Part shown: positions 1-64,000 of the stretch, in pieces | Layout of the letters: each line of letters starts with the position of its first letter | How positions within the stretch are numbered: the stretch's first letter is position 1 | NCBI RefSeq assembly: GCF_003610695.1 | Contig: NZ_RAQH01000002.1 | Location: 62,001-126,000 of the forward strand | Source of the DNA: Epilithonimonas arachidiradicis | GTDB taxonomy: Bacteria; Bacteroidota; Bacteroidia; Flavobacteriales; Weeksellaceae | Direction: 5' to 3' | DNA length: 64,000 nucleotides | Notes under the pieces: generated by a model | What the model saw: only the letters and a program-made list of their open reading frames with translations | The model's database searches: none | What the model was told of the DNA's origin: nothing | Translations under genes and position numbers: made by a program

Positions 1-127
1 AGTTTACGAACCATTTCTGATTCAGGAGGGTTTTATTATTCGAACGCCGCGAGGACGAGAAGTGACTGATAAAGCTTACAAACATTTGAAAATTTCTAGA
101 CCTAAAAATCCGGGAGAATTGTTTTGA
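1..127 (+). CDS. ruvB: RuvB C-terminal end (partial)
   Basis: The gene enters from the left edge; the readable frame starts at base 2 and ends with TGA at 125-127, giving 41 residues. The translation contains [18 protein letters not shown] followed by a short basic tail, the winged-helix end of RuvB, the hexameric ATPase that drives Holliday junction branch migration with RuvA. The RTPRGR stretch is conserved in the family. Nothing can be said about the ATPase core, which lies outside the window. The identification rests on a short tail but the motif is distinctive. Confidence 0.85.
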
Positions 128-136
128 TTTAATATT

Positions 137-570
137 ATGGAAATTTTTGTTTTAATTTTTTCAATTTTAATATCTACTTTGTCTTGTGCGCAAAAGGACA
201 ATTCAAAAAATGATGAAGACAACTATATTGATATTCTCAGCAAGAATTATAATGTTTCTTTGATTAAATTGATTAGCAATCCTGAAAAATACCATAATAA
301 ACCAATCCAAGTGATTGGTTATCTGCATTTGGAATTTGAAGGCAAAGCTATTTATATTAACGAATTAGATTATAAACACTCTCTTGATAAAATGGATTTT
401 GGGTTTCTTTTAAAAATAAAGATTTGATGGCAAAAGCAATGAAACTCAATAATAAGTACGTTTTAATTGAAGGTGTTTTCGATGCAGAAAATTCGGTGTA
501 TATGGGAATGTGGAGTGGTGAAATTAAAAATATTACCAGAGTTGATTCTTGGAGAAATACCGATAAATAG
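137..570 (+). pseudogene. Small lipoprotein gene broken by a one-base frameshift
   Basis: The ATG at 137 opens a lipoprotein-like frame (hydrophobic start, then STLSCAQ with a lipobox Cys) that stops at 427 after 96 codons. A second frame, coding throughout and in the same style, runs to TAG at 568-570 and ends ITRVDSWRNTDK. Adding one A to the A4 run at 389-392 joins the two into one protein of about 144 residues reading LDKNGFWVSFKNKDLMAKAM across the junction, which is more protein-like than the present LDKMDFGFLLKIKI end. The family appears to be a small flavobacterial lipoprotein of unknown function. Either the gene is genuinely broken or one base is missing from the sequence. Confidence 0.7.
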
Positions 571-639
571 AATTATTTCAGAAATTAAAATATTCAATTT
601 GATACTAATTTCTTATATTAGTAAAAAACAAAAATTCTT

Positions 640-1506
640 ATGAAACTCTATCCAATCCAATGTGGAAAATTCAAATTAGATGGTGGTGCAATGTTTGGTG
701 TTGTTCCAAAAACGCTTTGGGAAAAAACAAATCCGGCTGACGAAAAAAATCTAATCGAACTAGGAACACGTTCTCTTTTGGTAGAAGATGGCAAAAAATT
801 AATCCTTATCGATTGCGGACTTGGAGACAAACAGGACGAAAAATTCTTCGGGCATTACTCACTTTGGGGTGATGATACATTGGATAAAAATTTAAAAAAA
901 TTCGGATTTGTAAGAGAGGATATTACAGATGTTTTTTTGACGCATCTTCATTTTGATCACTGTGGTGGCGCTGTAGAATGGAATGATGATAGATCCGGTT
1001 ACAGACCGGCATTCAAAAATGCGAATTTCTGGACCAACGAAAATCATTGGAAATGGGCAACAGAACCGAATCCAAGAGAAAAAGCAAGCTTCCTGAAAGA
1101 AAATATTTTTCCGTTGGAAGAAAGCGGACAACTGAATTTTTTACCATTGCCAACAACAGGAAATTATGGGTTTGCTCCCGATTTGAAAATGGATGTGATT
1201 TTTGTTGATGGACATACGGAAAAACAAATGCTTCCGGTTCTTCAATATCAGGAAAAAACAATTGTTTTTGCGGCAGATTTAATTCCGACGGCTGGACATA
1301 TCCCGCAGGTTTACGTAATGGGTTATGATACCAGACCATTGTTAACATTAGAAGAGAAAGGAAAATTCCTGAAACAGTGCGTTGATAACGATTACCTATT
1401 GTTTTTTGAACACGATGCCCATAACGAATTGGCAAGTTTGAAAATGACGGAAAGAGGTGTGAAATTAGATCAGACTTTTAGTTTTAATGAAGTTTTTGGA
1501 TATTAA
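640..1506 (+). CDS. MBL-fold metallo-hydrolase
   Basis: A 288-residue protein of the metallo-beta-lactamase fold. The zinc-binding HxHxDH motif is seen as H102-x-H104-x-D106-H107 (THLHFDHCGG), with later conserved elements at VDGHTEKQM and FAADLIP that supply further metal ligands in this fold. No signal peptide, so it is probably cytoplasmic. The overall length and the long region between the motif and VDGHT resemble the AttM/AhlB/quinol-hydrolase-like branch, but the substrate cannot be told from sequence. It sits 7 bases upstream of coaE and may be cotranscribed with it. Confidence 0.85.
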   Translation: MKLYPIQCGKFKLDGGAMFGVVPKTLWEKTNPADEKNLIELGTRSLLVEDGKKLILIDCGLGDKQDEKFFGHYSLWGDDTLDKNLKKFGFVREDITDVFLTHLHFDHCGGAVEWNDDRSGYRPAFKNANFWTNENHWKWATEPNPREKASFLKENIFPLEESGQLNFLPLPTTGNYGFAPDLKMDVIFVDGHTEKQMLPVLQYQEKTIVFAADLIPTAGHIPQVYVMGYDTRPLLTLEEKGKFLKQCVDNDYLLFFEHDAHNELASLKMTERGVKLDQTFSFNEVFGY

Positions 1507-1513
1507 ATAAATT

Positions 1514-2140
1514 ATGGAAATACAAGAAATTAATCAAAATCAGGAAGAAGATGTTCCCATACCCAAGATCATTGGATTAACAGGAGGAATTGGTTCCGGA
1601 AAAACATCAGTCGCAAAATTATTGGAGGAAAAAGGTTTTCCTGTTTATTATTCGGACGATGAGGCGAAAAATATAGTTAACAAAGATTCGGCTTTAAAAG
1701 AGAAAATCATCGAGCTTCTAGGTATTGAGGCTTATATTGATGGTTTTTATAACAGAAAGTATGTTGCTGAAAAAGTCTTTAATAATTCTGAACTTTTGGA
1801 ACAATTGAATCATTTAATTCATCCCGCAGTTAGAATCGATTTTGAAAACTGGGTCAAAGCCCAGAATTCTGAATATGTTTTCAAAGAAACAGCGCTTCTT
1901 TTTGAACTTAAACTAAATCAACAATGTTACAAATCCCTTCTGATTACAGCAGATGATAATCTTAGAATCAAAAGAACGATGGACAGAGATGGCAAAACCT
2001 ATCGTGAGGTAGAAGCTATCATTCAAAAACAAATGCCGGAAAAAGAGAAATGTAAATTAGCGAATTACATCATTTATAATAATTCTGATTTTGAAAGTTT
2101 ACGAATAGCAACAGAAGCTTTTATTGAAGAACTTGAATAA
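1514..2140 (+). CDS. coaE: Dephospho-CoA kinase
   Basis: CoaE phosphorylates the 3'-hydroxyl of the ribose in dephospho-CoA, the last step of coenzyme A synthesis. The 208-residue protein has the P-loop GGIGSGKT at residues 24-31, the early conserved YYSDDEAKNIV region and the LIHPAVR segment typical of the family. The reading frame begins about 17 residues before the first strand; no later ATG fits, so the short acidic N-terminal extension is kept. Starts 7 bases after the MBL-fold gene and ends at a strong shared terminator. Confidence 0.93.
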   Translation: MEIQEINQNQEEDVPIPKIIGLTGGIGSGKTSVAKLLEEKGFPVYYSDDEAKNIVNKDSALKEKIIELLGIEAYIDGFYNRKYVAEKVFNNSELLEQLNHLIHPAVRIDFENWVKAQNSEYVFKETALLFELKLNQQCYKSLLITADDNLRIKRTMDRDGKTYREVEAIIQKQMPEKEKCKLANYIIYNNSDFESLRIATEAFIEELE

Positions 2141-2166
2141 ATTTAATTTATTTACTTTATAAAAAC

Positions 2167-2198
2167 AAAATCCCCGAATCTTGAATTCGGGGATTTTT
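2167..2198. terminator. Bidirectional terminator between coaE and the metallopeptidase gene
   Basis: Perfect 13-bp inverted repeat (AAAATCCCCGAAT, 2167-2179, and its complement at 2185-2197) with a 5-base loop, flanked by A-rich sequence on the left and T-rich on the right, so it can end transcription from both convergent genes. Confidence 0.85.
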
Positions 2199-2215
2199 AT
2201 TGTGATTTAAATCTA

Positions 2216-5113
2216 TTAATTCTTAATGAATTTAGTTTGAGATTTCTCTCCGTTAGATTCTACAGTTAAGATGTAAACACCTTTTGTCAACTTAGAAACA
2301 TTCACTTTTCCATCAGTTGTTCCTTGATTTACCAATTGTCCACCTACATTATAGATTTCGAATTTGGTTTTAGAAGAAACATTCGAGATGTTAATGACGT
2401 CTGTTGCTGGGTTTGGATAAACGCTGATGTTGTTTTTCTTAACATCCGTTACAGCTAATTGCCCAATATTCAAACTATAATCTTCAACTTGTCCGTAAGT
2501 AGATGTACCACAAGGAGTAGAATTTGGTGAAATTGAAGAATCTTGTAAACGAACTCTCATTCTTGTTTTTCCAACTGCTGCAGTTGCAGGAATCGTAATA
2601 TTACCAGTCCAAGGTGATTTTTTCTTAGCGGTTACCAATACTTGTTCACCTGCATCATTGAAATCACCATCCTGATTAAAATCAATCCATACCAGAACCT
2701 GGTCACTATCATAAGATGTTCCTGTAAAACTTGCAGTGAAAGTGTAAACCTGGCCTGTGCTAACGTTACCTGTTACAGCACTATAATCTTCATATCCTGC
2801 CGTAGAAGTAGAACTATTGTTGATGCCTGCAAAAGTTACATTAGATATCTTCTCAAAACTTGTAGAAGTTGCACCAGCTGTACAATATTCTATCCCTTTG
2901 GTACTGAAATCTGTTGTTGCATACGTTCCAACCGTTCCGCTGCAGATTGTAGCAACACCTACGTTATAAGCTGTATTAAGTGTTAATCCAGATATAGTGT
3001 AAGTATTTGTGTTAAGGTTATTAACCTCTGTCCAATTGGTGTCTGTTGCTTTTTTGTATCTTAAGATATAGGTTGCATTAGCAACTGCATCCCAGTCAAT
3101 CTTAGCTCCGGTTTGTGTAATGCTGCTAACTGCAAGTCCTGCAGGGGCAGTTCCGTCACAGTTTACCATTGCAGAAACAGTTACTTTACCAACAGCATAG
3201 AAAACATTGTCGATTGCAGAAACTCTTACTGTAACAACAGAGTTGGTAGGAATCCCGGCAAAGCTTAGATCTTCTGATCCGTCATTGGCTGTAGAAGCCG
3301 ATAAAACAGTCCAGTTGGCACCGTTATCTGTTGTATAATCGATTTTAACATTTGAAACATTGTAAGGTGCAGCAGCTGTGTTAGCTACGTCCCAAGTAAA
3401 TGCGCCTGGAGCGTTGTTGTAAACTTTTGTCGCAGTAACTTTGAAAGGGCCATCATTACCTACAGTAATTGTTTGTGAACCGATCTGAGTCTGTTGTTGT
3501 TTTACATCAGCATTATTGTCTCTTACAACAACTCTAAAATTCATAGTTCTTGCTACATTAGAAACAGCTTCCCAGTCTGATGCGCTGGATAAAGTACCAT
3601 TTAATACATTGCTTAATTTAGGGAAGTATCTGTATGGCAATGTGGAACCTGTCAATGATCTGAACTTGGGACCAGCAGTGTTGTTTCCTGTAACCGATGT
3701 TACTGCAGATGTAGATCTGTCATATTCTTCCCAAGTATATGTAATGGGATCATTTTCTGCATCTGTAGCAGAAGCCGTTAAAACAAAAGCAGTCCCTTTT
3801 GGAATTGTTTTGTTTGGAAGTACCGCAACAACTGGCGGATTATTGGTGATCGCTGTACTCACATCACAGTTTTGACCATTCACATAAGTTTGAACTTGTT
3901 CTATACTTCTTACGTGGAAATAAGCATCTGAATGGGCTTGTACATCGTAAGATGTGATTCCCGCATAACCCATAATTGTGGATCCTGAGCCTGGCTCCAT
4001 ATGCGCAGTATTATTTGGCGCAGAGTGAATCCCGTGTGAAAAAGTGTGGTCAGCTCCAAACTGGTGACCCATCTCGTGTGCTACATAATCGATATCAAAA
4101 TTATCACCTTCTGGTCCGCCGCTTCCTGGAGAGGTGAATGCTGAACCTTTAGCTTCCTCATCAGAATTGCTAGAAGGATTTCTACAAACATTTCCAACAT
4201 CTCCTGCGCTACCACCGCCACCAGATCTTCCGAATAAGTGACCAATATCGTAAGCCGCATTACCAATAACAGAGGTTAAAGTCTGTTGAATCTCAAGATT
4301 CCAGGCGCCAGATGCTCCTGAGGAAGCCGGGGAATATGGATCCGTATTAGGATCTGTATAGATTAATTGAGGGAAATCTTGAACGTTTAAGTGAATAGCA
4401 AAATCTTTTTCAAAAACGCCATTAACCCTGGTCATAGTCGCATTAATTGCTGCTGCTGCCTGACTTACACCTCCAAAATACTGGGTATATTCTCCTGTTA
4501 CAGAGATTGCCAGTCTGTAAGTTCTGTACTTTTTATCACTAGCTTTATTGAACTCGGTAACATTGTGCGTAAAATCTGTTGACTTGGATAAAGCATCCAT
4601 CTGTTTTTTACTAAGAAATGATTCCGTTGTAGCACATTCAAACGCTTTGCCTTCAGATCTTTTTTCTGATTTTGGAAAAACGCCATAAACTGTTTTCTCT
4701 TTGTTTTGTGGCTCGATGAATTCGTATTGTCCATTTCTGAACATCATGGCCTGTAAATCGTAAGGAGACACACTGAATCTTACATAAACCGTTGGATCAT
4801 CAATTTTAACTCCTGCATAAGAACCAAGTTGATAACGGTCTGCGAATGATTTTTCAACAACTGGCAAACTGTAGACTGCAAATTTTTCAATCTTCCCATC
4901 CAAAGTTGGCAGGTTAATAATGACAGCCTTGCTGTTCTTACCTGTTTCTTGTGCATTGCTTAATTGAGATCTGATGTCCTTAAGATCTAAGGAATAGTAG
5001 TTTGTAACTTTTGTGTTACGAAGTTTTTCTCCTTTCATTGCTGTGGGTGACCACTGGGCAAAAGCAGCGGTTACCATTCCACATGAAAGTAGAGTAGTAA
5101 AGATTTTCTTCAT
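2216..5113 (-). CDS. Secreted reprolysin-like metallopeptidase with T9SS type A sorting domain
   Basis: A 965-residue exported protease. An N-terminal signal peptide (MKKIFTTLLSCGMVTAAFAQ) is followed by a propeptide-like region, then a catalytic domain with the metzincin zinc motif H346-E347-xxH350-xxGADH356 and a downstream STIMGYA Met-turn. The middle carries Ig/fibronectin type III-like segments (ITQTGAKIDWDAV), then a GEVED-type domain ending YGQVEDYS. The last 75 residues (SVYPNPATDVINISNV...) form a T9SS type A sorting domain, so the protein should cross the outer membrane through the Por system and be released or surface-anchored. The substrate is unknown. It is convergent with coaE and probably monocistronic. 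Confidence 0.9.
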   Translation of the reverse strand: MKKIFTTLLSCGMVTAAFAQWSPTAMKGEKLRNTKVTNYYSLDLKDIRSQLSNAQETGKNSKAVIINLPTLDGKIEKFAVYSLPVVEKSFADRYQLGSYAGVKIDDPTVYVRFSVSPYDLQAMMFRNGQYEFIEPQNKEKTVYGVFPKSEKRSEGKAFECATTESFLSKKQMDALSKSTDFTHNVTEFNKASDKKYRTYRLAISVTGEYTQYFGGVSQAAAAINATMTRVNGVFEKDFAIHLNVQDFPQLIYTDPNTDPYSPASSGASGAWNLEIQQTLTSVIGNAAYDIGHLFGRSGGGGSAGDVGNVCRNPSSNSDEEAKGSAFTSPGSGGPEGDNFDIDYVAHEMGHQFGADHTFSHGIHSAPNNTAHMEPGSGSTIMGYAGITSYDVQAHSDAYFHVRSIEQVQTYVNGQNCDVSTAITNNPPVVAVLPNKTIPKGTAFVLTASATDAENDPITYTWEEYDRSTSAVTSVTGNNTAGPKFRSLTGSTLPYRYFPKLSNVLNGTLSSASDWEAVSNVARTMNFRVVVRDNNADVKQQQTQIGSQTITVGNDGPFKVTATKVYNNAPGAFTWDVANTAAAPYNVSNVKIDYTTDNGANWTVLSASTANDGSEDLSFAGIPTNSVVTVRVSAIDNVFYAVGKVTVSAMVNCDGTAPAGLAVSSITQTGAKIDWDAVANATYILRYKKATDTNWTEVNNLNTNTYTISGLTLNTAYNVGVATICSGTVGTYATTDFSTKGIEYCTAGATSTSFEKISNVTFAGINNSSTSTAGYEDYSAVTGNVSTGQVYTFTASFTGTSYDSDQVLVWIDFNQDGDFNDAGEQVLVTAKKKSPWTGNITIPATAAVGKTRMRVRLQDSSISPNSTPCGTSTYGQVEDYSLNIGQLAVTDVKKNNISVYPNPATDVINISNVSSKTKFEIYNVGGQLVNQGTTDGKVNVSKLTKGVYILTVESNGEKSQTKFIKN

Positions 5114-5132
5114 ACTTTTTTAATTTTCTATT

Positions 5133-5140
5133 CAAATATA
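5133..5140 (-). promoter_or_regulatory. Possible -7 box for the metallopeptidase gene
   Basis: On the minus strand this reads TATATTTG, matching the Bacteroidota -7 consensus TAnnTTTG, 19 bases before the start codon. A matching upstream TTTG lies 24 bases away, slightly too far for the usual spacing, so only the -7 box is claimed. Confidence 0.45.
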
Positions 5141-5164
5141 TGACTATTTTTGAATTTTAGATAA

Positions 5165-5192
5165 CAAAAGTGCGTTGATTTTGTCAACGCAC
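5165..5192 (-). terminator. Terminator after the GlsB-like gene
   Basis: Inverted repeat GTGCGTTGA (5170-5178) and TCAACGCAC (5184-5192) with a short loop, followed on the minus strand by a TTTT run. It lies just downstream of the minus-strand gene ending at 5221. Confidence 0.7.
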
Positions 5193-5220
5193 CTTTATTT
5201 TTAACTAAAAAGTAATATTT

Positions 5221-5472
5221 TTATTTATTAGCGACCATCCTGTATAAAAATAGTAAAAGGATAGATCCTCCGATCGCAACCAAGAAGCTGGAGAAGTTGA
5301 ATCCAGTTACATCAACGCCAAATAGCATTGATCCTAACCAGCCTCCAAGCATAGCTCCTAAAATTCCGATGATGATTGTTACAACCCAGCCTCCGGGATC
5401 TTTTCCGGGATGGATAGCTTTTGCGATGGCTCCGGCAATAAGTCCGAAAATAATCCAAGTTAAAATACCCAT
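5221..5472 (-). CDS. GlsB/YeaQ/YmgE-family membrane protein
   Basis: An 83-residue, Gly- and hydrophobic-rich protein with three predicted membrane segments. The opening MGILTWIIFGLIAGAIAKA, followed by HPGKDPGGW and GILGAMLGGWLG, is characteristic of the GlsB/YeaQ/YmgE (transglycosylase-associated) family of small stress-induced inner-membrane proteins. The molecular role of the family is not established. It is separated from ftsY by about 37 bases and from the metallopeptidase gene by a terminator. Confidence 0.85.
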   Translation of the reverse strand: MGILTWIIFGLIAGAIAKAIHPGKDPGGWVVTIIIGILGAMLGGWLGSMLFGVDVTGFNFSSFLVAIGGSILLLFLYRMVANK

Positions 5473-5509
5473 AGTTTAAATTTTTTAATGTTAATATTTT
5501 GGTTTAATG

Positions 5510-6463
5510 TTATCTCTTTCTGAAGAAAGAATTTACAAATTCCATACCATTAAAAATCTGAAGATCTTCGATTCTTTCACCTACACCTATATATTTAACA
5601 GGAATTTGAAACTGATCCGAAATGCCTATTACGACGCCTCCTTTTGCTGTTCCATCCAATTTTGTAACGGCTAATGCTGTAACTTCGGTTGCTGCTGTAA
5701 ATTGTTTGGCCTGTTCAAATGCATTCTGTCCGGTAGAACCGTCAAGAACTAATAAAACCTCGTGGGGCGCATCTGGAATAACCTTTTGCATCACTCGTTT
5801 AATTTTAGAAAGCTCATTCATCAGATTCACTTTGTTATGCAATCTTCCAGCTGTATCAATGATGACAACGTCAGCATCCTGCGCAACCGCAGATTGAACT
5901 GTGTCAAATGCAACCGAGGCTGGATCAGAACCCATACCTTGTTTTACGATTGGAACGCCAACTCTCTCGCTCCAGATGACTAATTGATCCACAGCTGCCG
6001 CACGGAAAGTATCCGCTGCTCCCAAAACAACTTTCAGTCCCTGAGATTTGAACTGATGAGCCAGTTTTCCGATGGTTGTTGTTTTTCCAACACCATTCAC
6101 GCCAACTACCATAATTACATAAGGCTTTTTGCTGGTATCAATATTATCTGTATCAATACGAGGATTTTCTAAAAGAAGTCCGGAAATCTCTTCACGAAGA
6201 ATATTGTCCAATTCTGCAACATTGACATACTTATCTCTTGCAACACGATCTTCTATTCTTTTGATGATTTTGATCGTTGTTTCTGCGCCAACATCAGAAG
6301 CAATTAGTACTTCTTCCAGATCATCAAGAACTTCATCATCTACAGTGTTTTTGCCGACAACCGCTCTGGATATTTTATCAAAGAAACCTTGACTGGATTT
6401 TTCCAAACCTTTGTCAAGCGTTTCTTTATCTTCTTTTTTGAATATTTTTTTAAACCAACTCAT
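5510..6463 (-). CDS. ftsY: Signal recognition particle receptor FtsY
   Basis: FtsY is the membrane-associated GTPase that receives ribosome-SRP complexes and delivers membrane proteins to SecYEG. The 317-residue protein has a short basic start (MSWFKKIFKKEDK), a helical N domain, and an NG GTPase domain with P-loop GVNGVGKTTT at 121-130, DTFRAAA at 151-157, DTAGR at 203-207 and TKLDG at 267-271. The acidic A domain of E. coli FtsY is absent, as is usual in Bacteroidota. It follows the L28-L33-DUF4295 genes on the same strand but a hairpin lies between. Confidence 0.97.
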   Translation of the reverse strand: MSWFKKIFKKEDKETLDKGLEKSSQGFFDKISRAVVGKNTVDDEVLDDLEEVLIASDVGAETTIKIIKRIEDRVARDKYVNVAELDNILREEISGLLLENPRIDTDNIDTSKKPYVIMVVGVNGVGKTTTIGKLAHQFKSQGLKVVLGAADTFRAAAVDQLVIWSERVGVPIVKQGMGSDPASVAFDTVQSAVAQDADVVIIDTAGRLHNKVNLMNELSKIKRVMQKVIPDAPHEVLLVLDGSTGQNAFEQAKQFTAATEVTALAVTKLDGTAKGGVVIGISDQFQIPVKYIGVGERIEDLQIFNGMEFVNSFFRKR

Positions 6464-6525
6464 TGGATGTATAAATGATTAAGAATAAATCGTTAAATGA
6501 TTTTATCAGAAACAAAGATAAACAA

Positions 6526-6552
6526 AAAAACTACCCTGAAAGAGTAGTTTTT
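6526..6552 (-). terminator. Hairpin between the DUF4295 gene and ftsY
   Basis: A 9-bp inverted repeat AAAAACTAC (6526-6534) and GTAGTTTTT (6544-6552) followed by a T-run on the minus strand. It probably limits read-through from the ribosomal protein genes into ftsY. Confidence 0.6.
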
Positions 6553-6572
6553 ATATTGTATCGATTGCGGAA

Positions 6573-6728
6573 TTATTTTTTCAAATATCCGTCAACTTCG
6601 TCAGCGTTCATTACTTTTTCTTCAAAAACGTAAGCACCTGATTTATCAGACTTAACCATTTTGATTACTTTTGTCATTTTTTTTGAACCAGCTCCACCTT
6701 GAAGTGTTGCTACTACCTTCTTTGCCAT
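6573..6728 (-). CDS. Small DUF4295 protein
   Basis: A 51-codon gene starting MAKKVVATLQGGAGSKKMTK and ending with GYLKK and TAA. This short basic protein lies 19 bases downstream of rpmG. I recall the same small gene in this position in many Flavobacteriia, annotated as DUF4295 and suspected to be ribosome-associated. The high lysine content and company of L28 and L33 support a ribosomal connection, but the function is not established. Confidence 0.85.
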   Translation of the reverse strand: MAKKVVATLQGGAGSKKMTKVIKMVKSDKSGAYVFEEKVMNADEVDGYLKK

Positions 6729-6747
6729 TGTAAAATATTTTTATAAA

Positions 6748-6930
6748 TTACTTAATTTCTTTGTGAACTGTATATTTCTTAAGAACCGGATTGAATTTTT
6801 TAAGCTCCAATCTTTCTGTAGTGTTCTTTTTATTTTTTGTAGTAATGTATCTTGACATTCCTGCTACTCCGCTCTCTTTGTGCTCAGTACATTCTAGAAT
6901 TACCTGAACTCTGTTACCTTTTTTAGCCAT
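6748..6930 (-). CDS. rpmG: Ribosomal protein bL33
   Basis: A 60-residue large-subunit protein that binds near the tRNA exit site. The sequence [18 protein letters not shown], then [12 protein letters not shown] and [16 protein letters not shown], matches bL33. Only one Cys is present, so this is the non-zinc form. It starts on the base where rpmB ends, so the two are translationally coupled. Confidence 0.95.
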
Positions 6931-7178
6931 TACTTAGTAGTGTTTTTAATGAATCCGTTTCTAGCAGCTCTTTCAAGTGCTTCCTCTATACCAATCTTAT
7001 TGATTACTCTTAATCCGTGAGCAGATACTCTTAGAGTAACGTGTTTTTCTTGCTCAGGAAGATAAAACTTCTTCTCTAGTAAATTAATTTCAAAACGTCT
7101 TTTCGTTTTGTTATTAGCGTGGGAAACATTGTTTCCTACCATTGCACGCTTACCTGTTATTTGGCAAATTCTTGACAT
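6930..7178 (-). CDS. rpmB: Ribosomal protein bL28
   Basis: An 82-residue large-subunit protein. [29 protein letters not shown] is the family's conserved start (shown here by its opening and closing motifs CQITGKR and [11 protein letters not shown]), and the C-terminal part has [14 protein letters not shown]. It heads the run rpmB-rpmG-DUF4295, with rpmG starting at its last base. Confidence 0.95.
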
Positions 7179-7275
7179 ATCTCGATGTTCTTTTGACTAA
7201 TGAATATTTGAGAGTGCAAAATAACGGATTATTTTTCATACAGGCAAATTATTTTAAAATAATTATTAAAAAGAA

Positions 7276-7308
7276 AGCGTGAAATATTGATTGTTAATAT
7301 TTCACGCT
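7276..7308 (-). terminator. Terminator after the ArsC/Spx-like gene
   Basis: Perfect 13-bp inverted repeat AGCGTGAAATATT (7276-7288) and its complement (7296-7308) with a 7-base loop. On the minus strand it is followed by a T-rich stretch and lies 26 bases after the stop codon of the gene ending at 7334. Confidence 0.8.
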
Positions 7309-7333
7309 AAGATTATCTAAGTTATTGAGGCTG

Positions 7334-7684
7334 TTAATTCTCAATGAAGAATTTTACATTTTCTACGGGATTCCCTGGCATTGCGATTTTACCTTTTATT
7401 AGAATAGGACATTGTATCAATTCCGGATTATGAGCAATGACTTCCAGTGCTTTTTCCTCATTTACAACTTCGTTTTCAGAAAAATATTTTTTAAAAAGGT
7501 CTGTCGATTTTTTAAGAATCTTGCTTGGTCTCTTGTTGAGTTTTTTAAATAAGGTTCTCAACTCAAACAAACTCAAAGGATCTTTATTGATATCAATGAT
7601 CTGAAATTTGATATCATTCTCATCCAGATATTCCAAAATAGCTTTGGACTTTGGACATTGATTATTATGAATTACTTTGATCAT
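7334..7684 (-). CDS. ArsC/Spx-family thioredoxin-fold protein
   Basis: The start is placed at the ATG at 7684, giving 116 residues and beginning MIKVIHNNQCPKSKAILEYL; a longer frame exists to 7750 but adds 22 residues not expected in the family. The fold is that of ArsC/Spx: a single N-terminal Cys at residue 10 in NQCPKSK, a middle segment RTLFKKLNKRPS, and near the end CPILIKGKIAMPGNP, which resembles the RPI-containing cis-Pro region. These proteins are arsenate reductases, glutaredoxin-like enzymes or transcriptional regulators; the CPI in place of RPI and absence of ars neighbours argue against assigning arsenate reduction. Confidence 0.7.
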   Translation of the reverse strand: MIKVIHNNQCPKSKAILEYLDENDIKFQIIDINKDPLSLFELRTLFKKLNKRPSKILKKSTDLFKKYFSENEVVNEEKALEVIAHNPELIQCPILIKGKIAMPGNPVENVKFFIEN

Positions 7685-7755
7685 AAGTTGATGGGTGTTA
7701 AAAAGTTTGGCGGTTATAATCTTCTTTGGCTGTAGAAAATTATCGGCCAAATAAT

Positions 7756-8370
7756 TTAAAACAAACCGTTCAACTCTGCATCAATCCTTTCCAAGATATA
7801 ACCGAAGTCTTCTTGCTTTTCTACAAAATCCAGATTATCAACATCTATTACAAGGAGTTTCCCTTCCTTGTAACTTTCTATCCAGTTTTGATATTTGTTA
7901 TTCAGTTTTGACAGGTAGTCAATACTGATTCCGGCTTCGTATTCCCGTCCTCTTTTGGAAATTTGTCTCACCAAAGTGGGAACGTCAGCTCTTAGGTAGA
8001 TTAGCAAATCCGGTGCCGAAACGAAGTCTTTCATCAGTTGGAATACGGATAAATAATTTTTAAAATCACGCTCAGAAAGCAAGTTCATCTCTGCAAGATT
8101 TTCTGCAAAAATATGGGCATCTTCGTAGATTGTCCTGTCCTGGATAACGTTTTTTCCGCTCTCACGGATTTCTTTTACCTGGCGGAATCTGCTTCCCAAA
8201 AAATAGATCTGAAGTGCAAAACTCCACTTCGACATATCGCCATAGAAATCATCCAAATAAGGATTATGATCTACATCTTCAAATTGCGCTTCCCAATTGT
8301 AATGTTTTGACAACATTGTAGTTAGGGTTGTTTTTCCGGCGCCAATATTTCCTGTAACAGCGATATGCAT
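7756..8370 (-). CDS. Deoxynucleoside kinase family protein
   Basis: The start is set at the ATG at 8370, so that the protein (204 residues) begins MHIAVTGNIGAGKTTLTTML with its P-loop at residues 7-14. The upstream 22 codons of the open frame read like non-coding sequence. Family motifs include EDVDHNPYLDDFY, DRTIYEDAHIF (the ERS/DRT-like element) and a LID-like basic segment RQISKRGREYE. The enzymes phosphorylate deoxyadenosine or deoxyguanosine (or other deoxynucleosides) for nucleotide salvage. The gene lies between two exported-protein genes and the ArsC/Spx-like gene on the same strand. Confidence 0.88.
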   Translation of the reverse strand: MHIAVTGNIGAGKTTLTTMLSKHYNWEAQFEDVDHNPYLDDFYGDMSKWSFALQIYFLGSRFRQVKEIRESGKNVIQDRTIYEDAHIFAENLAEMNLLSERDFKNYLSVFQLMKDFVSAPDLLIYLRADVPTLVRQISKRGREYEAGISIDYLSKLNNKYQNWIESYKEGKLLVIDVDNLDFVEKQEDFGYILERIDAELNGLF

Positions 8371-8447
8371 TTTTGTTATAATTGATGAGTTATAGTTGAT
8401 AAATGATAGTGTTGAAAGCCAAAACTTCGAAATCAATTATGATTTTA

Positions 8448-9218
8448 TCAGTTATCATTTATTTGTCTGTAAAGATAAAGTTTGTCCTTTATGAGTGCCA
8501 AAAATCCGGCATTATTTTTATCCACAATTTTTGCATTTTGATTTTGGAAAATTTCGATGAGGTTTTTCCCGTCAAATCTGGTGATGCTCTGGTCTCCGAA
8601 TATTAGAATATCATCATTGTTTCGGCTTAATTTTCTGGCATTACTAATATTAGCAGAGAATAAAAGCGAGGCTTTGGTATTATAAACTTCAAAAATATTG
8701 TCGCGAAGGATATATATCCTGTTATTATAGACAAGAAAATCCTTTAGTGACTGAAGATTGATGTTGAATGGAAAAGAATTAATGACAGAATTACTTCTGA
8801 AGTTGTATTGGACAAGCGTTTTGTTACTGTCGTCTAGTAACCAAGCAAATTGTAAGTCTTCCGCATAAACTGCTCTGATGAAACCGAAGTTTGAACTTAG
8901 ATTGATTTTTTGTATTTCATTCAGGTTTTGATCAAAGAATTTAATTTCCTGAGCATTTTCAGAAAACATAACAATATTAAGAGGATTGGTGACGCTTTGG
9001 ATTTTGTAAGGAAAAGTCATCATCACTTTCCCGAGTTGCGCTCCCAGCGAATCATATTTTGTCAGACTGAAATCTTTCTTCTTATATATATAGATATTAC
9101 CGTAATCGTCACCCAAAACTTCCTGCACATCTTTCAACTGCAAAGAATCCAGACCGATTTTTTTCTGAGAAAAGATAAAAACAGAAGATAATATTAATAT
9201 GAAGGATAAGACTTTCAA
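8448..9218 (-). CDS. Exported protein, possible beta-propeller
   Basis: No named family is recognised with confidence. The 256-residue protein begins with a TTG codon (9216-9218), chosen because it opens a signal peptide (MKVLSFILILSSVFIFSQ) and no in-frame ATG lies near. The mature part is made of repeating strands such as DDYGNIYIYKKKDFSLTKYD and NRIYILRDNIFEVYN, as in NHL or six-bladed propeller proteins. It lies 16 bases downstream of the DUF6759-like gene on the same strand, so they probably form an operon. Confidence 0.7.
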   Translation of the reverse strand: MKVLSFILILSSVFIFSQKKIGLDSLQLKDVQEVLGDDYGNIYIYKKKDFSLTKYDSLGAQLGKVMMTFPYKIQSVTNPLNIVMFSENAQEIKFFDQNLNEIQKINLSSNFGFIRAVYAEDLQFAWLLDDSNKTLVQYNFRSNSVINSFPFNINLQSLKDFLVYNNRIYILRDNIFEVYNTKASLLFSANISNARKLSRNNDDILIFGDQSITRFDGKNLIEIFQNQNAKIVDKNNAGFLALIKDKLYLYRQINDN

Positions 9219-9234
9219 TCAGATATACTATAAA

Positions 9235-9795
9235 TTATTTTGCACCATTCAGAGTTATGATAACATCTTTTGTAAAAGCCTTGTTCTGATTATAAGTAGC
9301 ATCACAAATAGAAGTGGAAACATTGTAGCTTCCTTTGTCGACCAAAATATAATTTTGTCCGTTGGCCGGAACAGTTAGGTTGTAGAATTTTTTTCCGCTG
9401 ATTTTGATAACAAGAACACATTTGGACTTGTTGACGAACTGTATAATAGCTTCTTTTTTATTAGGATCGTTATTGAAAAGACTTGTAAGAACTGCTGCTG
9501 TATTTTTGGCTTGTTCAGAAGGTTGTCCTTTTGCAGCGGTTGTACCCACTTTGGATGTTTTCTCGATTTTATTTTCCGTCATCGCAGTTACGGTAGGCTT
9601 GGCAACTTGAGGGCTTCCGCCGTATTTCAGAGATAGTGCTCTTTGCTTCAATTCTGGAACGGCCGGGTGCTTGGGATTATTACGGATAAATTGTTCCACG
9701 ACGGCTCGGTCTGACGTTGATTTAGCTTCGAAAACGCTTTGTGAAAAAAGAGAAAGAGAAATTAATAAAAACGAAAGTAAAAATATCTTCTTCAT
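9235..9795 (-). CDS. Exported DUF6759-like protein
   Basis: A 186-residue protein with a signal peptide (MKKIFLLSFLLISLSLFSQ), a short N-terminal part reading VVEQFIRNNPKHPAVPELKQRA, a low-complexity Thr/Lys/Ala linker (about residues 65-95) and a C-terminal domain (about 98-180) with two Cys (KSKCVLVI and SICDATYN). The C-terminal domain aligns by eye with the protein at 17820-18287: LFNNDPNKK versus LFNTDSSNK, ISGKKFYNL versus ISGNNHYTL, and ICDATYNQNKAF versus VCNSYYRVNKTF. I recall the domain as DUF6759, of unknown function. Confidence 0.75.
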   Translation of the reverse strand: MKKIFLLSFLLISLSLFSQSVFEAKSTSDRAVVEQFIRNNPKHPAVPELKQRALSLKYGGSPQVAKPTVTAMTENKIEKTSKVGTTAAKGQPSEQAKNTAAVLTSLFNNDPNKKEAIIQFVNKSKCVLVIKISGKKFYNLTVPANGQNYILVDKGSYNVSTSICDATYNQNKAFTKDVIITLNGAK

Positions 9796-9969
9796 TATAA
9801 ATGGATTTCTGTATTTAATTGAAACGTAAAAATAAATTAAATCTTGTAAAACACTGCGAATTTTAATTTAAAAAATGATTAGATTTTTCATCAGTTCTGA
9901 AAAATTAATAGCAATGTTCTATTTTTATTAAGATTGTTTTTTGGTGCTGAATATTTTTATAAAAATCAC

Positions 9970-9977
9970 TATATTTG
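9970..9977 (+). promoter_or_regulatory. Likely -7 box for tsf
   Basis: TATATTTG matches TAnnTTTG and lies 57 bases before the tsf start. The nearest upstream TTTG is 25 bases away, slightly beyond the usual spacing. It suggests that tsf is transcribed alone, as expected from the divergent gene upstream. Confidence 0.5.
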
Positions 9978-10034
9978 CACGCTGAAAAACATGAAGAGGG
10001 CAATTAAAAATAGAAATAAAAAATAATCAATATT

Positions 10035-10862
10035 ATGTCTTATACACCAGTAGCTGCAGATGTAGCAAAACTAAGAAACACAACAGGTGCAGGAATGATG
10101 GACTGCAAAAAAGCTCTAGTAGAAGCTGAAGGAGATTTCGAAAAAGCAATCGACATCCTTAGAAAAAAAGGACAAAAAGTTGCTGCTAACAGAGCGGACA
10201 GAGATTCTTCTGAAGGTGCAGTTATCGCAAGAGTAAACGAGGATAACACGTTAGGTGTTGTGATCTCTTTGAACTGTGAAACTGATTTCGTTGCTAAAAA
10301 CGAAGCGTTCATCGAGTTGGCTTACGAATTAGCTGAGATGGCAATCTTTGCTGCTACTAAAGAAGAATTGTTGGCTACAGATTTCCACGGAATGACTGTT
10401 GCGGATAAATTAATCGAGCAGACAGGTGTTATCGGTGAGAAAATCGAGATCGGTGCATTCGAAAGAATCGAAGGCCCTTTCTTAGGAGCTTATATCCACG
10501 CTGGAAACAAAATTGCTTCTATCACGTCTCTTTCTGCAAAAGTAGATGGTGCTGATGAGGTTGCAAAATCTGTTTCTATGCAAGTTGCTGCGATGAACCC
10601 AATCGCTCTTGATGAGAATGCTGTTTCTCAGGAAACTATCGATAAAGAATTGGAAATCGAAAGACATAAACTAATCGAAGAAGGTAAGCCTGCAAACATT
10701 ATCGATAACATCTTGAAAGGTAAAATGCAGAGATTCTACAAAGATAATACATTGGTACACCAGGATTTTATCAAAGATTCTAGCATTTCAGTTGCTGACT
10801 ACGTAAAATCTATCAATGCTGATCTTAAGGTAACAGGATTTGTAAGAGTTGCTCTTGCTTAA
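10035..10862 (+). CDS. tsf: Translation elongation factor Ts
   Basis: EF-Ts recycles EF-Tu by exchanging GDP for GTP. The 275-residue protein has an N-terminal UBA-like domain with TGAGMMDCKKAL (about residues 16-27), then the conserved ISLNCETDFVAKNEAF element and the paired core subdomains, ending in a C-terminal module KVTGFVRVAL. In most bacteria tsf follows rpsB, but here the upstream gene is divergent and unrelated, so tsf stands alone with its own -7 box and its own terminator. Confidence 0.97.
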   Translation: MSYTPVAADVAKLRNTTGAGMMDCKKALVEAEGDFEKAIDILRKKGQKVAANRADRDSSEGAVIARVNEDNTLGVVISLNCETDFVAKNEAFIELAYELAEMAIFAATKEELLATDFHGMTVADKLIEQTGVIGEKIEIGAFERIEGPFLGAYIHAGNKIASITSLSAKVDGADEVAKSVSMQVAAMNPIALDENAVSQETIDKELEIERHKLIEEGKPANIIDNILKGKMQRFYKDNTLVHQDFIKDSSISVADYVKSINADLKVTGFVRVALA

Positions 10863-10883
10863 TCTTAAACCTTAAAAAAATTA

Positions 10884-10915
10884 AATCCCGCTATATTTTA
10901 TGGCGGGATTTTTTG
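10884..10915 (+). terminator. Terminator after tsf
   Basis: Inverted repeat AATCCCGC (10884-10891) and GCGGGATT (10903-10910) followed by a T-run, starting 22 bases after the tsf stop codon. Confidence 0.85.
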
Positions 10916-10958
10916 TTATGAAATTTAGAAGTAAATTTGCAATCCATTATTATGTTAA

Positions 10959-13295
10959 ATGACTTTCTTTAAAATTTTCCAGTTTGCATTGTCTTTATTT
11001 TGCTTGATTACTTTTAGCCAGGTTGAAGCTCAATATATTAGTGTTGATACAAGTTTGAGTGATTTGGATTTGGTCAATAAATTTGTGGGAACTCAAAGTT
11101 GCGTGGCGGTTTCAAATGTTAAAATAAGTGGATCAACTAATGGTGGAAGTGCCCCAAGCTATGGTTATTTTACTAAAAATGGGAGTGCATTTGAGATGGA
11201 TGAAGGGATTATTCTTTCAACAGGGATTGCTAAGGCAGCCGAAGGACCTAATACCTACAGACAAGATAACGGAAACTCTGGATGGGGTGGAGATCCCGAT
11301 TTATTTGATGCTCTTGGAACAGGTAATTATATAAATGCTACCTATTTGGAGTTTGACTTTGTTTCAACCGAAAGTACTTCTGTCAGTTTCCAATATATGT
11401 TTCTTTCTGAAGAGTATGATGTTAATAAAAAATCTGGTTGTAACTATTCTGATGCTTTTGCTTTTCTCATAAAGCCATTAGCCGGAACTCTGCCATATAC
11501 TAATATAGCGTTGGTTCCAGGAACAATGGATCCGGTTTCCGTTATTAATATTAGAGGGTATAGTCCTACTTCGACTTGTCCCCCAAAAAACGAAGATTAT
11601 TTTGGAGCTTATAATGAACAATCTAACCTATCTACATCGCCTACAAATTTTAACGGTCAGACCAAAATTTTAACCGCAATAGCTAATGTCCAAATCGGGG
11701 TGCCATATCATATAAAATTAGTAATAGCTGATGAAGGAACTACAGGTCACGACTCTGCAGTGTTTTTAAAAACTGGAAGTTTTGTACCTAATATTGATAT
11801 AGGAAATGATCGGACAATTAATAACTCAAATCCGCTTTGTGAAAATGTACCTTACAGAATCCAGCCTAATCCGCCAATAACTGACACATCAGCTCAATAT
11901 TCCTGGTTCAAAGATGGAATTACTTTGCCTGTTCCTAAAAATCAAACTTATTATGATGTCCTCAATGAGGAAGGTGTTTTTAGCGTAAATGTTGTTTTAG
12001 GAAGTGGTTGTAAACTAGAAGGTAGTGTTACAATTGAAAAAGCGCCGTTAGTGCAAGTTAGCACAACTCCATTGATGGTTTGTGATGATGATTTTAATGG
12101 AAGTTATTCTGCAAAGTTGTCTAGTTTTGATTCTGAAATCATTAGAGATTACGATCCTGCAAATTTTAATCGTTCTTATTCTTTGACTCCAACCGGTGCA
12201 GCTATTGATCCAAACTCAGATTTTATATTTAACAGTAATCCCCAAACTTTATATGTTCGGGTTGGAGCGTTTTCTTGTTCGCCTAAACCTTATCCAATTC
12301 AATTTTATTTTGGAGCCAAGCTTGATTTTACTGCAACTCAAGAAATAGATATTTGTGATAATGACATCAGCGGAGATCAAACATTTGATTTGAGAGATTA
12401 TACTTCATTAATAACCAATGAAATTGGTGTTGCAGCCTTGTATTTTGATACAGAAGCTAAAGCAAAAATAGGCGACTTTTTAGAAGCATTAGCATTTTCT
12501 CAAACTATCAGTTCGGATAAGATATTCTATGTTCGAATTGAAAAACCTAAGTCTTGTCCTAATTATAAAAAGATCACATTCAAATTCAAACAGCCGAAAA
12601 AATCAACATCTTTAAAAAATGAAGTGATTTGTAAAGGAACAAAGATAGATCTAGACGCTGGTACAGGTTTCCAATATTATGAATGGAGCAATGGTGTAAA
12701 AGGTCAATTCGCAAACGAAATAAAAAATGTTCCAGCTGGCGACTATTCGGTAAAATTGACTTTCAATGACTGCGTTTATGAACAATCTATAAAAGTAACA
12801 GAAGCTGAGCTGCCGGTTATCGATAATGTATTAATAGAAGGAACTACGGTTACGGTGTTGGTGTCTGGCGGAACCAAACCTTATCAATACGCATTGGATG
12901 GTGGTAATTATCAAAACTCAAATATCTTTACCAATGTGGAGTTGGGAATGCATATAGTCTATGTTAAAGGAGATGATGGCTGTGCTGTGATTGCACAAGA
13001 TTTTACATTAATCAATTCTCAAAACGTCATTACTCCAAACAGTGATGGTGTAAATGATGTTATCAATTATTCTTCACTTTTACAGAAAATAGATCCTAAG
13101 TTTGAGATCTATGATCGGTTTGGCGTTCAGGTTTTCAACGGTGATGTCAGCAATCAGTTTATTTGGAACGGTACTTCCAATGGCAGAACTTTACCAACAT
13201 CTTCATACTGGTATATCTTGGAATGGAATGAAATCGGAACCCCCAAAAGAACACAATTATCTGGCTGGATTCTTCTGAAAAACAGAAATAATTAG
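10959..13295 (+). CDS. T9SS type B protein with choice-of-anchor L domain
   Basis: A 778-residue exported protein. After a signal peptide (ending SQVEAQ) comes a domain of about 240 residues with LVNKFVG, GIILSTGIA, FQYMFLSEEYD and VIADEGTTGHDSAVFL, the choice-of-anchor L pattern found in large Bacteroidota surface proteins. The centre holds Ig-like segments with paired Cys (SWFKDGITLP, DICDNDISGDQTFDLRDY). The C-terminus, NVITPNSDGVNDVI through SGWILLKNRNN, is a gliding-motility-associated/T9SS type B sorting domain. The role is probably adhesive. Together with the next gene it forms a pair of the same architecture type. Confidence 0.88.
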   Translation: MTFFKIFQFALSLFCLITFSQVEAQYISVDTSLSDLDLVNKFVGTQSCVAVSNVKISGSTNGGSAPSYGYFTKNGSAFEMDEGIILSTGIAKAAEGPNTYRQDNGNSGWGGDPDLFDALGTGNYINATYLEFDFVSTESTSVSFQYMFLSEEYDVNKKSGCNYSDAFAFLIKPLAGTLPYTNIALVPGTMDPVSVINIRGYSPTSTCPPKNEDYFGAYNEQSNLSTSPTNFNGQTKILTAIANVQIGVPYHIKLVIADEGTTGHDSAVFLKTGSFVPNIDIGNDRTINNSNPLCENVPYRIQPNPPITDTSAQYSWFKDGITLPVPKNQTYYDVLNEEGVFSVNVVLGSGCKLEGSVTIEKAPLVQVSTTPLMVCDDDFNGSYSAKLSSFDSEIIRDYDPANFNRSYSLTPTGAAIDPNSDFIFNSNPQTLYVRVGAFSCSPKPYPIQFYFGAKLDFTATQEIDICDNDISGDQTFDLRDYTSLITNEIGVAALYFDTEAKAKIGDFLEALAFSQTISSDKIFYVRIEKPKSCPNYKKITFKFKQPKKSTSLKNEVICKGTKIDLDAGTGFQYYEWSNGVKGQFANEIKNVPAGDYSVKLTFNDCVYEQSIKVTEAELPVIDNVLIEGTTVTVLVSGGTKPYQYALDGGNYQNSNIFTNVELGMHIVYVKGDDGCAVIAQDFTLINSQNVITPNSDGVNDVINYSSLLQKIDPKFEIYDRFGVQVFNGDVSNQFIWNGTSNGRTLPTSSYWYILEWNEIGTPKRTQLSGWILLKNRNN

Positions 13296-13298
13296 CAA

Positions 13299-13326
13299 TT
13301 GATATAAAATGCTTTCATTACATTTG
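13299..13326 (+). promoter_or_regulatory. Flavobacterial promoter for the second T9SS type B gene
   Basis: TTG at 13299-13301, 17 bases, then TACATTTG at 13319-13326. Both boxes and the spacing fit the TTG-N17 to N23-TAnnTTTG pattern of Bacteroidota. The box starts 3 bases after the previous stop codon and ends 22 bases before the start at 13349. Confidence 0.6.
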
Positions 13327-13348
13327 TATTAATAACCATATTAATTAA

Positions 13349-16090
13349 ATGAAGAAAGCTTTACAATTCTTATTATTTTTTGTTATATCGATAAAATCAT
13401 TTGCCCAAATGGATACAGAACATTGGTTTGCCCCAATGTTTGACACTTATACTGTACCAAATACTGACTATGATAATAGCTTAAATGGTGATTTTTTATA
13501 TCTGTCAACAGATTCAGTTGACGATTTTGATGTTATCGTCTATTCGGGAGAAGTAGAAATAAATAGAGTAACTATCCGAAAGGGAAATCCAAAATACATC
13601 ACACTTGCTCCAAAGATTATTACAACACTGGATGTCGCGGATACGTTTTTAGTAGCAAAAAGAGGATTACATCTGGTGGGCAGTCGCAAATTTTTCGCTA
13701 ATATCAGGATATTGCGAGGTCCTCATGCGGAGATAATTAATTCCAAAGGATTTGCTGGTCTTGGTACAGATTTTATTGCAATGACAACGCCATTATCGGT
13801 TCAGCGAGAAAATCTGAGTTCACAAGTTAACATTATAGCAACAGAAAATAATACTTCTGTAAAAATTAATGGGTATAATCCGAACGTACTGTTCCAAAAT
13901 GGGACACAAGCACCGGAATTGAATATGAAATTAAACAAAGGAGAATCTTACATAGTTTCTGTACCCAACAGACCTCCTTATGTTGTAGATTCTACCGGTT
14001 TAGGTGATCCCGACGAAAACTATAAAGGATTGATTGGAGCGAGCATCAATTCGGATAAACCTATAAGTGTGACCAATGGAAATTTTAATGGAACTTATGT
14101 CAATTCTTCTTATGGGAATGATATACTTATGGATCAGGCCACACCAATTAATCGATTAGGTAAAGAATTTGTAATTGGAAAGGGTAATGGTCCTATTCGT
14201 GGTTTACATGAAGGAGGAATAGATTCAGAGCGTGTGGTCGTGATTTCTACAAAAGATGGGACGAAGTTCACAATCAATGATAGTCCTGTTGTTTATACGT
14301 TAGACAAAGGAAAGTATAAAATTATCTACGGTTCAGAGTCTTATAAGATGCAAGCGCCGGATGTTTATAATATGTATATCAAAAGTACAGAAAATATCTA
14401 TGTCTATCAGCTGCTTGCAGGTAATGCATCATTTGATTCTGCTTCAGGAGGGATGAATATGATTCCTGCATTAAACTGTTTATTACCCAACCAAATTGTT
14501 GAGCTGCCGGATGTAAATCAAATAGGAACCAAGGATGATTTTGATACAAATGTTAACATTATTACAAAAAGTGGAGCGCAAGTCACTATGAACGGAGAAT
14601 TGCTGAATGGTTCATATGGGCCTTATGCTGTTTCTGGAACTTCGGAATGGGTTCTGTTTTCTAAAAAGAATGTAAAAGGTAATCTTTCCATATATTCTAC
14701 AGCTGCTGTTACGGCAGGTTTGGCTGGCGGAAACAAGGCTGTAGGCTATGGTGGTTTTTTTGGAGGCTTCAGTTCTATTCCACAAATTACAAAAACAGGA
14801 TCCTGTACACTTGGAATCAAACTACAGGTTGATGATGGCTATAATTTTTATGAATGGTATCTTGATAATAAGCTGGTTGCTTCTGGAGATGATTTGTTTT
14901 CTATAGATCCCGAGGTGTATGGTTCGGGTAATTATTACTGCAAGATTAGCAAGACAGCTTGTGGGGAATTTGTAACGAGTGTTGTTCCGTATAACAAATG
15001 TCCCGTTTTTACGACAAAAACGATAACTATTGGTAATTGTGAACAAAAGGATATTTTGGTTGAGTTTTCTTCTGATCCATTAAAAAAAGTAAATTTCAAT
15101 AGTGTTGTCGTTACACAACAACCAGTGGAAGGAATTGTTTCTCCTCCATATATAGATCCTGTAACAGGCAAGATTTACATAAAATTTGATGCAAATAATA
15201 CCAAATTACCTCAAGAAACAATCAAATACTATTTTGAAGCAGAAGGCGCCTTTCCTTATTCTGAAGAAATAACATTAATAATTAATATCGAACAAATTAA
15301 GCTGAAAAATACTGAGATCATAGAATGTGTTGATTTTGACGGAAATGCTCGTTATGATTTGAAAACTAATTTTGAAACTTCAAATCCCGGTTATCAGTAC
15401 GAGTATTATGAAGACGAAAAACTTTCTATAAAAATCCCAGATACAGCACTTGCTTTTCCTTTTTATCAATCCAAGCCGGATGCAAAAATTTATGTTCTCG
15501 TAACCAATAGTTATGGTTGTGATAATAGAACTAATCCTGCCGAAATATCGTTAAAGACTTTCGAATTACCTGTAATTAATACAATTGATGTAAGGAATTC
15601 CGGTTCCGTATCAATCAATGCTACAAATGGTACTACGCCATATGAATATTATATCAAAAAAGATGGAGATATAAGATATTTGCCTGGCGATTTAGAATAT
15701 TCCTCATCAAATAATCTCCCGATAACAGAAGGGAAAGGTGTTTACAGAGTTTATGTAAGATCTGCAGATCAATGTTATCCGGTAACCCAATTATTTTATG
15801 TGATAGGAATTTCTAATGTTATTACTCCAAATGGCGATGGTGTAAATGATACGATTGATATGTCTATGCTTTCTAATAAAATTAATTCTAAATTTCAGAT
15901 AATTAATAGAAACTCAGAAAAAATATTTGAAGGTAACTCTGATAATAATTACATTTGGAATGGAAAACAAAATGAAAAACCTCTTCCTTCTGGAACCTAT
16001 TGGTATCTATTGCAATGGCAGGATTTTGATGGAGCTGAGCCAGATGTGATGACCGGCTGGATCCTCCTGAAAAACAGAAGCTCGGATTAA
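13349..16090 (+). CDS. T9SS type B protein with IgGFc-binding-like N-terminal domain
   Basis: A 913-residue exported protein with a signal peptide ending KSFAQ. Residues of roughly 25-420 contain repeated strands such as GTDFIAMTT, NIIATENNTSVKING, GESYIVSVP and NIYVYQLLAG, which resemble the IgGFc-binding N-terminal domain that occurs in Bacteroidota surface proteins. An Ig-like segment with Cys pairs follows (NYYCKISKTACGEF). The end, NVITPNGDGVNDTI to MTGWILLKNRSSD, is a type B sorting domain closely similar to that of the preceding gene. A surface-attached adhesin or matrix protein is the likely role; binding to IgG itself is not implied. Confidence 0.85.
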   Translation: MKKALQFLLFFVISIKSFAQMDTEHWFAPMFDTYTVPNTDYDNSLNGDFLYLSTDSVDDFDVIVYSGEVEINRVTIRKGNPKYITLAPKIITTLDVADTFLVAKRGLHLVGSRKFFANIRILRGPHAEIINSKGFAGLGTDFIAMTTPLSVQRENLSSQVNIIATENNTSVKINGYNPNVLFQNGTQAPELNMKLNKGESYIVSVPNRPPYVVDSTGLGDPDENYKGLIGASINSDKPISVTNGNFNGTYVNSSYGNDILMDQATPINRLGKEFVIGKGNGPIRGLHEGGIDSERVVVISTKDGTKFTINDSPVVYTLDKGKYKIIYGSESYKMQAPDVYNMYIKSTENIYVYQLLAGNASFDSASGGMNMIPALNCLLPNQIVELPDVNQIGTKDDFDTNVNIITKSGAQVTMNGELLNGSYGPYAVSGTSEWVLFSKKNVKGNLSIYSTAAVTAGLAGGNKAVGYGGFFGGFSSIPQITKTGSCTLGIKLQVDDGYNFYEWYLDNKLVASGDDLFSIDPEVYGSGNYYCKISKTACGEFVTSVVPYNKCPVFTTKTITIGNCEQKDILVEFSSDPLKKVNFNSVVVTQQPVEGIVSPPYIDPVTGKIYIKFDANNTKLPQETIKYYFEAEGAFPYSEEITLIINIEQIKLKNTEIIECVDFDGNARYDLKTNFETSNPGYQYEYYEDEKLSIKIPDTALAFPFYQSKPDAKIYVLVTNSYGCDNRTNPAEISLKTFELPVINTIDVRNSGSVSINATNGTTPYEYYIKKDGDIRYLPGDLEYSSSNNLPITEGKGVYRVYVRSADQCYPVTQLFYVIGISNVITPNGDGVNDTIDMSMLSNKINSKFQIINRNSEKIFEGNSDNNYIWNGKQNEKPLPSGTYWYLLQWQDFDGAEPDVMTGWILLKNRSSD

Positions 16091-16150
16091 AATTCCTGTG
16101 TTTTAACAATTCTTTTCCAAAAAAGATTATAATTCTAATTACTTAACAAA

Positions 16151-16196
16151 AAGCCGATAAAGTTTAATAAAATTTTAACCTTATCGGCTTTTTTTT
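16151..16196 (+). terminator. Terminator after the T9SS type B gene
   Basis: Inverted repeat AAGCCGATAA (16151-16160) and TTATCGGCTT (16181-16190) followed by a run of T. Confidence 0.85.
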
Positions 16197-16240
16197 GTAA
16201 TGCTATTATTTGTAATTCTCTATAAATTTGCCGAATTATT

Positions 16241-17044
16241 ATGAGGAAGATTTTTACAATCGTTTTTTTGTGTGTTATTGCATCTGTTTACGGGCAATAC
16301 TTTACCGGTGAGATCTATATCAGGGACAAATCCAGCTTGTATCTCAATCAGATGTATGTTACCAATCTTAATGAGCACAAAAGCGTTTTGGCAAACTACA
16401 ATGGAGAATTCCGGATTACTGCTAAAAAGGGAGATGTCATAAGATTTACATCTATCGCGACGGAAAGAAAAGATGTGACGATAACAGATCAAATGCTTGA
16501 GCTTGGCAAAAACTTTATTGAGTTGCAGATTGCTTATTATGAAATTCAGGAGGTGATTCTAAGTTCTTTCAAGCCAACAGGAAATCTTCGCAAAGATGTA
16601 TCGATGCTGAAAGGCTCGGAGAAAGCATTTGAGCTTAAAAAGATGATTGGTCTGCCAGAGCCGAAAGGTGATGGCATGTCCCCGGAGCTTCCGGTATTAT
16701 CGTTTAATCAAGGACTTAGTTTCAGTATCGACAGTATTTTTGATCTGATTTCTGGCGAGAAAAAGAAGAAGGAACGTTATTACAAATACGAGAAGATGAG
16801 CCAGGGTATCAAGAATCTTCAGGATTATTTTGGTGACGATTATTTTGTCAAGTTGAAAATTCCTAAAGAATTGATCCCGAATTTCCTCCAATTTATTTAC
16901 AGTTCAGACAATATTTCCATATTCCTGGAATCGAATAATTATGAAGCGACCAAAGTTTATATAGAGAAATATCTTCCGATTTATCTTAAAAGACTTCAAA
17001 ACTCCCATCTGATGCAGGTTACAGATAGCTTTAAAAAAGAATGA
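16241..17044 (+). CDS. Exported protein with carboxypeptidase-regulatory-like start
   Basis: A 267-residue protein with a signal peptide (ending ASVYGQ). Residues of about 20-90 resemble the CarboxypepD_reg-like beta-sandwich: FTGEIYIRDKS, NYNGEFRITAKKGDVIRFTS and ITDQMLELGKNFIELQ. The rest has no recognisable domain; it includes a KKKKERYYKYEKMSQG helix. It is a distant relative of the product at 60979-61689: both have the same start domain, a link of the type LRKDVSMLKG or LSKDSKLLDE, and a C-terminal stretch of similar length. Function unknown. Confidence 0.7.
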   Translation: MRKIFTIVFLCVIASVYGQYFTGEIYIRDKSSLYLNQMYVTNLNEHKSVLANYNGEFRITAKKGDVIRFTSIATERKDVTITDQMLELGKNFIELQIAYYEIQEVILSSFKPTGNLRKDVSMLKGSEKAFELKKMIGLPEPKGDGMSPELPVLSFNQGLSFSIDSIFDLISGEKKKKERYYKYEKMSQGIKNLQDYFGDDYFVKLKIPKELIPNFLQFIYSSDNISIFLESNNYEATKVYIEKYLPIYLKRLQNSHLMQVTDSFKKE

Positions 17045-17146
17045 CTTTATTTTTGTAAAAAATCTAAATATTATTAAATATTTTTTTGAAATTAGCTAAA
17101 AATGTTTATTTTTATCACGTTTTTATAAGCTTAGAGAAATTTTAAA

Positions 17147-17827
17147 ATGGGGAAAAACAAAATTGCCAGGTTCGAAGAAAATAAAATTTTACCAAATGTC
17201 ATTCAACCAACCCGAGAGGAGGCAATCAACAATTTCAGTCACAAAGGAAAATGGGCTGAGTTTTTCGGTAACGATAATCCAATCGTTTTAGAATTGGGCT
17301 GTGGAAAGGGAGAATATTCTGTAGGTTTAGCAAAAGCATTTCCAGAGAAGAATTTTATAGGGATTGATATCAAAGGCGCAAGATTTTGGTTTGGCGCCAA
17401 GGAAGCGGTTCAGCGCGGGATGAAGAACGTTGCTTTTGTCAGAACTCAGATAGAATTGATAGAAAATCTCTTTGCAGAAGATGAAGTGTCCGAAATTTGG
17501 ATCACTTTTCCAGACCCGCAAATCAAATACAGAAGAACCAAGCACAGACTTACAAATCCGGAATTCCTAGACAGATACAAGCATATTCTTAAAAAAGACG
17601 GGCTCATTCATCTCAAAACAGATTCCGAGTTTTTACACGGTTATACATTAGGTCTTTTGCAAGGACTTGGTCACAAGATTCTGACAGCACACCACGATAT
17701 CTACGGCGCAGCAGAATATCAACCAGATACCCCATTATTAAAAGATATTAGAACTTATTATGAAGATTTGTTTTCATCCAAAGGCAAAACAATTACTTAT
17801 ATCAAATTCAGATTAAAAGATGAATAA
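17147..17827 (+). CDS. trmB: tRNA (guanine-N7-)-methyltransferase
   Basis: TrmB uses S-adenosylmethionine to methylate G46 in the variable loop of tRNA. The 226-residue protein has the SAM-binding motif ELGCGKGEYSVGLA (from residue 49), the acidic GIDIKGAR segment, and the family signature TFPDPQIKYRRTKHRL (from residue 120) that forms the catalytic and tRNA-binding site. The next gene starts 8 bases before its end. Confidence 0.95.
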   Translation: MGKNKIARFEENKILPNVIQPTREEAINNFSHKGKWAEFFGNDNPIVLELGCGKGEYSVGLAKAFPEKNFIGIDIKGARFWFGAKEAVQRGMKNVAFVRTQIELIENLFAEDEVSEIWITFPDPQIKYRRTKHRLTNPEFLDRYKHILKKDGLIHLKTDSEFLHGYTLGLLQGLGHKILTAHHDIYGAAEYQPDTPLLKDIRTYYEDLFSSKGKTITYIKFRLKDE

Positions 17828-18287
17828 ATTATTTTTACTCTTACTAGGTAGTTGTTTTGCGGTCAGCTGCGCTTCGACAAGTAATATTTCACCCATTTTT
17901 GTAGGGAGAAATTCTAATATCATTCTAGATACAGATCAGTTAAAATCTGCTCCGGCAAAATTGACGATTGAGGACAAAGCGGTCAATCTGCTCAACCAGT
18001 TGTTCAATACAGATTCTTCTAATAAGAACATGGTTTTAGTCATTAGTAATGAGTCCGATTGTGATTTCACGATGGATATCTCTGGTAATAATCATTACAC
18101 GTTGCCTGTAGGGGCAAAAAAAACAGAAAGCATTGTGGTAGAACAAGGCGCTTACGAGATGAGGTCTCAGGTTTGCAACAGCTATTACAGAGTTAACAAA
18201 ACATTCTCGGAGAACACGCAATTAAGTATAAAATATTCTGTTGTTAAAAATGTTACTCCTGACAATACAATAGCCGGAATCAAATAA
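17820..18287 (+). CDS. DUF6759-like lipoprotein
   Basis: A 155-residue lipoprotein with the lipobox AVSC at residues 14-17, followed by a short linker and a C-terminal domain (from about residue 55) homologous to that of the exported protein at 9235-9795, including both Cys (ESDCDFTM and SQVCNSYY). It overlaps the end of trmB by 8 bases, so the two are probably translated from one message. Its role is unknown; the overlap is not evidence of a role in tRNA methylation. Confidence 0.78.
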   Translation: MNKLFLLLLGSCFAVSCASTSNISPIFVGRNSNIILDTDQLKSAPAKLTIEDKAVNLLNQLFNTDSSNKNMVLVISNESDCDFTMDISGNNHYTLPVGAKKTESIVVEQGAYEMRSQVCNSYYRVNKTFSENTQLSIKYSVVKNVTPDNTIAGIK

Positions 18288-18318
18288 AAAAGCTTCAAAA
18301 TATTTTGAAGCTTTTTTT
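18288..18318. terminator. Bidirectional terminator
   Basis: Inverted repeat around 18289-18314 (AAAGCTTCAAAA and TTTTGAAGCTTT, loop of 2) with an A-run on the left and a T-run on the right. It separates the plus-strand lipoprotein gene from the convergent gene ending at 18339. Confidence 0.8.
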
Positions 18319-18338
18319 ATAAGTTTATATTGTTGATA

Positions 18339-19361
18339 TTATTTTATAACCAACTCGTAGATTCTGCTCCAGTTTTTTCCGGTGATCACCATATTGTCTC
18401 CTTTGAAAGCTATTCCATTCAAAACATCTTCACCTCCAGTTGAACTTTGTTTTACAATATTAGTTAAGTCAAGAATTCCGATAACTTCCCCATTAGCGGG
18501 ATTTATTTGCAAGATAATCGGTTTATGCCAAACGTTGGCGTAGATAGAGCCATTATGGTATTCAAGTTCGTTGATTTGGTCATAACCTTCAGTGTCACTT
18601 GCGACAGCAATTGTTCTTAATATCTTCGAAGGATTTGCCGGATCAAGGAAATAGATTGTTTTTGTTCCGTCGGATAAAATTAAGTTTTTCCCATCATAAG
18701 TCAAACCCCAGCCTTCACCGATGGCTTCCGGATAAGCAAATTCATTTAACAGCTTCAAAGTATTCTTGTCGTAGATAAACCCTTTTTTATTTTGCCAAGT
18801 TAGCTGATATACTTTGTCTCCTACAATTGTGCTTCCTTCAGAGAAAATCTCCTGTGGTTGAGAAACGCTGATAATAGGTTCTGTAGATCCCAGTTTATAA
18901 GTCAAAAGTCTAGATTGCCCGTTTTGCCCATCAGATTCGTAAACAATATCGCCATCAATCTGAAAACCTTGAACAAAGTTTTTCGCGTCGTGTGGATATT
19001 GATTCACAACTTCGTACGAGATTTTTCTGGCTTTAGCTTTCGCAAAAACATTAATTGTTGCATCCTGTGTCAGAACTTCGCCACCTTTTGTTTTGATATT
19101 GAAGGTCACATCATTTTCGCCAAGAGAGAAAAAGTTGGGATCAATAGTCAGGTTGCTGCTTTCCTTATCATTGTAAGAGATGGTAATAGCTTCTGCGTAA
19201 TCCAAAACGTCCTGCGGCAGTTGCAGCTTATCTCCAAAATGGTAACCTTTGTTTTGCTGGCTGATATTGTAGTCGTTCAGCGTATTCAGGATCTCTTTGT
19301 CTTTGTTGCAGCTTGCCAGGATCAGAAGTGCAAAAGCAGATGCTATAAAAATTTTTTTCAT
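18339..19361 (-). CDS. Glutaminyl-peptide cyclotransferase-like lipoprotein
   Basis: A 340-residue lipoprotein with lipobox LASC at residues 15-18. After an N-terminal region of about 125 residues comes the bacterial/plant-type glutaminyl cyclase propeller: QYPHDAKNFVQGFQIDGDIVYES, GWGLTYDGKNLILSDGT (each shown in part) and INELEYHNGSIYANVWHKP are diagnostic. These enzymes convert N-terminal Gln to pyroglutamate. That activity would suit the many T9SS proteins here, since their mature ends often begin with Gln, but this link is inference. The gene is monocistronic and convergent with the DUF6759-like gene. Confidence 0.85.
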   Translation of the reverse strand: MKKIFIASAFALLILASCNKDKEILNTLNDYNISQQNKGYHFGDKLQLPQDVLDYAEAITISYNDKESSNLTIDPNFFSLGENDVTFNIKTKGGEVLTQDATINVFAKAKARKISYEVVNQYPHDAKNFVQGFQIDGDIVYESDGQNGQSRLLTYKLGSTEPIISVSQPQEIFSEGSTIVGDKVYQLTWQNKKGFIYDKNTLKLLNEFAYPEAIGEGWGLTYDGKNLILSDGTKTIYFLDPANPSKILRTIAVASDTEGYDQINELEYHNGSIYANVWHKPIILQINPANGEVIGILDLTNIVKQSSTGGEDVLNGIAFKGDNMVITGKNWSRIYELVIK

Positions 19362-19413
19362 TAGAATTATTATTGATTTTCTGTTTTGATCACAGATTTC
19401 ATTTTTTAAATTA

Positions 19414-19587
19414 ATTGGGCGTGTCCCTTTGCAATTGGGAACAGCGCGCTCGCTTCGCTCGCGCCACTGTTCCCAATTGCAAGCGGGCCGGTCTACGGGC
19501 AGTCGCTCTTGCTGCGGCGAGGAGCTCCAACAATGCCCTGCGCCCTCACGCAGTACTCAACGCTAATGGAACTTAGTAATAAAGTCC
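19414..19587. repeat. GC-rich structured intergenic element with a 16-bp perfect hairpin
   Basis: The 318-base gap between two divergent genes holds no coding frame but a distinct GC-rich block in an AT-rich setting. It starts with GGGCGTGTCCC, then a perfect 16-bp inverted repeat (19429-19444, TTGCAATTGGGAACAG, and 19467-19482) closing a CG-rich loop, then GGGCCGGTCTACGGGC and a further small hairpin CTGCG...CGCAG (19538-19553). I remember intergenic blocks with similar constant ends and a variable hairpin from other Flavobacteriia. It could be a repeated non-autonomous element or an RNA; nothing in the sequence decides which. Confidence 0.6.
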
Positions 19588-19666
19588 TATTATTAACATT
19601 TTGCCAAAAATACGAAATAATAAAAACTAAAATCTCATAAATTTTTCTTAATTAAACATAATAATG

Positions 19667-19674
19667 TAGATTTG
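19667..19674 (+). promoter_or_regulatory. -7 box next to the folA start codon
   Basis: TAGATTTG fits TAnnTTTG and ends only 5 bases before the ATG at 19680. Transcription would start at or next to the A of the start codon, so folA could be expressed as a leaderless message. No good upstream TTG box was found at the usual distance. Confidence 0.4.
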
Positions 19675-19679
19675 TAGAT

Positions 19680-20174
19680 ATGATTACGATAATTGCTGCT
19701 ATTGGAAATAACAATGCTTTGGGAAAAGACAACCAGTTACTTTGGCGTCTACCAAAAGATCTGAAACATTTCAAAACACTGACAGAGAATCATCCCGTCG
19801 TCATGGGACGCAAAACCTATGAGAGTATTGGAAAAGCATTGCCCAATCGTACCAATATTGTTGTCAGCAGAAAACCCGATTGGTTTTCGGAAGATATTCT
19901 GATTGTTTCCACACTCAAAGAAGCGCTCAAGTTTGCCAAGAAAATCAATGAAAATTTTTTTGTGATTGGCGGCGGCGAGATCTACAAGCAGACAATGGAT
20001 GTTGCGGATAAATTGGAAATCACGCATGTCAAAGCAGATTTTGAAGCCGATACTTTTTTTCCGAAAATCGATCCCAAAATCTGGCAGAAAACAGACGAAG
20101 AATGTCATTCCAAAGATGATAAGAATGATTACGACTTCTGTTTCCAGACATTTGAAAAAATTAATAAAAATTAA
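19680..20174 (+). CDS. folA: Dihydrofolate reductase
   Basis: DHFR reduces dihydrofolate to tetrahydrofolate with NADPH. The 164-residue protein opens ITIIAAIGNNNALGKDNQLLWRLPKDLKHF, of which LLWRLPKDLKHF carries the catalytic acidic residue (D27-type) and the substrate-binding helix; VVMGRKTYESIG and NIVVSRKPDW contact the cofactor, and VIGGGEIYKQ is the conserved GGGxIY. Length and motifs are typical. recR follows 43 bases downstream. Confidence 0.96.
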   Translation: MITIIAAIGNNNALGKDNQLLWRLPKDLKHFKTLTENHPVVMGRKTYESIGKALPNRTNIVVSRKPDWFSEDILIVSTLKEALKFAKKINENFFVIGGGEIYKQTMDVADKLEITHVKADFEADTFFPKIDPKIWQKTDEECHSKDDKNDYDFCFQTFEKINKN

Positions 20175-20217
20175 ATTTCCTACCAGATTCTAAACCACCG
20201 AATCTGCTTCTTAAATA

Positions 20218-20829
20218 ATGGACTATCCAAGCAAAGTTTTATCGAAAGCGGTTGAAGAGATTGCAGGCTTGCCGGGTATTGGTAAAAAATCGGCGCTTCG
20301 TTTGGCGTTGCATCTGCTTCGTCAGCCAGCTTCTCAAGGTATTTCTTTGGGAACGTCTATACAAAACTTAGTTACAGATATCAAGTATTGTAAAGAATGT
20401 CACAACTTTTCAGATTCGGATGTTTGTGATATCTGCAGCGATGAAAAAAGAAATGATGAACTGCTCTGCATCGTAGAAGATGTGAGAGATGTGATGGCGA
20501 TTGAGAATACGGGCAAGTACAAAGGAAAATATTTGGTTTTGGGTGGTAAGATCTCTCCGATGGAAGGTATTGGGCCAAGCCAGCTGAGAATCGGAAGTAT
20601 AGAAAAAAAACTAAACGAAGGTGTTGTAAAAGAATTGATTTTTGCGCTTAGCGCAACCATGGAAGGTGATACAACAGCTTATTACATTTATAAAAAATTT
20701 AAGAGTTTGCAGGTAATGTTCTCAAGCATCGCCCGAGGGATTGCTGTAGGTGATGAGTTGGAGTATGCGGATGAAATCTCTCTGGGAAGATCTATTACCA
20801 ACAGGACTGCTTATAACGAAGCCGGCTAA
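20218..20829 (+). CDS. recR: Recombination mediator RecR
   Basis: RecR works with RecO and RecF to load RecA on single-stranded gaps. The 203-residue protein has a helix-hairpin-helix (LPGIGKKSALRLALHLL, residues 18-34), a four-Cys zinc finger at C58, C61, C70 and C73, and a Toprim domain starting LCIVEDVRDVMAIE. The next gene starts on the second A of the TAA stop codon, so the glycosyltransferase is translationally coupled to it. Confidence 0.96.
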   Translation: MDYPSKVLSKAVEEIAGLPGIGKKSALRLALHLLRQPASQGISLGTSIQNLVTDIKYCKECHNFSDSDVCDICSDEKRNDELLCIVEDVRDVMAIENTGKYKGKYLVLGGKISPMEGIGPSQLRIGSIEKKLNEGVVKELIFALSATMEGDTTAYYIYKKFKSLQVMFSSIARGIAVGDELEYADEISLGRSITNRTAYNEAG

Positions 20830-21662
20830 TGAAAGTAAGTGTCATCATTGTTCATTATCAAGTGAAGGATCTCTTGCGGAATTGTATCCTTTCGATTAAA
20901 AAATATTTTCAGGGTTTTGAATACGAGATTATTGTTGTAGATAATAATTCTCCCGATTCTGCGTGGAAATCACTGATGTCTGAATTTCCTGAAGCTAATT
21001 TTATCAGCCTCGACAAAAATTATGGTTTCTCAAAAGCCAACAATATTGGTGTCAATTCGGCAAAAGGAAAGTATGTTTACATTCTGAATCCAGATACGGA
21101 AATCGAAGGTGATTATTTTAAAGAAGTCCTGGATTTTGCTGATTCTAAAGAAAAATTTGGAGCTCTAGGTCTTAGAATGCACAATCTTGAGGGTGCATTT
21201 TTACCAGAAAGTAAAAGATCTGTTCCCGCTTTGGTTAATTCGTTTGAAAAATTATTTACTTCGTTCAGTAACAGTACCAAAACTTATTATAGGAATGACG
21301 TTGGTGAGTTTGATATTGCTGAAGTGGAAATCATGACTGGTGCCAATCTTCTGATGAAAAAGTCTGTTTATGAAGAAGTCGGCGGATTCGATGAGCAGTA
21401 TTTTATGTACGGAGAAGATATTGATCTTTGTTATACGATACTGAGAAGAGGCTACAAAAATTTCTATTACGGTAAATATTCAATTCTGCATTATAAAGGT
21501 GAAAGCACGGTTAGAGATCGGGTTTATCTTGATCGGTTTTTCGGAGCAATGGATATTTTTATCAAAAAATATTATAGGAAGCAAAAACCGTTTCAGTACA
21601 TTTTGATGAAGTTGGGATTAAAGTTGAAATACTTTATTGAAAAAATGAAAATTAAAAATTAA
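20829..21662 (+). CDS. Glycosyltransferase family 2 protein
   Basis: A 277-residue GT-A glycosyltransferase. The start VSVIIVHYQVKDLLRNCILSI and VVDNNSPDSAW form the nucleotide-sugar binding region, LNPDTEIEGDY stands at the DxD position, and MTGANLLMKKSVYEEVGGFDEQYFMYGEDIDLC (GGFDEQ and GEDIDL especially) is typical of the rhamnosyltransferase-like GT2 group. No membrane segments. The target is probably a cell-surface polysaccharide, but donor and acceptor are unknown. It overlaps recR at its start codon. Confidence 0.88.
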   Translation: MKVSVIIVHYQVKDLLRNCILSIKKYFQGFEYEIIVVDNNSPDSAWKSLMSEFPEANFISLDKNYGFSKANNIGVNSAKGKYVYILNPDTEIEGDYFKEVLDFADSKEKFGALGLRMHNLEGAFLPESKRSVPALVNSFEKLFTSFSNSTKTYYRNDVGEFDIAEVEIMTGANLLMKKSVYEEVGGFDEQYFMYGEDIDLCYTILRRGYKNFYYGKYSILHYKGESTVRDRVYLDRFFGAMDIFIKKYYRKQKPFQYILMKLGLKLKYFIEKMKIKN

Positions 21663-22174
21663 TCCTCCTTCTCAATCGGAAGGGTGGATTCCTCCGCAAA
21701 TTTCCTCAACAGATTCATTTCTTCTTTACCTTTAAGTTGCCCAAATCTTGCAGCAGCATACGTTATTCCGATGAAAACCAAAACTACAAACGAACAAGGC
21801 AGTGCCCAGGGATAATTGTTGGAATTAATTTGTTTTTCTACATAGTAAAGCGTGAAAAATGTCATCCAGGCGACTGTGAAAAGGAAGTAGAGGAACATGA
21901 AAAATGTCCAAACAGCCGAGCTTGGACCGAAGATTCCCCGGATAACAGTGATGTCGTCTTCTTTTTCGATTCTAAGCGCAAGATTAGGCTTCCAGTAGTT
22001 TTCGTCTTCAGTTTTTACAAAAATGGTTGCTACTTCACGATTGATATTCCCATAGAACTTATCTCGATTTTCATCGAGGTATTTTCTAAGGTTAACTTCG
22101 TATTCCTCTGGAGAGAGGTTGGTGCAAAGCTTAAATCGTGGTCTGTTTCTTATGCTGTTCAGTGTTTCGTTCAT
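21659..22174 (-). CDS. Membrane protein with two transmembrane segments
   Basis: No family recognised. The 171-residue protein has a soluble N-terminal half rich in charged residues (LSPEEYEVNLRKYLDENRDKF), then two hydrophobic segments (about residues 88-110 and 123-142) and a charged tail ending PIEKED. It overlaps the end of the convergent glycosyltransferase gene by 4 bases. It follows the aspartyl protease gene on the same strand with a gap of about 30 bases, so the two are probably cotranscribed. Confidence 0.65.
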   Translation of the reverse strand: MNETLNSIRNRPRFKLCTNLSPEEYEVNLRKYLDENRDKFYGNINREVATIFVKTEDENYWKPNLALRIEKEDDITVIRGIFGPSSAVWTFFMFLYFLFTVAWMTFFTLYYVEKQINSNNYPWALPCSFVVLVFIGITYAAARFGQLKGKEEMNLLRKFAEESTLPIEKED

Positions 22175-22203
22175 AGTCTTTTTTTGAAATTCTGTTCCAA
22201 TAA

Positions 22204-23535
22204 TTATTCCTCTATATAAGGAATCGGATCTTCCAGGGTGAATTCGACTTTAATTGGCAGATTGTTTCTTTTGATTTCGAGTTTTATTTTTCTGCTGGTA
22301 TCCGTTTTCAGGATCGAATGGATTTTACTCATTGTCATTTCCTTTGTCGGTTTATTGTCAATCGTGACCAATTGATCATTTTTCAGAATTCCTGCTTTCT
22401 GTGCCGGCGAGTCTTTTCTTGTTCCGGAAACGATGAAAACAGGTTTCAAAGAGAATTTATATTGAAATTTATCACTATTATCCAGTACATTGATTTCATT
22501 TCCGGCAGAATTTTTTTTCGCTGTTTCCACTTTTACCTGTTCTTGTTCCCAGATCAGTCCGTCCTGTTTTATTTCTAATCCGCTTCCGTCAATCAGGAAA
22601 GGATCGTTCAGGTGTTGGTTGGGTTTGAAATAGATCTTATTTCCAGGATAGTCAAAAACAACATAAAAACGTCTCAGGATTTCTGAGCCAATAGAGCCTT
22701 TTCTATCTTTTACCAGATTCAGATGCTGGATAGAAAACTCATCCGGCATTGCTGCAATTGGTTTGTTTAGCTGGAAATTACCGATTGATAAAGAATTAAT
22801 TCTGCTTCTTTTCCCAAAAATATCACCACTGAAACCTCTACCCAAAAAATCATCAATATTCGGACGGTTATAAACAAAATCCTTGATAAGAATCGGAAAC
22901 AGCCATACCGAATCTGTATTGCCAAGGTCAAGCAATAGTTTTGAGCTTTGCTTTTCGTGCTTCATTTCCACATCAGCATACATATAAGGCTTGTTGAGTT
23001 CCACGCTCATCGGGAAGTCGGCATACTTTTTAATACGTTTTGGAAACTTGGAATTGTCTTTATAAACCGTGATCGTTTTATTTTTGTAATTAATTTCAAT
23101 CGGATGATTTTTGAAAAAATAATAACCAATAATGCCATTCACGGGAATTCCGATGTCTTGGGAAATGTTAAAATCCTCATCCAGAACAATGAAAACTGTA
23201 TGCGATCTGTCCACAAAATGTTCTCCAATCCTGATATTATTTTTAATAGACTTCAAAGCTTCGACACTTACCGTTTCACCCAAGCCTCTGAAAGTAATTT
23301 TCTCAATATTTTTAAAATCAACTTCTTTATTTTCCAAGCTGAATAATAATGTTTCCGAGATTCCGGAGTCCAGCATAAAGTTCAATTCAACACCATTAAC
23401 GTTCATCGGAACAAAAATGAGATTATTGATTAACTTGAATTTGATAACCGTTTTTTCAGAATTTTCCAGCACAAAGCCTTCCTGGGCGAAGATCCAGAAG
23501 CTCCATAACAGACAAAAAAACAATTTGAATTTCAT
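22204..23535 (-). CDS. Exported retropepsin-like aspartyl protease with PDZ domain
   Basis: A 443-residue protein with a signal peptide (MKFKLFFCLLWSFWIFAQ). Two aspartyl-protease-like repeats follow: NFMLDSGISETLLF in the first and LLLDLGNTDSVWLF in the second, where the usual DSG/DTG is DLG; IGYYFFKNHPIEINYKNKTI and GSEILRRFYVVFDYPGNKIYF are the matching flap-end segments of each lobe. A C-terminal PDZ domain (about residues 365-430) has GTRKDSPAQKAGILKNDQLVTID. This combination is common in Bacteroidota and fits a periplasmic or surface peptidase. The DLG variant may affect activity. Confidence 0.82.
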   Translation of the reverse strand: MKFKLFFCLLWSFWIFAQEGFVLENSEKTVIKFKLINNLIFVPMNVNGVELNFMLDSGISETLLFSLENKEVDFKNIEKITFRGLGETVSVEALKSIKNNIRIGEHFVDRSHTVFIVLDEDFNISQDIGIPVNGIIGYYFFKNHPIEINYKNKTITVYKDNSKFPKRIKKYADFPMSVELNKPYMYADVEMKHEKQSSKLLLDLGNTDSVWLFPILIKDFVYNRPNIDDFLGRGFSGDIFGKRSRINSLSIGNFQLNKPIAAMPDEFSIQHLNLVKDRKGSIGSEILRRFYVVFDYPGNKIYFKPNQHLNDPFLIDGSGLEIKQDGLIWEQEQVKVETAKKNSAGNEINVLDNSDKFQYKFSLKPVFIVSGTRKDSPAQKAGILKNDQLVTIDNKPTKEMTMSKIHSILKTDTSRKIKLEIKRNNLPIKVEFTLEDPIPYIEE

Positions 23536-23717
23536 AACATCAAATTACTTATAATTTTTATACAAGTATAATAATTCTATTGTTAGTTTTAAATATAATT
23601 TATGTATTACTTAATTTATTTAATTTTTTAATCTATAAAATGGAATGTTATTTGATATGTTTTTATTCAATTTTAAAAATTGTTATCAATCGTTTAATTC
23701 AAATTTATTTTATTGTT

Positions 23718-24545
23718 ATGAAAAATCTATTACATGCATTCGGGAAAGATCACTTAGACGAAGTTGTATTTGCAAATAGAAATAAAGCTTATGGCGCTTA
23801 TGCTCTTAGAAACGAATATTCCAGCCAGTTAACGAAGGCCTTGTTCGTAGGAGTCACTTTTTTTGCGTCGTTGTCAATTGTTCCATTGATTGTATCATCA
23901 TTTGAAACCAGGCTACCTGTTACAAAAGAATATACGGAACATGAATTCGTTCCAATTAATGAGCCTATTGATACTCCGAAGCCAACGCCAACTTCTACTG
24001 TTCCTCAAAAAGTTAAAACTGTCGAGTCTACAAACTATACGCCAGTGAGAGTAGTGAAAAATGATAAACCTGTACCTACAGAAGAAGACAAAAAAAATGC
24101 TGCTGTTAGCTCTGTTACATCCCCAGGAGTAGAAACTACGCTTCCTGTAGCACCGCCAATCCAGACAGGGCCTCCGGCAACACACTATACGCCAGCCGCG
24201 CCGCCAGTTGCACCCGTTGAAGATCCTGACAAAATAAGAACCGGATCTGAAGTAGATGTAGCAGCGGATTTTAAAGGTGGAATCAACGCTTTCCGCCAAA
24301 AAGTGTCTCAGAATTTTGATACAGAATCAGTGGATCATTCAGGGATGGTTTCAGGGATTATCACTTTTGTAGTGGAAAGAGACGGAAGTATTACAAATAT
24401 CAAAGTAACAGGGCAAAATGCAGATTTTAACAAAGAAGCTGAAAGAACTGTAAAATCTATAAAAACAAAATGGACTCCAGCTCAGCTGAATGGTAAAACC
24501 GTAAGATCATCCTTCAGAATGCCCATTTCCATGAGAATCGAATAA
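23718..24545 (+). CDS. TonB-like energy transducer
   Basis: The ATG at 23718 is chosen because MKNLLHAFGKDHLDEVVFANRNKAYGAYALR is the usual start of flavobacterial TonB proteins (short form FANRNKAYGAY); the open frame upstream adds 46 AT-rich codons of doubtful coding value. The 275-residue protein has one membrane segment (about 37-57), a Pro/Thr/Val-rich periplasmic spacer (80-175) and a C-terminal TonB domain with GGINAFRQKVSQNF and GIITFVVERDGSITNIKVTG. It passes proton-motive energy from ExbB/ExbD to outer-membrane transporters; no exbBD genes are in the window. Confidence 0.88.
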   Translation: MKNLLHAFGKDHLDEVVFANRNKAYGAYALRNEYSSQLTKALFVGVTFFASLSIVPLIVSSFETRLPVTKEYTEHEFVPINEPIDTPKPTPTSTVPQKVKTVESTNYTPVRVVKNDKPVPTEEDKKNAAVSSVTSPGVETTLPVAPPIQTGPPATHYTPAAPPVAPVEDPDKIRTGSEVDVAADFKGGINAFRQKVSQNFDTESVDHSGMVSGIITFVVERDGSITNIKVTGQNADFNKEAERTVKSIKTKWTPAQLNGKTVRSSFRMPISMRIE

Positions 24546-24591
24546 ATTGATTGTCAATGTGATATTGATATCAAATTAATTAGAGTTTTAT

Positions 24592-24632
24592 AATTATCCA
24601 CATTTTTAAACGAAATGTGGATAATTTTTTTA
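24592..24632 (+). terminator. Terminator after the tonB-like gene
   Basis: Perfect 14-bp inverted repeat AATTATCCACATTT (24592-24605) and its complement (24613-24626), followed by T-rich sequence. Confidence 0.8.
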
Positions 24633-24733
24633 TTTGTCAAGTTATTAATTAACAATACTTTAACGGCTGCTTGCGTTTTTCAAAACATTCTACGTGCTAA
24701 AAAATTGTATTTTTGATGATTAAATTATTGTTT

Positions 24734-25507
24734 ATGGGAAAAATTATAGGCGTTGCGAATCAGAAAGGAGGCGTTGGTAAAACAACAACTGCGGTCAATC
24801 TGGCATCAGCTTTGGGTGTTTTGGAAAAAAGAGTTCTTTTGATAGATGCCGATCCACAGGCCAATGCAACTTCTGGCTTGGGCGTGGAAGAGGTTAATTT
24901 TTCTACCTATAATTTATTGGAGCACAGTGCAGAGGCTACAAAATGTATTTTGCCAACCAGTTCTCCAAACGTTGATATTATCCCTTCACACATAGATTTG
25001 GTAGCGGCAGAGATAGAATTGGTTGATCGTGAAAATCGGGAGTATATGATGCGCGAAGCATTAAAATCGATTAAAGATCAATACGATTATATCATTATCG
25101 ATTGTGCGCCTAGTTTAGGTTTGATTACCATTAATGCTTTAACAGCCGCAGATTCTGTGATAATTCCGATCCAGTGCGAGTATTTTGCTTTGGAAGGATT
25201 AGGGAAATTGCTGAACACGATTAAGAACGTTCAGAAAATCCACAATCAGGACCTGGATATAGAAGGCTTATTATTGACGATGTATGACAGCCGTTTGAGA
25301 TTGTCCAATCAGGTAGTGGAAGAAGTCAATTCCCATTTCCCGGAAATGGTTTTTGAAACCATCATCAGCAGAAATGTCCGTTTGAGCGAAGCGCCAAGTT
25401 TCGGAGAAAGTATCCTGAAATATGATGCAGAAAGCAAAGGTGCGATTCAATATATTCAGTTAGCAGAGGAAGTGCTTTTGAAGAACGAGAAATTAGTTAA
25501 AAATTAA
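24734..25507 (+). CDS. parA: Chromosome partitioning ATPase ParA
   Basis: The ATG at 24734 is chosen so that the protein starts GKIIGVANQKGGVGKTT, with the deviant Walker A box of ParA/Soj at residues 11-18; the frame to 24713 adds seven residues of no family character. Other ATPase motifs are LIDADPQANATSGLG and IIDCAPSLGLITINAL. 257 residues, as usual for chromosomal ParA. It moves ParB-parS complexes along the nucleoid. parB follows 49 bases downstream. A TATTTTTG box at 24708-24715 may be its -7 element. Confidence 0.95.
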   Translation: MGKIIGVANQKGGVGKTTTAVNLASALGVLEKRVLLIDADPQANATSGLGVEEVNFSTYNLLEHSAEATKCILPTSSPNVDIIPSHIDLVAAEIELVDRENREYMMREALKSIKDQYDYIIIDCAPSLGLITINALTAADSVIIPIQCEYFALEGLGKLLNTIKNVQKIHNQDLDIEGLLLTMYDSRLRLSNQVVEEVNSHFPEMVFETIISRNVRLSEAPSFGESILKYDAESKGAIQYIQLAEEVLLKNEKLVKN

Positions 25508-25556
25508 AATGATCTTGAGATAAGTTTATCTATTATCATTAATTATCATTTATAAA

Positions 25557-26441
25557 ATGAGAGACAAAACAAGAGCAATGGGTCGTGGTCTAGGCGCGAT
25601 TCTAAATGCTGAAAGTAAAACCAACATCAATTCGGCTTCCGATGAAGGTGCAAAAACACTGGTAGGGAACATCGTTGAGGTGGCTATTGAGGATATCTAT
25701 CCCAACCCAAATCAGCCAAGAACTTATTTTGATGAGAAAGCATTAAGCGATCTTGCGGAATCTATTAAAAGTCTTGGAATTATCCAGCCGGTTACATTGC
25801 GAAAAGACGGAGCAAAATTCGAAATTATCTCCGGGGAAAGACGTTACAGAGCTTCTAAGATTGCCGGACTCAAATCTATTCCTGCTTATATCCGTTTGGT
25901 TAACGATCAGGAATTGCTGGAAATGGCTTTGGTAGAAAATATCCAGAGAGAAGATCTTGATCCAATTGAGGTGGCATTGACTTACCAGAGACTTTTGGAT
26001 GAGGTTGGAATGACTCAGGAGAATCTGAGCCAACGTGTTGGAAAAGAGAGAAGTACTATTACAAATAGTGTTCGTCTGTTAAAATTGTCACCAGGAATCC
26101 AAAACGGCATCAGAAGCGGGCAGATCTCCGCTGGTCACGGTCGTGCGATTATGGGATTGGATTCTGATGAAAAACGCCAATTGTTATTTGATAAAATTAT
26201 CGAACTCCAATTGAATGTGAGACAAGCTGAGCAACTGGCTGGTCAAATGAAAAATCCACAAGAGAAAGTCATCAAGCAATCTCTGATTCCCAACCACGTT
26301 AAAAAAGCTCAGAAAAACCTCTCGGACATCCTTAACGTCAATGTTGAAATCAAAACTTCAGCAAATGGGAAAAAAGGAAAAATTGTCCTTGATTTTAAAA
26401 ATGAAGAGGAGTTGGAAAGTATTCTGGCTCACATTAGATAA
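25557..26441 (+). CDS. parB: Chromosome partitioning protein ParB
   Basis: ParB binds parS sites, spreads as a CTP-dependent clamp and loads SMC. The 294-residue protein has the N-terminal MGRGLGAIL (ParA-contact region), the CTPase motif GERRYRAS at 93-100, LVENIQREDLDPIEVA, and a helix-turn-helix segment SQRVGKERSTITNSVRLL. A C-terminal dimerisation tail follows. No parS-like 16-base palindrome was noticed in the window. The next gene starts on the base after its stop codon. Confidence 0.95.
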   Translation: MRDKTRAMGRGLGAILNAESKTNINSASDEGAKTLVGNIVEVAIEDIYPNPNQPRTYFDEKALSDLAESIKSLGIIQPVTLRKDGAKFEIISGERRYRASKIAGLKSIPAYIRLVNDQELLEMALVENIQREDLDPIEVALTYQRLLDEVGMTQENLSQRVGKERSTITNSVRLLKLSPGIQNGIRSGQISAGHGRAIMGLDSDEKRQLLFDKIIELQLNVRQAEQLAGQMKNPQEKVIKQSLIPNHVKKAQKNLSDILNVNVEIKTSANGKKGKIVLDFKNEEELESILAHIR

Positions 26442-27071
26442 ATGAAGAAAATAATTTCAATTTTTTTGTTCTTTTCTTTCTGTTTGGCTTTTTCGCAGGT
26501 TAATCCTAATGACACGATCCGTGTAGAGAACCATCCCAAAGATAGTATCCCAGCTGCGAAACCAATGTCAGAAGCGCAGGTTCTAGGCGATATAGAACAA
26601 AAAAATGCCCCTGCAAAAATCACAAAGCTAAGTCCTGCAAAAGCAGGTTTGTATTCTGCAGTTTTGCCTGGCCTTGGGCAATATTACAATAAAAAATATT
26701 GGAAAATCCCGTTGGTTTGGGGCGCCGTAGGAACCGGAGTTGGAATTGCGCTTTGGAATGATAAGCAGTATAAACGTTACAGGAATGCTTTTGTTGCTGA
26801 GCTTAATGGGCTTCCTCACGAGTTTTCCGGGATTAATGGAATTGATAAAACGGTTCTTGGAAATGCCCAAGACAGGTCCAAAAGACAACGTGATTATGCT
26901 ATCGGGATCTCGGGTTTGATTTATATTCTCAATATCGTAGATGCGGTAGTGGATGCGCATCTATACGAAGGTCGTCACGATCCGGATTTGGCACTGACGC
27001 CAACCGTAATCAGTGACCAGTTCAGTAATTATCAATCCAAAGCTGGCTTAAGTTTAAGTTTCAGATTCTAG
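26442..27071 (+). CDS. Exported DUF5683 protein
   Basis: A 209-residue protein with a signal peptide (MKKIISIFLFFSFCLAFSQ). After a linker, residues 60-175 hold the DUF5683 pattern: SPAKAGLYSAVLPGLGQYYNKKYWKIP and VGIALWNDKQYKRYRNAF, with two hydrophobic stretches and a final YILNIVDAVVDAHL. DUF5683 is a Bacteroidota family of unknown function that I recall sitting between parB and dapB in other Flavobacteriia. Its start abuts parB's stop, so it is translated in the par operon. Confidence 0.85.
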   Translation: MKKIISIFLFFSFCLAFSQVNPNDTIRVENHPKDSIPAAKPMSEAQVLGDIEQKNAPAKITKLSPAKAGLYSAVLPGLGQYYNKKYWKIPLVWGAVGTGVGIALWNDKQYKRYRNAFVAELNGLPHEFSGINGIDKTVLGNAQDRSKRQRDYAIGISGLIYILNIVDAVVDAHLYEGRHDPDLALTPTVISDQFSNYQSKAGLSLSFRF

Positions 27072-27098
27072 AAATTAAAAATCTATATCAAGTATAAA

Positions 27099-27797
27099 AT
27101 GAAAATAGCATTAGTAGGTTACGGTAAAATGGGGAAAATAATTGACGAGATTTCCCAAAACCGTGGACACAATGTAGTAGCGAGATTACGCGAAACACCA
27201 ACTTCAGAAAATCTTAATGTTGCTGATGTTGCCATAGAATTCTCCAATCCCGAAGCTGCTTTTGAAAACATAAAAATCTGTCTGGAAAACCATATACCTG
27301 TTATTTGTGGAACAACAGGTTGGTTGGATAAAAAACCGGAGATCGAAAAATTAGCTTTAGAAAATAATATATCATTTTTATACGGATCTAATTTCAGTTT
27401 AGGCGTTAACTTATTTTTTGCATTAAATGAAAATTTGGCAAAACTGATGTCCAAAACCAATGAATATTCTGTTCAACTAGAAGAGATTCATCATATCCAT
27501 AAAAAAGACGCACCCAGTGGAACAGCGATTTCCATTGCGGAAGGAATTATTGAAAATTCTAAGTATGAAGCCTGGAAATTAGATGAAACCAAAGATAAAG
27601 AATTAGGGATTTTTGCCATTCGTGAAAATGAAGTTCCTGGCACGCACAGTGTTTTCTACAGATCAGAAGTGGATGAAATTGAAATCAAACATACAGCTTA
27701 TAACAGAAACGGATTTGCATTAGGAGCAGTAATTGCCGCGGAATGGATTGTAGATAAAAAAGGAATTTTTTCTATGAAGGATGTTTTAGGTCTGTAA
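27099..27797 (+). CDS. dapB: 4-hydroxy-tetrahydrodipicolinate reductase
   Basis: DapB makes tetrahydrodipicolinate in the diaminopimelate/lysine pathway, needed for peptidoglycan. The 232-residue protein has the NAD(P) loop GYGKMGKII, CGTTGWLD, the catalytic segment EIHHIHKKDAPSGTA, with the two His and the Lys, and GTHSVFYRS. It is shorter than the E. coli enzyme (about 270), as is common in Bacteroidota. Next in line after the DUF5683 gene with a 27-base gap. Confidence 0.95.
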   Translation: MKIALVGYGKMGKIIDEISQNRGHNVVARLRETPTSENLNVADVAIEFSNPEAAFENIKICLENHIPVICGTTGWLDKKPEIEKLALENNISFLYGSNFSLGVNLFFALNENLAKLMSKTNEYSVQLEEIHHIHKKDAPSGTAISIAEGIIENSKYEAWKLDETKDKELGIFAIRENEVPGTHSVFYRSEVDEIEIKHTAYNRNGFALGAVIAAEWIVDKKGIFSMKDVLGL

Positions 27798-27877
27798 AAA
27801 CTGTAACAAAAACGACAGATAAAAAACTAATTATAAAACTTGCAGGCAAGCAACTGCCGAAAGCTTAAATATCATAT

Positions 27878-29542
27878 ATGAATTACATTATTACTTATAC
27901 AGTTTATGTCCTTATCATCAGTGTGTTGATGGGGCTTACAACTTGGAAGTTATTTAAGAAAATGGGTTACAATCCATTATTTTCTTTTATTCCTTTTTAT
28001 AATTATTTAATCATTCTCAAAGAGACCAAACATCCGAAGTGGTGGGCAATCCTGTCCTATCTTCCGATTGTTGGACCCATTATGATGTCGGTTTTCCATA
28101 TTTTCCTGATGAAGAAATTTGGAAAAAGAGGTTTTGTAAATGGATTGTTGACAGTAATATTACCGTTCATTTTTATGGCGACGGTTAACTATAGCAAAGA
28201 TCCTCAGGTAGAAACCGAAGAAGAGGAAGAAGAAGGTAAAAAGAAAGAAACTTTTTTGGGATCAGTAACTTTTGCTGTGGTTTTTGCAACCATTATTCAC
28301 GCATTCATCACGCAGCCTTTCGGGATTCCGACGGGATCTATGGAAAGAACTTTGTTGGTAGGAGATTTCTTGTTTGTAAATAAGTGGGCTTATGGATACA
28401 GAATGCCAATGAGGCCGGTCGCTTTACCATTCTTGCAGGGAACGATTTTCGATACGGGTCAGAAAGGTAATCCTAAAGATGATCCAAAATCTTACATTGA
28501 TGCAGTGAAGTTACCATATTTAAGACTTCCAGGTTATGATGAGATCAAGAGATACGATATCGTAGTTTTCAATTATCCACAGGATTCTGTGCATACGGCG
28601 ATTGACAGAAAAGACCCTTATGTTAAAAGATGCGTTGGTATCCCAGGCGATGTTATCGAGTTCAGAGATGGAAGATTATTTGTGAACAATGCGCCGGAGA
28701 AAATTCTTGGTGATGAGCAGCAGCAGCATAAATTTATTGTTAAAACGTCAAGTCAATTGAATATTCCTCAACTATACAAAGCTTATGGTTTTCTTCCTGT
28801 TCAAGAATATCAAACTAATACGGGTTTTTTATATGCTTTTCAAGGTCTTACAACTGAAGTTGCAAATGACATAAAAAAACTTCCAGAAGTTGAGGAGATT
28901 AAGGAAGATGTTTTAGAAAAAGGGTTTAATGATATTGCGTATTATCCAGTGAAGGTGAGAGATGAAGTTGTAAGAGATGAATCTGGTAATGCGATTTTTT
29001 CTAAAAAAATTGACACCTCAAATTGTATTTATCCAATCAATAAAGCTTGGAATCAGGATCAATACGGACCTCTTAGAATTCCAAAAAAAGGCGATGTTGT
29101 AAAACTGGATCAGGAAACATTGCCAACTTACCAATGGATTATCTCCGAGTACGAGCACAACAAGCTTGAAAACAAAAACGGAAAAATCTATGTTAACGGT
29201 CAAGAAACCAATCAATATACGATTAAGCAGAACTATTATATGATGATTGGAGACAACCGCGATGCGTCTTTGGATGCGAGATTTTTTGGTGTAGTTCCGG
29301 AGGAAAATATCGTGGGAAGACCAATGTTCACTTGGATGAGTATTGAAGGATTGTTCAAAGATGCTGGGTCAACTTATCAGGCAGACGGTTGGAGATTCCG
29401 TTGGGACAGAATGTTCAAAGCGACCAACACCGGTGAAGCCAACAAAACATCTTATTGGTGGGTAGCCGTGATTATTTTGGTATTGTTCTTCGGTTGGGAT
29501 TATTTCGCCAAACTTTTCGGAAAGAAAAAAGAAGAAGATTAA
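27878..29542 (+). CDS. lepB: Signal peptidase I with N-terminal DUF5684-like membrane domain
   Basis: LepB removes signal peptides from exported proteins. The 554-residue protein is much longer than usual. Residues 1-105 form a hydrophobic domain of about four membrane segments (KLFKKMGYNPLFSFIPFYNY, KHPKWWAILSYLPIVGP) like DUF5684; an acidic linker follows (EEEEEEGKKK). The peptidase has the catalytic Ser at S154 (PTGSMERTL) and Lys at K250 (YVKRCVGIPGD), with the GDNRDASLDARFFG box at about residue 458. An insertion of some 190 residues separates the Lys region from that box. A final membrane segment (SYWWVAVIILVLFFGW) precedes the Lys-rich end. Confidence 0.92.
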   Translation: MNYIITYTVYVLIISVLMGLTTWKLFKKMGYNPLFSFIPFYNYLIILKETKHPKWWAILSYLPIVGPIMMSVFHIFLMKKFGKRGFVNGLLTVILPFIFMATVNYSKDPQVETEEEEEEGKKKETFLGSVTFAVVFATIIHAFITQPFGIPTGSMERTLLVGDFLFVNKWAYGYRMPMRPVALPFLQGTIFDTGQKGNPKDDPKSYIDAVKLPYLRLPGYDEIKRYDIVVFNYPQDSVHTAIDRKDPYVKRCVGIPGDVIEFRDGRLFVNNAPEKILGDEQQQHKFIVKTSSQLNIPQLYKAYGFLPVQEYQTNTGFLYAFQGLTTEVANDIKKLPEVEEIKEDVLEKGFNDIAYYPVKVRDEVVRDESGNAIFSKKIDTSNCIYPINKAWNQDQYGPLRIPKKGDVVKLDQETLPTYQWIISEYEHNKLENKNGKIYVNGQETNQYTIKQNYYMMIGDNRDASLDARFFGVVPEENIVGRPMFTWMSIEGLFKDAGSTYQADGWRFRWDRMFKATNTGEANKTSYWWVAVIILVLFFGWDYFAKLFGKKKEED

Positions 29543-29554
29543 TTTAAAATCAAT

Positions 29555-29648
29555 TAGGAGCTTAATCCCGCTTTTCGTTGCAATCTTTTGCTTTTTCATA
29601 TGTGGAAAAAAAGCAAAAGGATTTCCACTACAATCGGGGCTAGGGCAT
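29555..29648. repeat. Intergenic variable-hairpin element
   Basis: In the 302-base gap after lepB, GGAGCTTAATCCCGCTTTTCG is followed by a perfect 12-bp inverted repeat (29585-29596, CTTTTGCTTTTT, and 29608-29619), then GGATTTCCACTACAATCGGGGC and TAGGGC. The outer CCCG and CGGG can pair, so the whole block can form a long hairpin. I recall blocks with these same outer sequences and different inner arms in other Flavobacteriia. The plan resembles that of the element at 19414-19587, with different sequence. No protein is encoded. Confidence 0.6.
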
Positions 29649-29671
29649 TAGTCTACAAAACAATATTTACC

Positions 29672-29710
29672 ACTTTGTCAAAGGTTACTATCTTTGACAA
29701 AGTTTTTTTT
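29672..29710 (+). terminator. Terminator of the par-lepB operon
   Basis: Perfect 12-bp inverted repeat ACTTTGTCAAAG (29672-29683) and its complement (29692-29703), followed by an eight-base T-run. Confidence 0.8.
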
Positions 29711-29844
29711 AATAAGTACAGAGAGTTTATTCTTTGATGAGTTTACGTCTTTGCGACTCTTAAAAACATTAATAATAAAAAAAGCTTTGCGTACTTTGCG
29801 TTCAAAATTTATGCTTTAAGCAAAAGGAAAGTTTATAATTAGAT

Positions 29845-30459
29845 ATGAAAAAAGTTCTTTTACCAATATTTTATTTGCCACCTGTTTCATGGTTCTCAGT
29901 TTTCTTAGATAATGAAAACGAAATCTCATTAGAACAATTCGAAAACTTTCCGAAGCAGACTTACAGAAACCGTGCAGCTATTTACGGAGCCAACGGAAAA
30001 TTACCTTTGATTATTCCGATCAAGCATACAGGAAAAAGAGAAATCAAGGACATCGAAATTTCTTTTGCAGAAGACTGGCAAAAACTCCATTGGAAATCCA
30101 TAAAGACAGCTTATCAGAGTACGCCTTATTTCGAGTTTTATGAAGATAAACTCAAAACTATTTATGAGGAAAAAGTAAATTCTTTGATGGGGTTCAATCT
30201 CAAAGCTTTGGGTATCATTCTTGCTATTCTGAAAACCGAAAAAAATTATGAGTTAACAACGGAATATTTCAAAAATCCGGAAGCAGAAGATTTTAGAGAA
30301 AAATTCTCAGCCAAATCGGAATCAGAATATGAAATGCCGGAGTATTACCAAAGCTTTTCAGACAAAAACGGATTTATAAAAGATTTATCTATTCTTGATC
30401 TCATTTGTAACATTGGACCAGAAAGTTTGACTTATATCAAAAATATCAATAAAAACTAA
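29845..30459 (+). CDS. WbqC family protein
   Basis: A 204-residue protein of the WbqC-like family: LPIFYLPPVSWFSVFL at the start, FPKQTYRNRAAIYGANGKLPLIIPI (short form YRNRAAIYGANG), WQKLHWKSIKTAYQSTPYFEFY and a C-terminal SILDLICNIG. Members occur in Bacteroidota next to lepB; the family is named after a gene of an O-antigen cluster but no reaction is established. No signal peptide or membrane segment. Confidence 0.85.
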   Translation: MKKVLLPIFYLPPVSWFSVFLDNENEISLEQFENFPKQTYRNRAAIYGANGKLPLIIPIKHTGKREIKDIEISFAEDWQKLHWKSIKTAYQSTPYFEFYEDKLKTIYEEKVNSLMGFNLKALGIILAILKTEKNYELTTEYFKNPEAEDFREKFSAKSESEYEMPEYYQSFSDKNGFIKDLSILDLICNIGPESLTYIKNINKN

Positions 30460-30491
30460 TTACCAATTTTTTTAATTAAATAATTATCTAT

Positions 30492-32180
30492 ATGAAACAT
30501 TTATTGATAGCGGCTGCTTTTTATGCCGGTTTTGCAACAGTAACAGCACAAACAGCTGCTCCTGAAAATGATAAGGATCTTAAAACTTGGTATCATAAAG
30601 ATTACGCTACAACCAAAGTCTACGGAGTTAATACGGAGAATGCTTATAAATTCTTAGAATCAAAAGGCCTTAAGCCTAAAACAGTTGTTGTAGGTGTTTT
30701 GGACAGCGGAGTAGAGGTAGATCATCCGGGATTGGTAAAAAATATGTGGAAGAATCCGAACGAAATTCCAAACAACGGCATCGATGATGATGGAAACGGC
30801 TATGTTGATGATGTTTATGGATGGAACTTCATTGGAGGGAAAAATGGCGACATCGACGTAGATAATATGGAAGTGACGAGAGTGGTAAAAAAATACCAGT
30901 CTGTTTTTGAAGGTGATGATTCTGCCAAAAATAAAGAAAACCAATCCAAAATGCCGGAAGAGTTTGCAATGTATATGAAGGCCAAAGATCTTTTTGCAAA
31001 AAAAAGTCAGGAAGCTAAGCAAAATGTTCAGCTCTATACAATGATCAACAATGCTATCCCGGATATGGTAAAATTGTTGAACGGTAAAAATCTGACTAAG
31101 GAAACTCTGGCTACAATCAAACCTACAACGCAGCAGGAAGCGATGGCGATGCAGATTTTATCTCAGATGTCCAATGATCCGCAGATTGCTGGAAAGCCTG
31201 CTGCGGAAGTTGAAACTTATCTGAAAGGACAGATGAAGGAGGCTTTGGATTATTTTACGCCACAAGCTGAAAAAGGTTATAACCTAGACTTTGATCCGAG
31301 AAAAGAAATCGTAGCGGACAACTATGACGATTATTCTGAAAAGAAATATGGTAACAACCATTACGAAGGTCCGGACGCAAAACATGGCACGCACGTGGCG
31401 GGAATCATTGCTGGTTTGGCCAACGGCTCAGAAAACCAATATGGTGTAGCTTCCAGAGTAGCTAAAATTATGACTGTAAGAGCTGTACCTGATGGTGACG
31501 AAAGAGATAAAGACGTAGCCAATGCAGTTCGTTATGCCGTAGATAATGGTGCTAAAATCCTTAATATGAGTTTTGGAAAACCAGTTTCTCCAGGCAAAAA
31601 TGTAGTTTGGGATGCCTTCAAATATGCGGAAAGCAAAGGTGTTCTTTTGGTAAAAGCAGCTGGAAATGAAAATGAAGATATCGCAGAACATCAATATTTT
31701 CCGACTAATTTCAAATCTCAATCAGATGAAAAACCATTCATCAACAATATGATTGTTGTCGGATCCAATACCAAGGATGCGGATGCACTTAAATCTAGTT
31801 TCTCTAACTATAATGAGAAAATGGTAGACGTTTTTGCCCCAGGATCTGAGATCTATTCAACCGTTCCGGATGGAAAATACGAATATCTGCAGGGAACATC
31901 GATGGCTTCACCAGTTGTGGCTGGTTCAGCAGCAGTTTTGCTGGCTTATATGCCAAATCTAACGCCGGCTCAGATCATAGAATCTTTAGTTAATACAACT
32001 AATAAAACGACAACTAACGGATTTGATAAACTGTCAAGGTCTAATGGTGTGATTGATGTTGCCAAAGCAGCAGAATATGCTTATAAAAACTTTTATAAAG
32101 CAGATGCACCAACCAAGTCTGTCAAAAAACCGGTAAAGAAACAAAAAGTACATAAGACAATTGATAAGACAAAACTTTAA
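30492..32180 (+). CDS. Exported subtilisin-like serine peptidase (S8)
   Basis: A 562-residue protease with a signal peptide (ending TVTAQ). The S8 triad is D71 (GVLDSGVEVDHPG), H298 (KHGTHVAGIIAG) and S470 (GTSMASPVVAG). About 225 residues separate Asp and His, against roughly 30-40 in subtilisin, because of a helical insertion (about residues 118-285, KEN..MPEEFAMYMKAKDLF, and a segment with repeated MQILSQMSNDP-like helices). There is no T9SS sorting domain; the end is Lys-rich (KKPVKKQKVHKTIDKTKL). Probably periplasmic. It follows the WbqC gene with a gap of 32 bases. Confidence 0.92.
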   Translation: MKHLLIAAAFYAGFATVTAQTAAPENDKDLKTWYHKDYATTKVYGVNTENAYKFLESKGLKPKTVVVGVLDSGVEVDHPGLVKNMWKNPNEIPNNGIDDDGNGYVDDVYGWNFIGGKNGDIDVDNMEVTRVVKKYQSVFEGDDSAKNKENQSKMPEEFAMYMKAKDLFAKKSQEAKQNVQLYTMINNAIPDMVKLLNGKNLTKETLATIKPTTQQEAMAMQILSQMSNDPQIAGKPAAEVETYLKGQMKEALDYFTPQAEKGYNLDFDPRKEIVADNYDDYSEKKYGNNHYEGPDAKHGTHVAGIIAGLANGSENQYGVASRVAKIMTVRAVPDGDERDKDVANAVRYAVDNGAKILNMSFGKPVSPGKNVVWDAFKYAESKGVLLVKAAGNENEDIAEHQYFPTNFKSQSDEKPFINNMIVVGSNTKDADALKSSFSNYNEKMVDVFAPGSEIYSTVPDGKYEYLQGTSMASPVVAGSAAVLLAYMPNLTPAQIIESLVNTTNKTTTNGFDKLSRSNGVIDVAKAAEYAYKNFYKADAPTKSVKKPVKKQKVHKTIDKTKL

Positions 32181-32203
32181 TAATTAGACTGTTATAAATA
32201 AAT

Positions 32204-32232
32204 AAAAATCTGGGAACTTCTCAGATTTTTTA
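32204..32232 (+). terminator. Terminator after the S8 peptidase gene
   Basis: Inverted repeat AAAAATCTG (32204-32212) and CAGATTTTT (32222-32230) ending in a T-run, 24 bases after the stop codon. Confidence 0.7.
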
Positions 32233-32286
32233 TTTTTTATGATTTGGCATAATTTTTTATCATAACTTAGCATTAAATATAAAACT

Positions 32287-32781
32287 ATGAGAAAATTAAT
32301 TTTTTTAGGAATGATTGGTGGAACCTTATTAGCTACCTCTTGTTCAAGTAAAAGTGGTGTAAGTGCGGGGGAAGCACAGACATTACGCTCAGAAGTGATG
32401 AAACTTAAAGGTCAATGGGATATTTCTAATATCGACTATGATAAAAATTACAGCATCAAGCCTTTTGATGAGGGAGCTAGCATCAACTGTTTCGTTGGCA
32501 GCTCTTGGACTTTGATTCCGAATAATTATACAGGAACTTATACATTACACGGTGAAAACGGCTGTCCGGCAAAGATCCAGGCAATTACCTTCAGTGTAGA
32601 TAAGAATAGTGTGGTATCTCTCAAAAAAGTTGGCGAAGGCGAAAAAGCCAAAAGAGTTCTTGCAGGATACAAATTGATCCTTGAAAATCCTACGGAAAAC
32701 AGTTTCACTTTAGTACAATCAGTAACTGCTGATGGTAAGGCAATGCAAATCCGTTACAACTTTATCAGAACTGCTAAATAA
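32287..32781 (+). CDS. Lipocalin-like lipoprotein
   Basis: A 164-residue lipoprotein: lipobox ATSC (residues 16-19), then LKGQWDISNIDYDKNY, CFVGSSWTLIPNNYTGTYTL and a strand-rich remainder ending MQIRYNFIRTAK. The GQW near the start and the length fit lipocalin-like proteins of Bacteroidota. It lies 17 bases upstream of the OmpA-family gene and is probably cotranscribed with it. Ligand unknown. Confidence 0.75.
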   Translation: MRKLIFLGMIGGTLLATSCSSKSGVSAGEAQTLRSEVMKLKGQWDISNIDYDKNYSIKPFDEGASINCFVGSSWTLIPNNYTGTYTLHGENGCPAKIQAITFSVDKNSVVSLKKVGEGEKAKRVLAGYKLILENPTENSFTLVQSVTADGKAMQIRYNFIRTAK

Positions 32782-32798
32782 TTAAATAAATACATATA

Positions 32799-33488
32799 AT
32801 GAAATTAACTAAATTAAACATAGCTGCATTTTTCATCACGGGTTCACTTTTATTAACAAGTTGTGAAGCTGTTCAAAATGCTAATAATACACAAAAAGGT
32901 GCTGCGATTGGTACGGCTGCAGGAGCCGTATTAGGGGGTATCTTAGGTAATAATATCGGAAAGGGAGGTAATGCACCTCTTGGAGCAGTTCTAGGTGGCG
33001 TTGTTGGTGGTGTTGCTGGTGGTGTTATCGGTAACAAGATGGATAAGCAAGCTAAAGAAATCAAAGAAACTTTACCAGGCGCAGAAGTAGAGAGAGTTGG
33101 GGAAGGTATCAAAGTAACACTTCACGAGAATACGGTTAACTTTGATTTTAACTCATCTAATTTGACATCGCTGGCGAAAACAAACCTGGACAAATTGGTT
33201 ACGGTTCTTAAAAATAATCCTGATACCAATATCAACATCTACGGTCATACAGACAGTATTGGAACGGATGCTGTGAACCTGAGGATATCAGCCCAGAGAG
33301 CAGCAGCAGTTAAAAATTATTTTGTGGCGAACGGTATTTCTGCTTCAAGATTATTTACAGAAGGTTTAGGAAAATCTAGCCCGATTGCTTCTAACGATAC
33401 GGATGCAGGAAGAGCTCAAAACAGACGTGTAGAATTTGCAATTACTGCAAACGAAAAAATGATCAACGATGCTCAAAGTGGGAAATAA
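32799..33488 (+). CDS. OmpA-family lipoprotein
   Basis: A 229-residue lipoprotein with lipobox LTSC (residues 19-22). Residues 33-82 are a Gly-rich glycine-zipper region (GAAIGTAAGAVLGGILGNNIG, in part) typical of proteins that insert in or span membranes. The C-terminal OmpA domain (about 110-220) has the peptidoglycan-binding pattern NFDFNSSNL, INIYGHTDSIGTDAVNLRIS and RRVEFAI. It should tie the outer membrane to peptidoglycan. A terminator follows. Confidence 0.92.
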   Translation: MKLTKLNIAAFFITGSLLLTSCEAVQNANNTQKGAAIGTAAGAVLGGILGNNIGKGGNAPLGAVLGGVVGGVAGGVIGNKMDKQAKEIKETLPGAEVERVGEGIKVTLHENTVNFDFNSSNLTSLAKTNLDKLVTVLKNNPDTNINIYGHTDSIGTDAVNLRISAQRAAAVKNYFVANGISASRLFTEGLGKSSPIASNDTDAGRAQNRRVEFAITANEKMINDAQSGK

Positions 33489-33518
33489 ATAAAATTTCTT
33501 ACATTTTCATTAAATAAT

Positions 33519-33541
33519 AAACCGCAATTTGCGGTTTTTTT
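33519..33541 (+). terminator. Terminator after the OmpA-family gene
   Basis: Inverted repeat AAACCGC (33519-33525) and GCGGTTT (33531-33537) with a short loop and a T-run. It overlaps the TTTG box of the promoter that follows. Confidence 0.75.
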
Positions 33542-33559
33542 ATTTTAATGCTACTTTTG
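33528..33559 (+). promoter_or_regulatory. Flavobacterial promoter for the Dpr-like cluster
   Basis: TTTG at 33528-33531, 20 bases, then TACTTTTG at 33552-33559, a good match to TTTG-N19 to N21-TAnnTTTG. The start codon of the UbiA-type gene is at 33578. The upstream box lies inside the terminator hairpin of the previous gene. Confidence 0.6.
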
Positions 33560-33577
33560 TAGAATTATAGACATTGG

Positions 33578-34465
33578 ATGAAGAATTATTTAAAATTAAT
33601 AAGAGTAGAACAATGGGTTAAGAACTTATTTGTTTTTGCTCCGTTATTTTTTTCAGGTAAGATTACCAATACACATCTTTTTTACGAGAGTATTTTCGCA
33701 TTCTTAGTTTTCTCTTTTACAGCAAGTTCTATTTATATCATCAATGATTATTTTGATATTGAGTCAGATAAAAAGCATCCGGAAAAGAAACATCGCCCGT
33801 TGGCAAGTGGTGCTGTTTCTAAGACCAGTGCAAGGATTTTATTTGTATTATTGATTCTGTTGTCAGTCGGTTCCATTTTCCTTGGGAACTATATTTTTCA
33901 AACTAACTTTTGGAAGTTTGGAGTCATCATCGCATTTTATTTTGTGATGAATCTTTTCTATACATTCAAACTAAAACAAGTGGCGATTGTTGACATCTGC
34001 ATCATCGCCATTGGATTTGTTCTCAGAGTTTTAGCTGGCGGTTATGTGACAGGAGTTATCGTAACCAACTGGGCTATCTTATTAACCTTTGTACTGGCAC
34101 TTGTACTGGCAATTGGCAAAAGAAGAGGAGAATTAATCAATGCTCAGATTTCAGGAAAAACCAGAAAAGCTTTAGATGGTTATAATGTTCAGTTTGCGGA
34201 TATTGCTTTGTCAATCAGTTGTACTTTGGCAATTATTTGTTATCTGATGTTTACCTTGTCTCCGGAGGTTCAGGCGAGATTTCATCCGCGAGTGTTTTAT
34301 ACAGTGATTTTTGTGGTGTTTGCATTTCTAAGATATTTGCAGCAGACGTTGGTTTATAATAAAACAGAATCGCCAACCAAGATTGTTTATAAAGATCGAT
34401 ATATACAAGTGACCATTATCCTTTGGGTTATCGTTTTCCTTTTACAAATCTATTTTAAGAAATAA
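33578..34465 (+). CDS. UbiA-type polyprenyl-phosphate phosphoribosyltransferase
   Basis: A 295-residue membrane protein with about eight hydrophobic segments. The prenyl-diphosphate/Mg site is NDYFDIESDKKHPEKKHRP (N56, D57, D60, D64), and the second site lies near FKLKQVAIVDICIIAIGFVLRVLAGG (in part VDICIIAIGFVLR). This second motif and the KKHRPLASG start of the loop are typical of decaprenyl-phosphate phosphoribosyltransferase, which couples PRPP to a polyprenyl phosphate, rather than of quinone or heme prenyltransferases. The DprE1- and DprE2-like genes directly downstream support this reading. The lipid carrier and the final use of the sugar are not known here. Confidence 0.88.
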   Translation: MKNYLKLIRVEQWVKNLFVFAPLFFSGKITNTHLFYESIFAFLVFSFTASSIYIINDYFDIESDKKHPEKKHRPLASGAVSKTSARILFVLLILLSVGSIFLGNYIFQTNFWKFGVIIAFYFVMNLFYTFKLKQVAIVDICIIAIGFVLRVLAGGYVTGVIVTNWAILLTFVLALVLAIGKRRGELINAQISGKTRKALDGYNVQFADIALSISCTLAIICYLMFTLSPEVQARFHPRVFYTVIFVVFAFLRYLQQTLVYNKTESPTKIVYKDRYIQVTIILWVIVFLLQIYFKK

Positions 34466-34521
34466 ATCAAAGTATTAAAAGTTGAATGGATATATTCAAT
34501 TTTAAATAAATAAACCTAAAG

Positions 34522-35838
34522 ATGAAGCCGAATTTTGTACAGAAAGTAACCAACTGGGGAAATTTTCCAATCGTAGAGAAGGAAATGAAATCGGATGATT
34601 CTGTTTCTAAAATCAAACAATTTGTAAGAGAAAATAACGAAGTTATTGCTCGTGGAAACGGTCGTTGTTATGGTGATGCTTCTCTTGGAGAACATATTTT
34701 CTCTACAAAAAGATTGAATAAATTCATTTCTTTTGACAGACTTAACGGAATCATAGAATGCGAATCCGGCGTTCTTTTGTCAGAAGTTTTAGAAGTTTCA
34801 GTTCCACAAGGTTATTTTCTTTATGTGACACCTGGAACGAAATTCGTTTCTGTTGGAGGCGCCATTGCTTCAGACGTTCACGGGAAAAATCATCACGCAG
34901 AAGGTTGTTTTTCAGAATATGTCATTGAGTTTAAGTTATTGAATGAAAACTCAGAAGTGATTACTTGTTCCAGAGAAGAAAACTCAGATAAATTTTGGGC
35001 AACAATTGGCGGAATGGGTTTGACAGGAATTATTTTGTCAGCCAAATTTAAACTGAAAAATATAGAGTCGGCTTATATCAGACAAGAAAGTATCAAAGCT
35101 GAAAATCTTGATGAAGTTTTCAAATTGTTTGATGAAAGCGAAGATTGGACTTACAACGTTGCATGGATCGATTGTTTCCAAAAAGGCAGAAATCTGGGTC
35201 GTTCTATTTTGATGAGAGGTGAACACGCTTTGAAAGCAGAATTACCATCTAATCTTCAGAAGAAATCTTTGAAACTAAAAGAAAAATTCAAACCGACAGT
35301 TCCTTTTTATTTTCCCGGATTTGTTTTAAATACTTTGACGATTAAGATTTTCAATTTTCTTTATTACAATAAGCAAACAAAAAAACAGCTTAATAATTTT
35401 ATTGATTACGAAACTTTTTTCTACCCTTTGGATGTTATTAATGATTGGAACAAAATCTACGGTAAAAGTGGTTTTATTCAATACCAAATGGTAATTCCAA
35501 AAGAAAATGGAAAAGAAGGAATGAGACAAATTCTTGACGCCATTGCCAAAAGTGGGAATGGTTCTTTCTTAGCAGTTTTGAAATTATTTGGCAAAGATAA
35601 TCCGTTGGCGTACAATTCATTCCCGAAAGAAGGTTATACGTTGGCTTTAGATTTTAAAGTCAACAAAGGACTGAAAAAACTGGTTGACCAACTGGATACG
35701 ATTGTGGAAAAATTCGGAGGCAGAATTTATTTAACAAAAGACAGTATGAGCAAATCTTCTTTGACCAATTATCTTCAAAACGTTGATTCGTCCAAATTTG
35801 TTTCATTACAACATAAAAGAATTATCAATAACCATTAA
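34522..35838 (+). CDS. DprE1-like FAD-dependent oxidoreductase
   Basis: A 438-residue FAD-binding (PCMH-type) oxidase. Diagnostic segments are ARGNGRCYGDASL (43-55) and KFVSVGGAIASDVHGKNHH (108-125), the FAD-binding region that is nearly the same in mycobacterial DprE1; IGGMGLTGIILSAKFKL and LKLFGKDNPLAYNSFPKEGYTLALDF are also shared. DprE1 oxidises the C2' hydroxyl of polyprenyl-phosphoryl-ribose to the keto form, as the first half of epimerisation to arabinose. The protein is about 20 residues shorter than the mycobacterial one. Preceded by the UbiA-type gene and followed by the reductase gene 29 bases on. Confidence 0.88.
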   Translation: MKPNFVQKVTNWGNFPIVEKEMKSDDSVSKIKQFVRENNEVIARGNGRCYGDASLGEHIFSTKRLNKFISFDRLNGIIECESGVLLSEVLEVSVPQGYFLYVTPGTKFVSVGGAIASDVHGKNHHAEGCFSEYVIEFKLLNENSEVITCSREENSDKFWATIGGMGLTGIILSAKFKLKNIESAYIRQESIKAENLDEVFKLFDESEDWTYNVAWIDCFQKGRNLGRSILMRGEHALKAELPSNLQKKSLKLKEKFKPTVPFYFPGFVLNTLTIKIFNFLYYNKQTKKQLNNFIDYETFFYPLDVINDWNKIYGKSGFIQYQMVIPKENGKEGMRQILDAIAKSGNGSFLAVLKLFGKDNPLAYNSFPKEGYTLALDFKVNKGLKKLVDQLDTIVEKFGGRIYLTKDSMSKSSLTNYLQNVDSSKFVSLQHKRIINNH

Positions 35839-35867
35839 TAATTCATAACTAATAATTTATAATTCAT

Positions 35868-36593
35868 ATGATTGTTCTTGGTTCTAATTCCGAAGTTGCA
35901 CAGGCATTCGTAGAAGAATGTTTAGCGAAAGGAGAAAAATTTCCGATCGTTTATTTATTAAGTTCCAATCCGGAAACGACAGAGAAATTCGCAGGTCATC
36001 TTCAGGTTAAGTTTCTGCAAAATTCTGAAATTATTCCATTGGATTTAATGAATGAGATTGATTATAAGGCCTTAGAAAATATCAATTCAGATTTGTTGTT
36101 TTGTGCTTCCGGCTATCTTGGTTTAGGAACAGAAGAAGGTCTTTATGACGATGAAAATACGGCGCAAATTGTTGATGTTAATTACGCGAAATTAGTTCCT
36201 GTCCTCAACTTCTTTGCCAAAAAAATGGAATCCAAAAGAAGTGGGACTATGATCGTTTTATCTTCGGTTGCTGGTGAAAGAGGAAGACAAAGTAATTTCA
36301 TCTACGGAAGTGCAAAAGCCGGATTAACAGCTTATTTGAGTGGATTGAGAAATTATTTATTTGATAAAAAAGTTCATGTTTTAACCGTTAAACCAGGTTT
36401 TATGGAAACCAAAATGACAGAAGGTTTACCATTGAACCCGGCTTTGACAGCAACACCTAAAAAAGCAGCAACAGGAATTTATAAAGCCTATAAAAATAAA
36501 AAAGATGTTGCTTACGTTTTACCAGTTTGGGTCATCATTATGATGATCATCAGAAATATTCCTGAGTTTATCTTTAAAAAACTGAAGCTATAG
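35868..36593 (+). CDS. DprE2-like short-chain dehydrogenase
   Basis: A 241-residue SDR protein. The nucleotide loop is LGSNSEVAQAFVEE, the catalytic Ser is in IVLSSVAGERGRQSN (132-133), and Y146 and K150 form the YxxxK (IYGSAK). The run from LSSVAG to YGSAKAGL is close to mycobacterial DprE2, the NADH-dependent reductase that converts the 2'-keto intermediate to polyprenyl-phosphoryl-arabinose. The C-terminus has a hydrophobic segment (WVIIMMIIRNIPEFI) that may hold it at the membrane. It lies between the DprE1-like and phosphatase genes. Confidence 0.87.
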   Translation: MIVLGSNSEVAQAFVEECLAKGEKFPIVYLLSSNPETTEKFAGHLQVKFLQNSEIIPLDLMNEIDYKALENINSDLLFCASGYLGLGTEEGLYDDENTAQIVDVNYAKLVPVLNFFAKKMESKRSGTMIVLSSVAGERGRQSNFIYGSAKAGLTAYLSGLRNYLFDKKVHVLTVKPGFMETKMTEGLPLNPALTATPKKAATGIYKAYKNKKDVAYVLPVWVIIMMIIRNIPEFIFKKLKL

Positions 36594-36677
36594 TTGATGA
36601 TTGATAGATGATAATCGATTTGATTTCTATTAATGAAACAAAGCAAATAATCATTTATCATTCATAATTTATCACTT

Positions 36678-37265
36678 ATGAAGAAATTATATCTATTTGA
36701 TTTCGACGGAACCTTAACTTACAAAGACACCATGTTTTTGTTTTTGAAATTTTATGACCCTGCAAAATTTTCTGTCCAGTTTCTGAAACACATTCCACTT
36801 TTTATTTTACTAAAAATGAAATTGGCAGATGCGGAAGCTGTGAAGAAAAGTTTCATTGCATCCATTCTGAAAGGTCAATCCAGATATCAAATAGAAAAAA
36901 AAGCCCAGCAATTCTTTGAAGAAAACTATCCAAGTTTATTCAGAGAAAACGCTTTGGATTTCATCAATAATATCGATAGAGAGCATACAGAGTCTTATAT
37001 CGTTTCTGCATCGTTAGATGTTTGGGTAAAACCATTTGCTGAAAAACTCAATATGAAATTGCTCTCTACACAAGCAGAGTTTAAAGACGATATTTTTACC
37101 GGGAAATTTGTTGGAAAAAACTGTAATAAAGAGGAAAAAGCTAACAGAGTTAAAATCGAAATTGGAGACAAGAAATTTGATAAAATCATAGCTTTTGGAG
37201 ATACTTCCGGAGATAAAGCGATGTTCAAGTTCGCCAATGAATCACATTACCGATTTTTTCACTAA
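36678..37265 (+). CDS. HAD-IB family phosphatase
   Basis: A 195-residue HAD-superfamily hydrolase: catalytic D8 and D10 in LFDFDGTLTYKDT, the Thr/Ser motif IVSASLDVW, and the acidic motif AFGDTSGDKAMFKFA near the end. Length and the GKxxGxNCxxxEK-type stretch FVGKNCNKEEKANR fit the SerB-like HAD-IB group. Next to a phosphoribosyltransferase and DprE1/DprE2-like genes, it is the natural candidate for removing the 5-phosphate from polyprenyl-phosphoryl-5-phosphoribose; in mycobacteria a PAP2-type protein is proposed for that step. This role is inferred from position. Confidence 0.8.
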   Translation: MKKLYLFDFDGTLTYKDTMFLFLKFYDPAKFSVQFLKHIPLFILLKMKLADAEAVKKSFIASILKGQSRYQIEKKAQQFFEENYPSLFRENALDFINNIDREHTESYIVSASLDVWVKPFAEKLNMKLLSTQAEFKDDIFTGKFVGKNCNKEEKANRVKIEIGDKKFDKIIAFGDTSGDKAMFKFANESHYRFFH

Positions 37266-37314
37266 TTTAGTACCTTAATTTTCGAACAATTTTCGGCTTC
37301 AAATCTAATTAAAA

Positions 37315-38487
37315 ATGGAAAGAATTTATCTTGATAATGCAGCAACTACGCCTCTTGATGATGAGGTGATATACTGTATGGTGAACGTTTTAAAATTCAA
37401 TTATGGCAATCCGTCGTCCACGCACAGTTTGGGACAGGAAGCCAAGACCATTTTGGAAGAAGTAAGGCGAAAGATCGCTGATTCTTTAAGAGTAACTCCG
37501 GGCGAAATCGTTTTTACATCTTGTGGAACCGAATCCAACAATATGATTATCAAATCTGCGGTTAACTATCTCGGCGTAGAAAGAATCATTACTTCAGCTC
37601 TGGAACACAAATGTGTGGCTGAAACCTGCCTTGAAATGAAGAAATTGAAAGGTGTAGAATTGGTTTACCTAAGACCAGACTCCAACGGCGATTTCGATTT
37701 GAATAAATTAGAGGAATTACTGAAAAACTCCGACAAAAAAACTTTAGTAACATTGATGCACGCCAACAACGAAATCGGGAATATTCTTGATATCGAAAAG
37801 GTTGCTCATCTTTGTAAAGAAAATAATACACTTTTCCATTCTGACACGGTGCAGACTATGGCACATCTGGATTTGGATTTTTCTAAAATTCCGGTTGATT
37901 TTGCATCTTGCAGTGCGCACAAATTTCACGGACCAAAAGGTTCTGGATTTGCTTTCGTAAGAAAATCTTCAGGCTTAAAGGGAATTATCACTGGCGGACC
38001 TCAGGAAAGAAGCCTTAGAGCAGGAACTGAGAACGTAACCGGAATTGCAGGTTTGGGGAAAGCTTGGGAGATTTCCCAGGAAAAAATGGAAGATTACAAG
38101 AATTATATCTTGGATATTAAGAATTATACGATTCAGCAATTAAAAGAAAGAATTGTGGGCGTGAAATTCAATGGAAGAAGTGCAGATGAAAGCAGTTTAT
38201 ATACAGTTCTGAATCTTTTGCTTCCGTATAAAAATCCTTTGATTGGGTTACAATTGGATATGAAAGGCATTGCTATCTCGCAAGGAAGTGCTTGTAGTTC
38301 GGGCGCGGCAAAACCGTCGATGGTTTTGATGTCTGTTTTGTCAGAAGATGATTTGGAGAATTCGACACCGGTGAGAGTTTCATTCAGTCATTTTACAAAA
38401 AAGTCTGATATTGATGCTTTTGTAAATGCGTTAGAAGAAATTGGAAAACAATTCATTATAGAAAAAGCTGATAGTTTACATAGATAA
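37315..38487 (+). CDS. Cysteine desulfurase
   Basis: A 390-residue PLP enzyme of the NifS/IscS class that takes sulfur from cysteine for Fe-S clusters or thio-modification. Seen are the start MERIYLDNAATTPLDDEV, HKCVAETCLEM, MHANNEIGNI, the PLP Lys K203 in SCSAHKFHGPKG, and the persulfide Cys C327 in GSACSSGAAKPS. The loop around the Cys with SSGAA is the NifS/IscS (group I) type. No iscU or other Fe-S genes are adjacent, so its specific pathway is not settled. Confidence 0.93.
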   Translation: MERIYLDNAATTPLDDEVIYCMVNVLKFNYGNPSSTHSLGQEAKTILEEVRRKIADSLRVTPGEIVFTSCGTESNNMIIKSAVNYLGVERIITSALEHKCVAETCLEMKKLKGVELVYLRPDSNGDFDLNKLEELLKNSDKKTLVTLMHANNEIGNILDIEKVAHLCKENNTLFHSDTVQTMAHLDLDFSKIPVDFASCSAHKFHGPKGSGFAFVRKSSGLKGIITGGPQERSLRAGTENVTGIAGLGKAWEISQEKMEDYKNYILDIKNYTIQQLKERIVGVKFNGRSADESSLYTVLNLLLPYKNPLIGLQLDMKGIAISQGSACSSGAAKPSMVLMSVLSEDDLENSTPVRVSFSHFTKKSDIDAFVNALEEIGKQFIIEKADSLHR

Positions 38488-38553
38488 TCAACAGAAAAAA
38501 TCAATTATAAATTTTGTAATTTTGTTTCATAAAACAATAAAGAAAAAGAAATC

Positions 38554-38871
38554 ATGGCAGTAGAAATCACAGATCAATCGTTTCAAGAAACAGTATTAAA
38601 TTCAGATAAACCAGTATTAGTTGACTTCTGGGCAACTTGGTGTGGACCTTGTAGAATGTTGGGACCAATTATCGAAGAGGTTGCAGCTGACTTTGAAGGT
38701 AAGGCACTGGTAGGAAAAGTGGATGTTGATAATAATCAACAGGTTTCCGTAGACTACGGCATCAGAAATATCCCTACAGTTTTAATCTTCAAAAACGGAG
38801 AGGTAGTAGATAAAATTGTTGGTGTAGCGCCGAAAGAAGTTATCGCCGATAAATTGAATTCTTATTTATAA
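38554..38871 (+). CDS. trxA: Thioredoxin
   Basis: A 105-residue thioredoxin with the redox site WCGPC at residues 29-33, the cis-Pro segment RNIPTVLIF and the C-terminal helix PKEVIADKLNSYL. A standard protein-disulfide reductant of the cytoplasm, working with thioredoxin reductase. A TAATTTTG box at 38517-38524, 29 bases before the start, is a likely -7 element, so it is probably transcribed on its own. Confidence 0.95.
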   Translation: MAVEITDQSFQETVLNSDKPVLVDFWATWCGPCRMLGPIIEEVAADFEGKALVGKVDVDNNQQVSVDYGIRNIPTVLIFKNGEVVDKIVGVAPKEVIADKLNSYL

Positions 38872-38893
38872 GAAAATAATATAATTGAAAATG

Positions 38894-38924
38894 AACGCTT
38901 TTCTATTTGGAAGGCGTTTTTTTA
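38894..38924 (+). terminator. Terminator after trxA
   Basis: Imperfect hairpin with arms around AACGCTTTTC (38894-38903) and GAAGGCGTT (38910-38918), followed by a T-run. Confidence 0.65.
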
Positions 38925-38933
38925 TGGAAAAAA

Positions 38934-38964
38934 TTTGGAGATGTAAATTATTGTTGTATTTTTG
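38934..38964 (+). promoter_or_regulatory. Promoter of the tRNA-Asp pair
   Basis: TTTG at 38934-38937, exactly 19 bases, then TATTTTTG at 38957-38964: a full match to the Bacteroidota promoter pattern, 43 bases before the first tRNA-Asp. It is the best promoter noticed in the window. Confidence 0.75.
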
Positions 38965-39007
38965 CAACCACAATAACAAAGGGTAATAACCTTAAGTTAT
39001 GGCAAAA

Positions 39008-39081
39008 GATCCGGTAGTTCAGCTGGTTAGAATGCCGCCCTGTCACGGCGGAGGTCGCGGGTTCGAGTCCCGTCCGGATCG
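39008..39081 (+). tRNA. tRNA-Asp (GTC)
   Basis: A 74-base cloverleaf. The acceptor arm GATCCGG pairs with CCGGATC before the discriminator G; the anticodon loop CCTGTCACG has GTC with an anticodon stem CCGCC/GGCGG; the T arm is GCGGGTTCGAGTCCCGT. The CCA end is not encoded. Identical to the copy 31 bases downstream. Confidence 0.97.
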
Positions 39082-39112
39082 CAAAAAGTTTATCAATTAC
39101 TTTTCAAAAATT

Positions 39113-39186
39113 GATCCGGTAGTTCAGCTGGTTAGAATGCCGCCCTGTCACGGCGGAGGTCGCGGGTTCGAGTCCCGTCCGGATCG
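39113..39186 (+). tRNA. tRNA-Asp (GTC), second copy
   Basis: Base-for-base identical with the copy at 39008-39081, including all stems and the GTC anticodon. The two share one promoter and one terminator and must be processed from one transcript. The immunity-type gene region starts about 110 bases downstream. Confidence 0.97.
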
Positions 39187-39208
39187 CAGCTATTAAATCA
39201 AGTAGTAT

Positions 39209-39241
39209 AAAAGCTTTAAAACATATGTTTTAAAGCTTTTT
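39209..39241 (+). terminator. Terminator after the tRNA-Asp pair
   Basis: Perfect 14-bp inverted repeat AAAAGCTTTAAAAC (39209-39222) and its complement (39227-39240) with a 4-base loop, followed by T. Confidence 0.8.
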
Positions 39242-39293
39242 CGTTTTATGGGTAACAGTTCAGATATGGGGTTGTTAATTTTTTTAGATCATT

Positions 39294-40091
39294 ATGAGTA
39301 AAATAATAGACGATTTAATAGCTAATACGCCAAACACGCTGAAGAATAAAAGAGCAGATGACAATGATTTGGAGAAAATGTCAAATTGGATCACTTCGCT
39401 CTCTGGTTTTCATCAGTCAAAAGGTTTTGAAATTGAAGAATTTGATAAGCTGGAGGAAAGATTGAATTGCGTTTTACCCGCTGAATTAAAAATGTTATAC
39501 AATAGTATTGGTGGAAATATCGACGAATTATCCAAAGAAACAGTAAGGCTCCAAAAATTTCAGTTATTGAATTTCGAAAAATTCTGGATAGAAAAGGATG
39601 TAATAGTTAAAGATTATTACACAGAAGAGAAATGGTTCAAAACGGATATTCTGATTTATGCTACAGCTAGCAATATAAAGAAGCCACTCTATGGTGTTGA
39701 CCTCAAAAACGGTTGGAATTTATTATTTGAAAAAGAATGGTTTTGGCAAAAAGATGATATGCCTTTGTTTCAGAAATTGATAACGCTTTATGCAAACATC
39801 ATTATTGCTAACAAAAAAAATATTATTAAAACCAAAGTAAAAGGTGTAGCAGGTATAAAACGAGACAACAAAGCAGAAAAGAAATTTGAACGTACTTTGA
39901 AAAGATTATCAGATTTTGAATTTTATGAGCATACAGTTTTTTACAATGAGGAACTCGATTTGTTGGGGTGGTTCAGAGCAGGAAATCGTCCCGATTTTTT
40001 GGTTGGAAGCAACAGTAAAAGCAATTTGGATAATATTATTGTTAAATTTGATTTTACGAGTGCCAAATATGTGAAAGAGAATAAGGAATAA
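39294..40091 (+). CDS. SMI1/KNR4 (SUKH) family protein
   Basis: A 265-residue cytoplasmic protein. The SUKH hallmark lies at about residues 43-75: FEIEEFDKLEERLNCVLPAELKMLYNSIGGN, best seen in its parts LPAELKMLYNSIGG, and is followed by LQKFQLLNFEKFWIEK. Bacterial SUKH proteins commonly neutralise toxins of contact-dependent or polymorphic toxin systems. The part after residue 170 (RDNKAEKKFERTLKRL) has no clear match. First gene after the tRNA-Asp pair; the following gene starts 17 bases on. Confidence 0.8.
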   Translation: MSKIIDDLIANTPNTLKNKRADDNDLEKMSNWITSLSGFHQSKGFEIEEFDKLEERLNCVLPAELKMLYNSIGGNIDELSKETVRLQKFQLLNFEKFWIEKDVIVKDYYTEEKWFKTDILIYATASNIKKPLYGVDLKNGWNLLFEKEWFWQKDDMPLFQKLITLYANIIIANKKNIIKTKVKGVAGIKRDNKAEKKFERTLKRLSDFEFYEHTVFYNEELDLLGWFRAGNRPDFLVGSNSKSNLDNIIVKFDFTSAKYVKENKE

Positions 40092-40108
40092 CTAAAACGG
40101 ATAAAACA

Positions 40109-40633
40109 ATGCCAGTATATACAAGAATAATCATTTCTGCAGAAGATTTTTTAAGCTATTCTAAAGATTTGCTGAAGCAATACAATATCCACTGTTATGT
40201 AGAATATCGGGATAAAAAAAAGAAAGCATCTTACAAAAAAGTGGATTTATCCCAAAGTTTTTCCAAAGTTTTTTCTGAGAAATACGATTGCTTTTTTCTT
40301 TGTGCAAAAGAACCGGAAGATACTTCTGTAACCAGTTTTTACGACGATGAATGGTGTGATGATACTATTGTAGCAGAAGGCGGACGTGAAACTGAAACCG
40401 AAATAGAACAGCTTGACTTACGTATTATAAGTAAGCTGCATAATGACAACATTCGATTATTTGTAAATGCCCTGAACGCAAAAATGAAAAAAGACTCACA
40501 ATTTGGTAAGGGAGTTGAAACCGAAAATTATTTGAATAAAAATATCTTTTACAAGAAAGGTTTGCAAAAAATCATTTGGGCAAGTTTTGAAAGAAAACCG
40601 TTTTTGGATCCAATTGAATTGCCGGCAGAATAA
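40109..40633 (+). CDS. Unrecognised protein next to a SUKH gene
   Basis: Not recognised. The 174-residue protein has no signal peptide or membrane segment, is rich in Lys, Asp and Glu, and has an acidic Trp/Cys segment (YDDEWCDDTIVAEGG) in the middle. The end SFERKPFLDPIELPAE is proline-containing and probably structured. It lies 17 bases after the SUKH gene, so the two are likely cotranscribed. A role as an immunity protein is suggested by position only. Confidence 0.65.
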   Translation: MPVYTRIIISAEDFLSYSKDLLKQYNIHCYVEYRDKKKKASYKKVDLSQSFSKVFSEKYDCFFLCAKEPEDTSVTSFYDDEWCDDTIVAEGGRETETEIEQLDLRIISKLHNDNIRLFVNALNAKMKKDSQFGKGVETENYLNKNIFYKKGLQKIIWASFERKPFLDPIELPAE

Positions 40634-40863
40634 TTTTTAGTGGAAAAAAATGTAGGTTTTCATTCCTGAAAAAAAAATCAGAAATGATGGAAAGGCTACA
40701 GAAAATGCAAATGTTTCAAACTTCTGACTTTTGAAATAATAAAAAACATTGATACTCACAAAAACGAGGACAAATTTGTTCTGTACTTTAATTTTGATTA
40801 ATTACAGTTTCTATTACTATAAAATTCTTATATTTAAATAGAAAAAAATTAAAAACATAACAG

Positions 40864-41041
40864 ATGAAATTTATTTACTACAATTTTACTTTTTATACCT
40901 CTGTCACTTAAGAGTTATTCCAATCCGTTGCACAAAAAATATTTCTTTCAAGGTAAATTCTGAAGAAAAAACTCAGTATACGCTATTTTTCAGCGACTTA
41001 AAAAAGTTGAAGCTACTCACACCGAACAATTAAATATTTGA
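40864..41041 (+). pseudogene. Probable remnant of a small exported protein gene
   Basis: The 415 bases between 40633 and 41049 hold no intact gene. An ATG at 40864 opens MKFIYYNFTF and stops after 15 codons; in another frame SLKSYSNPLHKKYFFQGKF, one stop, then RKNSVYAIFQRLKKVEATHTEQLNI run to 41041. Together they could be a short secreted protein broken by one frameshift and one stop. The evidence is only the continuity of plausible coding frames. Bases 40634-40863 show nothing. Confidence 0.35.
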
Positions 41042-41048
41042 AACATCT

Positions 41049-41903
41049 ATGAAAATTTATTTGTTTTTCGTTCATCTATTAATTCATTTATCTATCAGTG
41101 CGCAAGCCATTCCCGAATTATATCCCGCAAATGACAAAAAAACAGGTCATCTCGGATATTATCTGGAAGATGGCACGAATGTCGTAAAACCTCAATTTTG
41201 CTCGGCTTCTTACAACACAGACGGTTATTATTTGGTTTCAAAAGCGGAACATAAATTTGACGAATATGGAAGAAGAGATCAAAATCACATTCCGGGTACA
41301 GAAAAGTTCGGATTGCTGGATGGTAAAGGCAATTTCATCATTGATCTCAACAATGATTATGAGGGAATTGGTGTAGGAGACAGTGTGATTTACGTAATAA
41401 AAAACAATTTGTACGGAACTGTAAATGATAAAAATGAAATTGTAATTCCCATTGAATACAGCACTTTAGAAATCGATGACAAAAACAGAATTCGAGCTCA
41501 AAAAAAGAACAAATATGGAGTCATCAACCATTTAAACAAAATTATCATTCCGTTCCAATACGATTTTATCGGTTCAACTATGCCTGATGGAAAAGGATTT
41601 CTAGCAATTGTTCGAACTGAAAACAAGACAAGCGTTATCAATCAGGACAATCAGTTAATTGTCCCTCTGACAAAATATTCTTTGATGGATTTGTATAAAA
41701 CGGTTATAGTTGCTTCGAATAATGAAAAATTTGGTGTGCTTGATTACAAACTCAATCCAATTCTTCCTTTTGAGTTCGAAAGTATTTATGTGGAAGAAAA
41801 TGAAATCAAGGCGTACAAAGATGAATATCGATATATTTATAGTTTAAAAGGCGAATTGATAAAAAAAGAAAATATTTCAGAAGGTGTGAAAATGGTTAAT
41901 TAA
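41049..41903 (+). CDS. Exported WG-repeat protein
   Basis: A 284-residue protein with a signal peptide (MKIYLFFVHLLIHLSISAQA). The mature part is built from about six repeats of the WG type with the pattern K(F/Y)G(L/V)hxxxxxhhhPhxY: KFGLLDGKGNFIIDL, LYGTVNDKNEIVIPIEY, KYGVINHLNKIIIPFQYDFI and KFGVLDYKLNPILPFEFE. WG proteins bind ligands or partners in many settings; no reaction is known. Unlike its neighbours it should be outside the cytoplasm. Confidence 0.85.
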   Translation: MKIYLFFVHLLIHLSISAQAIPELYPANDKKTGHLGYYLEDGTNVVKPQFCSASYNTDGYYLVSKAEHKFDEYGRRDQNHIPGTEKFGLLDGKGNFIIDLNNDYEGIGVGDSVIYVIKNNLYGTVNDKNEIVIPIEYSTLEIDDKNRIRAQKKNKYGVINHLNKIIIPFQYDFIGSTMPDGKGFLAIVRTENKTSVINQDNQLIVPLTKYSLMDLYKTVIVASNNEKFGVLDYKLNPILPFEFESIYVEENEIKAYKDEYRYIYSLKGELIKKENISEGVKMVN

Positions 41904-41982
41904 AAATATTGAACATTTCGTATCATAAACCAATCTCTGCGAATTGTAAATGTTTTTGATTTAAATAATTGATAGTATCACA

Positions 41983-42237
41983 ATGGATTATTTAGAACAG
42001 GCACAACAGTACATCTCTGATCAAAAACACGGCTTCGAGTATTTTGCACTGGTGTTGGGAATTTTATTTGCGTGGTCGGCAATTGGTAACTGGAACTGGT
42101 TTTACGACCCACCCTACAGCTCAGTAAAAAACCCTATTGGCTTTTGGTTTGGTCGAAAAGCATTTAGGGTAACCATTTTTATTTTCGGTGTTGTTTTAAT
42201 AGCCGGTTCGGTTTGGCTTTTTATGGGGAGTAAATAA
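41983..42237 (+). CDS. Small membrane protein, Imm17-like
   Basis: An 84-residue protein with two membrane segments (about residues 19-36 and 60-80). The sequence YFALVLGILFAWSAIGNWNWFYDPP with a GNWNWFY motif, then FWFGRKAFRVTIFIFGVVLIAGSVWLF, resembles immunity protein 17, a family of small membrane proteins found beside polymorphic toxins. The assignment is from memory of the family's pattern and is moderately certain. Confidence 0.65.
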   Translation: MDYLEQAQQYISDQKHGFEYFALVLGILFAWSAIGNWNWFYDPPYSSVKNPIGFWFGRKAFRVTIFIFGVVLIAGSVWLFMGSK

Positions 42238-42262
42238 TAGTGATAGTTAAGAAGCTCACGAA

Positions 42263-42437
42263 ATGACATATCAAGAGAAAATTAGAAAATTATACGCACT
42301 TGATAAGACGAAAAACTACGGCTTTTCTGAACTATGTCTACAACGGTAGTACGCCAATTGACTTTTCTACACCTAATTGGCAATGCGAAGCGGAGCAAGT
42401 AAGTGAATTTATAAAGCAGAACAGAAACAGAAAATAA
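42263..42437 (+). pseudogene. Fragment of a cytoplasmic protein gene
   Basis: Two frames, each plausible, meet here. The ATG at 42263 gives MTYQEKIRKLYALDKTKNYGFSE and stops at 42349; from 42321 a second frame reads AFLNYVYNGSTPIDFSTPNWQ and EQVSEFIKQNRNRK and stops at 42437. The first resembles the start of some SUKH proteins. Overall the piece looks like a gene that has lost its middle and gained a frameshift. Confidence 0.45.
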
Positions 42438-42505
42438 GACTACCGCCTGCCAAAGTTTGCCTTTCGAAGCTCCGAGACGTAATATATTAACAAAACGCCC
42501 ATCAA

Positions 42506-42610
42506 ATGAATAAAGAAGAATTAAAGAAACAATTTCTGCTAAAAAGGTTGGAAGACCCCAATGTAGAAGAGTGGGAAAAAAAGGACATCAGAGGATTGCA
42601 AAATATTTGA
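42506..42610 (+). pseudogene. Short orphan frame, probable gene fragment
   Basis: A 34-codon frame, MNKEELKKQFLLKRLEDPN to DIRGLQNI, stopped by TGA. Its amino acid make-up is normal for a protein start, but it is too short to be one and stands between other fragments. It could be the start of a lost gene or a genuine micropeptide; nothing favours the latter. Confidence 0.35.
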
Positions 42611-42631
42611 ATTTTGATTGACCGTTTTTTT

Positions 42632-42674
42632 AACAAAACGCTTATGACAGACAAGAACTTACAAAAATTAAGAC
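42632..42674 (+). repeat. Direct repeat, copy 1 (truncated gene start)
   Basis: 43 bases that match 43401-43443 at 41 positions, the last 33 (from TTATGACAGACAAG) without a difference. This copy has the start MTDKNLQKLR and then a stop; the frame one base on reads TLINQNPEFINLSEY and stops at 42719. It is the broken start of a gene related to the SUKH gene at 43407. Confidence 0.7.
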
Positions 42675-42725
42675 CCTAATCAATCAAAATCCAGAATTCA
42701 TAAATCTATCAGAATATTGACCGTT

Positions 42726-43184
42726 ATGACAGAACTCACTAACCATATTGAAAAAGAATTGTTGAAAGCTATGGACGATTACAAAACCATTGCTCAATTG
42801 CTTATTGATAAGCTGATTACAGAAACTGACCAACCTGAAAAAGCAGAAATTCAGGTAGGACGTTATTTTGAAATTCAAAATGCAGATCTGTTCAATGGAC
42901 AAGAAAATCTTTCAGACAATTGGTGGTTTGATGTTCACGGCGAACATTGTCTGTTTAGAAATTTGATAACAGGACAAACTCTTGAGGTTTCACTTGGAAA
43001 TAAAGAAAGTATAGCCAATCTCGATCCTTATTTCTTCTATAATTTTTTGGAAACAACGGAAAACTTCAGACATCTGACAAAATATTTCAAAAATCCATTT
43101 AACGACACTTTGAACTTGTTTAAGAAATTGGAAAAGAAACAAAAAATGGTAAATATTTATGGTGTGAATTTTAGAAAACTATAG
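42726..43184 (+). CDS. DUF6896-like protein
   Basis: A 152-residue soluble protein. The ATG at 42726 is preferred over an in-frame TTG three codons earlier. The core WWFDVHGEHCLFRNLITGQTLEVSLG (seen as HGEHCLF and TGQTLEV), then LDPYFFYNFLETTENFRHL, agrees with my memory of DUF6896, a family often found in toxin-immunity neighbourhoods. The HGxHC motif could bind metal, but no activity is known. It is flanked by gene fragments on both sides. Confidence 0.68.
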   Translation: MTELTNHIEKELLKAMDDYKTIAQLLIDKLITETDQPEKAEIQVGRYFEIQNADLFNGQENLSDNWWFDVHGEHCLFRNLITGQTLEVSLGNKESIANLDPYFFYNFLETTENFRHLTKYFKNPFNDTLNLFKKLEKKQKMVNIYGVNFRKL

Positions 43185-43400
43185 AGAATAGCTAAGCTCC
43201 GAGATGCTGGCGCAATGCTTTTCCCAAAACAACAACACTAAAAATTTAGAACTGATACCTGAAATGTGGAAAAACGTAGAAGGAATTGCAAAATGGCGAA
43301 TGAGTATTTTAGACCTGTGCGCCAGATAAAACCGAATGCCTAACAAATTTTTACGTAAGGTTGGCCAACGTGCAAAATTTGAATACCCATTTTTTAATTG

Positions 43401-43443
43401 AACAAAATGTTTATGACAGACAAGAACTTACAAAAATTAAGAC
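43401..43443 (+). repeat. Direct repeat, copy 2 (intact gene start)
   Basis: The intact partner of the repeat at 42632-42674; it covers the last bases of the leader and the first ten codons of the SUKH gene. A weaker third resemblance lies at 44511-44545 (AAAATGATTATGACAGA). Confidence 0.7.
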
Positions 43444-44456
43444 TACAAATAATTGACGAAACAGATGGAGGTAAATTTTCCAAACTGATAGAGAAGCTAT
43501 TGAAGAAATATGCATCCACTGACAGAGAATATGTTTTGGAAATCCTGACAGATTACGCAAAGAATGGACAAATTTTGCATTGGCGAAATTTTCTGCTGAA
43601 TGATATTATAGAACTTGTAAACGAAGGTGAAGCTAACTACGTTGAATTTTTCGAGTGGTGCGTCACGCAACCTGAATTAACCTATTGGGGAATTGATGGG
43701 CTATTAAAAACAAACGGAAGAAAATCATTTTCGGCACTCATTGAAATTCTAAAAAACGAAAGTCTTAAAACTTCAATCCGTGCAAAAGCAATCAAAAGTA
43801 TTTCGGTATTTAGCAAACAGCCGTTTGACCGGGAATTACCTAAAGACCCGGGACATTGGAAAGTAGAAGATTTAAGAATAGAGGAAATAGAAACCTGGCA
43901 GAAAAATGGTTTCCAAGATGGTGAAGGTTATACCCAACCGAAAACTCATATTTCGTTAGAAAATCCAAAAACAGAACTGGAAAAAATTGCTTCAAAACTT
44001 AATAAAAAACTCGAAGCACAAAGAACTAAAAATCAAGATTTATCAAACCCGGCCAACTTGCTGACTATTGCAGACGAAACCGACATTTTGAACATAGAGA
44101 AAAGATGGAAATTGCCGGAGAATTATTTAACGTTTCTGAAAAACTACTCGCCTTTGAAAGTATTTATTAACAGCAGAAAATATTTTCAGGGTTTGCATTT
44201 ATATGGCGCTTCTGACTTGATAAAGAGACAGGAAGGATATTCATTTAATCCGGTAACTAACAAAACGATTGACGAATGGCCAGAGAATTTTGTTGTGATT
44301 GCTGATGCGGGAGCTGATCCGTATTGCATAGACATCAATCAAATAAAAGAAAATGATGCACCAATTTATACAAGCATACACGGAAATGGCGAATGGAAAT
44401 TTGAGTTATATGCAGACAGCTTTTTAACTTTTTTAAAGGAAATTGCTGGAAGATAG
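43407..44456 (+). CDS. SUKH protein with helical N-terminal domain
   Basis: About 349 residues from the ATG at 43407 (an ATG at 43413 and a TTG at 43398 are alternatives). The first half is helical and HEAT-like (KLIEKLLKKYASTDREYVLEIL, FFEWCVTQPELTYWGIDGLLK, SIRAKAIKSISVFSK). The second half, from about residue 205, is a SUKH domain: ILNIEKRWKLPENYLTFLKNYSP, LYGASDLIKRQEGYSF, FVVIADAGADPYCIDI and the closing SFLTFLKEIAG. Probably a cytoplasmic immunity protein. Bases 43185-43406 contain only fragments, such as MWKNVEGIAKWRMSILDLCAR. Confidence 0.8.
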   Translation: MFMTDKNLQKLRLQIIDETDGGKFSKLIEKLLKKYASTDREYVLEILTDYAKNGQILHWRNFLLNDIIELVNEGEANYVEFFEWCVTQPELTYWGIDGLLKTNGRKSFSALIEILKNESLKTSIRAKAIKSISVFSKQPFDRELPKDPGHWKVEDLRIEEIETWQKNGFQDGEGYTQPKTHISLENPKTELEKIASKLNKKLEAQRTKNQDLSNPANLLTIADETDILNIEKRWKLPENYLTFLKNYSPLKVFINSRKYFQGLHLYGASDLIKRQEGYSFNPVTNKTIDEWPENFVVIADAGADPYCIDINQIKENDAPIYTSIHGNGEWKFELYADSFLTFLKEIAGR

Positions 44457-44588
44457 TAAGTGATTTGAACAAATAAGCTTTACGATTTTGACGTGAATTA
44501 TAAACCTTACAAAATGATTATGACAGATAGAAGTTCGAGGATAAGTTGAATGTATCAAACCATCAATCTTCAAAATAAAATAAATAAA

Positions 44589-45139
44589 ATGGAAACCCTT
44601 AAACTCACAGTAAATGAAAAAGACACGTTGGACAGTATATTGTATTATGCCTCCAAATCAGAACAAATTAAAAAAGGAAGGCGGAATAGCAGACTGATTT
44701 TTATTGGGGTTATTATTTTACTGAGTATCTTTTTTTTTTAGCATTCGATAAATCAATTTCAATTGTTTTTATAGTCGTCGGAGGAATTGGCTTTATCTTT
44801 TTTCCTCAATATTTAAAATGGTATTATAAAAAACATTTTTCAAAAACAATACAAACCGATGAATATAGAAGTCTTGTAGGACTTGAAAACTCAATTATCT
44901 TCAACGAAGACAATATAGAGGTTATCAACTCAAAAGCTGAAACCAAATATTTGCACCAAAATTTTGATTATATTTCTGAAACGCACGATAACTTTTTTAT
45001 CAAACTTAAAACAATATCGATGCTCACATTTCCAAAAAATCAAATTGAAAACAGCAACGAGCTGAGAGACTATTTTCAAAAGTTGTGTGCACAAATCAAA
45101 ATAGAATATATTGATGATAAAAATTGGACTTGGAAATGA
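44589..45139 (+). pseudogene. YcxB-like membrane protein gene broken in a T-run
   Basis: From the ATG at 44589 the frame reads METLKLTVNEKDTLDSIL and a first membrane segment, then stops at 44741 just after a run of ten T (44730-44739). The frame one base back continues at once with AFDKSISIVFIVVGGIGFIFF, the second membrane segment, and a soluble end to TAA at 45137-45139. One extra T rejoins them to a protein of about 183 residues: two membrane segments plus a C-terminal domain (SKTIQTDEYRSLVGLENSIIF, ISMLTFPKN), as in YcxB-like proteins. It is either a recent mutation, slippage control, or a missing base. Confidence 0.75.
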
Positions 45140-45391
45140 AAAAAATTGATTTATACTTAAATTTTATACTATCGAGATGGTATATTCAAATATATATATT
45201 AAAATGGAGATTGAAAAATATGTGCAAGTCTATGCAGTTATAATATTGATCTTCTGCATTTCAATTTTGTTTGGGTTAATTGATTTTTCAATAGCTTTTC
45301 TACAGAAAGTTCATCTATGTGAAGCTTTTTTACTTCAATATTTGAATGTTTTTATTCCAGAAAAAAATAATATTTTTATCAAAAAAAACAA

Positions 45392-46399
45392 ATGCATACA
45401 GGAAAACGATATTCCCCTTTAGAGTTCTTCAAATGGACCAAGCAAGCTACTTTTTGTCTGTTCATTATCTCTTCTATTGCTACGGTTCTGTATTACTTCG
45501 GATGGAAGTTTTTAGCTTTGCCTTGGCAGCCTATCGCAATTATTGCAACTGCGGTGGCTTTTATTGTAGGATTTAAAAATAATGCGAGTTATAATCGTAT
45601 TTGGGAAGCAAGGCAAATCTATGGTGCGATTATCAATGATAGTCGAAGTTTTGCTTATTCTGTTCGGGATGCATTGGGAGGGAAAGAATCTGATGTAGTT
45701 AAGAGGATTTTTTACCGCCATTTTGCGTGGTTGACGGCTGTGAGGTTTCAATTAAGAGAACCGAGATCGTGGGAAAATGTCGATAATGATGGTAATTCTA
45801 ATTTCAGAAAGGGCAGGTACGAAATTCCTGAACTTAACTCTAATCTTTCCGATGAATTGAAAGCTTTCTTGTCTACTGAAGAACATCAATATATTCTTTC
45901 CAAAAAAAACAGAGCAACACAACTGACAGCTTTGCAATCTGAAGATTTTGCTAAACTGAAAACGGAAGGAAAAATCAATGATTTCCAATGGACACTTCTG
46001 CAACAATCGATTATAAAATTTACGGATAATCAAGGTAAGGCAGAGCGGATTAAGAATTTCCCTTACCCAAGGAATTTTGCCTCAATTACTACATATTTAC
46101 TTTTTATTTTTGTGGTTCTCGCACCTTTTGGTCTTTTGAAAGAAATGGATAAATTAGGCGACGGAACTTTTTTGGAAGGCTTTACAATTTGGTTTAATAT
46201 TCCTTTTGCAGCGATGATCACATGGGCTTTTCACACCTTAGATACAGTAGGTGAAAGCTCCGTGAATCCTTTTGAAGGAAGTGCTAATGACATTCCCATT
46301 ACACAAATCAGCCGAACGATTGAAATTGATATGAGAGATATGTTGGACGAAAAAGATTTACCGGCGCCTATTCTCCCTCAGAATAATATTGTTCTCTAA
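45392..46399 (+). CDS. Bestrophin-like chloride channel
   Basis: A 335-residue membrane protein. MHTGKRYSPLEFFKWTKQATF, PIAIIATAVAFIVGFKNNASYNRIWEARQIYGAIINDSRSF (the strongest motif is FKNNASYNRIWEAR) and FPYPRNFASITTYLLFIFVVLAPFGLL identify the bestrophin/UPF0187 family of anion channels. Four membrane segments are expected. The region 45140-45391 before it has no convincing gene. Confidence 0.9.
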   Translation: MHTGKRYSPLEFFKWTKQATFCLFIISSIATVLYYFGWKFLALPWQPIAIIATAVAFIVGFKNNASYNRIWEARQIYGAIINDSRSFAYSVRDALGGKESDVVKRIFYRHFAWLTAVRFQLREPRSWENVDNDGNSNFRKGRYEIPELNSNLSDELKAFLSTEEHQYILSKKNRATQLTALQSEDFAKLKTEGKINDFQWTLLQQSIIKFTDNQGKAERIKNFPYPRNFASITTYLLFIFVVLAPFGLLKEMDKLGDGTFLEGFTIWFNIPFAAMITWAFHTLDTVGESSVNPFEGSANDIPITQISRTIEIDMRDMLDEKDLPAPILPQNNIVL

Positions 46400-46417
46400 A
46401 ACAATTTGAACAGCAAA

Positions 46418-46448
46418 AAACTCTTCCAATTAGGAAGAGTTTTTTTTT
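46418..46448. terminator. Bidirectional terminator
   Basis: Inverted repeat AAACTCTTCC (46418-46427) and its complement (46433-46442) with an A-run before and a T-run after. It lies between convergent genes, 2 bases before the end of the antiporter gene. Confidence 0.85.
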
Positions 46449-46449
46449 A

Positions 46450-48057
46450 TTAATGAAAGTTTGGATTTAATTTCAAATCATTGAGGTCGAGTTGTAATTC
46501 CGCTTTCCGGATTTCCTCGTCATCATAATACTTCTCGCGTCTCATTTGGAAAATATCAATTCTTTGTTTTGCATAGATTTCTTTTAAAATTTCAGCAAAT
46601 TTATCAATCTCCTGAGTAGTGCAATTGTTACATTCCAAAAGGTCTAATTGATTCTCTGTGTTTTCTGTTTCGATAGAAATCTGAGAATGATAATTTTTCA
46701 AAAGATTGCTTTTGTTCACGACATCACCATAATTTGAATTGATGTGATTAAGCGCTAATCTATTTAATCTGATTTGGATTTGGGCTTCCTGTTGTTCTTG
46801 TGGAAGGACGACATCCATTGATGGCATATTCAGTTTTCTCACAATGAAAGGCAATGTCAATCCTTGTACGACTAAGGTTATAAAGATAACAATGAATGTA
46901 ATTAATAAAATTAAATTCCTGTGAGGAAAAGGACTTCCGTCATCCATCACAAAAGGAATGGAAAGAGCGGTTGCTAGTGAAACTACACCACGCATTCCAG
47001 CCCAGCCAATCACCAATGGACCTTTCCAACCAGGAGATTGTTCTTTTCTCACAGATTTGAAAAGCCATCTTGGAACAAATGCAGCGGGATAAATCCATAA
47101 AAATCTGATAGCGATGACCACGGCGCTTATGATAACACCGTATTTGATTCCTTGGATTAAAGATGCTTCTTCTAGTCCTCTGATGATTGAAGGAAGCGAT
47201 AATCCGATTAAGATGAAAACCATAGCGTTCATAACGAAAATCACAGTTGTCCAAACACCTAACATATTGAGGCGTGTATTTCCGTTTTTGAAAATTTCGT
47301 GTGATCTGTAGGAGATGAAAAGCCCGCCAGTTACAACGGCCATAACTCCGGAAAAATGAAATTGTTCTGCTCCGAGGTACAAAATGTAGGGCGTCATAAT
47401 CGTTAAAGCGGCATCAATTGCTGAGGTTGTTGGCAAGTAACGATGGATGAGATACATGATTCCGGCTCCAATCAATCCAACCACGATTCCCATTCCTGCA
47501 ACCAAAAAGAATTGTCCGGTAGCCTCGTTCATAGAAAAGCTTCCTGTCAGGATAGCTGCTAATGCAAATCGAAAAACGATCAAAGATGAAGCATCATTCA
47601 CAAGGCTTTCACCTTCCAAAATGCTGATGATTCTTTTCGGAACTGGTAATCCTTTTAAAACGGTTGTTGCTGCAACGGCATCCGGCGGAGAAACGATTCC
47701 GCCTAATAAAAACCCTAATGCCAAAGTGAATCCCGGAATCAATGCCTGGGAAAGATAAGCGATAATTAACGACGTCGCAAATACTAATCCAAAAGCTAAT
47801 AATGCAATTGGTCTTTTCCATTTCCAGAAGTCGTTCCACGACGTGTACCATGCAGCTTCGTATAATAATGGCGGTAAAAAAATCAGGAAAACCAGTTCTG
47901 GATCCAATTCGATCTCGGGAATTCCCGGTAAAAGGCTAATGATTAAACCAGCTAAAACCAAAAAAATTGGATATGCGATTTTCAGTTTTTTTGCGACCAT
48001 TACCATCATAAAAACTGAAAAAAGTAATGCAAGGATCAATAATAAATTATGATGCAT
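46450..48057 (-). CDS. Na+/H+ antiporter (CPA1 type)
   Basis: A 535-residue transporter with about 12 membrane segments followed by a soluble C-terminal tail of some 120 residues. GGIVSPPDAVAATTVLKGLPVPKRIISILEGESLVNDASSLIVFRFA (seen in its parts SPPDAVAATT and EGESLVNDASSL, with the transport Asp in NDAS) and GWAGMRGVVSLATALSIP are the CPA1/NhaP signatures. It exchanges cytoplasmic Na+ (or K+) for H+. The tail is charged and ends YDDEEIRKAELQLDLNDLKL. Monocistronic and convergent with the bestrophin gene. Confidence 0.94.
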   Translation of the reverse strand: MHHNLLLILALLFSVFMMVMVAKKLKIAYPIFLVLAGLIISLLPGIPEIELDPELVFLIFLPPLLYEAAWYTSWNDFWKWKRPIALLAFGLVFATSLIIAYLSQALIPGFTLALGFLLGGIVSPPDAVAATTVLKGLPVPKRIISILEGESLVNDASSLIVFRFALAAILTGSFSMNEATGQFFLVAGMGIVVGLIGAGIMYLIHRYLPTTSAIDAALTIMTPYILYLGAEQFHFSGVMAVVTGGLFISYRSHEIFKNGNTRLNMLGVWTTVIFVMNAMVFILIGLSLPSIIRGLEEASLIQGIKYGVIISAVVIAIRFLWIYPAAFVPRWLFKSVRKEQSPGWKGPLVIGWAGMRGVVSLATALSIPFVMDDGSPFPHRNLILLITFIVIFITLVVQGLTLPFIVRKLNMPSMDVVLPQEQQEAQIQIRLNRLALNHINSNYGDVVNKSNLLKNYHSQISIETENTENQLDLLECNNCTTQEIDKFAEILKEIYAKQRIDIFQMRREKYYDDEEIRKAELQLDLNDLKLNPNFH

Positions 48058-48295
48058 TTTTGTGAAGAATTAAATTATGTTTTTACTGTAAAAATATAAT
48101 TCTGACAACAAAAATCCTATACATTGAATGAATTAATTGAAAAATAAACAATATAGACATAAGTTATATTTAATTGTTTAATAATTAGTTGATTGTGATG
48201 TGATGATATTTGTTTTTGGAGTAAATAATTTAATGTTTATGTGTAACAAATTGGTTTTATTCACGACTTATCAGCCCAAATATCATATTTCAAAA

Positions 48296-50320
48296 ATGAA
48301 AAAGATCTCTTTCAGTGCATTGATGTTAACTTCATTATTTAATGTTGCTTTTGCACAAACAAAACAAGCTGCTTTGGAGCTTAATTATATGGACACATCG
48401 GTGCGTCCGCAAGATGATTTCTATAACTACGTCAACGGAACCTGGATGAAAACTGCAAAAATTCCTGCAGACAAACCAAGCTGGGGTTCTTTTACTCAAC
48501 TTAGAGAAACGACTGACAATAATTCTTTGGGATTGTTGGATAACATTCTGAAAGAAAAATTTGCTGCTGGATCGGAAGGTCAGAAGATTCAGGCGCTTTA
48601 CGAAACCTATATGGATATGAACAAGCGTAATGCGGATGGACTTAATCCAATTAAAGCTGATTTAGCGAGAATTGATGCGATTAAGAATCTGAATGATTTA
48701 CAAAAATATCTTGCTGAAGCGACTAAGAGAAGTGATAACGCATTTTATGGTTGGGGTGTAGATGGTGATCTTAAGAATTCTAAAATGAATGCGGTTTACC
48801 TTGGTGATGCATCATTTGGTCTTGGTAGAGATTATTACCAAAAAGAATCTCCAAAGAATACCGAAACTATTGCTGAATATAAAAAATATGTAGCTAAAGT
48901 TTTAACCGAAATTGGTTACAAAAATGCTGATGTTGTGGCGGGACAAATTGTTGATTTCGAAAAGAAAATGGCAAAGACATTATTGACGAATGAGCAAATC
49001 CGTGACGCTAATCTACAATACAATCCTAAGACTTTACCAGAACTTAAAACTTTGGTGAAGAATATTGATCTTCCAAAATATCTTGCTGAAGTTGGTGTAA
49101 AAACTGATAAAGTCATCATTGGCGAAATTAATTATTATAAAAATCTTGATACGTTCTTAACTGAGAAAAATATTCCTTTGATTAAGGATTATCTTAAATT
49201 CCATTTGACTTCCGGAAGTGCTGGTTATCTTAATCAGAAAATGGATGATTTGAAATTTGATTTCTACAACAAATATCTTCAAGGTCAACAGGAGCAAAGA
49301 GCACTTAACAAAAGAGCGTTGTCTCTGATTAATGGTGTACTTGGGGAAGCTTTCGGAAAGGTTTATGTTGAAAAATATTTCACACCAGAAGCTAAAGCTC
49401 AGATGTTGACTTATATAGACTATCTTAAGAAAAGTTTCGGTGTTCACATCAATGGTCTGACTTGGATGTCTTCTACAACTAAGCAAAAAGCACTTGAAAA
49501 ATTGAACAAATTTACAGTGAAGATTGCTTATCCGGACAAATGGAAAGATTATTCTAAATTGGTTCTGAAGTCTGATAAAGATGGTGGTTCTTTATATTCA
49601 AATTTAAAGAATGTTGAAAGCTGGCATTATGACAAAGAAATAGAAAAAGTAGGAAAGCCAGTTGATAAAACGGAATGGGGGATGTCTCCACAAACGGTGA
49701 ATGCTTACTACAATCCTGTAAATAACGAAATCGTTTTCCCTGCTGCAATTCTTCAACCGCCTTTCTTCAATCCAGATGCAGACGCAGCAGTGAACTTTGG
49801 AGGAATAGGAGCGGTTATCGGTCACGAAATGACCCACGGTTTTGATGATAGTGGTGCTCAGTTTGATGGTGATGGAAACTTAACAGACTGGTGGACTGCC
49901 GAAGATAAAACTAATTTCGAAAAAGCGACAAAAAGCTTAGCGGCTCAGTACGATAAATATGAACCGGCAAAAGATGTTCACGTGAATGGAACCTTTACCA
50001 ATGGAGAAAATATCGCTGACTTAGGTGGTGTCAATATCGCTTATGATGCATTACAAATGTACCTTAAGGATAAGGGTAATCCAGGCAAAATTGATGGTTA
50101 CACACCGGATCAGAGATTTTTCTTAAGCTGGGCAACGGTTTGGAGAACGTTATCAACGGATAAATATTTAACTAACCAGGTTAAGACAGATCCGCACTCT
50201 CCAGGATTCTACAGAAGTTTTGGACCTTTGGTTAATACAGAAGCTTTCTATAAAGCATTTGATGTAAGAGAAGGTGATAAACTATATAAAAAGCCAGAAG
50301 AGAGAATTAAAATTTGGTAA
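48296..50320 (+). CDS. Exported M13-family metallopeptidase
   Basis: The ATG at 48296 is chosen because it opens a signal peptide (MKKISFSALMLTSLFNVAFAQ); the open frame upstream of it is not convincing. The 674-residue protein is a neprilysin/PepO-type zinc endopeptidase: H510-E511-xxH514 (VIGHEMTHGFDD), third ligand E571 in GENIADLGGVNIAY, and NAYYNPVNNEIVFPAAILQPPFF before the site. The C-terminal QVKTDPHSPGFYRSFGPL and final RIKIW are typical. Probably periplasmic, degrading peptides. Confidence 0.95.
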   Translation: MKKISFSALMLTSLFNVAFAQTKQAALELNYMDTSVRPQDDFYNYVNGTWMKTAKIPADKPSWGSFTQLRETTDNNSLGLLDNILKEKFAAGSEGQKIQALYETYMDMNKRNADGLNPIKADLARIDAIKNLNDLQKYLAEATKRSDNAFYGWGVDGDLKNSKMNAVYLGDASFGLGRDYYQKESPKNTETIAEYKKYVAKVLTEIGYKNADVVAGQIVDFEKKMAKTLLTNEQIRDANLQYNPKTLPELKTLVKNIDLPKYLAEVGVKTDKVIIGEINYYKNLDTFLTEKNIPLIKDYLKFHLTSGSAGYLNQKMDDLKFDFYNKYLQGQQEQRALNKRALSLINGVLGEAFGKVYVEKYFTPEAKAQMLTYIDYLKKSFGVHINGLTWMSSTTKQKALEKLNKFTVKIAYPDKWKDYSKLVLKSDKDGGSLYSNLKNVESWHYDKEIEKVGKPVDKTEWGMSPQTVNAYYNPVNNEIVFPAAILQPPFFNPDADAAVNFGGIGAVIGHEMTHGFDDSGAQFDGDGNLTDWWTAEDKTNFEKATKSLAAQYDKYEPAKDVHVNGTFTNGENIADLGGVNIAYDALQMYLKDKGNPGKIDGYTPDQRFFLSWATVWRTLSTDKYLTNQVKTDPHSPGFYRSFGPLVNTEAFYKAFDVREGDKLYKKPEERIKIW

Positions 50321-50339
50321 TACAAAATATTTATAAAAG

Positions 50340-50370
50340 TACCCTGTGATTTTTGCAGGGTATTTTTTTT
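50340..50370 (+). terminator. Terminator after the M13 peptidase gene
   Basis: Inverted repeat TACCCTG (50340-50346) and CAGGGTA (50356-50362) followed by a run of T. Confidence 0.75.
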
Positions 50371-50463
50371 GCTCAATTCTTTAAATATTATTTATATAAA
50401 TTTTTCAATGAGTTAGTTTTATTTTAATAGATAAAAGAATTTTTTTTGAAGAAGTTGCAGCAA

Positions 50464-50497
50464 AGAAAATCCCATCTCGTAACAACGAGATGGGATT
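50464..50497 (-). terminator. Terminator after the first T9SS/GEVED gene
   Basis: Perfect 13-bp inverted repeat AATCCCATCTCGT (50468-50480) and its complement (50485-50497), followed by T on the minus strand. Confidence 0.8.
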
Positions 50498-50521
50498 AAA
50501 ATTGATTTATAATTCTAAGAA

Positions 50522-50735
50522 TTATTTTTTGATAGCTTTGAAAGTTTTAACGCTTCCGTCTTCCATTTTAAGGTTTACGATGTAAAGACCAGCTTTCAAG
50601 TTAGAAAGGTTAAGTTCTGTTGCAGGAGCAAGAGTTTTAACTTCTCTACCAGAGATATCATTTACAGAAACTGATCTAACACCTTTTACATCAGAGATAT
50701 TAAGAACATCTGTGAATGGGTTAGGGTAAACAGAA
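50522..50735 (-). repeat. Near-identical T9SS sorting-domain end, copy 1
   Basis: The last 214 bases of this gene are nearly identical with those of the next two (52269-52482 and 54055-54268), with only scattered single-base differences, whereas the parts before it differ strongly. Confidence 0.85.
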
Positions 50736-52126
50736 ACTCCTTTTTTATTTACATCAGAAACGGCCATAAATTCCTTATAATCAATAGTGTAATCTTCTAC
50801 CTGACCATTGATCATATTAGAACAAGCACTTTCAAGTGGCGTATTCAAAGTAGTCGCATTCGGAGATTGGAAGTTGTATTTGATTCTCATTGTTTTCTTT
50901 CCAATTGCCGTTCCTGCAGGAATAGTAATGTTTCCGTTTAAAGTTACTGGATTTGATGTGACAGATCCAACATAAAGCTTAGTTGCGAAAGTGTTGAAAT
51001 ATTGCTCACCCGCATCGTCAAAATCTCCATCATTGTTCCAGTCAACAAATACAGAAGCTGCCCATCCATTTGCTGCGCTACCGTTTGTTCCTCCTAATAC
51101 AGTTAATGGAACGCTTGTAACATTATTAAATACAGGGAATTCGATAGATTTGAAATCTTGGTGAACCGGATATGAACCGATTCCTGTTGCTGTTGCATCA
51201 GAAGGGTTTGTTACACCCGCAAACGTTACAGATTTAATCGGTGCGATTGCATTTGGAGCACTAGATGTAAGTGGACCACAGTGGCTTACTAAGCTATTTG
51301 TGCTAAAAGAAATCTCTTGACAACCTACTGCATCACCAACATCGTTAGATGAAACAATTTTTGCATAATATGTTGAATTAGTAGGTAAAGCTACGTTAAG
51401 TAAAGTTGAACTACCTATAACCGTAGTGTTTAATACATCCGAAGCACCAGAAGTAGTTCCAATTGTAATTTTGTAGCTAGCAGCATTTTCTACAGTTGGC
51501 CATGTAAGACCTACAGTACCTCCAGGGATCGTACTTCCGTTTGTTGGGTAAGTAAATGCTGTACAAGCAGGTACGCTAGTAGCTATATCTTGCTTTACAA
51601 TAAGGTCATCAATATAAAGAGCTCCACTAGTTCCAGTTGTGGCCTGTAACCAAGTACCTATACCATAAGACTTGTTTGGATCAAAAGTTCCAGCAGGAAT
51701 TGTTGCAGTAACAGTGTTACAAGAAGTTAAAGAAGCTGCAGACGTTAAGGCAACTCCATTACCTACAGGAAAAATAGACCAGCTTCCTTCTTCTTCATCG
51801 TATTCAGCATACATTACATACAAGGTACCAGTTAATCCAGCAGCTTTTTTATAACTAAAGCTTACATTGATTTTCTGACCATTGCCAGTCTGTCCATAAT
51901 AATCTGAAACTTCTGCAAGCTGTGCAAACCATCCAGATCTTGTTACTGATGTACTATAAGTAATAGCTCCGGATGTAGAAGCGCTACAGTAATTTACAGA
52001 ATTCAGAGAACCTCCTCCAAACTGTCCCATTCCGATCAAATCACCCTCAAAATTTTCTGTGAAGTCATACTGAGCATTGACCCCAATACCTAATGCCAAA
52101 AGGCAAGAGAATAGAATTTTTTTCAT
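50522..52126 (-). CDS. T9SS type A protein with GEVED domain (paralogue 1)
   Basis: A 534-residue secreted protein: signal peptide (MKKILFSCLLALGIGVNAQ), an N-terminal jelly-roll-like domain (YDFTENFEGDLIGMG to YIDDLIVKQDI, as in cleaved-adhesin domains), a fibronectin-like segment (PGGTVGLTWPTVENAASYKITIG), a GEVED domain (VFVDWNNDGDFDDAGEQYF to GQVEDYTIDY), and a type A sorting domain (VSVYPNPFTDVLNISDV). No enzyme motif. It is the first of three neighbouring paralogues of this plan. Each has its own terminator. Confidence 0.88.
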   Translation of the reverse strand: MKKILFSCLLALGIGVNAQYDFTENFEGDLIGMGQFGGGSLNSVNYCSASTSGAITYSTSVTRSGWFAQLAEVSDYYGQTGNGQKINVSFSYKKAAGLTGTLYVMYAEYDEEEGSWSIFPVGNGVALTSAASLTSCNTVTATIPAGTFDPNKSYGIGTWLQATTGTSGALYIDDLIVKQDIATSVPACTAFTYPTNGSTIPGGTVGLTWPTVENAASYKITIGTTSGASDVLNTTVIGSSTLLNVALPTNSTYYAKIVSSNDVGDAVGCQEISFSTNSLVSHCGPLTSSAPNAIAPIKSVTFAGVTNPSDATATGIGSYPVHQDFKSIEFPVFNNVTSVPLTVLGGTNGSAANGWAASVFVDWNNDGDFDDAGEQYFNTFATKLYVGSVTSNPVTLNGNITIPAGTAIGKKTMRIKYNFQSPNATTLNTPLESACSNMINGQVEDYTIDYKEFMAVSDVNKKGVSVYPNPFTDVLNISDVKGVRSVSVNDISGREVKTLAPATELNLSNLKAGLYIVNLKMEDGSVKTFKAIKK

Positions 52127-52220
52127 AATAATAAATTTTTTAAACTGATACGAATATAAAGCTTTTTTTCTTTTTGTAAAAAGATATTAACATTAAAATT
52201 GAGTTTTAGTTGTTAAAACA

Positions 52221-52248
52221 AAAAGCCTACTTATGCAAGTAGGCTTAA
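52221..52248 (-). terminator. Terminator after the second T9SS/GEVED gene
   Basis: Perfect 10-bp inverted repeat AAGCCTACTT (52223-52232) and its complement (52237-52246) with a 4-base loop and T on the minus strand side. Confidence 0.75.
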
Positions 52249-52268
52249 ATTAATAAAATTCTTAAGAA

Positions 52269-52482
52269 TTATTTTTTGATAGCTTTGAAAGTTTTAACGC
52301 TTCCGTCTTCCATTTTAAGATTTACGATGTAAAGACCAGCATTCAAGTTAGAAAAATTAAGTTCTGTTGCAGGAGCAAGAGTTTTAACTTCTCTACCAGT
52401 GATGTCACTTACGGAAACTGATTTAACACCTTTTACATCAGAGATGTTAAGTACATCTGTGAATGGGTTAGGGTAAACAGAG
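52269..52482 (-). repeat. Near-identical T9SS sorting-domain end, copy 2
   Basis: Second of three 214-base copies; differs from copy 1 by a small number of single bases, several of them silent. Confidence 0.85.
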
Positions 52483-53897
52483 ATACCATCCTTATTGATA
52501 TCATTCACAGCCAGATATTGTTTGTAATCAATGGTGTAGTCTTCGGCTTGGCCGTTACCTACGTCCGAGCAAGGGGTAGACAGGGCATTATGAATAACTG
52601 TTCCACAAAAATTATACTTTATTCTCATCCTTTTTTGACCAACAGAAACACCAGATGGAACAGTAATGTTGCCTGTAAATGTCGCAATATTTGAAGCGCT
52701 GACAGTTGTTGTTCTGTTCATAGTCGCAGTTGTATTAAAATATGATTCTCCTGCGTCGTCAAAATCGCCATCATTATTCCAATCAATGTATATGGTTGAA
52801 GCCCATCCGTTATTAGCAAGAGCGATTCCCTCTATGGTAAAAGGTATTGTAGTAAGGTTGTTATTAACAGCAAAAACTGTATTTACAAAGCTTTCGTGTG
52901 GATTAAAAGTACCAATAGTTGTAGCTGCATTATCAGATGTGTTGGTAATCCCATTGAAAGTTACAGACTTGATTGGAGCTGTTTGAGTAGGAGCTGTAGA
53001 TACCAATGGTCCACAATAAGGTGAGAAAGCGTTTGCTCCTGTTGTGAAAGTTGTTTCTGTACAGCCAGTAGCGCTTCCTAAACTATTTGTTGGAGTCACA
53101 CTAACGTAAAGAAGTGTATTTTGAGGAAAAGCTGTTGCTGCTGTAGGAGTATATGAATTAGTTGTTAATGTTGTTGATAAAACATCAGAAGCTCCGGCTG
53201 CAGTTCCTATTTTAAGTATATAAGCTTGTGCATTAGCTACATTTGGCCAGCTTAATGTTGATCTTACAGGAACATTAGTGGTTGCATTGGCTGGACTTGA
53301 CAGTATTGTGCATGAAGGGACAGCTGTAACCTGTTGTATTATAGATATATTGTCTAAAAATACGTAGTTGCCATTATTATTATTTGCACTTGTACTAGTA
53401 GCAGTAATTCTCAATCTAAAATCTCCTGTTATCAATCCCTCCGGTATAGTTGCTGTAATATTTTGGCAAGATGATGTAGCTCCATTATATGGAATAGTGG
53501 AAAGAGTTGTAAAGGTAGTTCCTGTTGCCGCAGTGGAATAAGCGATAATAATATTTCCAGTTAAGGCTCCAGTACTACCATTTGTGAGAGCGTCATCTAT
53601 CTGGTAGTCAAATTTGATGTCTATTTGTTTCCCATTTGCTGTTATAGCGGCAGGCTTAGTGTAAGTTAACGTTGCTGTTTTGGAGGCTGCTGTTGTAGTA
53701 AAAAGTAATACACCATAAGCATTGTCTGTTCCAGTACAGCCAGCATTAGTATAAATGCCACTATAGCTTGCTGGTGTATAACCTCCGGACCCTACCCAAG
53801 TAGAAGGAAGGGTTCCTTCAAAGTTCTCATTGACTGTAATTTGAGCGTTTGCCCCAATTCCAAATGCTATAAAGCACGATAGTAAAAATTTATTCAT
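52269..53897 (-). CDS. T9SS type A protein with GEVED domain (paralogue 2)
   Basis: A 542-residue secreted protein with the same plan as its neighbours: signal peptide (ending GIGANAQ), an N-terminal beta-sandwich (ITVNENFEGTLPSTWVG to VFLDNISIIQQ), a fibronectin-like segment (VPVRSTLSWPNVANAQAYILKIG), GEVED domain (IYIDWNNDGDFDDAGESYF to GQAEDYTIDY) and type A sorting domain. The N-terminal half is only loosely like that of paralogue 1. A TAGATTTG box on the minus strand (53921-53928) is a candidate -7 element. Function probably adhesive or structural. Confidence 0.88.
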   Translation of the reverse strand: MNKFLLSCFIAFGIGANAQITVNENFEGTLPSTWVGSGGYTPASYSGIYTNAGCTGTDNAYGVLLFTTTAASKTATLTYTKPAAITANGKQIDIKFDYQIDDALTNGSTGALTGNIIIAYSTAATGTTFTTLSTIPYNGATSSCQNITATIPEGLITGDFRLRITATSTSANNNNGNYVFLDNISIIQQVTAVPSCTILSSPANATTNVPVRSTLSWPNVANAQAYILKIGTAAGASDVLSTTLTTNSYTPTAATAFPQNTLLYVSVTPTNSLGSATGCTETTFTTGANAFSPYCGPLVSTAPTQTAPIKSVTFNGITNTSDNAATTIGTFNPHESFVNTVFAVNNNLTTIPFTIEGIALANNGWASTIYIDWNNDGDFDDAGESYFNTTATMNRTTTVSASNIATFTGNITVPSGVSVGQKRMRIKYNFCGTVIHNALSTPCSDVGNGQAEDYTIDYKQYLAVNDINKDGISVYPNPFTDVLNISDVKGVKSVSVSDITGREVKTLAPATELNFSNLNAGLYIVNLKMEDGSVKTFKAIKK

Positions 53898-54009
53898 AAT
53901 TATTAATTATTTAACGACAGCAAATCTAATAATAATTTTCAATTATTTAATAAATATCCAATTTATTTTAAAATAATTTATGGAATTAAGCATTTATGTG
54001 AGTATATAA

Positions 54010-54038
54010 AAAAAACCGCCTCTATTGAGACGGTTTAG
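54010..54038 (-). terminator. Terminator after the third T9SS/GEVED gene
   Basis: Hairpin AAACCGCCTC (54013-54022) and GAGACGGTTT (54027-54036), with one G-T pair, and a T-run on the minus strand. Confidence 0.7.
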
Positions 54039-54054
54039 ATTAAATAGATTACTA

Positions 54055-54268
54055 CTATTTTTTGATAGCTTTGAAAGTTTTAACGCTTCCGTCTTCCATT
54101 TTAAGATTTACGATGTAAAGACCAGCATTCAAGTTAGAAAGGTTAAGTTCTGTTGCAGGAGCAAGAGTTTTAACTTCTCTACCAGAGATGTCATTTATGG
54201 AAACTGATTTAACACCTTTTACATCAGAGATGTTAAGTACATCTGTGAATGGGTTAGGGTAAACAGAG
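54055..54268 (-). repeat. Near-identical T9SS sorting-domain end, copy 3
   Basis: Third 214-base copy. It is closer to copy 2 than to copy 1 (for example in the codons for the ISDV segment), and ends in TAG where the other two end in TAA. Confidence 0.85.
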
Positions 54269-55965
54269 ACGTCAGTTTTGTTAACATCGGATACAGCTAA
54301 TGTACCAGGAGCAACAACTTCTATTGTGTAATCTTCAGCTTGACCGTAAGCAGCAGTCGCAGGGTTAGTACAAGGATTTGCTATGTTGGCAATTGCAGTA
54401 GCTGAAGGTGTAGCTGCTGCATAGAAAGCTTTAACTCTCATACGTGTCTTGCCAAGAGTTGCAGTTGCAGGAACAGTTAATGCTTTAGTTTTAATACCAG
54501 TTGTTCCAGAGCCTGTGCTGGCATTGTTTGTAAAGAAGTTACCGCTAGTTGTGAAATAGCTCTCGCCGGCATCAGCAAAATCTCCATCTTTATTCCAGTC
54601 AACAAATACTGAGTAGTAGTGTGTAAATGCTCCTCCTGTATTAGAATTAACACTAATCTCTGTAGTTGTACCCTGCTCAACTTTAAATTCCTTAGTAATG
54701 AAAGCTTCATGAGCACTTGCTCCTGTTGCGGATGCAGATGATGTATTGGCAGTGTTATGTTTCATGTTAACATAACTAATAGGCTCTATTGTGGAATATG
54801 TCAATGGTCCACAATATGGTGCAAACGGATTGACTGCTGTAATATTATTAATAGCACATCCTGTAGCTGCCCCGTCTGCATTGATTGCAACAACTTGGAA
54901 GTAATATGATCCAGCCGTAACGTTGGTGATGTTTACAGCAGTATTGACAGTATTGCCTAACTTAGTAAGTGTAGTTGCAGAAGTCCCCCAATAAACATCA
55001 TAAGAAGTTGCGGTACCACCAGTTGTTGGAGCTGTCCAAGATAAAGGAACTGTACCAGTGCTAACATTAGATCCATTGGCAGGAGTAAGGTTTCCTACAC
55101 AGCCTGGAGGGTTTGCTGTCTTAGTAGTAAATGAAAATACAGAACATCCGGTGGCAGAACCCACATTATTTTTAGGAACAACTGACCAATAATAGGTTGT
55201 GTTTGATGCTAATGTAGTTGTCAATGTATAAGAAGTTCCAGTTGCATTAGCTAATAATGTCGTAGGTGTTGCTGTAGTTCCTAAATAGATATCATAAGAG
55301 TCAGCACCTGTAGCTGCTGCCCAATTAAGAACCGCTCCAGAAACTGCTACTCCAGTAGCAGCATTTGCAGGAGATGTTAATGTTGTACAACTTGGCGCAA
55401 CCGTTTCAGGTGATTTAACAACTACATCATCAATTGAGATGTAATCCATATCTGTTACATTATGATGTCTGAAGGCTACATAGATTGTTTGGCCTGCAAA
55501 ACTACTTACATCAAGAGTTCTGCTATACTGTCTTCCTAAGTTTTCCGGATCATCATATGTTTCGGTAAATTTAACAGGAGAAGCTAATAGCGCTGCAGTA
55601 GTATTAGAAGTACTAACGTACACAGAATAATTTTCTTTGTCCCATTCAAATGGGGCACATTTCACTTTCCAGTTCAAAGAAACAGTACCAGTTGCACTGG
55701 TAAGATTGATAGCAGGTGAAATGATCCAGTTGTCTGGTGTTAACGCAGACACCTGCCAAGATCTTGAGATCAATGAAACAGGAGTTGTAGGGTTACCATT
55801 TTCGTCTGGTACAACAAAGATGTCTGCCCAGTTTCTACCGTCACCATCAGCGTCAATACGCGTCCAGTCGGAAACATCTTCATCATCAAAATTATCCGAA
55901 AAATAAGTTTGAGCACTTACACACATACCAAGTGCAAGAAAACAAGGAAGTAAAAATTTTTTCAT
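54055..55965 (-). CDS. T9SS type A protein with GEVED and fibronectin domains (paralogue 3)
   Basis: A 636-residue secreted protein: signal peptide (ending GMCVSAQ), an N-terminal cleaved-adhesin-like domain (YFSDNFDDEDVSDWTRIDADGDG to DYISIDDVVVK), two fibronectin type III-like segments (VSGAVLNWAAATGADSYDIYLG and TVPLSWTAPTTGGTATSYDVYWG), a GEVED domain (VFVDWNKDGDFADAGESYF to GQAEDYTIEV) and the shared type A sorting domain. The extra fibronectin segment explains its greater length. A TAGATTTG box (55994-56001, minus strand) may be its -7 element. Confidence 0.88.
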   Translation of the reverse strand: MKKFLLPCFLALGMCVSAQTYFSDNFDDEDVSDWTRIDADGDGRNWADIFVVPDENGNPTTPVSLISRSWQVSALTPDNWIISPAINLTSATGTVSLNWKVKCAPFEWDKENYSVYVSTSNTTAALLASPVKFTETYDDPENLGRQYSRTLDVSSFAGQTIYVAFRHHNVTDMDYISIDDVVVKSPETVAPSCTTLTSPANAATGVAVSGAVLNWAAATGADSYDIYLGTTATPTTLLANATGTSYTLTTTLASNTTYYWSVVPKNNVGSATGCSVFSFTTKTANPPGCVGNLTPANGSNVSTGTVPLSWTAPTTGGTATSYDVYWGTSATTLTKLGNTVNTAVNITNVTAGSYYFQVVAINADGAATGCAINNITAVNPFAPYCGPLTYSTIEPISYVNMKHNTANTSSASATGASAHEAFITKEFKVEQGTTTEISVNSNTGGAFTHYYSVFVDWNKDGDFADAGESYFTTSGNFFTNNASTGSGTTGIKTKALTVPATATLGKTRMRVKAFYAAATPSATAIANIANPCTNPATAAYGQAEDYTIEVVAPGTLAVSDVNKTDVSVYPNPFTDVLNISDVKGVKSVSINDISGREVKTLAPATELNLSNLNAGLYIVNLKMEDGSVKTFKAIKK

Positions 55966-56166
55966 AAATTATTAAATTATTTTAATTGTAAAACAAATCT
56001 AATAATTATTTTTTATAAAACGATGCTATTAAGTGTTTTTGTTGTATTAAAATATATAAAATAATAAAGATTGTTTTAAATAAAGCAAAAATGTTATTGG
56101 TATTATTAAAAAATATATTGGTATAAATATTTTCAATTTATACTTTTTTATGTCTTATGGAGTGAT

Positions 56167-59100
56167 TTAATTCAAAAAAATCTCGTAATTATTAATTTGA
56201 TGAATCACTTCCAAGAGATTTTCATTAATATTAATCTTATGCTGCATAGAAACAACTTCTAAAACAGATTCGTCTTCCGGGTTTTTGATAAAGAAATTAA
56301 GTTTTTGCTCGCCTTGATTTTGAATGATATTTTCACGGAAGAACTCGATGTCTGTTTTTCTTAGAGAGTCTAATGGTACAACCACAGACAAACTTTTTGC
56401 AAACTTTTCAAAAGCTTCTTTCAACTCCAAAACATCGTTTACATTGACAAAAACACGACCGTCTTTACCTTGAGAATATTTGATTTTCATGATGACAAAC
56501 CGTTGAACTTCTAATTTGTCTTTCAGTTTCATATAATCTCTATCTCCCAATCGGAAAGAGTAGGAGCCGGTATAATCTTCTAACATTACGAATGCCACTT
56601 TTTCTCCACTTCGGAAACCATCTGCCACACGATATTCTGTGATTAGTCCGGCAACGGTATATTCTTTAGTATTGTCTTTTTCATTCATTTTGTCTTTCCA
56701 GCTTTTTTTCTCCTCAAATAATTCTGCTGTTTTTGGAGGGAAAGCCAAATCTTTGAAAGCTTCAACTTCATCAAGGTTCAGGAAGTTAAAACTTCCTTTT
56801 GGCTCAGCTTTTACAGAGACTTCTTCAATAATTTCGTCTTCCAATCCTCCGTCATCCGAAACGATAATATCAGGAACCTCGTCCTCTGCAAGAGTGTCAT
56901 CTTTTTCTATAACCGGAACAACTTCCTCCAGCACTGCCAAATCATCTTTCTTCTCTTCCAATACTGCTTTTTTGGAAAGAACACCCTGCATAAATTGGAA
57001 TTGATATTTGAACTCATCCAATGGATGTGCCGATAGATAAAAGCCGATAATTTCTTTTTCTTTGTTGAGCTTGTGCATATTTGGCCATTCGGCGCACGGT
57101 GCGATTTTTGGCTGTTCGATCTGGACTTCTTCGGCAAAATCAGCAAACAAAGAATTATCCATTTCATTTTTGCTGTCCTGGAAGCTCTGTCCGTATCGGG
57201 TTAATCTTTCGATGTTAGTTCTACCGGCAGAATCCAGATCAAAATATTGTCCGCGGTGATAACTGTCCAATTCATCAAATGCACCGGCAATCACCAAACT
57301 TTCCGCAACTCTTTTATTGACCTGAGAAGAAGGAACTCTTTCAAAAAAGTCATAGATGTTTTTGAATCTTCCATTTTCACGGATCTTCGTAATCGCCTCA
57401 CTAGGGCCTTCACCGATACCTTTGATGGCGCCTAATCCGAATCTGATTTGCCCTTTTTCATTAACAGAAAATTTATATTGAGATTCATTCACATCCGGCC
57501 CCAGAACGTCAACGCCAATTGCCTTGCAGTCCTCCATAAACATCGTGATGGAAGCTGTGTTGTTGATGTTATTGCTCATGACACTCGCCATATATTCTGC
57601 GGGATAATTGGCTTTCAGATAAGCGGTCTGATAAGCAATCCAGGCATAACAAGTCGAGTGGGATTTGTTGAATGCATATTCGGCAAAGGCTTTCCAGTCG
57701 TTCCAGATTTTTTCCAGCCGTTCTTCATCAAGGTTATTTTTTCTACCACCTTCGATAAATTTTGGGTACATTTTATTCAGGACATCAATCTGCTTTTTAC
57801 CCATCGCTTTTCTCAACGTATCGGCTTCACCTTTGGTAAAGTTGGCTAATTTTTGAGACAATAGCATTACCTGCTCCTGATAGACGGTAATTCCATAGGT
57901 TTCCTCCAGGTATTCCTGCGTTTCAGGAAGGTCATAGATAATCTCTTCCGTGCCGTGTTTTCTGTTGATAAAATTCGGGATGTATTTGATTGGACCTGGA
58001 CGATACAAAGCGTTCATCGCAATAAGATCGGCGAAAACTGTTGGCTTCAGTTCGCGCATATATTTTTGCATCCCGGGACTTTCGTACTGGAAAATCCCGA
58101 TCGTTCTTCCTTCCTTGAATAATTGATAAGTTTTAGCATCATCTAACGGAATTTTATCCGGATCGATGTCAATACCGTGGCGTTCCTTGACCAGTTTAAC
58201 AGCATCTTTGATAATCGTTAAAGTCCTCAGTCCGAGGAAATCCATTTTCAGAAGACCGGCGTTTTCTGCCACCGAGTTATCAAACTGAGAAACCAGGATT
58301 TCCGCATCTTTCGCAGCAATGGTAATCGGAACCAGATTGCTAACAGGTTCCGGCGTAATAATCACACCGCAGGCATGGATTCCCGTGTTTCGGATGCAGC
58401 CTTCCATTTTCTTGGCACTTTCCAGAACGGAAAATCTTGAATCATTTGGATCGGCAAGAACGGCTTTCATTTCATCAACGAGCTGCTGTTCTTCGGGTTT
58501 TAGTTTGTCATATTTTGAAAGTGCTTTGGCGATGTTCATCCCGGGGGTTGACGGAACGAGTTTAGCAATCATATTGGTCTCCGGAATTGATACATCCAGA
58601 ACCCGGCCTGCATCTTTGATCGCTGATTTTCCGCCAAGAACCGAATATGTGATAATTTGCGCCACCTGCTCCTGACCATATTTGTCAACCACCCATTTGA
58701 TGATTTTATCTCGGCCTTCATCATCAAAATCGATATCGATATCCGGCATCGAAACCCTTTCCGGATTCAAAAATCTCTCAAAAAGGAGATCGTATTTGAT
58801 AGGGTCAACATTTGTGATCCCGATGCAGTAAGCGACTGCCGATCCAGCTGCCGATCCACGTCCGGGGCCAACCCAAACGCCCATATTTCTGGCCTCGTTA
58901 CAAAAATCCTGAACAATCAGAAAGTAGCCTGGATAACCTGTATTGGCGATAACTTCTAATTCGAAATCTAAGCGTTCTTTTATTTCGTCCGTAATTCCTG
59001 TATCAACGTATCTTTTTTTGGCGCCTTCGTAAGTCAGATAAGTCAGGTAAGCCATTTCACCACGTTTTCCGCCGTCTTTATCGTCTTCAGGATCAATGAA

Positions 59101-60825
59101 TTCTGCGGGAATATCAAATTTCGGCAGCAAAACATCACGTTTCAAAGTGTAAGGTTTGAATTTTGCAAAAAATTCTTCATAAGCTTCGAAAGCGTCAGGG
59201 TAAGCCAAGAAAGTTTCTTTCAACTCATCAGAATTTTTGATATAATACTCGTCCGTGGTTAGACCTTTCCTTTTACCAAATCCTTTACCGATAGGTGTTG
59301 ATAGTTTTTCGCCGTCTTTGATACAGCTCAAAATATCCTGGATGTTTGCATCATCTTTATTGGTATAGAAGGTTTCATTCTGAGCCAGGATTTTCACATC
59401 ATATTTATCTGCGAATTGAAGCAAAACTTCATTCAAATGCTCTTCCTCCGGCAGTTTATGATTTTGGATCTGAACATAAAAATCTTCACCAAATTCGTTT
59501 TTCCACCATTGGAATAATTCTTCACCTTTTTGTTCTCCGATATTAAGAATCGTGCTTGGGATGTCACCATAGATTCCGGAAGTCAGGGCGATAACACCTT
59601 CTTTATATTGCGCAATCAATTCTCGGCTGATTCTCGGAACACCGAAATAAAATCCTTTTTGGAAACCTATACTGGATAGTTTGACCAAATTTTTGTAGCC
59701 CTTAAAATCTTTTGCCAGCAGAACAACCTGCGTTCTTCTGTCCGGATCGTCTTTGGTAAACTGCTTTTGCTCATACCTGTCTGAGATGTAAAACTCGCAG
59801 CCTACAATGGGAATCAGTTGATCCTGGCTGGGCTCTTCTTCATTGAAGGCTTCGCCCTTCTCTTCAGCTTCCTGCTTTTTAGCAAGATATTCTTTATATT
59901 TTTTAGCAATGTCAGAATTAGCGCTTTCTACTGCTGAAACGAATTTGAAAGCGCCCATCATATTCCCGATGTCAACCATCCCGACAGCGGCAAAATTATC
60001 TTGTTTCGCTTTGCTGATGAGGTCATTGATATTAGTTGTTGCCGTGAGTGTTGAGAAAACACTGTGATTGTTGAAATGGAAATATTTTCCGATGTCAATC
60101 TCGTCAACACTTCCAAAGTCGGCTTGTTTTTTCTTGTTGTTGAAGCTGGCGACTTGCCTTCTGATGACAATTCCGAAAGGTTTGATAGGATTCGGATTGG
60201 CCACTTGAAATTCCTTTAACTGGATTTCCGAAATTTTCAGAACATCCGTAGGAACAACACCGATTCTCATCATCTCGAAGAAAACCTGTGCTGTTGCATT
60301 AACGTCGGCCGCTGCATTGTGCGCTTCATCAAATTTGTGACCGTATAATTTTTCGTAGAGCTCTTCCAGTTTTGGAGATTTGTATCGCCCGTTTCGTCCA
60401 CCTTCCAGTTTACAATAATCTGTTCCCAGAATCATTGTATCGGCTTTTGGCTTTTCCTGCAGATTATCGGCGATATTTTTCCGGTAAAATTCTGCGCCTA
60501 CGATATTGTAATCAAATTCTACATTGTGTCCGGAAACAACTCTTACACTCTCCAAAGCTTTTGAAAATTCCTCCAAAACCTCCTGCAGATCACGCCCTTC
60601 CTCATTTGCAATTTTGGTCGTAATACCGTGGATCCTGGCGGCGTTGAACGGAATATCATAACCTTCCGGCTTGATGATATAGTCTTGATTTTCAATTAAA
60701 TTTCCGCTGTCGTCGTGGATCTGCCATGCAATCTGAACCATCCTAGGCCAGTTGTCGGAATCGGAAAGCGGAGCATTGAAATTTTTGGGTAAACCTGTTG
60801 TTTCGGTATCGAAAACTAAATACAT
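56167..60825 (-). CDS. dnaE: DNA polymerase III alpha subunit with fused DnaQ-type exonuclease
   Basis: A 1552-residue replicative polymerase. Residues 1-185 are a DEDDh 3'-5' exonuclease: FDTETTGLP (6-14), GHNVEFDYN (about 98) and HNAAADVNAT (about 168). A PHP domain follows from about 246, but its metal sites look lost (FNNHSVFS where LHxHTxxS is usual; VDIGN where TDHGN is usual). The polymerase core has GPGRGSAAGSAVAYC and the catalytic PDIDIDFDDEGRD at about 692. An acidic stretch (about 1285-1342) precedes the OB-fold. The fused exonuclease probably proofreads in place of a separate epsilon and of the PHP domain. Confidence 0.95.
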   Translation of the reverse strand: MYLVFDTETTGLPKNFNAPLSDSDNWPRMVQIAWQIHDDSGNLIENQDYIIKPEGYDIPFNAARIHGITTKIANEEGRDLQEVLEEFSKALESVRVVSGHNVEFDYNIVGAEFYRKNIADNLQEKPKADTMILGTDYCKLEGGRNGRYKSPKLEELYEKLYGHKFDEAHNAAADVNATAQVFFEMMRIGVVPTDVLKISEIQLKEFQVANPNPIKPFGIVIRRQVASFNNKKKQADFGSVDEIDIGKYFHFNNHSVFSTLTATTNINDLISKAKQDNFAAVGMVDIGNMMGAFKFVSAVESANSDIAKKYKEYLAKKQEAEEKGEAFNEEEPSQDQLIPIVGCEFYISDRYEQKQFTKDDPDRRTQVVLLAKDFKGYKNLVKLSSIGFQKGFYFGVPRISRELIAQYKEGVIALTSGIYGDIPSTILNIGEQKGEELFQWWKNEFGEDFYVQIQNHKLPEEEHLNEVLLQFADKYDVKILAQNETFYTNKDDANIQDILSCIKDGEKLSTPIGKGFGKRKGLTTDEYYIKNSDELKETFLAYPDAFEAYEEFFAKFKPYTLKRDVLLPKFDIPAEFIDPEDDKDGGKRGEMAYLTYLTYEGAKKRYVDTGITDEIKERLDFELEVIANTGYPGYFLIVQDFCNEARNMGVWVGPGRGSAAGSAVAYCIGITNVDPIKYDLLFERFLNPERVSMPDIDIDFDDEGRDKIIKWVVDKYGQEQVAQIITYSVLGGKSAIKDAGRVLDVSIPETNMIAKLVPSTPGMNIAKALSKYDKLKPEEQQLVDEMKAVLADPNDSRFSVLESAKKMEGCIRNTGIHACGVIITPEPVSNLVPITIAAKDAEILVSQFDNSVAENAGLLKMDFLGLRTLTIIKDAVKLVKERHGIDIDPDKIPLDDAKTYQLFKEGRTIGIFQYESPGMQKYMRELKPTVFADLIAMNALYRPGPIKYIPNFINRKHGTEEIIYDLPETQEYLEETYGITVYQEQVMLLSQKLANFTKGEADTLRKAMGKKQIDVLNKMYPKFIEGGRKNNLDEERLEKIWNDWKAFAEYAFNKSHSTCYAWIAYQTAYLKANYPAEYMASVMSNNINNTASITMFMEDCKAIGVDVLGPDVNESQYKFSVNEKGQIRFGLGAIKGIGEGPSEAITKIRENGRFKNIYDFFERVPSSQVNKRVAESLVIAGAFDELDSYHRGQYFDLDSAGRTNIERLTRYGQSFQDSKNEMDNSLFADFAEEVQIEQPKIAPCAEWPNMHKLNKEKEIIGFYLSAHPLDEFKYQFQFMQGVLSKKAVLEEKKDDLAVLEEVVPVIEKDDTLAEDEVPDIIVSDDGGLEDEIIEEVSVKAEPKGSFNFLNLDEVEAFKDLAFPPKTAELFEEKKSWKDKMNEKDNTKEYTVAGLITEYRVADGFRSGEKVAFVMLEDYTGSYSFRLGDRDYMKLKDKLEVQRFVIMKIKYSQGKDGRVFVNVNDVLELKEAFEKFAKSLSVVVPLDSLRKTDIEFFRENIIQNQGEQKLNFFIKNPEDESVLEVVSMQHKININENLLEVIHQINNYEIFLN

Positions 60826-60978
60826 CTACATAGAAATTTGTGTAAAGTTATGATTTTAATAACAGAAAAAAAATCCCACTTTTCAACACCAAGCTGTTAA
60901 ATCTTCATAAAAAAGTTAATCCTGGTTAAAAGTCTTTTCGGAGTGACAATTAAAATTAATTTTGATAAAAAATAGCCT

Positions 60979-61689
60979 TTGAAAAAACTTTTATTAGTTA
61001 CTCTTTTATTCATTTCACACTTTATTTTTTCTCAACAGGTTACCGGAAGAATTGTGTCTGATTCTGTTGCTGTGAATCAGGTTTTGGTTGTCAATATCAA
61101 TTCTCAAGAAAAAACTTATTCTGATGCCAGAGGTCAATTTTTAATTAATGCCAATATTAATGATGAGCTTAGGTTTGTAAAACCGGGTTACGAACGTAAA
61201 GTGATTAATATCAGAAATTATGATGAATTGCACATCAATATCGTAAAATTAGCCATCGAGATAGAAGAGGTTGAAGTCCGGAAACATTTGAGTGGAAACC
61301 TTAGCAAAGATTCCAAATTATTAGATGAAAATAAAAAGAAAGTTACACTTAATAATGATTTGAGAGTTTATTTCAAGGCGCCTTCCAGTGCAGAAGTTCT
61401 GAATGCAAAGCCTGGAGAATTCGTTCAGCCAGTTGGTGGAGGAATGAGTTTTGGGAAGATTGATGATCAATGGGTTTTGGCCGATCTTGTAGAATGGCTT
61501 AGAGAGAATTTGAAAGATGAATATTTTTTATCGATGGGAATAGAAGCTTCCGAGATTAATTCATTTTTATATTACGCTCTCGGAACGTTTGGTACAAGAA
61601 CGATTCTGAAATATGGTTATTGTAGTGATGAAGATATTGGAAACATGAAAATTCATTTTGAAAATAAACTCAAGGATTTTAAAAAATAA
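60979..61689 (+). CDS. Exported protein with carboxypeptidase-regulatory-like start
   Basis: A 236-residue protein starting at a TTG codon; no in-frame ATG fits, and TTG opens a clear signal peptide (KKLLLVTLLFISHFIFSQ). Residues 20-90 resemble the CarboxypepD_reg-like sandwich (VTGRIVSDSVAVNQVLVV, TYSDARGQFLINANINDELRF). The rest is unrecognised (KVTLNNDLRVYFKAPSSAEVLN). It is a distant relative of the product at 16241-17044. The T9SS subtilase starts 64 bases downstream, with its own -7 box between. Confidence 0.7.
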   Translation: MKKLLLVTLLFISHFIFSQQVTGRIVSDSVAVNQVLVVNINSQEKTYSDARGQFLINANINDELRFVKPGYERKVINIRNYDELHINIVKLAIEIEEVEVRKHLSGNLSKDSKLLDENKKKVTLNNDLRVYFKAPSSAEVLNAKPGEFVQPVGGGMSFGKIDDQWVLADLVEWLRENLKDEYFLSMGIEASEINSFLYYALGTFGTRTILKYGYCSDEDIGNMKIHFENKLKDFKK

Positions 61690-61731
61690 GAGTAACTTTT
61701 TGTTAAACAGATTATTTGGTCCAGGTTTTTT

Positions 61732-61739
61732 TATCTTTG
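61732..61739 (+). promoter_or_regulatory. Likely -7 box for the T9SS subtilase gene
   Basis: TATCTTTG fits TAnnTTTG and lies 14 bases before the start at 61754. No upstream TTTG at a normal distance was found. Confidence 0.45.
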
Positions 61740-61753
61740 CAAAAACAACTCTA

Positions 61754-63829
61754 ATGAAAAGAATTTTATTCAGCATAAGTTTTATATTTTCATTTTATTT
61801 TTCTAATGCACAGGACCTTAAACTAAAAAATGAGTTCACTCAGCAAAGGTTAAACGATGAAAGTAGATTAGACTCTTATTTCTCAAAATCAACATCCAGA
61901 TATTCTCAAAAGCAGAGAGATAGTCTTAAACAGAATTTAGCAGGTTTTGCAGGGAAGATTCCATTGTTTTATACAACAGAAGAAACCAGGGCAAATGCCA
62001 CTGCAAATATGGATGAGCTCCAGGCAGGAACAGTTTCCGGAATCACATCACCTGTTACAGGTAGTGGAATCAAAATTACAGTTTTTGATGCGGGACTTGT
62101 TACGGCTAATCATGAGCAGTTCACCACGGGGCGTGCAGTTAATAATGAAAATCCAGCTCTGCAAGATCCACCATCAAGCGGAGGAACAACTGTAGCAGTT
62201 AGTAGCCATACCAATAATGTTAATAGTGTTTTAATTGCCAATGGTTCGGGCGCAGGTAATGCAGCAGGATTTCCAAAATCTTATGCAAAAGGTGTTCTTC
62301 CATTAGGGACGACCGATAATTATATGTTTGCATACACCAAACCATTAGGCAACCAGTATGAAAAGCTGACCACTTTGCCAAATCTTAACATTTCCAATCA
62401 TTCCTATGGTGTCAATGTGGGATGGCAGCTTTCGGGTGGTGCTTACTATTGGGTTGGAGCTTATGGCCTGAATGCGCAGGATACCTACTCAGGAGCTTAT
62501 GCTGATAGAGATTATAATTTTGATAAAATAGTCTACGCCCAGCCGAGCCAGATTATTGTTAAATCAACAGGTAATTATTACGGTGTTGGACCGGCTGCAA
62601 ACTCTACAAAGTATAAGTTTGATGATGCTACACAAAGTTGGATTCCTTTTGCTGCCAATGATGTGATTCCTCCCGCTAATTGCAGCCAAGGTTATAATTG
62701 TATAGGATATGGATCTCTGGCAAAGAACATTATTACAGTGGGAGCAGTCAATCAATTAACGACCTCAGGAAATAAATATACCACTGCGACAGATGTTATA
62801 AAAGGCAGCTTCAGTAGTGCAGGACCAAGAAAAGATGGCGCAGTGAAACCCGATTTGACGGCAGTGGGGGTTGATATGTTTATGGCTAACTCTGGGACAT
62901 CCAATTACACTGTTACTTTCGGAACTTCATTTGCTGCACCGATGGTTTCCGGAATTGCCGGAGCATTAACTCAAATTGAAAGAAATATTACCGGTAACAG
63001 CAATTTTATTTTCAAAGCGGACGAAATGAAAGCTCTGCTAACTCATACCGCAAATGAGGCGGGAAGACCTGGACCTGATGTTTGGTATGGCTGGGGATTA
63101 GTAGATGCTAAAAAAGCAGCTCAGGTTTTAGTGAACAGATTAGAGGAGAATGCTTATCTCGAAAAGAATACCTTGCAATCTGGTATTGCCTTCTCAAAAC
63201 AAATAAAAGCGACAGGTGATGAACCTTTAAAAGTTAGTATCTCTTGGGTGGATCCGGCTATTGTGCCATTTACGAATGATACAGATCTTCAGAACAATCA
63301 TACTTCCAGAATTGTGAATGACCTTGACCTTAGAGTAGTGGAAGTGGGATCCGGAACTACTTACTTCCCTTGGAAACTTGATATTAATAATCCTAACGCC
63401 AATGCAACAAAAGGTGATAACACCGTTGATAATGTAGAACAGATTGTGATTGATAACCCAACCGCAAACGGAATATACATCATCGAAGTAACTAATAAAA
63501 ATACACTGGTGAATCAAGAAGGCGAGGCAACGACACAGGATTTTGCCTTGGTGGCTACCGGAACCAAAAAAATTACTTTAGCATCAAACGATTTTGATAA
63601 AGAAGAGGTAAAGATCTATCCGACAAAAACAAAAGATCTAATCAATGTCAATGCGCCCGATAATATTGAGAGAGTTGCTCTTTTTGATATGAATGGGAAA
63701 ATGATTCTTGAGAATACAAAAAATTCAAAGTCACAAACAATTAATTTAAATAAATTCTCAACAGGAGTTTACATCATCACTGTAAAAACAAAATCGGGAA
63801 CAATCTCCAAGAAAATTATAAAAGAGTAA
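61754..63829 (+). CDS. Secreted subtilisin-like serine peptidase with T9SS sorting domain
   Basis: The ATG at 61754 is chosen because it opens a signal peptide (MKRILFSISFIFSFYFSNAQ). The 691-residue protein is an S8 peptidase with D112 (ITVFDAGLVTANHEQF), H152 (SSHTNNVNSV) and S392 (GTSFAAPMVSG). The His motif lacks the usual HGTHVAG form, reading SHTNNV, but keeps the catalytic His. A beta-sandwich domain follows (VSISWVDPAIVPF, NDLDLRVVEVGSG), then a type A sorting domain (VKIYPTKTKDLINVNAP to SGTISKKIIKE). It should be released by the T9SS. Related to the Kp43-like subtilases. Confidence 0.9.
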   Translation: MKRILFSISFIFSFYFSNAQDLKLKNEFTQQRLNDESRLDSYFSKSTSRYSQKQRDSLKQNLAGFAGKIPLFYTTEETRANATANMDELQAGTVSGITSPVTGSGIKITVFDAGLVTANHEQFTTGRAVNNENPALQDPPSSGGTTVAVSSHTNNVNSVLIANGSGAGNAAGFPKSYAKGVLPLGTTDNYMFAYTKPLGNQYEKLTTLPNLNISNHSYGVNVGWQLSGGAYYWVGAYGLNAQDTYSGAYADRDYNFDKIVYAQPSQIIVKSTGNYYGVGPAANSTKYKFDDATQSWIPFAANDVIPPANCSQGYNCIGYGSLAKNIITVGAVNQLTTSGNKYTTATDVIKGSFSSAGPRKDGAVKPDLTAVGVDMFMANSGTSNYTVTFGTSFAAPMVSGIAGALTQIERNITGNSNFIFKADEMKALLTHTANEAGRPGPDVWYGWGLVDAKKAAQVLVNRLEENAYLEKNTLQSGIAFSKQIKATGDEPLKVSISWVDPAIVPFTNDTDLQNNHTSRIVNDLDLRVVEVGSGTTYFPWKLDINNPNANATKGDNTVDNVEQIVIDNPTANGIYIIEVTNKNTLVNQEGEATTQDFALVATGTKKITLASNDFDKEEVKIYPTKTKDLINVNAPDNIERVALFDMNGKMILENTKNSKSQTINLNKFSTGVYIITVKTKSGTISKKIIKE

Positions 63830-63849
63830 ATTCTCAACCAATCAAAATA

Positions 63850-63880
63850 AAAAAACCATCGAAATACCGATGGTTTTTTT
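63850..63880. terminator. Bidirectional terminator
   Basis: Inverted repeat AAAACCATCG (63852-63861) and its complement (63868-63877) flanked by A- and T-runs, between convergent genes. Confidence 0.8.
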
Positions 63881-63899
63881 ATTTTTATAATTACTACAA

Positions 63900-64000
63900 T
63901 TAGATTGTAGATAATCTTAATGTGTTGGTTTTTCCACCATTGTGAACCGGCATTGCATTCAGGTTAACAACAAAATCACCTTGTTCTACAAAGCCATAGT
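63900..64000 (-). CDS. pyk: Probable pyruvate kinase, C-terminal end (partial)
   Basis: The minus strand from the right edge reads YGFVEQGDFVVNLNAMPV and then GGKTNTLRLSTI before a TAA at 63900-63902. This fits the last strands of pyruvate kinase, where a GxxxxGDxVV segment is followed by TNTLRL at the very end. Pyruvate kinase makes pyruvate and ATP from phosphoenolpyruvate and ADP. Only the last 33 codons are in the window, so the call is not certain. Confidence 0.7.
   Translation of the reverse strand, partial: YGFVEQGDFVVNLNAMPVHNGGKTNTLRLSTI

Follow-up and report, generated by a model that had tools for sequence, protein, structure and literature searches.

A conserved four-gene module predicted to make a lipid-linked D-arabinofuranose donor in the Weeksellaceae

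Introduction

Would four adjacent genes of Epilithonimonas arachidiradicis (Weeksellaceae), three of which resemble genes of the mycobacterial arabinose-donor pathway, make a lipid-linked D-arabinofuranose (D-Araf) donor in this bacterium, and which flippase and glycosyltransferase would serve it? We addressed these questions in a 64,000-nt stretch of DNA (NZ_RAQH01000002.1, 62,001-126,000), referred to here as the window. Harvey 2011 reportedly describes a Gram-negative D-Araf system, that of the P. paraeruginosa pilin. Passages of PMC12369383 link D-arabinosylation of the type IV pilin in P. paraeruginosa PA7/Pa5196 to PSPA7_6245-6251 and TfpW. Passages of Kelly et al. 2024 (PMC11127046) describe three-component systems for the C. 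youngae O1 and O2 antigens, in which a PPPRS and a HAD phosphoribose phosphatase give polyprenyl-P-ribose, followed by optional epimerisation and periplasmic transfer by a GT-C enzyme.

Results

The four genes named in a preliminary description of the locus were all present in the ORF translations, on one strand, in the order given there and with the motifs quoted (Table 1). They were separated by gaps of 56, 29 and 84 bp (ORF coordinates, 33578-37265). The organism, described earlier as Flavobacterium-like, is Epilithonimonas-like and lies outside Flavobacterium in the strict sense. That description had also placed them behind a single promoter, which held in part. Sigma-70-like sites in the window were not above chance (16 found, 17.1 expected). 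A hairpin lay upstream, and a match to TTTG-N20-TAnnTTTG, which we take to be the Bacteroidota promoter consensus, lay near the start of the module, but this pattern too occurred in the window about as often as chance predicts (8 matches against 5.9 expected); the position alone of the match, before the first gene, is suggestive of a promoter.

Table 1. Genes and predicted signals of the module, in window coordinates.
Feature	Coordinates	Strand	Details and basis
Terminator-like hairpin	33519..33537	+	between the upstream OmpA-like gene and the module
Promoter-like match TTTG-N20-TAnnTTTG, Bacteroidota type	33528..33559	+	predicted; ends 18 bp upstream of the UbiA ATG
UbiA-superfamily polyprenyl-phosphate phosphoribosyltransferase (PPPRS/DPPRS type)	33578..34465	+	295 aa; NCBIfam, PDB, motif
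DprE1-type FAD oxidase	34522..35838	+	438 aa; NCBIfam, PDB, active-site residues
DprE2-type SDR reductase	35868..36593	+	241 aa; PDB, NCBIfam
Stand-alone HAD-IB phosphatase, proposed 5'-phosphoribose phosphatase	36678..37265	+	195 aa; TIGR01490, HAD residues, fusion pattern

The UbiA protein scored above the cut-off of the NCBIfam model NF008978 (213 bits, cut-off 207), just below that of NF008977 (229.9 bits, cut-off 234) and below that of NF008976 (165 bits, cut-off 474). Its top four models were three DPPR-synthase models (165-230 bits) and PRK08238 (187 bits), a 482-aa model named 'UbiA family prenyltransferase', with the next at 67 bits; the only PDB matches were 8j8j/8j8k, decaprenyl-phosphate phosphoribosyltransferase (best E 7.6e-38). 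The loop II motif NDxxDxxxD was present in all 78 aligned UbiA rows (window, M. tuberculosis and 76 loci) and in none of the three other UbiA paralogues of the same genome. In loop IV (R..E), R was found in 78/78 rows, and the second position was E in 46, including the window, and D in 32. A tree of 81 of the 97 rows (15 Weeksellaceae rows and one duplicate were dropped), made by a quick method and with long branches, nested the M. tuberculosis DPPRS among the module-linked UbiAs and set the three paralogues far apart. On its motifs, one curated cut-off and its position in the tree with the M. tuberculosis enzyme, the protein appears to belong to the DPPRS/PPPRS family.

The top model for the flavoenzyme was NF053785 (DprE1), at 397 bits, with the next at 51. 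The equivalog cut-off of 500 was not reached, and we therefore call the protein DprE1-type and not a mycobacterial equivalog. It matched PDB entry 4aut with E 6.3e-81. Y60, H132, K134, W230, Q334, Q336, K367, D389 and K418 of M. tuberculosis DprE1 were identical in the window protein, while N385 was replaced by Thr and C387 by Ala; in this numbering, H132, K134, K418 and others are presumably FAD-site and catalytic residues. Among the twelve positions compared across relatives, nine were invariant in 110/110 rows and a tenth in 101/110, the alignment taking only ORFs of 381-539 aa. At the Cys387 position, the 110 non-mycobacterial rows had A in 102, T in 7 and S in 1. We take Cys387 to be the benzothiazinone target, a drug site dispensable for the reaction, and its absence from the non-mycobacterial relatives checked bears on benzothiazinone selectivity. 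The NCBIfam scores and the UbiA tree thus placed the UbiA and FAD genes within the DPPR-synthase and DprE1 clades; placement outside them had been set beforehand as evidence against the preliminary description.

The SDR scored 149 bits against NF053786, below its equivalog cut-off of 250, and is therefore named DprE2-type; the model PRK07102 ('SDR') scored higher on it, at 234.5 bits (cut-off 267). Its best PDB match was chain C of 21gq, a DprE2-type reductase, at E 2.1e-26, whereas the second-best match reached 2.6e-9. Its Tyr-Lys motif was intact, its closest solved structure is DprE2, and it is paired with DprE1. Among proteins of solved structure, those closest by sequence to the UbiA protein, flavoenzyme and SDR are thus the mycobacterial DPPR synthase, DprE1 and DprE2, respectively, and most of the known active-site residues are conserved.

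The HAD protein scored 114.6 bits against TIGR01490, above the cut-off of 98.3, and D8, D10, S112, K154, D175 and D179 were invariant in 29/29 aligned rows (the window and 28 of the 42 eligible HADs). Across 92 non-Weeksellaceae loci, a HAD was fused to UbiA in 24 and stand-alone in 25; no locus had both, and neither was seen in 43. Because fused and stand-alone forms never occurred together, the HAD is probably tied to the pathway as the phosphoribose phosphatase. The sequence link between the two forms is weak: with the window HAD alone (phmmer), no fused HAD was matched, and a profile of stand-alone HADs matched 15/25 fused N-termini, with E up to 3.4e-4 in a 25-sequence set. A HAD domain fused to PPPRS has been demonstrated biochemically in another system, according to passages of PMC11127046. 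This precedent and the mutually exclusive forms support the earlier suggestion that a HAD stands in place of the mycobacterial phosphatase. With its HAD motifs and its association with PPPRS by fusion or adjacency, the window protein would qualify as a phosphoribose phosphatase (PRP), and the fusion patterns argue for HAD proteins performing the phosphatase step.

We examined the module in a set of relatives (the best 80 of 586) and in 20-kb neighbourhoods from 35 of the 73 non-Weeksellaceae genomes with matches and from three Weeksellaceae genomes. DprE1 was found in 31/31 Weeksellaceae genomes examined. The order UbiA-DprE1-DprE2-HAD recurred in 24/25 Weeksellaceae loci and 24/92 other non-redundant loci, and 33 more of the 92 had UbiA-DprE1-DprE2, loci truncated at contig ends being scored as lacking the missing gene. 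ORF calling missed DprE1 in 6/118 loci (L082, L142, L177, L180, L181 and L183); these are absent from the ORF-based counts (DprE1 residues, membrane-protein family) and included in the tblastn-based counts of order and fusion. The gene order, as judged from these loci, is old. Carriage of the module by phages found no support: DprE1 had no match among 50,697 phage records.

Each of the four proteins is a member of a large superfamily, and Pfam gave only UbiA, FAD_binding_4, adh_short and HAD. They could on that account be ordinary paralogues of some other pathway (quinone, lactone oxidation or fatty acid), adjacent by chance. We consider this highly improbable. The specific NCBIfam models and PDB matches point to DPPRS, DprE1 and DprE2, the UbiA paralogues of the same genome lack NDxxDxxxD and are distant in the tree, and the gene order is conserved across phyla. 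The similarity of the module is not due to chance, because the best NCBIfam models reached E 6.6e-33 to 1.2e-118 and the order recurs across phyla. Tests of family membership, motif and synteny thus contradict the reading as ordinary paralogues.

In one relative (G023), the operon was split, with DprE2-HAD about 460 kb from UbiA-DprE1, and all four genes were retained at 63-78% identity. This bears on a second alternative, that DprE1/E2-like enzymes of shifted specificity give another lipid-linked pentofuranose, either polyprenyl-P-ribofuranose as end product or a non-arabinose epimer. The DprE1 and DprE2 types fall below the curated equivalog cut-offs, the Thr and Ala substitutions lie in the DprE1-type protein, and in C. 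youngae O2 a different SDR, ORF13, determines xylofuranose (passages of PMC11127046). Against this, the DprE1-type catalytic residues are intact, DprE1 and DprE2 were both kept even in the broken operon, and the same passages report DprE1/E2 homologues in systems with Araf-containing glycans. We therefore regard another pentofuranose as unlikely.

We looked for the flippase and transferase that would use the donor. The preliminary description was correct that no arabinosyltransferase lies beside the module, as inspection of this and related neighbourhoods confirmed. By a crude hydropathy count, none of the 22/22 named Weeksellaceae loci had an ORF with at least three predicted spans, UbiA excepted, among the four ORFs on each side of DprE1. 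The flippase and GT-C gene encoded with PPPRS in three-component pentofuranose systems were thus not found at the module. A GtrA gene unlinked to the module was present in exactly one copy in 24/24 Weeksellaceae genomes, compared with 2/15 other Flavobacteriales, and a GtrA-like gene lay immediately upstream of DprE1 in 12 loci of other groups (the Ruegeria copy is annotated GtrA). The single GtrA protein is a candidate flippase for the lipid-linked sugar.

The search of the rest of the genome proposed in the preliminary description did yield GT-C candidates, of the GT87, TMEM260-like and PMT_2 types, but none of those tested was universal in the Weeksellaceae. As partners we rejected two GT-Cs of the same genome (G000:C6, 83 kb and 4 kb), present in 2/9 and 10/24 Weeksellaceae genomes, and, as an obligatory partner, GT87 (26/31). 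A family of membrane proteins of 525-579 aa lay beside the module in 14 Bacteroidota loci; it had no match in Pfam (three members scanned) or NCBIfam (one scanned), and was rejected as partner here, being unmatched in 39 relatives by a four-sequence profile with no positive control in the set. A GT-C near a split half-operon of G023 (L252:16706-18217) weakly resembled one inside the Desulfamplus module (L158; E 1e-6 among collected loci, 1.9e-5 in a small set).

PimE and AftC are among the mycobacterial GT-Cs that belong to family GT87. As an addition to the D-Araf reading, the donor could be used by the GT87 enzyme of a conserved GT87-GT2-deacetylase-GT4 cluster (G000:C10, about 36.5-40.6 kb in this genome); outside the 26 Weeksellaceae genomes, GT87 had lower-scoring matches in 3/15 other Flavobacteriales. 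We think this rather doubtful, since four genomes rated 99% complete (G004, G013, G021 and G318) have DprE1 without a GT87 match, and the adjoining PgfS/ArnC-like polyprenyl-P sugar synthase, which scored below both model cut-offs, could provide GT87 with its own donor. Given this synthase beside GT87, GtrA could also serve another lipid-linked sugar.

Discussion

Family assignment, active sites, gene order, HAD/UbiA fusion and family-wide conservation together indicate that the four genes very probably make a lipid-linked D-Araf donor. UbiA would join PRPP and polyprenyl-P to give polyprenyl-P-ribose-5-P, from which the HAD would remove the 5'-phosphate. DprE1 would then oxidise C2 of polyprenyl-P-ribose to a keto sugar, and DprE2 would reduce this with inversion to polyprenyl-P-D-arabinofuranose. 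The product would be flipped, the single-copy GtrA outside the module being a candidate for this step, and a periplasmic GT-C enzyme, whose gene would also lie outside it, would transfer D-Araf to an envelope glycan. We infer all of these reactions, as well as the carrier, flippase, transferase and acceptor. On this reading, the Chryseobacterium-like bacteria examined should have in their envelope D-Araf, a sugar best known from mycobacterial walls.

The module is like the mycobacterial and corynebacterial decaprenyl-phosphoryl-arabinose pathway (Rv3806c DPPRS, Rv3807c phosphatase, DprE1, DprE2) in its transferase, oxidase and reductase families, their active sites and their pairing. It differs in having a HAD where that pathway has the unrelated Rv3807c, Ala in place of Cys387, no adjoining GT-C gene and, presumably, undecaprenyl as carrier. 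As in C. youngae O1/O2, a PPPRS and a HAD phosphoribose phosphatase would give polyprenyl-P-ribose here, with epimerisation and periplasmic GT-C transfer to follow; passages of PMC11127046 describe HAD and PPPRS there as one protein, with a MATE flippase and GT-C in the cluster, whereas here the HAD is separate and neither is linked. As in P. paraeruginosa PA7/Pa5196, the putative D-Araf synthesis genes of this Gram-negative lie away from the transferase gene, TfpW in that system being in the pilin locus; according to passages of PMC12369383, that system has a genomic island and a pilin acceptor, unlike the chromosomal position conserved here across the whole family.

This kind of pathway is already described in other Gram-negatives (Kelly 2024; Harvey 2011) and is not a new system. 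What is new is DprE1 in all 31 Weeksellaceae genomes examined, the lack of an adjoining transferase or flippase, the co-occurrence with GtrA in 24/24 and the lack of a universal GT-C among those tested. Literature searches returned no paper pairing DprE1 with Chryseobacterium and, judged by title and abstract start, none relevant pairing D-arabinofuranos- with Chryseobacterium; further searches gave nothing on Weeksellaceae among the matches listed, often a small part of the total. Neither pentose nor arabinose terms turned up in a term search of PMC12871550, which deals with O-glycans of Bacteroidota.

We tentatively suggest, as a possibility short of an even chance, that the Weeksellaceae core genome holds a fixed, donor-only D-Araf operon feeding GT-Cs that differ between species. 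The envelope glycans of these bacteria may then constantly carry D-Araf, a trait so far undescribed, which GT-Cs unrecognised as arabinofuranosyltransferases would attach.

Proposed identity of the four enzymes

ORF calling in the window confirmed the four-gene module of the preliminary description as an observation, with four ORFs on the + strand separated by short gaps. A terminator-like hairpin lies between the upstream OmpA-type gene and the module, and no glycosyltransferase or flippase gene adjoins the module in the window. Elsewhere in the window, three adjacent ORFs of 534–636 aa have similar signal-peptide-like starts and possibly encode paralogous secreted proteins.

Locations of the module and of other features in the window, the host genome and related loci
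Feature	Location	Strand	Remark
Module	window 33578-37265	+	UbiA, DprE1, DprE2, HAD
UbiA	window 33578-34465	+
DprE1	window 34522-35838	+
DprE2 (SDR)	window 35868-36593	+
HAD	window 36678-37265	+
OmpA-type protein	window 32799-33488		upstream neighbour
Class-V aminotransferase and thioredoxin genes			downstream of module, 49 bp on
Three adjacent ORFs	window 50522-55965	-
GtrA, acyltransferase, MFS transporter, DUF3810 protein	L207:13181-16969		operon, host contig C13; conserved in five Weeksellaceae genomes
Presumed dapD-like gene, GT87, PgfS/ArnC-like GT2, polysaccharide deacetylase, GT4	L227:8635-13552		conserved cluster, host contig C10
Multi-span protein of 525-579 aa family	L128:2377-3993	-	example beside a module of another group

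The window UbiA exceeded one NCBI DPPR-synthase cut-off and fell narrowly under another; its sole PDB matches were 8j8j and 8j8k, decaprenyl-phosphate phosphoribosyltransferase. All 78 UbiA rows (76 loci plus the window and Mtb) carried NDxxDxxxD, a motif that the host genome's three other UbiA paralogues lack. Loop IV carried KR in 78/78 rows, followed three residues past R by E (46) or D (32). In a tree of 81 rows, Mtb DPPRS grouped among the module-linked UbiAs and the three paralogues fell outside on very long branches, a quick-method result with a long-branch warning, fit for broad placement only.

For the flavoenzyme, DprE1 was the top model at 397 bits (second model, 51 bits; the curated cut-off of 500 was not reached), and the DprE1 structure 4aut matched at 6e-81. 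Among the matches listed, an uncultured Chryseobacterium record shared 96% identity, Epilithonimonas xixisoli 94% and E. tenax 91%, which points to an Epilithonimonas-like host within the Weeksellaceae. A FastTree of 97 rows, carrying a long-branch warning and fit for broad placement only, set five distant FAD oxidases apart (support 97) from the 92 in-group rows, among them mycobacterial 4aut. At 12 residue positions checked in 110 non-mycobacterial rows, nine were identical in every row and one more in 101; position N385 was Thr in 89, Ser in 20 and Asn in one.

The SDR had as its top PDB match the DprE2-type reductase of 21gq (2e-26), with FabG-type enzymes behind (3e-9); its top NCBI model was PRK07102, 'SDR family oxidoreductase', and it scored under the DprE2 cut-off. 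Because two equivalog cut-offs were missed, we name these proteins DprE1-type and DprE2-type, not mycobacterial equivalogs.

The window HAD exceeded the TIGR01490 cut-off and its motif residues were unchanged in 29/29 aligned HADs; its PDB search gave a weak phosphoserine-phosphatase-like match alone (E 0.0086). Among 92 non-Weeksellaceae loci, 24 had an extended UbiA (>440 aa), 20 of these with DxDGT within the first 40 residues; 25 had a separate HAD, none had both and 43 had neither. A separate-HAD profile matched 15 of 25 extended-UbiA N-termini (E up to 3.4e-4, calculated for this 25-sequence set, in which one pair is duplicated), and the window HAD as a single query matched none of the 25. 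PMC11127046 reports biochemical proof of a HAD-UbiA fusion in C. youngae. That proof and the mutual exclusivity of fused and separate HADs support the earlier proposal that a HAD replaces the mycobacterial phosphatase, and the window HAD as the predicted phosphatase of the pathway.

Conservation and gene order

DprE1 was found in 31/31 different Weeksellaceae genomes, combining a first sample (24/24, the host counted and one a contig-end fragment) with a second of nine, taken as positive since its list of misses begins with other families. Within the sequence stretches retrieved, UbiA, DprE1 and DprE2 stood in order in 29 of the 31, the exceptions being the contig-end fragment and G023, a reduced 2.0-Mb genome. 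There the operon is split. UbiA-DprE1 lies near 1.45 Mb; DprE2-HAD lies near 0.99 Mb and is followed by a 176-aa ORF and then, judged by sight, aminotransferase and thioredoxin genes like those of the window. All four genes are retained (63–78% identity), as expected if the proteins act jointly. In L084, from another Weeksellaceae genus, UbiA and DprE1 share a 4-bp overlap, as in one transcript.

Fifteen other Flavobacteriales gave weak partial DprE1 matches (25–29% identity) in seven genomes and none in eight. DprE1 matched in 82 of 395 sampled Bacteroidota genomes at 1e-30, with no other family of the order among the 82; at least two uncultured records named Flavobacteriales (L168, L182) have DprE1. 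Across 117 non-redundant loci, the four-gene order occurred in 24/25 from Weeksellaceae and 24/92 others, and UbiA-DprE1-DprE2 in 33 further of the 92. Four loci of the host genus (L009, L016, L019, L021) have about 570–680 bp between their DprE1 and DprE2 matches (29 bp in the window), and L106 has a 168-aa ORF there.

DprE1 relatives occur in 64 plasmid records, and a 54-kb Flammeovirgaceae plasmid (L215, CP139022.1) carries UbiA, DprE1 and SDR genes of this type near a replication gene; the module is thus also plasmid-borne.

Candidate flippase and arabinofuranosyltransferases

A GtrA-like cluster of small membrane proteins occurred at 15 loci of other groups, in 12 of them co-directional with DprE1 and immediately upstream of it (annotated GtrA in Ruegeria); a second cluster held five small membrane proteins beside the module, also in other groups. 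GtrA was present in exactly one copy in 24/24 Weeksellaceae genomes and in 2/15 other Flavobacteriales. Within a small 27-protein set, the host GtrA matched six proteins from module loci, at best with E 2e-7, but not the two GtrA proteins from other Flavobacteriales, a modest hint of a link to the module. This unlinked GtrA is our best flippase candidate. It could instead serve another donor, since a PgfS/ArnC-like polyprenyl-phosphate sugar synthase is encoded beside GT87 in a cluster that looks like a second lipid-linked-sugar system.

In the host genome (3.65 Mb, 99.95% complete), the GT-C candidates were GT87, TMEM260-like and PMT_2, found in 26/31, 10/24 and 2/9 Weeksellaceae genomes, respectively. 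Multi-span proteins near the module elsewhere (66) formed 46 clusters. A constant donor with a varying transferase fits; a universal GT-C overlooked by these searches is equally possible.

In 14 Bacteroidota loci (Chitinophagaceae and related), the module adjoins a 525–579 aa multi-span family with many invariant residues and no Pfam match in three members scanned or NCBIfam match in one. It is possibly the arabinofuranosyltransferase of those loci and a candidate new GT-C family; a four-sequence profile of it gave no match in 39 relatives of the window.

Relation to known systems

Family, active-site, tree and gene-order evidence together support the preliminary reading of the module as resembling the mycobacterial polyprenyl-phosphoryl-arabinose pathway, with a lipid-linked pentose as the predicted product. 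Position C387 of DprE1 is Ala in the window and Ala (102), Thr (7) or Ser (1), never Cys, in the 110 rows; in Mtb, Cys387 is the benzothiazinone target. The checked non-mycobacterial relatives are therefore expected to be naturally insensitive to covalent DprE1 drugs.

Polyprenyl-phosphate-ribose and -arabinose synthesis is already published for Gram-negatives. One case is the PPPRS-HAD of C. youngae, described together with GT136, and homologues of DprE1/E2 occur in the systems with Araf-containing glycans (PMC11127046); P. paraeruginosa pilins bear D-Araf (PMC12369383). The UbiA of L215 is already annotated 'decaprenyl-phosphate phosphoribosyltransferase'. On these published accounts and this annotation, the window module belongs to an already described kind. 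Our search of open-licence literature, mostly among the matches listed, found no report of the pathway or of D-arabinose in Weeksellaceae. A family-wide D-Araf glycan in Weeksellaceae, if real, would make the finding more interesting.
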